Shown here piece by piece: positions 1 through 21,812 of a stretch of DNA of 21,812 bases. Position 1 is the first letter of the stretch. Every line of letters starts with the position of its first letter. The stretch is from the IMG/VR virus record IMGVR_UViG_3300043775_000601, positions 1 through 21,812 of that record; one strand, given 5' to 3'. The DNA comes from a virus. The position numbers and the translations under genes are program-made. The notes under the pieces are model-generated. The model was given only the letters and a program-made list of their open reading frames with translations, was not told where the DNA came from and did no database searches.

Positions 1-121
1 ATGAGCGTTTAACTTCAGTGACTTAGAGTGTTCTATTGGGGATGGTTGCCTGGCGGTGACTGTCCCCAAGCTGCTTTCTGGACCCCCTGTGGCGCAGGGT
101 GACGTAAAGAGTCCGAATAAA

Positions 122-137
122 AAATACCTACGTATTT
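122..137. promoter_or_regulatory. Inverted repeat AAATAC-N4-GTATTT, operator-like
   Basis: Perfect 6-bp arms separated by CTAC, in an AT-rich patch just upstream of the candidate -35 box at 141. The position fits a repressor or activator site controlling the polymerase gene. No binding protein is known; the HTH protein at 4050-4274 is one phage-encoded candidate. Confidence 0.35.
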
Positions 138-140
138 CAC

Positions 141-169
141 TTGCAAATCTGGGGGACTTTCCCTAAATG
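141..169 (+). promoter_or_regulatory. Possible host sigma70-type promoter
   Basis: TTGCAA (141-146), a 17-bp spacer, then TAAATG (164-169). Spacing is ideal, but only four of six and three of six consensus bases match. In T7-like phages the polymerase gene is normally transcribed first from host promoters, so one is expected in this leader; this is the best candidate I see and it is weak. Confidence 0.25.
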
Positions 170-266
170 AAAATGGTTGCCGCAAGGTGATGACGTCAGG
201 GTAAGCCAGCCAAATTCCTTATTGGCCTCTAAGACCCAGAAAGGAAACGATAAAGTGCTTCAGACA

Positions 267-286
267 CCCCCCTTTTGGGGAGACTT
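267..286 (+). repeat. 20-mer shared with 17402-17421
   Basis: The sequence CCCCCCTTTTGGGGAGACTT is identical to 17402-17421. It contains a CCCC-TTTT-GGGG hairpin. GGGGAGAC resembles the initiating GGGAGA of T7 transcripts, so it could be a promoter for the phage polymerase, or a conserved structural element. It lies 44 bp before the polymerase start codon. Confidence 0.6.
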
Positions 287-329
287 CGCAGAGACCAGCC
301 TCAAGTCGCAACAGTTTACCGAGGAGCCG

Positions 330-2810
330 ATGCAGACAGAACTCGAAGAATCGTTAGAACTCAAAGCACTGGAAGACGGCTCTAAGCGTTACCTTAAGTC
401 GCTGGAAGCTTCCTCAAGCAGAAAAGTTCCGCTTGAAAGAGCTGACTTGAGGCGTGTATTGAAGGAGACCCTCCCCAAGGTATCCCTCCACGTAAGGATG
501 AAATTTGAGGAGGAGCGTAAGGGAAGACACAGTTTGGCCTATCAGTTGATCAAGAACCTAGACCCAGACCTGATAGCCCTTGCAGGCCTCTCCTGTGCCT
601 TCAGGGTTATCTCCCAACTGAAGACAATGTCCTCCATGTGTCACATCATAGGGGCCGCAATCGATGACGAACTGTGGGCAGCAAAGCTCTACAAGACAGA
701 CCCGAAGCTGGCCAAGCGTATCGTCCAGAAGGCTACCCGTAACCACGGGAACCTCCAGTATCGCCGGAAGGCTGTGAAGGCCACTGCGAAGACTGAGGGT
801 CACATTTCGTCTATCCTCAGCGACGAGGAGAAGGTCAAGGTTGGCGGCTTTGTCATGGACTGCATCCTGAATGCTGTTCCTGAGGTGTTCCAGTGTACAC
901 TGCACAAGACCAAGACCACCGCCCACAACTACCTGACCCTCACCCCTGAGGTGTCTCAGGAACTGCTGGAACTCCGTGAGGTCCAGTCTTGGATGCATCC
1001 TGCCTACAAGCCCATGACCCTTCCTCCCAAACCCTGGGTGGGCTTCTGGAATGGCTGCTACCATAACCCGAAGGTGGCCCGCACGGTCACCCTCGTCCGT
1101 ACCCGCAAGAAGAAGCACATTGCCATCGTTGAGAAGGCCATCAAGGACGGGACCATGTCTCACTGCCTTGAGGCGCTTAATGCCATCCAGAACACTCGCT
1201 GGATGATCAACACCCCCATCCACGACATCGTTGAGTGGGCCTACGAACAGAACCTCAGCCTCGACAGCTTCCCTCCCCGCCATCACATCCCCAAGGTGCA
1301 GTTCCCGGCTGACTACGCCACACTGGACGAGAAGGCGAAGAAGGGCTGGAGGATCAAGGCGGGCCAGGTCCACCAGCGCAACCGTGGGATCGACTCTGAG
1401 CGCATCGTGATGCTTCAGGACATGACCACGGCTAAGGCACTCTTGGGTGTCCCGTTCTACATCCCCCACAACATGGACTTCCGGGGGCGGGTCTACCCGC
1501 TGCCGCACTTCAACCAGCAGAGGGCCGACTACGTGAAGGCGCAGCTTCAGTTCGCTGAGGGCCGCGTCCTGACGGAGGCGGGCGTCTACTGGCTGGCAGT
1601 CCACCTTGCCAACTGTGGTGACTTCCAGAAGGTCTCCAAGCAGCCCTTCGACACCCGCGTCCAGTGGGTGGCTGACAACGAGGAGCTTATCTTCGATGTC
1701 GCCAGGGACCCTCAGGGCACCTTCAGCCGCTGGAAGCAGGCCGACAAGCCCTTCAGCTTCGTCGCCGCCTGCCTCGCGTGGTACGGCTACCGCATGGACC
1801 CCGAGAACTTCCTGTGTCACCTCCCAGTGGCCATGGATGGCTCCAACTCAGGCCTTCAGCACTATAGCTGCATGATGCGCTCTGAGAGGGAAGGGGCTCT
1901 GGTCAACCTCATGCCTACGGACAAGCCCGCAGACCTCTACCAGACCGTAGCCAACATGGTGAAGGAGACGGTGGAAGCGGATGTCCTCAAGGGTTCCGAG
2001 GTTGCCCAGATCGTCCTCAAGAATGGCGTCACCAGAAGCCTGTGCAAGCGGGCCACCATGACCTTCGCGTATTCCAGCGAGGAGTTTGGGTTCCGTGAGC
2101 AACTCATGGATGACGTAATGAACCCCTTGGCCACTGAGATACTCATGGGTAAGCGCACCACGCACCCCTATGAGATGCTCCGTGAGACCAAGGATGGCGA
2201 AGTGCGGATGGATGGTGGCTTCACCGCTGCCTCCTACATCGCCAAGGCCATCTGGAATGCTGTCAACACAATTGTGACAGATGCCTGCACTGGCATGGCG
2301 TTCTTCCGCCGCTGTGCCCAGCTTCTTGCCCACGAAGGCAAGGGGCTTGTCTGGGTGACCCCTGTGGGTCTCCCGGTCCTCCACCTGTACCCAGAGTACA
2401 AGGCCAAGAGGGTCAAGTTGTTCCTCCACGACAGGGAGGTCGAACTGATGACCCGCGAAGACACCGACTCCGTGAACAAGGCTAAGGCTGCTGACGCTGT
2501 GAGCCCCAACGTGGTGCATTCACTCGATTCCGCAGCGCTCATGCTCTGTGTTCTCGACTGCGCTGAAGCTGGGGTGAAGGACTTCTCCCTCATCCACGAC
2601 AGCTTTGGTGCCCACCCTAACGATACCCAAACCATGTACGTGGCGGTCAGGCAGTCCCTGGCGAACATGTACGAAGCATATTGCCCATTCGAAGAGATCA
2701 GGAGACAGACGTATGCCGCCCTCGACGCGAAAGAGAAGCTCCCCGCCATCCCAAAAACGGGAAACCTCGACCTCGCCTGCATCCTCGACGCCGACTACGC
2801 CTTCGCCTAA
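330..2810 (+). CDS. T7-like single-subunit DNA-directed RNA polymerase
   Basis: Transcribes phage middle and late genes from phage promoters. The start is ATG 330, preceded by GAGGAG, giving 826 aa against 883 in T7. All core motifs are visible: DFRGRVYPLP with D383 to R387; motif A DGSNSGLQHYS with catalytic D503; motif B RSLCKRATMTFAYSSEEFGF with K573 and Y581, the same 8-residue spacing as T7 K631 and Y639; motif C SLIHDSFGAHP with H756 and D757; and the conserved C-terminal aromatic end FAFA-like (AFA-stop). The enzyme should be active. A small gene follows after 10 bases and then a terminator, so the two form a short transcription unit. The first ~60 codons are less GC-biased than the rest. 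Promoter specificity cannot be read from sequence alone. Confidence 0.97.
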   Translation: MQTELEESLELKALEDGSKRYLKSLEASSSRKVPLERADLRRVLKETLPKVSLHVRMKFEEERKGRHSLAYQLIKNLDPDLIALAGLSCAFRVISQLKTMSSMCHIIGAAIDDELWAAKLYKTDPKLAKRIVQKATRNHGNLQYRRKAVKATAKTEGHISSILSDEEKVKVGGFVMDCILNAVPEVFQCTLHKTKTTAHNYLTLTPEVSQELLELREVQSWMHPAYKPMTLPPKPWVGFWNGCYHNPKVARTVTLVRTRKKKHIAIVEKAIKDGTMSHCLEALNAIQNTRWMINTPIHDIVEWAYEQNLSLDSFPPRHHIPKVQFPADYATLDEKAKKGWRIKAGQVHQRNRGIDSERIVMLQDMTTAKALLGVPFYIPHNMDFRGRVYPLPHFNQQRADYVKAQLQFAEGRVLTEAGVYWLAVHLANCGDFQKVSKQPFDTRVQWVADNEELIFDVARDPQGTFSRWKQADKPFSFVAACLAWYGYRMDPENFLCHLPVAMDGSNSGLQHYSCMMRSEREGALVNLMPTDKPADLYQTVANMVKETVEADVLKGSEVAQIVLKNGVTRSLCKRATMTFAYSSEEFGFREQLMDDVMNPLATEILMGKRTTHPYEMLRETKDGEVRMDGGFTAASYIAKAIWNAVNTIVTDACTGMAFFRRCAQLLAHEGKGLVWVTPVGLPVLHLYPEYKAKRVKLFLHDREVELMTREDTDSVNKAKAADAVSPNVVHSLDSAALMLCVLDCAEAGVKDFSLIHDSFGAHPNDTQTMYVAVRQSLANMYEAYCPFEEIRRQTYAALDAKEKLPAIPKTGNLDLACILDADYAFA

Positions 2811-2820
2811 CGGGACGCTA

Positions 2821-3075
2821 CTGCTCAATGAAGAGGGCGACCTTGAGTACAGCACTAGCTACCGCAACCAACATGGCACTGGGTACGACCTTATTGTCTC
2901 CAACCCAATCGAAGGCATGGTGGACATCCAGATCACTCAGGTTGTCTGTCATGAACCAGATGAGGCTACCGTCAGCCTATCGATACCGCATGAAGCCGCC
3001 TTGGACATGATGAGAGCCATGGCCTATGGCGTCAACATTGCGGCCGCTGAGAAACGGCGGAATGCCATCAACTAA
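2821..3075 (+). CDS. Small phage protein of unknown function, non-ATG start
   Basis: Not recognised. The frame encodes a well-formed ~84-residue protein, soluble and mixed alpha/beta, reading NQHGTGYDLIVSNPIEG, then DIQITQVV, then IPHEAALDMMRAMAYG. The end is certain, TAA at 3073-3075. The start is not: the frame has no ATG between the RNA polymerase stop (2810) and residue ~32, and upstream in-frame codons are only the shadow of the polymerase. CTG at 2821 is the most likely start, perhaps by re-initiation 10 bases after the polymerase stop; no good ribosome site is seen. A terminator follows within 3 bases. The position between polymerase and SSB is where T7 carries small host-takeover genes such as gene 2, but I see no similarity. 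Confidence 0.6.
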   Translation: MLNEEGDLEYSTSYRNQHGTGYDLIVSNPIEGMVDIQITQVVCHEPDEATVSLSIPHEAALDMMRAMAYGVNIAAAEKRRNAIN

Positions 3076-3077
3076 CG

Positions 3078-3105
3078 AGGGGACCTTCGGGTCCCTTCCT
3101 TTTTT
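3078..3105 (+). terminator. Rho-independent terminator with UUCG loop
   Basis: Perfect GGGACC-TTCG-GGTCCC stem-loop (3080-3095), extended by a G-T and an A-T pair, followed by TTCCTTTTTT. It ends the polymerase transcription unit and lies directly before the leader of the SSB gene. Confidence 0.9.
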
Positions 3106-3110
3106 CCAAA

Positions 3111-3130
3111 CCCTCCACAAGCAGCAACAA
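3111..3130 (+). promoter_or_regulatory. Recurring gene leader, copy 1 (before SSB)
   Basis: CCCTCCACAAGCAGCAACAA follows the terminator directly. Related sequences lie before the primase (5108), the methyltransferase-like gene (11898) and two small genes (15369, 15755), with a degenerate copy at 14606. A site right after a terminator fits a phage RNA polymerase promoter, as T7 has one before gene 2.5. This role is inference. Confidence 0.5.
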
Positions 3131-3144
3131 ATTACAAGGCTACT

Positions 3145-3660
3145 ATGTCAAAGAAGATTCCGTTCAAGACCCCGAAGGGTATCGCCAAGTATCCGCACAT
3201 CACCGAGAAGGACACTGGTCACCAGTATTCGTCGGGTAAGTACGACACGCAGATCATCCTCAGCAAGGAGGACGCAGCGCCCTTGGTGAAGCAGCTTCAG
3301 GACCTCATCAAGGAGGAGATGCCGAAGCTCAAGGACCCCAAGGTTCCCTACAAGATCGACGAAGAAGGCAACTATGTCTTCAAGGCCAAGTCCGAGTACC
3401 AGCCCGCCATCATCGATGCCCGTGGCAAGAAGATGGAGCGCATCCCCGCAGGCCTCCGGGTTCGCGGTGGGTCCACCATCCGCATTGCGGGTGCAGTGAA
3501 CGTCTACGACAAGGGTGTCTCGCTCTGGCTCAACCAGGTTCAGATCATCAACATCGTGGCTGACGAGGTTGCCTTTGACGCTGACGATGAAGGCGGCTTC
3601 TCTGCGGATGACTTTGCAGACGAGAGCAACTTCGCAGACGCTGATGGTCCTGCGCTTTAA
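3145..3660 (+). CDS. Single-stranded DNA-binding protein, T7 gp2.5-like
   Basis: Coats single-stranded DNA at the fork and recruits polymerase and helicase. 171 aa, shorter than T7 gp2.5 (232 aa). It starts MSKKI, like the MAKKI of gp2.5. The middle has the OB-fold-like strands FKAKSEYQPAIIDARGKKM and GGSTIRIAGAVNVY, matching the T7 pattern of KFKCYASF...DSKGKKM...GGGSKLKVKYS. The C-terminus from ~145 is an acidic tail with many D and E residues, the hallmark used by gp2.5 to contact polymerase and helicase. It lacks the terminal aromatic residue of gp2.5 and ends GPAL. The ATG at 3145 has AAGG upstream. The end overlaps endonuclease I by 17 bases. Confidence 0.9.
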   Translation: MSKKIPFKTPKGIAKYPHITEKDTGHQYSSGKYDTQIILSKEDAAPLVKQLQDLIKEEMPKLKDPKVPYKIDEEGNYVFKAKSEYQPAIIDARGKKMERIPAGLRVRGGSTIRIAGAVNVYDKGVSLWLNQVQIINIVADEVAFDADDEGGFSADDFADESNFADADGPAL

Positions 3661-4174
3661 GCCACGGACCCTCGTCGGACGGTACAGAAGCAAGTCTGAA
3701 GAACGTGTTGCGGGCCACCTCAATGAACTTGGGGTGGCCTACGCCTATGAGCCTAAGGACGGCAAGGTAGCCTACTCCATAGAGCGCACCGCCTACTACC
3801 TACCTGACTTCGTCCTCACGGACAGCGGCATCATCCTTGAGGTGAAGGGCTACTTCAGTCCCTCAGACCGCGCCAAGTACCTCCGTATCAGGAAGAGCAA
3901 TCCTGCCATCGACATCCGCTTCGTCTTTGACAGGGCTACTACCAAGATCAGCAAGACCTCCAAGACTACGTACGCACAGTGGGCCGACAAGAATGGCTTC
4001 CACTGGTGCGAGAAGGTCATCCCCCCAACTTGGATCAAAGAGAGCAAACATGCGCGAACTACGTCTAAAGCCTCAGGCCCGCAAAATCCTCCTGCATCTC
4101 GAAAAGCAGTCCATCTCTCCTATGGAGGCACTGCTCGTTCACGGCATCTATCGTCTGTCTGCAAGCATCCATGA
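3644..4174 (+). CDS. Endonuclease I (Holliday junction resolvase), T7 gp3-like
   Basis: Resolves branched DNA and helps degrade host DNA. Residues 13-130 follow T7 gp3 closely: GRYRSKSEERV (E19, matching E20 of T7), YLPDFVL with D55, and ILEVKG with E66 and K68, which are the metal-binding PD-(D/E)XK residues. The sequence IDIRFVF and the closing VIPPTWIKE also match. The start ATG 3644 lies inside the end of the SSB gene, with no clear ribosome site, so translation is probably coupled. The total of 176 aa exceeds the 149 of T7 because about 40 residues after WIKES read through the start of the HTH gene (4050) in another frame. That basic tail is unlike gp3 and may be a by-product of the overlap. 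Confidence 0.92.
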   Translation: MVLRFKPRTLVGRYRSKSEERVAGHLNELGVAYAYEPKDGKVAYSIERTAYYLPDFVLTDSGIILEVKGYFSPSDRAKYLRIRKSNPAIDIRFVFDRATTKISKTSKTTYAQWADKNGFHWCEKVIPPTWIKESKHARTTSKASGPQNPPASRKAVHLSYGGTARSRHLSSVCKHP

Positions 4175-4274
4175 ACTTCGTCGTGAAGGCTTCAAGGTAG
4201 CCACCACGATGCATCAGGACGCCGCGGGCAAGAAGTATGCCCGTTATCACCTCCAGTCACGGAAAGCTGCCTAA
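4050..4274 (+). CDS. Small helix-turn-helix protein
   Basis: 74 aa. RKILLHLEKQSISPMEALLV, then YRLSASIHELRREGF, then KYARYHL is the pattern of a phage winged-helix/HTH family (HTH_39-like): first helix, a turn with SPMEAL, a recognition helix over RLSASIHELR, and a short beta wing. It is probably a DNA-binding regulator, perhaps of phage promoters or of the operator-like repeats in this window; the target is unknown. ATG 4050 was chosen because everything upstream in this frame is a shadow of endonuclease I. The first 125 bases overlap the endonuclease I tail. Its TAA shares bases with the ATG of the next gene (TAATG). Confidence 0.75.
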   Translation: MRELRLKPQARKILLHLEKQSISPMEALLVHGIYRLSASIHELRREGFKVATTMHQDAAGKKYARYHLQSRKAA

Positions 4275-4684
4275 TGAAGACCCTCATCAAATCCCTCATG
4301 CTTGCCACGGCCCTCACGTTCCTGGGTCCCGTGGTGGGCCATGCAGCGTCTGTCTGCACCACCGCCTCCGAGGATGCCTTCCTTGGTGACGCTGTGGCCA
4401 AGAACAATGCCAAGGTGTTCAAGGCCAACGAGAAGGCCATGACCGTCTTGGTGGGTGCCATCAACCAGGCCCGCGCTGATGCGGGTCAGGAGCCGTTCCT
4501 TGTGGATACGCTGATGATCGGCGTGTTCAGCTATCAGGGTGCCATGTACGTGGGCACCGTCATGTTCAAGGACCATTGCGTGGTGCGGGATACCGTCAAG
4601 GTGTTCACGCTGGCCCAGTGGGTGGAAGCCCTCACTCAGTACAACCTGTCCATCGAAGACTTTGTTCAACTGCGGGGTGCGTGA
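4274..4684 (+). CDS. Exported protein of unknown function
   Basis: 136 aa, not recognised. The N-terminus is a clear Sec signal peptide: basic MKTLIK, hydrophobic LMLATALTFLGPVV, then GHAAS with a signal peptidase I type site. There is no good lipobox. The mature ~110 aa part has one Cys near its start and one near residue 100, which could form a disulfide in the periplasm. The rest is mixed helix and strand without repeats. It is coupled to its neighbours by TAATG and TGATG overlaps, in the middle of replication genes. An exported early/middle protein could act in superinfection exclusion or envelope modification; this is inference only. Confidence 0.75.
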   Translation: MKTLIKSLMLATALTFLGPVVGHAASVCTTASEDAFLGDAVAKNNAKVFKANEKAMTVLVGAINQARADAGQEPFLVDTLMIGVFSYQGAMYVGTVMFKDHCVVRDTVKVFTLAQWVEALTQYNLSIEDFVQLRGA

Positions 4685-5031
4685 TGAAACTCAACGAATA
4701 TCAGACTGAGGCCCAGTCCTTCGCAGTCAACGATGACCTCATGCACTTCACCTTCGGCCTCCTTGAGGAAGCTGGTGAAGCTGCTGGTGTCCTGAAGCGC
4801 GTGTTTCGAGAGGACGATGGCTACTGGGACGATTACACCAACTACGACTACGGGATGTCCTACATGGCCCGCGACAAGCTGATCATGGAGCTTGGGGACA
4901 TCCTCTGGCACGTGGCCCTTGTCGCCAACAACCTTGGCTACTCTCTTGAGGCGGTGGCTGACCTGAACCTCCAGAAGCTTGAGTCCCGCAAGCAGCGCGA
5001 CATGATCAAGGGGTCTGGAGATGACCGTTGA
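4684..5031 (+). CDS. MazG-like nucleotide pyrophosphohydrolase
   Basis: 115 aa all-alpha protein of the MazG/NTP-PPase superfamily. The metal-binding EXXE-12-28-EXXD signature is seen as LLEEAGEAAG early in the protein and ELGDILWHV about 50 residues later, followed by the usual helix NLGYSLEAVADLNLQKLESR. Members hydrolyse (d)NTPs or related nucleotides to the monophosphate and pyrophosphate. In phages they may limit misincorporation, supply dNMPs or lower (p)ppGpp signalling; the substrate here cannot be decided. The ATG at 4684 shares bases with the upstream stop (TGATG). The insert FREDDGYWDDYTNYDYG between the two metal motifs is acidic and aromatic. Confidence 0.88.
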   Translation: MKLNEYQTEAQSFAVNDDLMHFTFGLLEEAGEAAGVLKRVFREDDGYWDDYTNYDYGMSYMARDKLIMELGDILWHVALVANNLGYSLEAVADLNLQKLESRKQRDMIKGSGDDR

Positions 5032-5107
5032 ACTGATCCCCTTGGGGCTTCTCGCGGTGGGCATGGGCCTGTGTGTCTACATCCTCCACGACATCTTCAC
5101 GACCTAA
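5021..5107 (+). CDS. 28-aa membrane peptide
   Basis: Translates as MTVELIPLGLLAVGMGLCVY followed by ILHDIFTT: one hydrophobic helix with a short charged end. AAGGGG (5009-5014) gives a good ribosome site, and the start overlaps the MazG-like gene by 11 bases. Phages of this type often encode such single-pass micro proteins, but the function is unknown. The next leader begins at 5108 directly after its stop, which supports this as a real gene boundary. Confidence 0.6.
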   Translation: MTVELIPLGLLAVGMGLCVYILHDIFTT

Positions 5108-5127
5108 CCCTCCACAAACGGAAACAG
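5108..5127 (+). promoter_or_regulatory. Recurring gene leader, copy 2 (before primase)
   Basis: CCCTCCACAAACGGAAACAG sits between the stop of the micro membrane gene and the primase ATG (5129). The first nine bases are identical to copy 1 at 3111. It includes a weak ribosome site (GGAAA). Confidence 0.5.
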
Positions 5128-5128
5128 T

Positions 5129-6760
5129 ATGCAGACTAGCGACCACGAAGGCTCTGTCTTTCTGAGGCACGAGGCCTGCGACAACTGCGGATCAAGCGAT
5201 GCGAAAGGACTCTACTCAGATGGACACACTCACTGCTTCTCCTGTGGAACTACTCGACCCGGAGACTCGCCGGGACATCACGATGAAGCTGACGTTGGCC
5301 TCAATGGGAGCGCAGCAGGGAAGGCTGGAGGACGCCCGCTACTGGACGGACAGGGCGGCAAAGTCTCTGGCCGAGTTCAAGCAATCCCAAACCGTAGACT
5401 AGACGAGTCTACCTGTGCCCTCTGGGGCTATGAGATAGGCGAGTACAACGGCAAGCCCTGCCACATCGCCAACTACCGCGATGCTACGGGCAAGCCCATC
5501 GCCCAGAAGATACGTCTCGCCAACAAGGAGTTCACTTGGACAGGCTCATCGAAGGAGGTGGGCCTGTATGGCGAGTGGCTGTGGAACAAGGGGAAGCGTC
5601 TGGTCATCACTGAAGGTGAACTGGACGCCCTCTCCATGTCCCAGTGCATGGGCAACAAGTGGCCTGTGGTCTCGGTGCCTAACGGTGCCCAGGGTGCCAC
5701 CAAGGCCATCAAGAAGCGCTACGACTACTTCCAGAACTTTGAGGAAGTCATCCTCATGTTCGACATGGACGAGCCGGGGCAGAAGGCTGCGGCTGAGTGT
5801 GCCGAACTGCTTCCTGTAGGCAAGGTCAAGATAGCCTCCCTGCCACTGAAAGACGCCAATGAGATGTTGGTGGCTGGACGGGCAGAGGAGCTTATGCAGG
5901 CCTTCTGGAATGCCAAGGCTTACCGCCCTGATGGCCTCCTGACCACCGCAGACCTCAAGGACGCTATCCTCGTCGCAGATGACAAGGGTCTCAGCTTTCC
6001 ATTCTCAGGTCTCAACGACAAGCTGGGCGGAATATTTCCGGCCGCACTTTACACAGTTACCTCAGGTTCTGGTCTGGGCAAGACCACCTTCATGCGTGAG
6101 TTGGCCTACCAGCTTCATGTGACCCACCAGAAGAAGGTGGGCATGCTGATGCTGGAGGAGACCACCAAGCGCACTGTCAGGTCCCTGGTGGGCCTGCACC
6201 TCAACAAGAACATCGACAGCGACCTGTCCAACACCTCGCCTGAGGAGATGGCAGGAGCATTCACTGAGCTATTCGGCGCGCGCGACATCGCACTCTACGA
6301 CCACTTCGGGTCTACCGAGGTGGACAACATCCTAGCCCGCATCCGGTACATGGCCCGCGCCATGGACTGCACCCACATCGTCCTCGACCATCTCAGCATC
6401 CTCATATCTGGCCTCCAGATGGACGATGAGCGACGAATGATCGACGTGGCGATGACCAAGCTCCGCACCCTCGTCCAAGAGACAGGCATCACGCTGTTCC
6501 TTGTGTCCCACCTCAAGCGCCCCTCAGGCGACAAGGGACATGAAGACGGCGCGGTGGTTGCCCTTGGCCAACTCCGTGGCTCCCACGCCATCGCCCAGCT
6601 TTCTGATGCCGTCATAGGCCTCCAGAAGCCGCAGGATGACCCAATGGGAGACGCCACGGAACTGGTGGTCCTGAAGAACAGGTTCACCGGGGAGCGTGGG
6701 TCTGCGGGTGTGCTGCACTACTCAAGAGAAACCGGACGCCTCACTGAGAGCGTCTTCTAA
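5129..6760 (+). CDS. Primase-helicase, T7 gp4-like
   Basis: Unwinds DNA at the fork and makes primers. 543 aa. The zinc-binding domain has C17, C20, C36 and C39, the exact spacing of T7 gp4. A short linker (about 41-90) follows, then the primase core with TOPRIM acids E162 (ITEGELDALS) and D212/D214 (MFDMDEPG). The RecA-like helicase has Walker A SGSGLGKTT with K318, Walker B IVLDHLSIL with D420, the H4-like LRGSHAIAQLSDAVIGLQ and the arginine-finger region KNRFTGERG. All catalytic parts appear intact. In T7 an internal start gives a helicase-only form; here no in-frame ATG, GTG or TTG is seen between the zinc domain and residue 144. The linker DNA seems to carry a second gene in the +1 frame (5220-5402). 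Confidence 0.96.
   Translation: MQTSDHEGSVFLRHEACDNCGSSDAKGLYSDGHTHCFSCGTTRPGDSPGHHDEADVGLNGSAAGKAGGRPLLDGQGGKVSGRVQAIPNRRLDESTCALWGYEIGEYNGKPCHIANYRDATGKPIAQKIRLANKEFTWTGSSKEVGLYGEWLWNKGKRLVITEGELDALSMSQCMGNKWPVVSVPNGAQGATKAIKKRYDYFQNFEEVILMFDMDEPGQKAAAECAELLPVGKVKIASLPLKDANEMLVAGRAEELMQAFWNAKAYRPDGLLTTADLKDAILVADDKGLSFPFSGLNDKLGGIFPAALYTVTSGSGLGKTTFMRELAYQLHVTHQKKVGMLMLEETTKRTVRSLVGLHLNKNIDSDLSNTSPEEMAGAFTELFGARDIALYDHFGSTEVDNILARIRYMARAMDCTHIVLDHLSILISGLQMDDERRMIDVAMTKLRTLVQETGITLFLVSHLKRPSGDKGHEDGAVVALGQLRGSHAIAQLSDAVIGLQKPQDDPMGDATELVVLKNRFTGERGSAGVLHYSRETGRLTESVF
5220..5402 (+). CDS. Probable nested small protein inside the primase gene (+1 frame)
   Basis: 60 aa from ATG 5220 (an in-frame ATG at 5199 would add 7 residues). 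The product starts MDTLTASPVELLDPETRRD and continues as two amphipathic helices, DITMKLTLASMGAQQG and RLEDARYWTDRAAKSLAEFK. It looks like a real soluble helical protein, whereas the primase frame over the same bases encodes a Gly/Ala/Asp-rich linker with no conserved motif. AAAGGA lies 10 bases upstream of ATG 5220. It ends about where the conserved primase core resumes. Function unknown. T7 also has out-of-frame ORFs (4.1, 4.2) within gene 4, but no homology is claimed. Confidence rests on protein-likeness alone. Confidence 0.6.
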   Translation: MDTLTASPVELLDPETRRDITMKLTLASMGAQQGRLEDARYWTDRAAKSLAEFKQSQTVD

Positions 6761-6774
6761 TAACGGGATAAGCA

Positions 6775-7011
6775 ATGAAGACCCCAAAAGCATCTTACGC
6801 TGCTGACATGGAAGACATGGTCATCGCTGACCTCAAGAAGGCAGCTACCACCATCCTGCACGTTCTGGACAAGGACACTGCCCGCGCACTCCAAGGCCAC
6901 ACAGAGGTCATTGGTGACATCAATGTCAACCTCAGGACACTCGCAGCCATCAATGAAGTGCTGATCTACTACGGTGACGCTGGTGTGTTCGCTGAGATGG
7001 ATAACCTGTGA
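6775..7011 (+). CDS. Small acidic helical protein of unknown function
   Basis: 78 aa, not recognised. It is mostly alpha-helical: MEDMVIADLKKAATTILHVL, then NVNLRTLAAINEVLIYY, with an acidic C-terminus FAEMDNL. No signal peptide or membrane segment. It lies between primase-helicase and DNA polymerase and its TGA overlaps the polymerase GTG (GTGA), so its translation probably feeds polymerase translation. The ribosome site is poor (GGGATAA). A replisome accessory role is possible from position only. Confidence 0.75.
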   Translation: MKTPKASYAADMEDMVIADLKKAATTILHVLDKDTARALQGHTEVIGDINVNLRTLAAINEVLIYYGDAGVFAEMDNL

Positions 7012-8828
7012 GCCGCTACCTGTTCGACATTGAGTGCAACGGGTTCCTCGACACGGTAGACAAGCTTCACTCGCTGGTACTCCTAGACATGGATACAGGC
7101 GAGATGCTGTCCTATGCCTACCCTGGCAATGCCTCTGAGATGCTTTCAGGCGAACGTGAGGTACTGGAAGCTGCCACCGAGTTGATCGGCCACAACATCA
7201 TCGCCTTCGATCTTCCAGTCCTCCAGAAGCTCTATCCGAATCTGAAGGTCACCGCGAAGCTCACCGACACCCTCGTCCTCTCTCGTCTACTCCACAGTGA
7301 CCTAAAGGCCGAAGACGCTCCTCGCCTCCAAGCCAAGACCATCACGCCCAAGCTCTACGGCTCCCACAGCCTTGAAGCTTGGGGTGAACGTCTGGGCCTC
7401 CACAAGGGACAGTACGAAGGTGGGTTCGACTCTTGGAACCCTGAGATGCAGGCGTACTGCGAACAGGACGTGAGGGTGACCCATGCCCTCTATCGTTACC
7501 TGAAGCCCGCTGAGTACTCCCAGCAGGCCATCCAGCTTGAACATGACATGATGACACTCTGCGCCTCCATGGAGCGCGAGGGGTGGCCCTTCGATGTCAG
7601 GGGTGGCTTGGAACTCTATAGTCATCTCTCAGCCCGCAGGGAGGCCATCAAGACCGAGTTGCTCACACTGTTCCCACCGTGGGAGGTGGTGGATCGTGTG
7701 GTCACCTATAAGCGTCCCAACAAGAAGCTTGGGGTGGCTGCGGGTGACACCAAGACCTTCATGAAGACCGTCTACTTCAATCCAAGCAGTAGGCAGCATA
7801 TCGCAAAGTGTCTGACTGACAAGTATGACTGGAAGCCAAAGGAGTTCACTGAGAATGGCCAACCGAAGATCGATGACGAGGTCCTCTCAGGACTTGAGTA
7901 CCCAGAAGCAAAAGCGCTCTCTGAATATTTCCTTATTGAGAAGCGAGTGGGACAACTTGCGGAAGGCGAGAATGCATGGCTTAAGCTGGAGCGCAAAGGT
8001 CGTATTCATGGGCGATACAACCCCAATGGAACTGTTACTGGCCGTGCAACCCATCAACAGCCAAACATCGCCCAAGTCCCCTCTGTTAGAAAGGCTAAGT
8101 CAGGCGTACTGCGGGGCCTAGCAGGAGGCTACGGCTACGAATGCCGTAGTCTCTTCAAGGCACCTCCCGGCTTCTCCATGGTGGGTGCCGACATGTCTGG
8201 CCTGGAGCTTCGCTGCCTCGCCCACTACATGGCCTACTATGACAAGGGTGAATACGCCAAGGTAGTCACGACAGGTGACGTACATACCACCAACATGGAG
8301 GCCGCGGGTCTCACCAGCCGCGACCAGAGCAAGCGCTTCATCTATGCCTACCTCTATGGTGCGGCACCGAAGAAGATCAGCGAGGTCTTGGAGTGCAAGG
8401 AGTCCGAAGCCCGCCGTGTCATGGAGCGCTTCGCCAAGGGACTTCCAGCACTGGCAAGCCTCAAGGCCAACGTAGGGCAGGCGGCAAAGAAGGGCCACAT
8501 CCTGTCCATCGATGGACGCAAGGTCCCCATCAGGTCACCCCACAGCGCATTAAATTCACTTTTACAGAGCGCCGGAAGTGTTCTCTGCAAGGCCTACCTT
8601 TTGGCCATCAGAGACGAGTTGGAACGTCAGGGCCTCATATGGGGCAAGGATTATTACTACTTAGGATGGTGTCACGACGAAGTGCAAATCGCCGTCAAGA
8701 AAGGATTAGAAGAACTTGTCGGAACAACATGCATTCGAGAAGCACCGAAAGTCGGAGAAAAGTTCTCCTTCAAGTGTCCTCTCGCCGCCGAATACAAAGT
8801 CGGCAACAACTGGGCCGAAACTCACTGA
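7008..8828 (+). CDS. Family A DNA polymerase with 3'-5' exonuclease, T7 gp5-like
   Basis: Replicative polymerase, 606 aa (T7: 704). The exonuclease acids are present: D7 and E9 (FDIECNGF), the NIIAFDLP motif and YCEQDVRVTHALY. Polymerase motifs: A, GADMSGLELR with D395; B, RDQSKRFIYAYLYG with K442 and Y446; C, CHDEVQ with D557 and E558. The C-terminus VGNNWAETH is typical, so the gene is complete. Between LFPPWEVVD (from 222) and FNPSSRQH (257) there are about 30 residues, where T7 carries about 75 including the basic thioredoxin-binding loops; that processivity insert is largely absent. Start is GTG 7008, overlapping the previous stop. Codon use changes from about 8545 to the end (TTA, AAA and GGA become common), next to an HNH gene. 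Confidence 0.96.
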   Translation: MSRYLFDIECNGFLDTVDKLHSLVLLDMDTGEMLSYAYPGNASEMLSGEREVLEAATELIGHNIIAFDLPVLQKLYPNLKVTAKLTDTLVLSRLLHSDLKAEDAPRLQAKTITPKLYGSHSLEAWGERLGLHKGQYEGGFDSWNPEMQAYCEQDVRVTHALYRYLKPAEYSQQAIQLEHDMMTLCASMEREGWPFDVRGGLELYSHLSARREAIKTELLTLFPPWEVVDRVVTYKRPNKKLGVAAGDTKTFMKTVYFNPSSRQHIAKCLTDKYDWKPKEFTENGQPKIDDEVLSGLEYPEAKALSEYFLIEKRVGQLAEGENAWLKLERKGRIHGRYNPNGTVTGRATHQQPNIAQVPSVRKAKSGVLRGLAGGYGYECRSLFKAPPGFSMVGADMSGLELRCLAHYMAYYDKGEYAKVVTTGDVHTTNMEAAGLTSRDQSKRFIYAYLYGAAPKKISEVLECKESEARRVMERFAKGLPALASLKANVGQAAKKGHILSIDGRKVPIRSPHSALNSLLQSAGSVLCKAYLLAIRDELERQGLIWGKDYYYLGWCHDEVQIAVKKGLEELVGTTCIREAPKVGEKFSFKCPLAAEYKVGNNWAETH

Positions 8829-9153
8829 GTGCCAAGCCCGCGCCCTCCACTTCGTTGAGTTGGAAACAGGGTGCTTCGTATCCACTTCACACAAGCTGAC
8901 AAATGATGGGTACTTGCGAAAGAGATGGGGCAACCCACGAAACGGTACTTACTATGAGGAAAGGGTTCATCGCACTGTCTACCGCATGCGCGTAGGTGAG
9001 ATACCTGAGGGCTATGAAGTACACCACGTTTGTGGTGTGCGGTCCTGCTGCAACCCAGAACATCTCGAACTGCTGACTAAATCAGAACACGCCAAGCTTA
9101 CGCAGGAAGAAGTAGCGAGGAGGAAGCGTGAAGAAAAAACCCAACGACATTAA
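8716..9153 (+). CDS. HNH homing-type endonuclease, start uncertain
   Basis: Recognised by EGYEVHHVCGVRSCCNPEHLELLTKSEHA: the HH-x-C...C-NP-HLE pattern of phage HNH nucleases, with catalytic His and the Asn of the metal finger. Upstream, RVHRTVYRMRVGEIPEGYEVHH matches the usual approach to the motif. Such genes are mobile and cut DNA near their own insertion site. The frame is open from TTG 8716, inside the polymerase gene, giving 145 aa; no ATG occurs before the conserved part, so the real start may be elsewhere between 8716 and 8860. T7 carries its HNH gene 5.3 at the same place after the polymerase. The overlap with the polymerase is about 113 bases if TTG 8716 is used. Confidence 0.8.
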   Translation: MSEQHAFEKHRKSEKSSPSSVLSPPNTKSATTGPKLTECQARALHFVELETGCFVSTSHKLTNDGYLRKRWGNPRNGTYYEERVHRTVYRMRVGEIPEGYEVHHVCGVRSCCNPEHLELLTKSEHAKLTQEEVARRKREEKTQRH

Positions 9154-9442
9154 GTGGAACCCAAAGATGCCTACAGGAAAGGCAGGGATGGACCGCGCTG
9201 TATGTGCCGTCCTCTGCGAGGCGTGGCGAACTGGCTTCACCACCAAGTCAGACTTTGGCAGGGAGAATGCAGACTACGTGGCTATTGCATCCTGCATGGG
9301 CTGGATCACTACCCGAATCTTCCCGCCAGATGTCTGGGGAAGCACTTGGAACATAACATCGAAGGGCCTCTTGGCCTTGGAGTCAATCTATGGCGTCAAC
9401 ACCGAAGAAGACCCTGAAGAAGAAGAAGCCTACCTCCGTTAA
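9128..9442 (+). CDS. Small phage protein of unknown function
   Basis: 104 aa, not recognised. The GTG start at 9128 has a strong GAGGAGG 4 bases upstream and overlaps the HNH gene by 26 bases. The N-terminus is basic (KKKPNDIKWNPK) and the C-terminus very acidic (EEDPEEEE). The middle reads MDRAVCAVLCEAWRTGFTTKSDFGRENADYVAIASCMGWIT, which suggests helices packed in a winged-helix-like order, ending in SKGLLALE; this fold is a guess. It heads a run of seven coupled small genes up to the exonuclease. Confidence 0.75.
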   Translation: MKKKPNDIKWNPKMPTGKAGMDRAVCAVLCEAWRTGFTTKSDFGRENADYVAIASCMGWITTRIFPPDVWGSTWNITSKGLLALESIYGVNTEEDPEEEEAYLR

Positions 9443-9698
9443 GGTACAGGAGGGGGAGTTAGTCCTCGTAACTTGGTATGACGCCTGCGCTGACGTGGGC
9501 TGGGCTGATCATCGCTCTGCATCCCTCAAGCCTGCCCATTGCCGCTCAGTCGGCTGGGTGGGTAAGGCAGCAGACCCTGCGTCCATGCTGATCCTCTACG
9601 CCGACAGGGCACATGAGGACAAGGATGACCACGACAGCAATAGGCGCATTGCGATTCCTACTGGGTGGATCACCAGCATCAAGAAGGTGAAGGCATGA
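9390..9698 (+). CDS. Small conserved-type phage protein, beta-rich
   Basis: 102 aa. A lysine-rich start (PKKTLKKKKPTSVKVQ) leads into LVLVTWYDACADVGW, then CRSVGWV, MLILYADR, and RRIAIPTGWITSIKKV. Short strands around a WxDA motif and a closing IP-GWITSI motif are familiar from a family of small podophage proteins, but I know no function. GGAG stands 7 bases before ATG 9390. The gene overlaps its upstream neighbour by 53 bases in another frame and shares ATGA with the next. Confidence 0.72.
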   Translation: MASTPKKTLKKKKPTSVKVQEGELVLVTWYDACADVGWADHRSASLKPAHCRSVGWVGKAADPASMLILYADRAHEDKDDHDSNRRIAIPTGWITSIKKVKA

Positions 9699-9916
9699 TT
9701 GACCAGAAGCAAATCCCGCCAGAGGTGGTGGAGGCGGCATTGCGAGCCTACAGTGGCAATAGTTGCGAATGCAGTAGTTGCCGGAAAGCGGTGATCCGTA
9801 CCATCGCCGCAGCCCTCGCGGCGTGGCCGGGGATGTATACCGATCAGATGGCACACGAAGCACAGCCAAAACGACTCATCCTCCCCCTGCCGCAGGAGGC
9901 GCGTGATGGCGAGTGA
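9695..9916 (+). CDS. Small Cys-containing phage protein
   Basis: 73 aa, starting MIDQKQIPPEVVEAALRAY, then CECSSC, then IRTIAAALAAWPGM. The IPPEVVEAA...AIAAALAAWPGM frame is common among small proteins of alphaproteobacterial phages and prophages, though no function is known. The CxCxxC cluster might bind a metal. ATG 9695 overlaps the preceding TGA (ATGA) and has GAAGGTGAAGG upstream. The last 11 bases overlap the next gene. Confidence 0.72.
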   Translation: MIDQKQIPPEVVEAALRAYSGNSCECSSCRKAVIRTIAAALAAWPGMYTDQMAHEAQPKRLILPLPQEARDGE

Positions 9917-10265
9917 CCTTGAGATAAGCGAACTGGAAGATGCAATTGAACGGCAGGCCACCGAACTCACCACCCTCCGCGCCGAGGTGGAGCGGCTGCG
10001 GGCAGAAGTGGCGGCATGGCAGAGCCACGCCAAGACGGCGATCTGGTCCGACAGCGAGGAGTGCAAGCTGCTGACGCGCATCAACGCAGCCTTGCTTGAA
10101 GCGCCGACAGTGGATGTTGATGTGGTGGTGCCAGATCGCGACTACTCAGCGATGACGCCCAAGGACTGCTACGAGGCAGGGCTGCTGGACGGCGTTTACC
10201 AAGCGCGAGAGGCAATAAAAGCCGCTACCCGCGCAGCCCTCGCACAGGAGAAGCAGGATGAGTAA
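9906..10265 (+). CDS. Small coiled-coil protein
   Basis: 119 aa from ATG 9906, chosen over GTG 9903 because AGGAGG (9894-9899) is then 6 bases away. Residues 6-40 form a leucine-rich coiled coil (ISELEDAIERQATELTTLRAE and on). The C-terminal half has the pattern MTPKDCYEAGLLDGVYQARE, then AIKAATRAAL. Proteins of this build are frequent accessory proteins in alphaproteobacterial phages; role unknown. The end overlaps the next start by 8 bases. Confidence 0.72.
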   Translation: MASDLEISELEDAIERQATELTTLRAEVERLRAEVAAWQSHAKTAIWSDSEECKLLTRINAALLEAPTVDVDVVVPDRDYSAMTPKDCYEAGLLDGVYQAREAIKAATRAALAQEKQDE

Positions 10266-10446
10266 TTGCATGGTGCCAACCACCGCCCTGCGCTTCCTTG
10301 AGCGCGACAAGCTAATGCAGCCACCGGACGAAATCCACTACATCATCCGCGAGCGCGTCTTGCAGCAGTTGTTCTGGAACGCCGCTGGCACGAAATCTGA
10401 ATGGCGGGATGTGCCGATTGAGAAGGAGCCGCCCCATGACCGCTGA
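10258..10446 (+). CDS. Small protein of unknown function
   Basis: 62 aa, not recognised. ATG 10258 has AGGAG 7 bases upstream. Charged and soluble: LRFLERDKLMQPPDEIHYII, then RERVLQQLFWNAAG. The DNA contains AAATCTGAATGGC (10393-10405), a short sequence found again at 12541 and near 14553-14594. Overlaps the next gene by 11 bases. Confidence 0.65.
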   Translation: MSNCMVPTTALRFLERDKLMQPPDEIHYIIRERVLQQLFWNAAGTKSEWRDVPIEKEPPHDR

Positions 10447-10702
10447 CCGCCGCGCCGCGCTGGTGGAGAAAGCACGGATAGAGGCACTCCGGGTGTTCAA
10501 CCATGAGCCGGGAGGAACATCCCCGAGTGCGTGGTGGGGAGCCGCCATCGACCTCATCCGCGCCGAGGCGCTGGAGGAAGCGGCGAGGGTGGCGGAATAT
10601 AGGTGCGGGTCGCCTGAATGGTCGAACGATACCAACAGCGGATACGAATGTGCGGCCAAGGAAATCGCCGCCGACCTCCGCGCGCTGAAGGGAACCACAT
10701 GA
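10436..10702 (+). CDS. Small helical phage protein
   Basis: 88 aa from ATG 10436 with AAGGAG 7 bases upstream. The order ARIEALRVF, AWWGAAIDLIRAEALEEAARVAEYR, then YECAAKEIAADLRAL is a helical layout often seen in small proteins of alphaproteobacterial phages (RAEALEEAA...AA.IAA.LRAL). Function unknown. Its TGA overlaps the next ATG. Confidence 0.72.
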   Translation: MTADRRAALVEKARIEALRVFNHEPGGTSPSAWWGAAIDLIRAEALEEAARVAEYRCGSPEWSNDTNSGYECAAKEIAADLRALKGTT

Positions 10703-10887
10703 ACAAATACCACCGCTTCGCCTTCTTGGGCGCAGTCACTGGTGTGAGCCTGCTATCTTCAAGCCCCTATGCCAACGCAGGGGAAATCATACGCTGCACC
10801 AAGAGACCAAACGAATACCGTTTGTATCACCTCCAGTGTCCTCCCGACACACGGATCAACCAACCCGGAGGGCCTTACACACCGTGA
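10699..10887 (+). CDS. Small exported protein
   Basis: 62 aa. N-terminus MNKYHRFAFLGAVTGVSLLS is a signal peptide, followed by SSPYANA with a likely cleavage before GE. The mature ~33 aa has two Cys residues (IIRCTKRP and HLQCPPD), possibly one disulfide. ATGA and GTGA overlaps couple it to the small gene upstream and to the exonuclease downstream. Not an obvious spanin, as no lipobox or proline-rich Rz1 pattern is present. A second exported protein is at 4274-4684. Confidence 0.65.
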   Translation: MNKYHRFAFLGAVTGVSLLSSSPYANAGEIIRCTKRPNEYRLYHLQCPPDTRINQPGGPYTP

Positions 10888-11609
10888 CAACCTTACTGAT
10901 CGACGGGGACATCGTCCTCTATACATCCTCAGTCGCCACGGAGTTCTCCTGTGACTGGGGGAATGACAACTGGGTACTGAGTGCCAACCTGGAGCAATCT
11001 CAGGACCTAGCAGCCAAGTACATCGATGAGCTTATAGAGCGTTTCGATCCTGAGGAACTCATAGTCTGCCTGTCAGACCATCAGAACTTCAGGTACGACA
11101 TCAATCCCGACTACAAGTCAGGCCGCAAGAACACACGTAAACCCCTCGTCTACTCGCCACTCAAGGTCTGGCTTAGGAACAGCTACCAGACCCGCAGTGC
11201 CGAGAACCTTGAGGCTGATGACCTCCTTGGCATTCTGGCCACAAGCCTCCCCGATGCCATCGTGGTGTCTCCTGACAAGGACCTCCAGACAGTCCCCTGC
11301 ACCCTGTATCGCCAAGGGGAACTGAAGACCATCACGCTTGAGGAGGCCAACCGCTTCCACATGTACCAGACGCTGACTGGTGATCCGACTGATGGGTATC
11401 CAGGGTGTCCGGGGGTGGGACCTAAGACGGCTGAGAAGTTGCTGCAAGGCAACCCTGAGACACATTGGGGTGTCGTGGTGCAGGCCTATGAGAAGGCGGG
11501 ACTGACTGAGGCTGATGCGCTGCTCAATGCACGGATGGCCTACATCCTGCGCAAGGAAAACTGGATAGATAACGAGGTGAAGCTTTGGACCCCTACAAGC
11601 ACTGCGTAA
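10884..11609 (+). CDS. 5'-3' exonuclease, T7 gp6-like (FEN/PIN-type)
   Basis: Removes RNA primers and degrades DNA from 5' ends; in T7 it also feeds host DNA breakdown. The start is GTG 10884, overlapping the preceding TGA, giving 241 aa; the frame extends to 10836 but those residues are a shadow. The metal acids of the FEN family are visible: LLIDGDIVLY, NLEADDLLG and VVSPDKDLQ, followed by the helix-three-turn DNA-binding motif DPTDGYPGCPGVGPKTAEKLL. The block RYDINPDYKSGRK is the typical arch-region sequence. The end overlaps the DUF3310 gene by 25 bases. Confidence 0.92.
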   Translation: MTTLLIDGDIVLYTSSVATEFSCDWGNDNWVLSANLEQSQDLAAKYIDELIERFDPEELIVCLSDHQNFRYDINPDYKSGRKNTRKPLVYSPLKVWLRNSYQTRSAENLEADDLLGILATSLPDAIVVSPDKDLQTVPCTLYRQGELKTITLEEANRFHMYQTLTGDPTDGYPGCPGVGPKTAEKLLQGNPETHWGVVVQAYEKAGLTEADALLNARMAYILRKENWIDNEVKLWTPTSTA

Positions 11610-11896
11610 ACGGACTGGCAGACGCTGCGTATACAGCGGGAGAGTATTATGAGCCTGCATGTCCTACTCCCAAACATGAGGAAGACAAGGTCAACTCCCC
11701 GCTCCACTACAACTATGGCAAGGTCGAAACCATCGACTACATCATGCAAGTGTGCGCCCTCTATCCGGGGCATCAGGCTGCTTTGGTGGCGAATGTCATC
11801 AAGTATGTCTCCAGGGCACCATTGAAGGGTGACAAGGAGAAGGACCTCAAGAAGGCCCAGTGGTACTTGAACAAGCTCATCAGCACTTTGACCTGA
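11585..11896 (+). CDS. DUF3310 protein, related to T7 gp1.7 nucleotide kinase family
   Basis: 103 aa. NSPLHYNYGKVETIDYI, then NVIKYVSRAPLKG, then DLKKAQWYLNKLI is the full DUF3310 signature. The same domain occurs in T7 gp1.7, reported as a nucleotide kinase acting on dGMP and dTMP, so a role in the dNTP pool is plausible; the protein here is much shorter than gp1.7 and could be only the conserved part. No ATG is available before the domain. TTG 11585 is supported by GAGGTGA at 11574-11580, inside the exonuclease gene. Confidence 0.8.
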   Translation: MDPYKHCVNGLADAAYTAGEYYEPACPTPKHEEDKVNSPLHYNYGKVETIDYIMQVCALYPGHQAALVANVIKYVSRAPLKGDKEKDLKKAQWYLNKLISTLT

Positions 11897-11897
11897 T

Positions 11898-11916
11898 CGT
11901 CCACAAACAGCGAAAG
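11898..11916 (+). promoter_or_regulatory. Recurring gene leader, copy 3 (before methyltransferase-like gene)
   Basis: CGTCCACAAACAGCGAAAG lies 1 base after the DUF3310 stop and 5 bases before the next ATG. It shares TCCACAA with copies 1 and 2 and most of the following A/C/G-rich block. No real Shine-Dalgarno precedes the ATG, so the element itself may help initiation. Confidence 0.45.
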
Positions 11917-11921
11917 TCTAC

Positions 11922-12524
11922 ATGAAGGTACTCATCGCCTGCGAATACAGCGGGGCGGTGAGAGATGCATTTCTGGCGAAGGGTCATCAGGCAATGTCCT
12001 GTGACCTTCTGCCTACCGACAAGGCTGGCCCCCACTACATGGGTGATGTCAGGGATATTCTGAATGACGGGTGGGACCTAATGATAGCCCATCCCCCTTG
12101 TACCTATCTGTGTTCCTCAGGTCTCCACTGGAACAAGCGAGTTCCAGGCCGCGCTGACCTGACTGCTGAAGCCCTCGACTTCGTGAGGTTGCTTCTGGAC
12201 GCTCCCATTGAGCGCATAGCACTTGAGAACCCTATAGGCTGCATCTCTACACAGATCCGCAAATACGACCAACTCATCCAGCCATGGCAGTTTGGACATG
12301 ACGCTTCAAAGTCCACATGCCTCTGGCTGAAGAACCTCCCGCCACTCACGCCTACTCAGATCATTGAGCCACGGCTAGTCAACGGCAAGAAGCGCTGGGC
12401 CAATCAAACAGACTCCGGTCAGAACAAGCTGGGACCCTCAGAGGACCGCTGGAAGATCAGGAGCGAGACATACACAGGGATTGCCGAGGCCATGGCCACG
12501 CAATGGGGCACCCTCAACTCATAA
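11922..12524 (+). CDS. Minimal C5-cytosine methyltransferase-like protein
   Basis: 200 aa Rossmann-type protein. It begins MKVLIACEYSGAVRDAF, like motif I of the Dcm family, followed by CDLLPTD, motif IV HPPCTYLC with the catalytic-type Pro-Pro-Cys, and motif VI ENPIG in place of ENV. The usual target-recognition domain and the last motifs are missing: true DNA cytosine methyltransferases are 300-400 aa. Similar short proteins are annotated as DNA methylases in phages. It may methylate phage DNA as restriction defence, or act on another substrate, as it lies between nucleotide-metabolism genes. Start ATG 11922 follows the recurring leader. Confidence 0.75.
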   Translation: MKVLIACEYSGAVRDAFLAKGHQAMSCDLLPTDKAGPHYMGDVRDILNDGWDLMIAHPPCTYLCSSGLHWNKRVPGRADLTAEALDFVRLLLDAPIERIALENPIGCISTQIRKYDQLIQPWQFGHDASKSTCLWLKNLPPLTPTQIIEPRLVNGKKRWANQTDSGQNKLGPSEDRWKIRSETYTGIAEAMATQWGTLNS

Positions 12525-12548
12525 CAAGAAGACTATTGGGAAATCTGA

Positions 12549-12890
12549 ATGGCCTACACAGACCCCTCCGCGCGTATGGAGGCCAATGCCAAAAGACGCA
12601 TGCAGTATCACAGGCGCAAAAGATGGATTGACGTAATCAAGATGTCTAGCGGGTGTGTCCAATGCGGATACAAAAAACATCCAGCTGCTCTTGATTTCAA
12701 CCACATTGATCCCACCACCAAGAAGTTCCTGATACCGCAGAGGCTGGCAGCAACTAAGTTAACACGACTCTTCTCTGAAATTAGAAAATGTGAAATCCTC
12801 TGTGCCAACTGCCATCGCATACACAGCAATGAGCAGTGGTGGAGCAATATAACAAGAAGGAACAAGCCCACCAATGACGTTCAAGTCTAA
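12549..12890 (+). CDS. HNH endonuclease, second copy
   Basis: 113 aa. Zinc ribbon CVQCG...ILCANCH frames the HNH core: ALDFNHID, then K-rich spacer, then CEILCANCHRIHSNEQW. This is the common phage HNH nuclease with a basic N-terminal half (AKRRMQYHRRKRW). The bases are visibly more A/T-rich than the flanking methyltransferase-like gene, as expected for a mobile gene. It is inserted between that gene and the ribonucleotide reductase, and its last 17 bases overlap the reductase start. AAATCTGAATGGC stands right at its start codon (12541-12553). It is unlike the HNH protein at 8716 in sequence. Confidence 0.88.
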   Translation: MAYTDPSARMEANAKRRMQYHRRKRWIDVIKMSSGCVQCGYKKHPAALDFNHIDPTTKKFLIPQRLAATKLTRLFSEIRKCEILCANCHRIHSNEQWWSNITRRNKPTNDVQV

Positions 12891-14538
12891 CCGCAATCCA
12901 CAATTCCGGTCCAAGATGGCGGAAGACATCTTTAATCATAAGTATGCCCATGAAGGTGCAGAGACATGGACAGCCCTAGCACATACGCTAGTGGATGATG
13001 TGTGTAGTGATGTGATGACCCACGGGGACATGGCACAGTTAGCACAATACATCACTGACATGAAGTTCATCCCAGGCGGAAGATACCTGTACTACGCAGG
13101 ACGTAGGAACAAATTCTTTAACAATTGCTTTTTGTTGAAGGCTGAGGAGGATACCCGTGAGGATTGGGCTGACCTCTCATGGAAGTCCGAGTCCTGCCTG
13201 ATGACCGGAGGTGGCATTGGAGTAGACTACAGCACCTATCGCCCCAAGGGGTCTCGCCTCTCCCGCACTGGCGGCTCCGCAAGCGGTCCCATCCCCAAGA
13301 TGGAGATGATCAACGAGATCGGCCGCAAGGTAATGCAGGGTGGCTCACGCCGCTCTGCCATCTACGCCAGCCTCAACTGGCAGCATGGGGATATCCAAGA
13401 CTTCCTCAAGGCCAAGGACTGGCACTCCATGATTGTCCCTGGGACCTCCACGTCCCTCGCACAGGTCAAGGAGAATGACTTCAACTGGCCTGCACCTCTC
13501 GACATGACCAACATATCGGTCAACTACGACACCAAGTGGCTGACCAATGTGGAGGCCTTCAATGACCTTGGGGATGTCTTCATCCAGAACGTACGCCAAG
13601 CCCTCCAGACAGGTGAGCCAGGTTTCTCATTCAACTTCTGGCACAAAGAGAACGAAACGCTACGCAATGCCTGCACTGAGGTCACCTCAGAGGATGACAG
13701 CGATGTCTGCAATCTGGGCAGTCTGAACTTCGGGCGCATTGAGTCACTACAGGAACTCACGGATGTCATCAGACTCGCAACTCAGTTTCTCATTTGCGGA
13801 ACCCTCAAGGCCCAACTACCCTATAGTAAGGTACATCTCGTTCGAGAAAAGAATCGACGGCTGGGTCTTGGTATCATGGGGCTTCACGAATGGCTGCTTA
13901 AGAGAGGTGAGCGCTTCGGAGTTACCCCAGAGCTTCATCAGTGGCTTACAATCTACCAGAGTGTCTCTGCTAGAGAGGCTGCTGATTTTTCCGCCCGTTG
14001 CAGCGTGTCTACCCCTGTTGCTAACCGCGCCATTGCTCCAACAGGCACTATCGGCCTACTGGCTGGAACCACTCAGGGGATTGAACCCCTTTACGCAGTC
14101 GCCTACAAGCGAAGGTATCTGAAGAACGGCACAGAGTGGCACTACCAGTATGAGGTAGACCACACAGCCAATGAGTTGATTGAGCGCTACGGCGTAGACC
14201 CCGACTCCATCGAAACAGCAGCAGACCTCGCTAGGGACTATACGCGGCGCATGGCCTTTCAGGCTGACGTGCAGGACTATGTAGACCAGTCCATCTCCAG
14301 CACTATCAACTTGCCTCCTTGGGGTTCTGAGTTGAACAATGAGGATACGGTAATGCCATTCGCCAAAGCCCTCGCCTCATATGCCCCTCGCATGCGTGGG
14401 TTCACTTGCTATCCCGATGGGAGCAGGGGTGGCCAGCCGATTACCACGGTCAGCTACAAGGAGGCACAGCAGCACCAGGGCACCGAGTTCAAGGAGGTGT
14501 TCCATGATGCTTGCAGTGGTGGGGTGTGTGGCGTGTAA
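12874..14538 (+). CDS. nrdJ: Class II (B12-dependent) ribonucleotide reductase
   Basis: Makes deoxyribonucleotides from ribonucleotides using adenosylcobalamin as radical source, without oxygen or a small subunit. 554 aa, a compact phage form (bacterial NrdJ is usually over 700). NNCFLL carries redox C85; NACTE carries the thiyl-radical C267 and E269; C279 (DVCNLGSLN) is the second redox Cys; IAPTGTIGLLAGTTQGIEP is the phosphate-binding signature; and the C-terminal C547/C552 pair (ACSGGVCGV) is the reducing shuttle. Every key residue is present. No NrdB-like gene is in the window, which agrees with class II. ATG 12874 is chosen because NPQFRSKMAEDIF belongs to the family N-terminus; its ribosome site (AAGGA) is distant. 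The overlap with the HNH gene suggests disturbed expression signals. Confidence 0.93.
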   Translation: MTFKSNRNPQFRSKMAEDIFNHKYAHEGAETWTALAHTLVDDVCSDVMTHGDMAQLAQYITDMKFIPGGRYLYYAGRRNKFFNNCFLLKAEEDTREDWADLSWKSESCLMTGGGIGVDYSTYRPKGSRLSRTGGSASGPIPKMEMINEIGRKVMQGGSRRSAIYASLNWQHGDIQDFLKAKDWHSMIVPGTSTSLAQVKENDFNWPAPLDMTNISVNYDTKWLTNVEAFNDLGDVFIQNVRQALQTGEPGFSFNFWHKENETLRNACTEVTSEDDSDVCNLGSLNFGRIESLQELTDVIRLATQFLICGTLKAQLPYSKVHLVREKNRRLGLGIMGLHEWLLKRGERFGVTPELHQWLTIYQSVSAREAADFSARCSVSTPVANRAIAPTGTIGLLAGTTQGIEPLYAVAYKRRYLKNGTEWHYQYEVDHTANELIERYGVDPDSIETAADLARDYTRRMAFQADVQDYVDQSISSTINLPPWGSELNNEDTVMPFAKALASYAPRMRGFTCYPDGSRGGQPITTVSYKEAQQHQGTEFKEVFHDACSGGVCGV

Positions 14539-14552
14539 GCCCGACCAACCGC

Positions 14553-14594
14553 AAAATCTGAATGCCATCCGCTAACTAGAAAATCTGAATGCCA
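14553..14594 (+). repeat. 15-bp direct repeat, period 27, after ribonucleotide reductase
   Basis: AAAATCTGAATGCCA at 14553-14567 and 14580-14594, 27 bases apart. The near copy AAATCTGAATGGC is at 10393 and at 12541, the start of the HNH gene. It might be a trace of recombination or of the mobile HNH gene. Confidence 0.6.
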
Positions 14595-14605
14595 CCAAGT
14601 TGCTA

Positions 14606-14625
14606 CCGTCCACAGATAGCAACTA
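14606..14625 (+). promoter_or_regulatory. Degenerate copy of the recurring leader
   Basis: CCGTCCACAGATAGCAACTA resembles the leaders at 3111, 5108 and 11898, but no gene follows; a terminator begins 16 bases later. It may be a relic. Confidence 0.3.
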
Positions 14626-14640
14626 TAAGTCTACCGAAAG

Positions 14641-14683
14641 CACCGATTCGTCACCCTTCGCCGGCTGATGGATCGGTGTTTTT
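14641..14683 (+). terminator. Rho-independent terminator after ribonucleotide reductase
   Basis: 13-bp stem (14641-14653 with 14666-14678, two G-U pairs), 12-base loop, then TTTTT. The outer seven pairs, CACCGAT and ATCGGTG, are perfect. It closes the replication and nucleotide block. Confidence 0.88.
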
Positions 14684-14954
14684 CATCCTGGGAACGGGAG
14701 GTCTGTTCTCAGCTTGTTCTGAGGCTCTAGGAAGGCCCGTGGCGGGCTTTAATGGGGCTTTAGGTCCCGAGGTAGCCTAGAAATTTCCGGACGCTGGCGG
14801 TGCCTCTGAGGGCTTTCTAGGGCATAGAGTACCTGGAGTTGTAATCGTCACCTGATTTGATGCATGTAAATATTCTACAAGAGGCGACTAATGCCACATT
14901 TGAGACACAAAGCACGGGCATACTTACATCATCAAACGAGAGGAGAACTAGACC
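14684..14954. other. Intergenic region between terminator and small-gene block
   Basis: No supported gene. It contains a second, weaker stem-loop (14732-14739 with 14743-14750, TGG loop, only three T after it) and an AT-rich patch near 14838-14880 where a promoter for the small genes might lie; no clear -35/-10 pair was found. A 31-codon frame at 14891 is not convincing. Confidence 0.5.
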
Positions 14955-15128
14955 ATGGTTATCAAGTATTATGGCAAGGACATTAGGGGCGGGCTGCCGA
15001 GCCTGTTAGACATGTACTTCGCTGATCCCTACAGGAACAAGCCGGAAGACAGCCCGTCATGGTCCGTGTGGATTGTGCCCGGAACAGTAGACAACGAAGG
15101 AAACCACATTGAGGAGGAAACCAAGTGA
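14955..15128 (+). CDS. 57-aa protein of unknown function
   Basis: Starts MVIKYYGKDIRGGLPSLLDM and ends HIEEETK. ATG 14955 has AGAGGAG 9 bases upstream. Soluble, with SWSVWIVPGTVDNEGN as a probable beta hairpin. First gene of the small-gene block; GTGA overlap with the next. Not recognised. Confidence 0.65.
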   Translation: MVIKYYGKDIRGGLPSLLDMYFADPYRNKPEDSPSWSVWIVPGTVDNEGNHIEEETK

Positions 15129-15355
15129 CAACCCTCCGCATTCACTCAACGCCCCTGATCTATTCCCCCGGCATGTTTCGCTGGTTAGAGCAGGCCCTAT
15201 TGCCGGACGCTTCACAGCCCATGGAGCTTAAGCTTGACCTCCTCGCAGCAATGGGCATTCCCGACGATTTCCACCTTGCCACGCTGGCAGGGGAATACGT
15301 GAGCAGGACGGAAGGCGAGACGCTCGTAATTACTTATGACGTAGGCGCGGCTTAA
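15125..15355 (+). CDS. 76-aa protein of unknown function
   Basis: GTG start at 15125, with GAGGAGG upstream, overlapping the preceding TGA. Begins MTTLRIHSTPLIYSPGMFRW, then a helix MELKLDLLAAMG, and closes with strands GEYVSRTEGETLVITYDVG. No motif recognised; the neat ribosome site and overlap support it as a gene. Confidence 0.68.
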   Translation: MTTLRIHSTPLIYSPGMFRWLEQALLPDASQPMELKLDLLAAMGIPDDFHLATLAGEYVSRTEGETLVITYDVGAA

Positions 15356-15368
15356 GCGCCGCTTAATG

Positions 15369-15387
15369 TAACACAAAAGGAGACAGT
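15369..15387 (+). promoter_or_regulatory. Leader with AACACAAAAGGAGACAGT
   Basis: Upstream of the 15392 gene. It is near-identical to 15757-15774 before the next gene and resembles the CCACAAACGGAAACA leaders. It includes the ribosome site AAGGAGA. Confidence 0.45.
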
Positions 15388-15391
15388 CAAC

Positions 15392-15742
15392 ATGGCTAAG
15401 AACATCTATGACCAACACCGTGCAGCATTCTCTAACGTGAGCGCCTATGTGATCATGCGCCATGGCGATAGAGTGGCTAACATTGCTTTCAAGTTTCCCC
15501 GTGACGGCGCTTCTAGGCTTTATGCCTATGTCCATTGGTTTGGCATCCCAATGGTTCGCGGTTCAGCCGGAGGCTATGGTTACGATAAGAAGACGGCAGC
15601 ATGCAACAGCGCCAGCCGCGCATTGCTTCTCCCGTCTAGCGATAGCCAAGAGGCATTCAACAAGGCCCTAGCCATTGATGATGGAAACGACTGGGAACGG
15701 AACTTGCGGAACGCAGGGTTCGACGTTCTTCAGGCTGTTTAA
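15392..15742 (+). CDS. 116-aa protein of unknown function
   Basis: Begins MAKNIYDQHRAAFSNVSAYV, with AAGGAGA 8 bases upstream. The reading AYVIMRHGDRVANIAFKFPR, then RLYAYVHWFG, then RGSAGGYGYDKKTAACNSA suggests a small alpha/beta protein with a glycine-rich turn. Similar layouts occur in phage and plasmid accessory proteins but I cannot name a family. Soluble, no membrane segment. Confidence 0.72.
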   Translation: MAKNIYDQHRAAFSNVSAYVIMRHGDRVANIAFKFPRDGASRLYAYVHWFGIPMVRGSAGGYGYDKKTAACNSASRALLLPSSDSQEAFNKALAIDDGNDWERNLRNAGFDVLQAV

Positions 15743-15754
15743 CCAGGTTCAAAT

Positions 15755-15774
15755 CTAACACAAACGGAGACATT
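15755..15774 (+). promoter_or_regulatory. Leader with AACACAAACGGAGACATT
   Basis: Second copy of the leader at 15369, before the 15779 gene. CACAAACGGA matches the primase leader (CACAAACGGA at 5113) exactly, linking the two sets. Confidence 0.45.
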
Positions 15775-15778
15775 CCAC

Positions 15779-15976
15779 ATGCTTTACCCCTCAGACCTAC
15801 CACAACAGGCATTCGATGAACTGGTGCGCGCTATCGCTTTGTTCGCCCTCATGGAGAACCACGAGATTGAGCAAGTGGCAGCGTCAATCGAAACGCCCTC
15901 AATGAGTGATAGCGCCGCCATGCGCTCCTCAATGCAGCAGCTTGCAAACATCATTCGCAGTTTCAAGGAGGATTGA
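15779..15976 (+). CDS. 65-aa helical protein of unknown function
   Basis: Begins MLYPSDLPQQAFDELVRAIA. Acidic, fully helical, with MENHEIEQVAASIE and SMQQLANIIRSF. ATG 15779 has GGAGA 8 bases upstream within the repeated leader. Not recognised. Confidence 0.66.
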   Translation: MLYPSDLPQQAFDELVRAIALFALMENHEIEQVAASIETPSMSDSAAMRSSMQQLANIIRSFKED

Positions 15977-15978
15977 TC

Positions 15979-16059
15979 ATGCAGTGGACAATCAGAGTGC
16001 AGGCCCTCGCAGGGTTCATGGCGTTCGCGCTTGGCTTCCTCGCAGCGTTGAAGGTGTGA
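15979..16059 (+). CDS. 26-aa membrane peptide
   Basis: Starts MQWTIRVQALAGFMAFALGF and ends LAALKV: a single hydrophobic helix. AAGGAGG lies 7 bases before ATG 15979, an excellent ribosome site, and the gene fills the gap between two neighbours exactly. Function unknown. Confidence 0.6.
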   Translation: MQWTIRVQALAGFMAFALGFLAALKV

Positions 16060-16061
16060 CC

Positions 16062-16256
16062 ATGGGCTATCATCAATTCATCGATGAACTGGGCAATGCC
16101 TACGGTTCATTCGTCCTTGAGTTCATAGCGGCCGATCCGTACCTCGACCCCGGATACTATTGGACCGCATGTTTCCCAGGGTGCCTCAACGATAGCGACC
16201 CAGTGGGGCCATTCGAGACCATGGAAGACGCAATGAAGGATGCGAACAATGTGTAA
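16062..16256 (+). CDS. 64-aa acidic protein of unknown function
   Basis: Begins MGYHQFIDELGNAYGSFVLE and contains DPGYYWTACFPGCLNDSDPVG, then FETMEDAMKDA. The layout (short strands, Tyr/Trp-rich core, then a helix following F-T-EDA) is like small single-domain accessory proteins seen widely in proteobacterial phages. AAGGTG is 5 bases upstream of ATG 16062. Overlaps the next gene by 8 bases. Confidence 0.68.
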   Translation: MGYHQFIDELGNAYGSFVLEFIAADPYLDPGYYWTACFPGCLNDSDPVGPFETMEDAMKDANNV

Positions 16257-16593
16257 GGGCTTCAGCATTACCTATGAGACCGTCACGCCAGAAAGCGCAG
16301 AGCATGGGGAGGCAGAGGACGCAGGCTTCTATCTCCAGGAACTAACATTCAGTGAGGCTTGGAGCTACCTACGTAACCTTGGAGCTATTGGCTGTCACTG
16401 CGAGGCTGATAGCTATCCTATCCGTAACCCGAGCTGGTTCACGTTTTATCAGGTAGACGAGAACTATGCCACTGGCGAGGTGACGAGCTACGCACTGCAT
16501 GTCCCGTCTCAGGTGACGGAAAGTAGTCGCATGCGGATTGCAAGGGCTTTAGGCTGCTATGGGTTGACCAGCCGCAAGATGATAGGAGCGTGA
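16249..16593 (+). CDS. Conserved-type accessory protein, 114 aa
   Basis: Begins MCKGFSITYETVTPESAEHG, then EDAGFYLQELTFSEAWSYLR, a Cys/His patch (GCHCEAD), WFTFYQVDENYATGEVTSYALH and a C-terminal SSRMRIARALG. The order ITYETVTPESAE-G-AE--GF, a helix, then WFT-Y and SSRxRI is a pattern I know from small proteins of alphaproteobacterial phages and plasmids; the function is unknown. ATG 16249 is preferred over ATG 16240 because AAGGA is then 8 bases upstream. Confidence 0.75.
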   Translation: MCKGFSITYETVTPESAEHGEAEDAGFYLQELTFSEAWSYLRNLGAIGCHCEADSYPIRNPSWFTFYQVDENYATGEVTSYALHVPSQVTESSRMRIARALGCYGLTSRKMIGA

Positions 16594-16596
16594 GCA

Positions 16597-16827
16597 ATGC
16601 GGAAATCTAAGATCGATCTAGCTGTCGATGCACTCAACGCTCAAAGAGGCCTCACGTATCCCATGATCGGCCACTTGCGTTATGCTAACCTTTGGGGTGA
16701 GCCACGGCGCTACCGGACACTGTATACAATCATCAATGACGGGGGTGGCGTGAGTTACTCAGAGTTCAACGGACGCAGCACCAGGGAGACATTAGGCAAG
16801 CTCAGGAGGGCATTGGATGGACGGTAA
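16597..16827 (+). CDS. 76-aa basic protein of unknown function
   Basis: Begins MRKSKIDLAVDALNAQRGLT. Basic, helix then strands (YRTLYTIINDGGGVSYSEF) then a helix rich in Arg (STRETLGKLRRALDGR). AGGAG is 8 bases before the ATG. It could bind nucleic acid, judging only by charge. Overlaps the next micro gene by 11 bases. Confidence 0.68.
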   Translation: MRKSKIDLAVDALNAQRGLTYPMIGHLRYANLWGEPRRYRTLYTIINDGGGVSYSEFNGRSTRETLGKLRRALDGR

Positions 16828-16906
16828 GTTACTGGGAGATCTGATAGCGCTGCCCGTACTCTTAGCACTCTATGGGTTAGTGCGATGTATCGAATGGATA
16901 TTCTAG
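16817..16906 (+). CDS. 29-aa membrane peptide
   Basis: Starts MDGKLLGDLIALPVLLALYG and ends LVRCIEWIF: one membrane helix. AGGAGGG stands 6 bases before ATG 16817. It is the last gene before a terminator. Function unknown; compare 5021-5107 and 15979-16059. Confidence 0.62.
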   Translation: MDGKLLGDLIALPVLLALYGLVRCIEWIF

Positions 16907-16917
16907 AGAATACTTGA

Positions 16918-16947
16918 GGCGGGACAGTAAGTCTCGCCTTTTCTTTT
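16918..16947 (+). terminator. Rho-independent terminator closing the small-gene block
   Basis: GGCGGGAC-AGTAA-GTCTCGCC stem-loop (one G-T pair) followed by TTTTCTTTT. Confidence 0.9.
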
Positions 16948-17002
16948 AAAGACGAAGTATAGTACCAATAAATTTACGCGCGCTAATAGTATAGCCCAAT
17001 GT

Positions 17003-17022
17003 ATTGCGAAGTATTACGCAAT
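17003..17022. repeat. Inverted repeat ATTGCG-N8-CGCAAT
   Basis: Perfect 6-bp arms around an AT-rich 8-base centre, in the most AT-rich part of the gap. Operator-like or origin-like. Confidence 0.5.
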
Positions 17023-17045
17023 GCCAAATGTCTAGGCCAAATGTC
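17023..17045 (+). repeat. Direct repeat GCCAAATGTC, period 13
   Basis: GCCAAATGTC at 17023-17032 and 17036-17045, directly after the inverted repeat. Together they could form an iteron-like binding site. Confidence 0.5.
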
Positions 17046-17286
17046 CCTCATCGCTACCCCTTAGTCTCTATCATCCTACGATATAGTAGATAGATCAACA
17101 GCTTAGCCTGAAAGTGGGGGAGCATGTGGGGGAACTGGACGCTACTGAGCGCTGGCGACAGGCTCCAAGGGTCCCTCTGAGGCCATTTAGCCCATATGAA
17201 TGCCGAATGATCACTTCAAAAAAACCGCTTAAGGTCTTGTTGGTTGTTGTTTGACCTTGAGCAGCAGTGAAAGACGCCAGGAATCG

Positions 17287-17316
17287 GGGTCCCTTAGGGT
17301 CCCATTGGGTCCCATT
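17287..17316 (+). repeat. Three tandem 10-bp GGGTCCC repeats
   Basis: Units GGGTCCCTTA, GGGTCCCATT, GGGTCCCATT with exact 10-base period, near one helical turn. Single GGGTCCC copies flank at 17169-17175 and 17513-17519. The heptamer is nearly self-complementary. Confidence 0.75.
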
Positions 17317-17401
17317 CTGGCCACAATTGGGTGGGGGGTGCGACATTCTGTCCTTATTTGGACCTATCGTATTGATATCGCCCACTAAAGGGCTTCGAGA
17401 C

Positions 17402-17421
17402 CCCCCCTTTTGGGGAGACTT
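17402..17421 (+). repeat. 20-mer shared with RNA polymerase leader
   Basis: Identical to 267-286, with the CCCC-TTTT-GGGG hairpin followed by AGACTT. The flanks differ. Here it lies 466 bases before the tail fibre gene. Confidence 0.65.
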
Positions 17422-17430
17422 AGAGAAGAT

Positions 17431-17451
17431 GGGGACCAAATAGATGTCCCC
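17431..17451. repeat. Hairpin GGGGAC-N9-GTCCCC
   Basis: Perfect 6-bp stem 10 bases after the shared 20-mer. No T-run follows, so it is not a simple terminator. Confidence 0.5.
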
Positions 17452-17565
17452 CAGCCTATATCATTACTGAACATATTCTCGCCACACTCTCTGCCCTTGC
17501 CCTGGGTCTCTAGGGTCCCATGCGTCTCCTCGGGGGATAGCCGCAATGGGGGGTAGGGGGGTTCT

Positions 17566-17884
17566 ACTTAAAGTAACCTTAAGTAAACTCTAAGTCTGGC
17601 TCTACGCCAACCCCAAGCCTTACCTCCCGCTTGGGACTAGGAGTATCACTATCCAGTGAAACCCTAAGACCAAGCCTACCGTAAGTTACCTTAAGTAGCC
17701 CTCCTCTGGGTCTATTCTGTTTTCTCCTCCCTGGTCTCCCTCCTTAGTCAGGCTCAAGTCGCTTCTAGCGAAGCTCTCAGCCGACTTAAAGTAACCTGAA
17801 GACCTGTCTCCCTTCCTGTGTCTCCCTACTGAGGGCTGACCTCAAGCTAAGCCATGCGTAGACATGGCGTCACATAAGGTAACC
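17566..17884 (+). repeat. ACTTAAAGTAACCTTAAGT repeat family upstream of tail fibre gene
   Basis: Copy A, 17566-17584, is a near-palindrome (8-bp arms ACTTAAAG and CCTTAAGT with one mismatch, TAA centre). Copy B, 17685-17697, keeps GTTACCTTAAGTA. Copy C, 17784-17797, has ACTTAAAGTAACCT identical to A. A short form, TAAGGTAACC, is at 17875-17884, directly before ATG 17887. Spacing is about 90-115 bases. They could be operator sites, promoter parts or terminal-repeat motifs. Confidence 0.6.
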
Positions 17885-17886
17885 CC

Positions 17887-19131
17887 ATGCCCCTCGAAGC
17901 AGGCACTTTCATCTCTGATCTCAACGCCAGCAATCCGGCTGGCACTGACACCCTGGACCGTGCTGATGACCACCTCAGGCTCATCAAGTCTACTGTCAAG
18001 GCGACCTTCCCCAACATCACGGGGGCTGTGACTCCGACACAGGCTGATCTTAACAAGCTTACCTCTGCTGGTAACCCACAGTTCGCTACCATTGAACTTG
18101 GGGCAGCTTCAGATACCACTCTGTCTCGGGTGTCTGCGGGTGTCATTGCAGTAGAGGGCGTGGCGGTTCCGCTGAACAGCATTACGAACACCCACACAGC
18201 CCAGCAGATAGAGCTAGGGCATGCTTCAGACACGACCATCACCCGCTCCGCTGCGGGTGTTCTGGCTGTGGAGGGCGGCGTTATCCCGAAGGAAAACCGC
18301 GTCAATACGTTCACGGTTGACCAGCTTATCAGTACGGGCGCTTCGCAGGCGCTCCTTTCGTTGCAGGCCAATGCAGCCGTGGCAAAGACTATCCAGTTCC
18401 TTACGGGCGCAACTAGTCGCTGGGTTCTTTCCTCTGAAGCCACTGCCGAAAGTGGTTCCAACGCTGGCTCTAATTTTATCATCAACAGCTACAACGATGC
18501 TGGTGCTTATCTCGGCACTCCGTTTCAGATCACGCGCAGCACAGGCAACGTAGGCATAGGCGTAACCCCTAGTGTGAAGTTTGACACAGTTGGGCCTGCG
18601 TGGGTTCGTGGCGCTGCGGCGGCGGGGGCTGTTGCTGTCATTACTCCTGACGCAACTTCGGGCGCAAACGGCATCGCAATTGAGGCCAGTTTTCTTACTG
18701 GCGGCAATGGCCCTATCAAGTTCAAGACCGCTGCAACTGACCGCCTTCAGATCGACAATCTTGGAAACGTCTTGAACGTCTCATCCGGTGGCCTCGGCTA
18801 CGGCACGGGCAGCGGCGGCACGGTTACGCAGATTACCAGCAAGTCCACGGGCGTCACGCTGAACAAGACCAACGGACTTATAACCATGAATGCCGCCGCT
18901 TTGGCCGCAGGGGCAACTGTGTCATTTACTGTTACAAACAGCACAATGGCTGCGGCTGACTTGGTGATTGTGAACTGCCAAAGCGGGTATGCTTCTGCTG
19001 GTGCCTACCGAGTGCAGGCAGAAACCGGAGCGGCGGGGTCTTTCCAGATTTCCCTCACCAACACCACGGGCGGTAGCCTCTCGGAGGCTGTGGCTGTGAA
19101 ATTTGCCATCATCAAAGCCGTAACTTCATAA
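17887..19131 (+). CDS. Tail fibre-like structural protein
   Basis: 414 aa, Ala/Gly/Thr/Ser-rich, few charged residues and two Cys-poor beta regions, as in trimeric phage fibres. The N-terminus (PLEAGTFISDLNASNPAGTD, then LDRADDHLRLIKSTVKATFP) is the usual virion-attachment sequence of alphaproteobacterial podophage fibres. Residues 69-145 hold two 39-residue repeats, each with IELG-ASDTT--R--AGV-AVEG. The C-terminal domain from about 302 (GLGYGTGSGGTVTQITSKST) is a common fibre/appendage tip module. ATG 17887 has AAGGTAACC upstream. Likely binds the host surface. No chaperone or enzymatic domain is seen. The gene starts the structural part of the window and shares TAATG with the next gene. 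Confidence 0.85.
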   Translation: MPLEAGTFISDLNASNPAGTDTLDRADDHLRLIKSTVKATFPNITGAVTPTQADLNKLTSAGNPQFATIELGAASDTTLSRVSAGVIAVEGVAVPLNSITNTHTAQQIELGHASDTTITRSAAGVLAVEGGVIPKENRVNTFTVDQLISTGASQALLSLQANAAVAKTIQFLTGATSRWVLSSEATAESGSNAGSNFIINSYNDAGAYLGTPFQITRSTGNVGIGVTPSVKFDTVGPAWVRGAAAAGAVAVITPDATSGANGIAIEASFLTGGNGPIKFKTAATDRLQIDNLGNVLNVSSGGLGYGTGSGGTVTQITSKSTGVTLNKTNGLITMNAAALAAGATVSFTVTNSTMAAADLVIVNCQSGYASAGAYRVQAETGAAGSFQISLTNTTGGSLSEAVAVKFAIIKAVTS

Positions 19132-19361
19132 TGAACTGCCCGCTCCCGCGCTACTACCTCTGCCATGCGGTGATTGCGCTGTTAATCGCCGCAGTCCTGT
19201 GGTGGCCTTTAGGTCTACCCGCAGGCCTCGCTGCTGGCACAGCCTTCTACGCTGGCCGTGAGTTTACCCAGTGGGAGTCAGGCCTGCCCTTCGATTGGAA
19301 GGGGCTTCTGGCTCCCTTCACCGTGTGCCTGATCATCCTTCTGGCCTATCGTCTCCTCTAG
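19131..19361 (+). CDS. Small membrane protein, holin candidate
   Basis: 76 aa with two membrane segments: YLCHAVIALLIAAVLWWPLG with LPAGLAAGTAFY following, and a C-terminal LLAPFTVCLIILLAYRLL. Between them is GREFTQWESGLPFDWKGLL. The GRE-(T)Q-WE...FDWKGLLAP pattern occurs in small membrane proteins beside phage lysis genes. A holin forms the hole that releases lysis enzymes; the call rests on size, membrane topology and its place beside a coiled-coil membrane protein and a lysozyme-domain protein. TAATG overlap with the tail fibre gene. Confidence 0.65.
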   Translation: MNCPLPRYYLCHAVIALLIAAVLWWPLGLPAGLAAGTAFYAGREFTQWESGLPFDWKGLLAPFTVCLIILLAYRLL

Positions 19362-19371
19362 CCTTCCGTGA

Positions 19372-19620
19372 GTGAACAAGATGCCCCCTAACGATACCAT
19401 CGACACCGCAGAGCGTCTTGTTCGCTTGGAGACCAAGTTGGATTTTCTCATCAAGTCCATGGAGAACTTACCCCCCAGCCCTACGTGCCTTAAGAAACAC
19501 GAAGAGCTTGAGGAGCGGGTAACTGCCATGGAGAAGTTCGTGAACAGGGCTGTGGGTGCGCTTATCGCAGTCAACATCCTCATCACTGTCTTCGCCTACA
19601 AGCTGAAGGGCTTCATATGA
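19372..19620 (+). CDS. Coiled-coil membrane protein, XhlA-like
   Basis: 82 aa (GTG 19372; ATG 19381 is a possible alternative). DTAERLVRLETKLDFLIKSM is a heptad helix, a PPSP break and KKHEELEERVTAMEKF follow, and AVGALIAVNILITVFAY is a C-terminal membrane anchor. That build matches the XhlA/hemolysin-related lysis proteins and some small spanin-like proteins. It probably assists the neighbouring holin. One Cys (TCLKK) lies in the middle. ATGA overlap with the next gene. Confidence 0.65.
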   Translation: MNKMPPNDTIDTAERLVRLETKLDFLIKSMENLPPSPTCLKKHEELEERVTAMEKFVNRAVGALIAVNILITVFAYKLKGFI

Positions 19621-21806
19621 CCAACATCCCCAAGAAGCCTTTGGCTGTCTCAAGGGCCAAGAAGAAGCTCCCGCTTGAGATTGACTGGGGCAAAGGCATC
19701 CCCAAGGACCGCCTGCGCTACATCAATGCTCGTGAAGAGGCCCTCATCAAGGCTAACCGCTCTACCACGGCTGAACGCAGCCATATGGGCGTGAAGGCCT
19801 ACGCAGATGACAGTGCCTCCTCCAAGGGTGTCTCCCGCCCAGGCTCTGGGACCACTACAGGCACCACCACGACCAAGACTTCGACTGGTGGAGGGGCCAG
19901 TACAGGCCAAGGTGGACAGAGCAGGGGTCCTTCAGGTGCTGGGCAGGGGCCTAATTCGGCTTCGTCTAGCTCAAAGTCTCCCTCAAGCTCGTCTTCTGGC
20001 TCAAAGTCCCCCTCAAGCTCCTCCACAAGCACTGGAGGTGGCTCAAAGTCACCCAATGCCGCCGCACAGGCTGCATCGAACAAGCTGAATGGCTACTCAG
20101 GTGCTGCCCGTCCGACTACCAACGCTGGTCCGTCCACGCTTGGCGGTAACAAGGCCCCTAACATGGCGGCTTCCTACGCCTCCCAGAAGCTCAATGCGAC
20201 TGCGGGTGCTTTGAAGGCTGGGCAGCAGCCTCAGTCTATTCAGGGCCTCATCAATTCGGGCTCTACAGCCCCCAATGCCGCCGCACAGAACGCCTATGAC
20301 AGGCAGCGTATGGCTGCGATGTCTCAGCGCTACGACCCTGTAGTCAAAGGCGCTGCCCCTAATCCAAAGGGTGCAATGCCTGGTGCCGCTCCCGGTGACT
20401 ATGTACGGACAGCGCTAGGCTACAACGTCAATAGAATGGACAATCTGGGTGTCACAGACGCTAATCGCATCGTGGATGGCTTCAACAATCTGAAGCAGTT
20501 CAAGGATGTGTCTTATGACCCTGATGGTGTCCAGAAAATCAAGGATGGCTTAGGGTACACGCCTGTAGGCATCCGCACCAACAACCCTGGAAACATTCTG
20601 AACAGCAAGTGGCAGAGTGAAGTCCCCGGATACGCTGGGCCTGTGAAGTCACCCAACGGGCTGACCTATGCCTCCTACACTGATCCTCGGTGGGGACTCG
20701 CAGCACAGAACGAGTTGCTTGGTCGCTACTACGATGGCGGGCGCACCACGATTAACGAAGTGGTGGATCGCTATGCCCCAGTGGATGAGAACAATTCCGC
20801 TGCTGCTAACAGGTCCTACAAGGACCACTTGTCAGCCTCCACTGGCTGGGACCCTAATCAGGCTCTGTCCCGCGAACAGGTACAGTCTCTAGGTCCCTAC
20901 AAGACTTCATTTGAGAACGGTGGCGCTCTGTTTGCTGGTGGACCCTTCGGTGGAACTCCAAGCCCGACCAGTCTCGCCTCCACCCCCAAAAGCCCTCTGC
21001 AATCCGCAATGGACTCTTGGAACCCTCCGCAGTCTTCCGCTATCCCAGCCCCGACCAGCACAGGCATGCTGCCTAACACAGCGCGTGACCCCGCTGCTGC
21101 CCGCATGGCAGGCCTACAGCAGGCACCCTCGCAGAACATGCAGCAGCCTACAGCGCCGCCCGCAGGCCTTCCCGGCTTCACGCCACAGAGTGGCTTCGCG
21201 CCGCAGGGTCTCCCCAGCAACTTCAGGGGAACTGCTGGTGTCGCAAGTACGGGCAATGTCCCCGGATGGGGCTACTCCCCGTCTGCGGATTACAGCGCCC
21301 CCTCTGCTGGCACCTCGCTGGCCTCCAGCACCCCCGAATCCTACAGCCCCCAAGCTGGCCCTGGTGACGAGGTATACTCAGAGAACCCAATGCAAGGCTC
21401 TCAGAACCCCATGCAGGAAGGGGAGAACCCTCAGGTCAAGCGTGACCGCCAGCAGAAGTACGCCTCTCGTGGCGCTACGATTGGCGGCATCGTCGCTGGT
21501 CCTCTTGGAACTGTAGTAGGCGGAACGCTTGGCTGGCAGATGGGCAAGACCCCTCCACGTCAGCGGCAGGCCATTGCGTCTAACCCCCAGGCACTCACAG
21601 CCAACGTCAAGTCCATCAACGACATGGTGGAGGAGCGTGGCGGCAAGGGGAACCCGCAGATGCAAGTAACGGAAGCTGGCTTCAGGGATGTCCTCACGAA
21701 CCCCGCAAAGGTTACCAAGGAACCTGAGAAGTACACGACCTTGGAACAGATGCTCGCTGCCTTGGCGCAGGGCGTTGATCCTGAAACAGGCAAGCCCATC
21801 ACTTAG
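19617..21806 (+). CDS. Virion protein with lysozyme-like domain and glycine-zipper segment
   Basis: 729 aa, complete. Residues 1-60 are basic. About 75-165 is a low-complexity Ser/Gly/Thr region with repeated SKSPSSSSS units, and SPNAAAQAA-type repeats (KSPNAAAQAA, KAPNMAASYA, TAPNAAAQNA) follow. Around 315-430 is a phage structural lysozyme/transglycosylase-type domain: GIRTNNPGNI (from ~318), YASYTDPRWGLAAQNELL, TINEVVDRYAPVDEN (YAP at ~385). A Pro/Gln/Ser-rich segment leads to ATIGGIVAGPLGTVVGGTLG (~617-640), a glycine-zipper likely to enter membranes. It probably acts in virion ejection through peptidoglycan and membrane, like T7 gp16, rather than as a free endolysin. ATG 19617 overlaps the preceding TGA. 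The low-complexity region is strongly Ser-codon biased (TC/AG). Confidence 0.8.
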   Translation: MTNIPKKPLAVSRAKKKLPLEIDWGKGIPKDRLRYINAREEALIKANRSTTAERSHMGVKAYADDSASSKGVSRPGSGTTTGTTTTKTSTGGGASTGQGGQSRGPSGAGQGPNSASSSSKSPSSSSSGSKSPSSSSTSTGGGSKSPNAAAQAASNKLNGYSGAARPTTNAGPSTLGGNKAPNMAASYASQKLNATAGALKAGQQPQSIQGLINSGSTAPNAAAQNAYDRQRMAAMSQRYDPVVKGAAPNPKGAMPGAAPGDYVRTALGYNVNRMDNLGVTDANRIVDGFNNLKQFKDVSYDPDGVQKIKDGLGYTPVGIRTNNPGNILNSKWQSEVPGYAGPVKSPNGLTYASYTDPRWGLAAQNELLGRYYDGGRTTINEVVDRYAPVDENNSAAANRSYKDHLSASTGWDPNQALSREQVQSLGPYKTSFENGGALFAGGPFGGTPSPTSLASTPKSPLQSAMDSWNPPQSSAIPAPTSTGMLPNTARDPAAARMAGLQQAPSQNMQQPTAPPAGLPGFTPQSGFAPQGLPSNFRGTAGVASTGNVPGWGYSPSADYSAPSAGTSLASSTPESYSPQAGPGDEVYSENPMQGSQNPMQEGENPQVKRDRQQKYASRGATIGGIVAGPLGTVVGGTLGWQMGKTPPRQRQAIASNPQALTANVKSINDMVEERGGKGNPQMQVTEAGFRDVLTNPAKVTKEPEKYTTLEQMLAALAQGVDPETGKPIT

Positions 21807-21812
21807 AAAGTA

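Follow-up and report, generated by a model that had tools for sequence, protein, structure and literature searches.

The question raised by this locus is whether a short open frame inside a phage primase/helicase gene encodes a protein of its own or is only the shadow of the gene that surrounds it. The window, which is the whole stretch of 21,812 nucleotides that was analysed, is a virus record of 21.8 kb whose genes form a T7-like set. The open frame is housed by a gene (5129..6760, + strand) for a T7 gp4-like primase/helicase of 543 aa, which matches phrog_239 in a profile search (E = 2.9e-180) and carries the Pfam domains Helic-prim_T7_N, Toprim_2, and DnaB_C. The original prediction, made from the letters of the window, held that the linker of this protein doubles as a second gene rather than casting a shadow, and three lines of evidence now support this reading well: conservation in the +1 frame, the composition of its codons, and a confidently predicted fold. 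Positions 5220-5402 very probably constitute a protein-coding gene lying entirely inside the primase/helicase gene, in its +1 frame, with purifying selection acting on the protein across its clade.

The linker comprises primase codons 41-80 (5249..5368, + strand), between the zinc finger and the catalytic core, and the nested gene uses its +1 frame. No Pfam match covers the primase residues between the zinc finger (residues 13-46, itself a weak match) and Helic-prim_T7_N, which begins at residue 81. The primase-frame reading over the bases of the nested ORF (TTRPGDSPGHHDEADVGLNGSAAGKAGGRPLLDGQGGKVS) is rich in Gly, Ala, Asp, and Ser, which bears out the earlier description of a Gly/Ala/Asp-rich linker devoid of motifs. 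Judged from its sequence, the primase frame across the nested gene is a poorly constrained spacer.

The clade, a group of uncultured T7-like phages, was assembled from IMG/VR and includes six relatives of the window, with primase identities to it of 99% (L001), 84% (L002 and L003), 85% (L004 and L005), and about 80% (L031); the primase genes of L002 and L003 are identical to each other, as are those of L004 and L005. The +1 frame is open in all six. The nested product is 98-100% identical to that of the window in L001-L003 and 45-58% identical in L004/L005 and L031, so that three divergent alleles are represented by the products of the window (LDPETRRDITMKLTLASMGAQQGRLEDARYWTDRAAKSLAEFKQSQ), L004 (LDADTARDVQVKLALAAELRSQGKTVAAAEWLEAAQRSLAEFKASQ), and L031 (VDAETARDIQIKLKLAAEARKQGRAGDAAYWLGRAHASMEEFRQFQ). 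Among these three, the primase linkers diverge much more than the nested products. The pattern that would speak for a shadow, namely stops or free variation in the +1 frame beside a conserved primase linker, was looked for in these relatives, which keep the +1 frame and vary in the linker. Over 5213-5420, the window and L002 are identical for 208 nt, and the primases downstream are only about 73-80% identical, which points to a recent exchange of the nested-gene module. Because recombination explains this identity, it is not used here as evidence of constraint.

Outside the clade the gene appears to be restricted. More distant T7-like primases have no nested ORF of the window type, and no homologues of the nested protein were found in GTDB genomes or, beyond the clade, among related virus records. 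A tblastn search of 50,697 phage records revealed no stand-alone homologues, barring one marginal match at 36% identity in two mycobacteriophage records (E = 10).

The extent of the gene can be defined from the relatives. The ORF listing gives an open frame of 67 aa (5199..5402, + strand) at frame offset +1 within the 543-aa primase ORF, and the predicted +1 ORF of 60-67 aa is therefore real: 67 aa when read from 5199 and 60 aa (MDTLTASPVELLDPETRRDITMKLTLASMGAQQGRLEDARYWTDRAAKSLAEFKQSQTVD) when read from ATG 5220, with a TAG stop at 5400-5402. The two starts had been proposed as alternatives, and it is the one at 5220 that stands. In the primase frame this ATG falls on the Asp and Gly codons of SDGHT, a zinc-finger motif. 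The window and L001-L005 all retain it; L031 is compatible with it, its start being seen in part only since the L031 sequence begins at the TG inside the ATG. The seven-codon extension from ATG 5199 (5199..5219, + strand) is probably not part of the gene, because L004 has no ATG there and the 21 nt are variable in comparison with the conserved 180 nt that follow: against L001 and L002, 4 of the 21 nt before 5220 differ, and 4 and 0 of the 180 nt after it, respectively. A candidate Shine-Dalgarno sequence, AAGGA (5205..5209, + strand), lies 10 nt before ATG 5220, with a duplex energy of -5.3 kcal/mol, stronger than that of the primase itself (-3.5 kcal/mol). The relatives have comparable sites 9-10 nt upstream, GGAG in L001/L002 (-6.1 kcal/mol) and AAGGTG in L004 (-3.9 kcal/mol). 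This site is of moderate, ordinary quality and no more than supportive, because 22% of the window's ATGs score equally well. At the other end, the ORF had been described as stopping where the conserved primase core resumes; instead, its last ~10 codons overlap the first conserved residues of the core (GRVQAIPNRR). The stop is not conserved, and in L031 a TGG occupies its position and the ORF continues to 89 aa.

Two further observations concern the neighbourhood upstream. Directly before the primase lies a 28-aa ORF (5021-5107, + strand) with a hydrophobic stretch (MTVELIPLGLLAVGMGLCVYILHDIFTT); a similar ORF is present in L004, and L002 has a different hydrophobic ORF at that place. Around 5117-5195, in the primase start region, the window and L004 are near-identical in nucleotides, even at third positions (codons 5-22 differ at one base), and far more invariant than in the remainder of the primase gene; no RNA fold or repeat accounting for this invariance was found.

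The openness of the +1 frame was rejected as evidence for a gene. When primase amino acids were held fixed and synonymous codons were permuted, the frame stayed open in 91% (L004), 88% (L031), and 43% (L001) of shuffles. Conservation was instead evaluated with a substitution-placement null, in which ungapped linkers were anchored on primase landmarks, the observed substitutions were re-placed randomly on sites with the same base, and the result was scored with BLOSUM. Conservation in the +1 frame exceeded this null with P = 0.0001 (window/L004), 0.0012 (window/L031), and 0.0001 (L004/L031), in three pairwise tests that share branches, the collections searched having yielded three divergent alleles. 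The corresponding values for the primase frame were 0.72, 0.0005, and 0.72, so that the primase linker is conserved above chance only between the window and L031, and the +2 frame gave P = 0.36-0.45. Between the window and L004, primase third positions carry 71% of the substitutions downstream, as against 30% in the linker (Fisher P = 7e-8). A linker evolving neutrally could also show such a depletion of third positions, and it is therefore the +1 score that decides. Calibration on 339 pairs of other T7-like primases gave P ≤ 0.01 for the +1 frame in 3.5% of pairs and for frame 0 in 94%; the calibration pairs with +1 P ≤ 0.005 all involved two contig groups carrying another nested gene or close relatives of it. 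Together with this control and a second one on T7 gene 4.1, described below, the null reveals purifying selection on the protein read in the +1 frame.

Codon composition was examined with log-odds trained on the other long ORFs of the window. The linker of the window scores +12.8 in the +1 frame and -1.6 in the primase frame; the lowest difference of this kind across 699 training windows was -4.6. The +1 frame wins over primase codons of about 21-65, and past the linker the primase frame has a strong lead. A similar preference is seen in L031 (12.7 in +1 vs -3.6 in the primase frame), and the L004 linker is neutral. Elsewhere in the window, a 729-aa ORF (19617-21806) has two low-complexity stretches (19917-20070 and 20937-21060) in which the +2 frame outscores the ORF's own, an excess that is probably an effect of composition.

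The two helices foreseen in the product were borne out by AlphaFold2 modelling. Run on four sequences, it returned a two-helix hairpin with a mean pLDDT of 84 and core blocks at 95-97, the helices of the window product lying at residues 14-32 and 36-58. The L004 product, 45% identical and folded alone, gave the same two helices (pLDDT 88). The product is thus predicted to be an antiparallel helical hairpin of 55-60 residues, TPR-like in its form. A profile search, which had been suggested as a check, matched no named family convincingly and gave a weak resemblance to the TPR helices of kinesin light chain; a match of the window product to phrog_1537 (E = 0.039) was dropped, being absent for L001, L004, and L031. 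The best Foldseek matches are generic hairpins, including the NTPR of PICH, MIT domains, and small uncharacterised phage proteins, with nothing below E = 0.38. The product resembles TPR and MIT hairpins in its predicted two helices, but it is a single hairpin and has no significant fold match.

Several other explanations for these patterns have to be weighed. The frame might be open by chance through G+C-rich codon usage, its similarity among relatives reflecting nothing but shared primase DNA. The synonymous shuffles show that openness is to be expected, and T7 gene 4.1, at the matching site, looks exactly like such a frame; however, the +1 residues exceed the null in all three comparisons while frame 0 fails in two of them, codon composition goes over to the +1 frame in the linker, and the window and L004 products are predicted to share one hairpin, which makes a shadow ORF unlikely. 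Alternatively, an RNA structure, promoter, or replication signal could limit change in the linker, with +1 similarity as a by-product. In its favour stands the near-invariant stretch directly 5' (~5117-5195). The linker itself has the opposite pattern, since the window and L004 differ at 45% of its bases and yet keep the +1 residues; moreover, no unusual RNA structure was found, fold stability being ordinary (z = 0.11 and 1.21), and the conserved 5' motif is found at a single place in the window. We consider an element of this sort very improbable.

The remaining alternatives concern how the frame is translated. A programmed +1 frameshift would append the hairpin to the C-terminal side of the primase zinc finger, with no start of its own, and the +1 frame is indeed open 5' of ATG 5220 as far as a stop at offset 34. 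But reading the sequence by eye disclosed no recognised slippery site, and the conservation of ATG 5220 in the window and L001-L005, together with variation in the seven codons before it and not in those after it, leaves this explanation with very little to recommend it. The earlier note had also suggested that the nested ORF might exploit coupling of translation. In a form of this modelled on 4B in T7, its reading would serve mainly to bring ribosomes to an internal helicase-only start, with a product of no relevance. In the phages T7, T3, and SH1, the end of the nested ORF and the ATG of 4B share an overlap of four bases. From primase codon 2 to 143, by contrast, the window and its relatives L001 and L002 are devoid of in-frame ATG, GTG, and TTG codons, which contradicts this form of coupling: ribosome delivery of the T7 kind is inapplicable because the start to be reached is missing. 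The product sequence is also conserved, which coupling would not need, and this possibility is the most remote of those considered.

The preferred reading remains a nested gene with its own start. Internal initiation at ATG 5220 on the primase mRNA would yield the 60-aa product, which would therefore appear alongside the replication proteins. To go by its fold and size, the favoured role is that of a small binding or accessory protein that touches a host or replication protein, although we hold this assignment with low confidence. The other role suggested at the outset, a regulation of priming, is conjecture.

A second nested family emerged from the 339-pair control, in which two more contig groups were flagged (L042/L054/L056/L068/L071 and L076/L081/L087/L099), both with primase third positions depleted of substitutions in the linker. 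The +1 frame of the linker matches phrog_20887 in about ten contigs (L042, L054, L056, L068, L071, L076, L081, L087, and L092), with E-values of 3.4e-10 to 1.3e-5 in the genome searches; L032 matches weakly (0.005), and L099 has no match. L042, L076, and similar contigs thus belong to phrog_20887, with DUF7230 matched only weakly by the +1 product. When re-tested with more shuffles, the +1 frame reached P-values down to 0.0002, some pairs being not significant. These genes resemble that of the window in occupying this linker in the +1 frame and in their +1 selection signal. Their product is a different one, a protein both short and basic (NP[VLIM]AKAL...SKK.YSR) in which no resemblance was seen to the window's helical protein; the latter matches neither the phrog_20887/DUF7230 profile nor the NP.AK motif. 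They also have a stand-alone relative, whereas none was found for the window's protein: in Sinorhizobium phage phiM19, phrog_20887 is a separate 46-aa gene, gp276 (L168:298-438; E = 7e-33). Neither nested family is present in the Roseobacter, Rhizobium, and Pelagibacter phage isolates examined. Because the two nested families at this one site are unlike, nested genes were acquired repeatedly; on the evidence of these sequences, the primase linker has hosted them more than once.

Annotation easily overlooks genes that lie out of frame within conserved phage genes, and selection tests back few of them; in the present case, conservation is stronger in the hidden frame than in the visible primase frame. 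The presence of unrelated nested genes at one site of an essential replication gene, in different lineages, offers a testable system for how essential enzymes acquire passenger genes, and it adds unannotated small proteins whose synthesis would be expected to accompany that of the replisome. A broader proposition, which we advance tentatively and rate at somewhat less than an even chance, is that small genes have repeatedly landed in the spacer that separates the zinc finger from the catalytic core in T7-like primases. At least two unrelated ones, the helical hairpin of the window and the phrog_20887/DUF7230-like gene, would have been captured there out of frame, and the primase would read through a tolerated spacer, the linker of the essential enzyme being the overprint and the passenger gene the original.

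Among known systems, a close one is T7 gene 4.1 (NC_001604 11635-11757, phrog_20075), which likewise lies within the gp4 primase/helicase gene in the +1 frame and starts 70 nt into it, the offset of ATG 5199 in the window. Gene 4.1 differs in its length of 40 aa, in having no seen similarity to the window product, and in its end, where ATGA joins its stop to the start of 4B, an arrangement that the window lacks. It matches phrog_20075 with E = 1.8e-33 in a profile search, and the nested products of the window, L001, L004, and L031 do not match that profile, so that homology with the window gene was rejected. Gene 4.1 (L137:636-758) was tested against its T3, SH1, S147, and SH-Kp 152234 relatives (L140, L141, L143, L144); these pairs were negative in the +1 frame (lowest P = 0.08) and constrained in frame 0, and in Seera the corresponding frame contains a stop. 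Gene 4.1 may be a shadow ORF. The library of papers searched yielded general works on overlapping genes, and none that dealt with DUF7230 or with the overlap of gene 4.1.

A wider comparison is with the overprinted viral genes, such as the phiX174 overlaps, treated in a review of overlapping viral genes that gives a codon-usage criterion for the older frame (PMC8227390). The window gene shares with them two proteins, the nested one predicted, from one stretch of DNA on one strand, an internal +1 overlap that is open inside another gene and kept in relatives, and a restricted distribution. The difference is that here, by the codon-usage criterion (PMC8227390), it looks as if the nested frame, rather than that of the enclosing primase, is the older or better adapted one in the linker.
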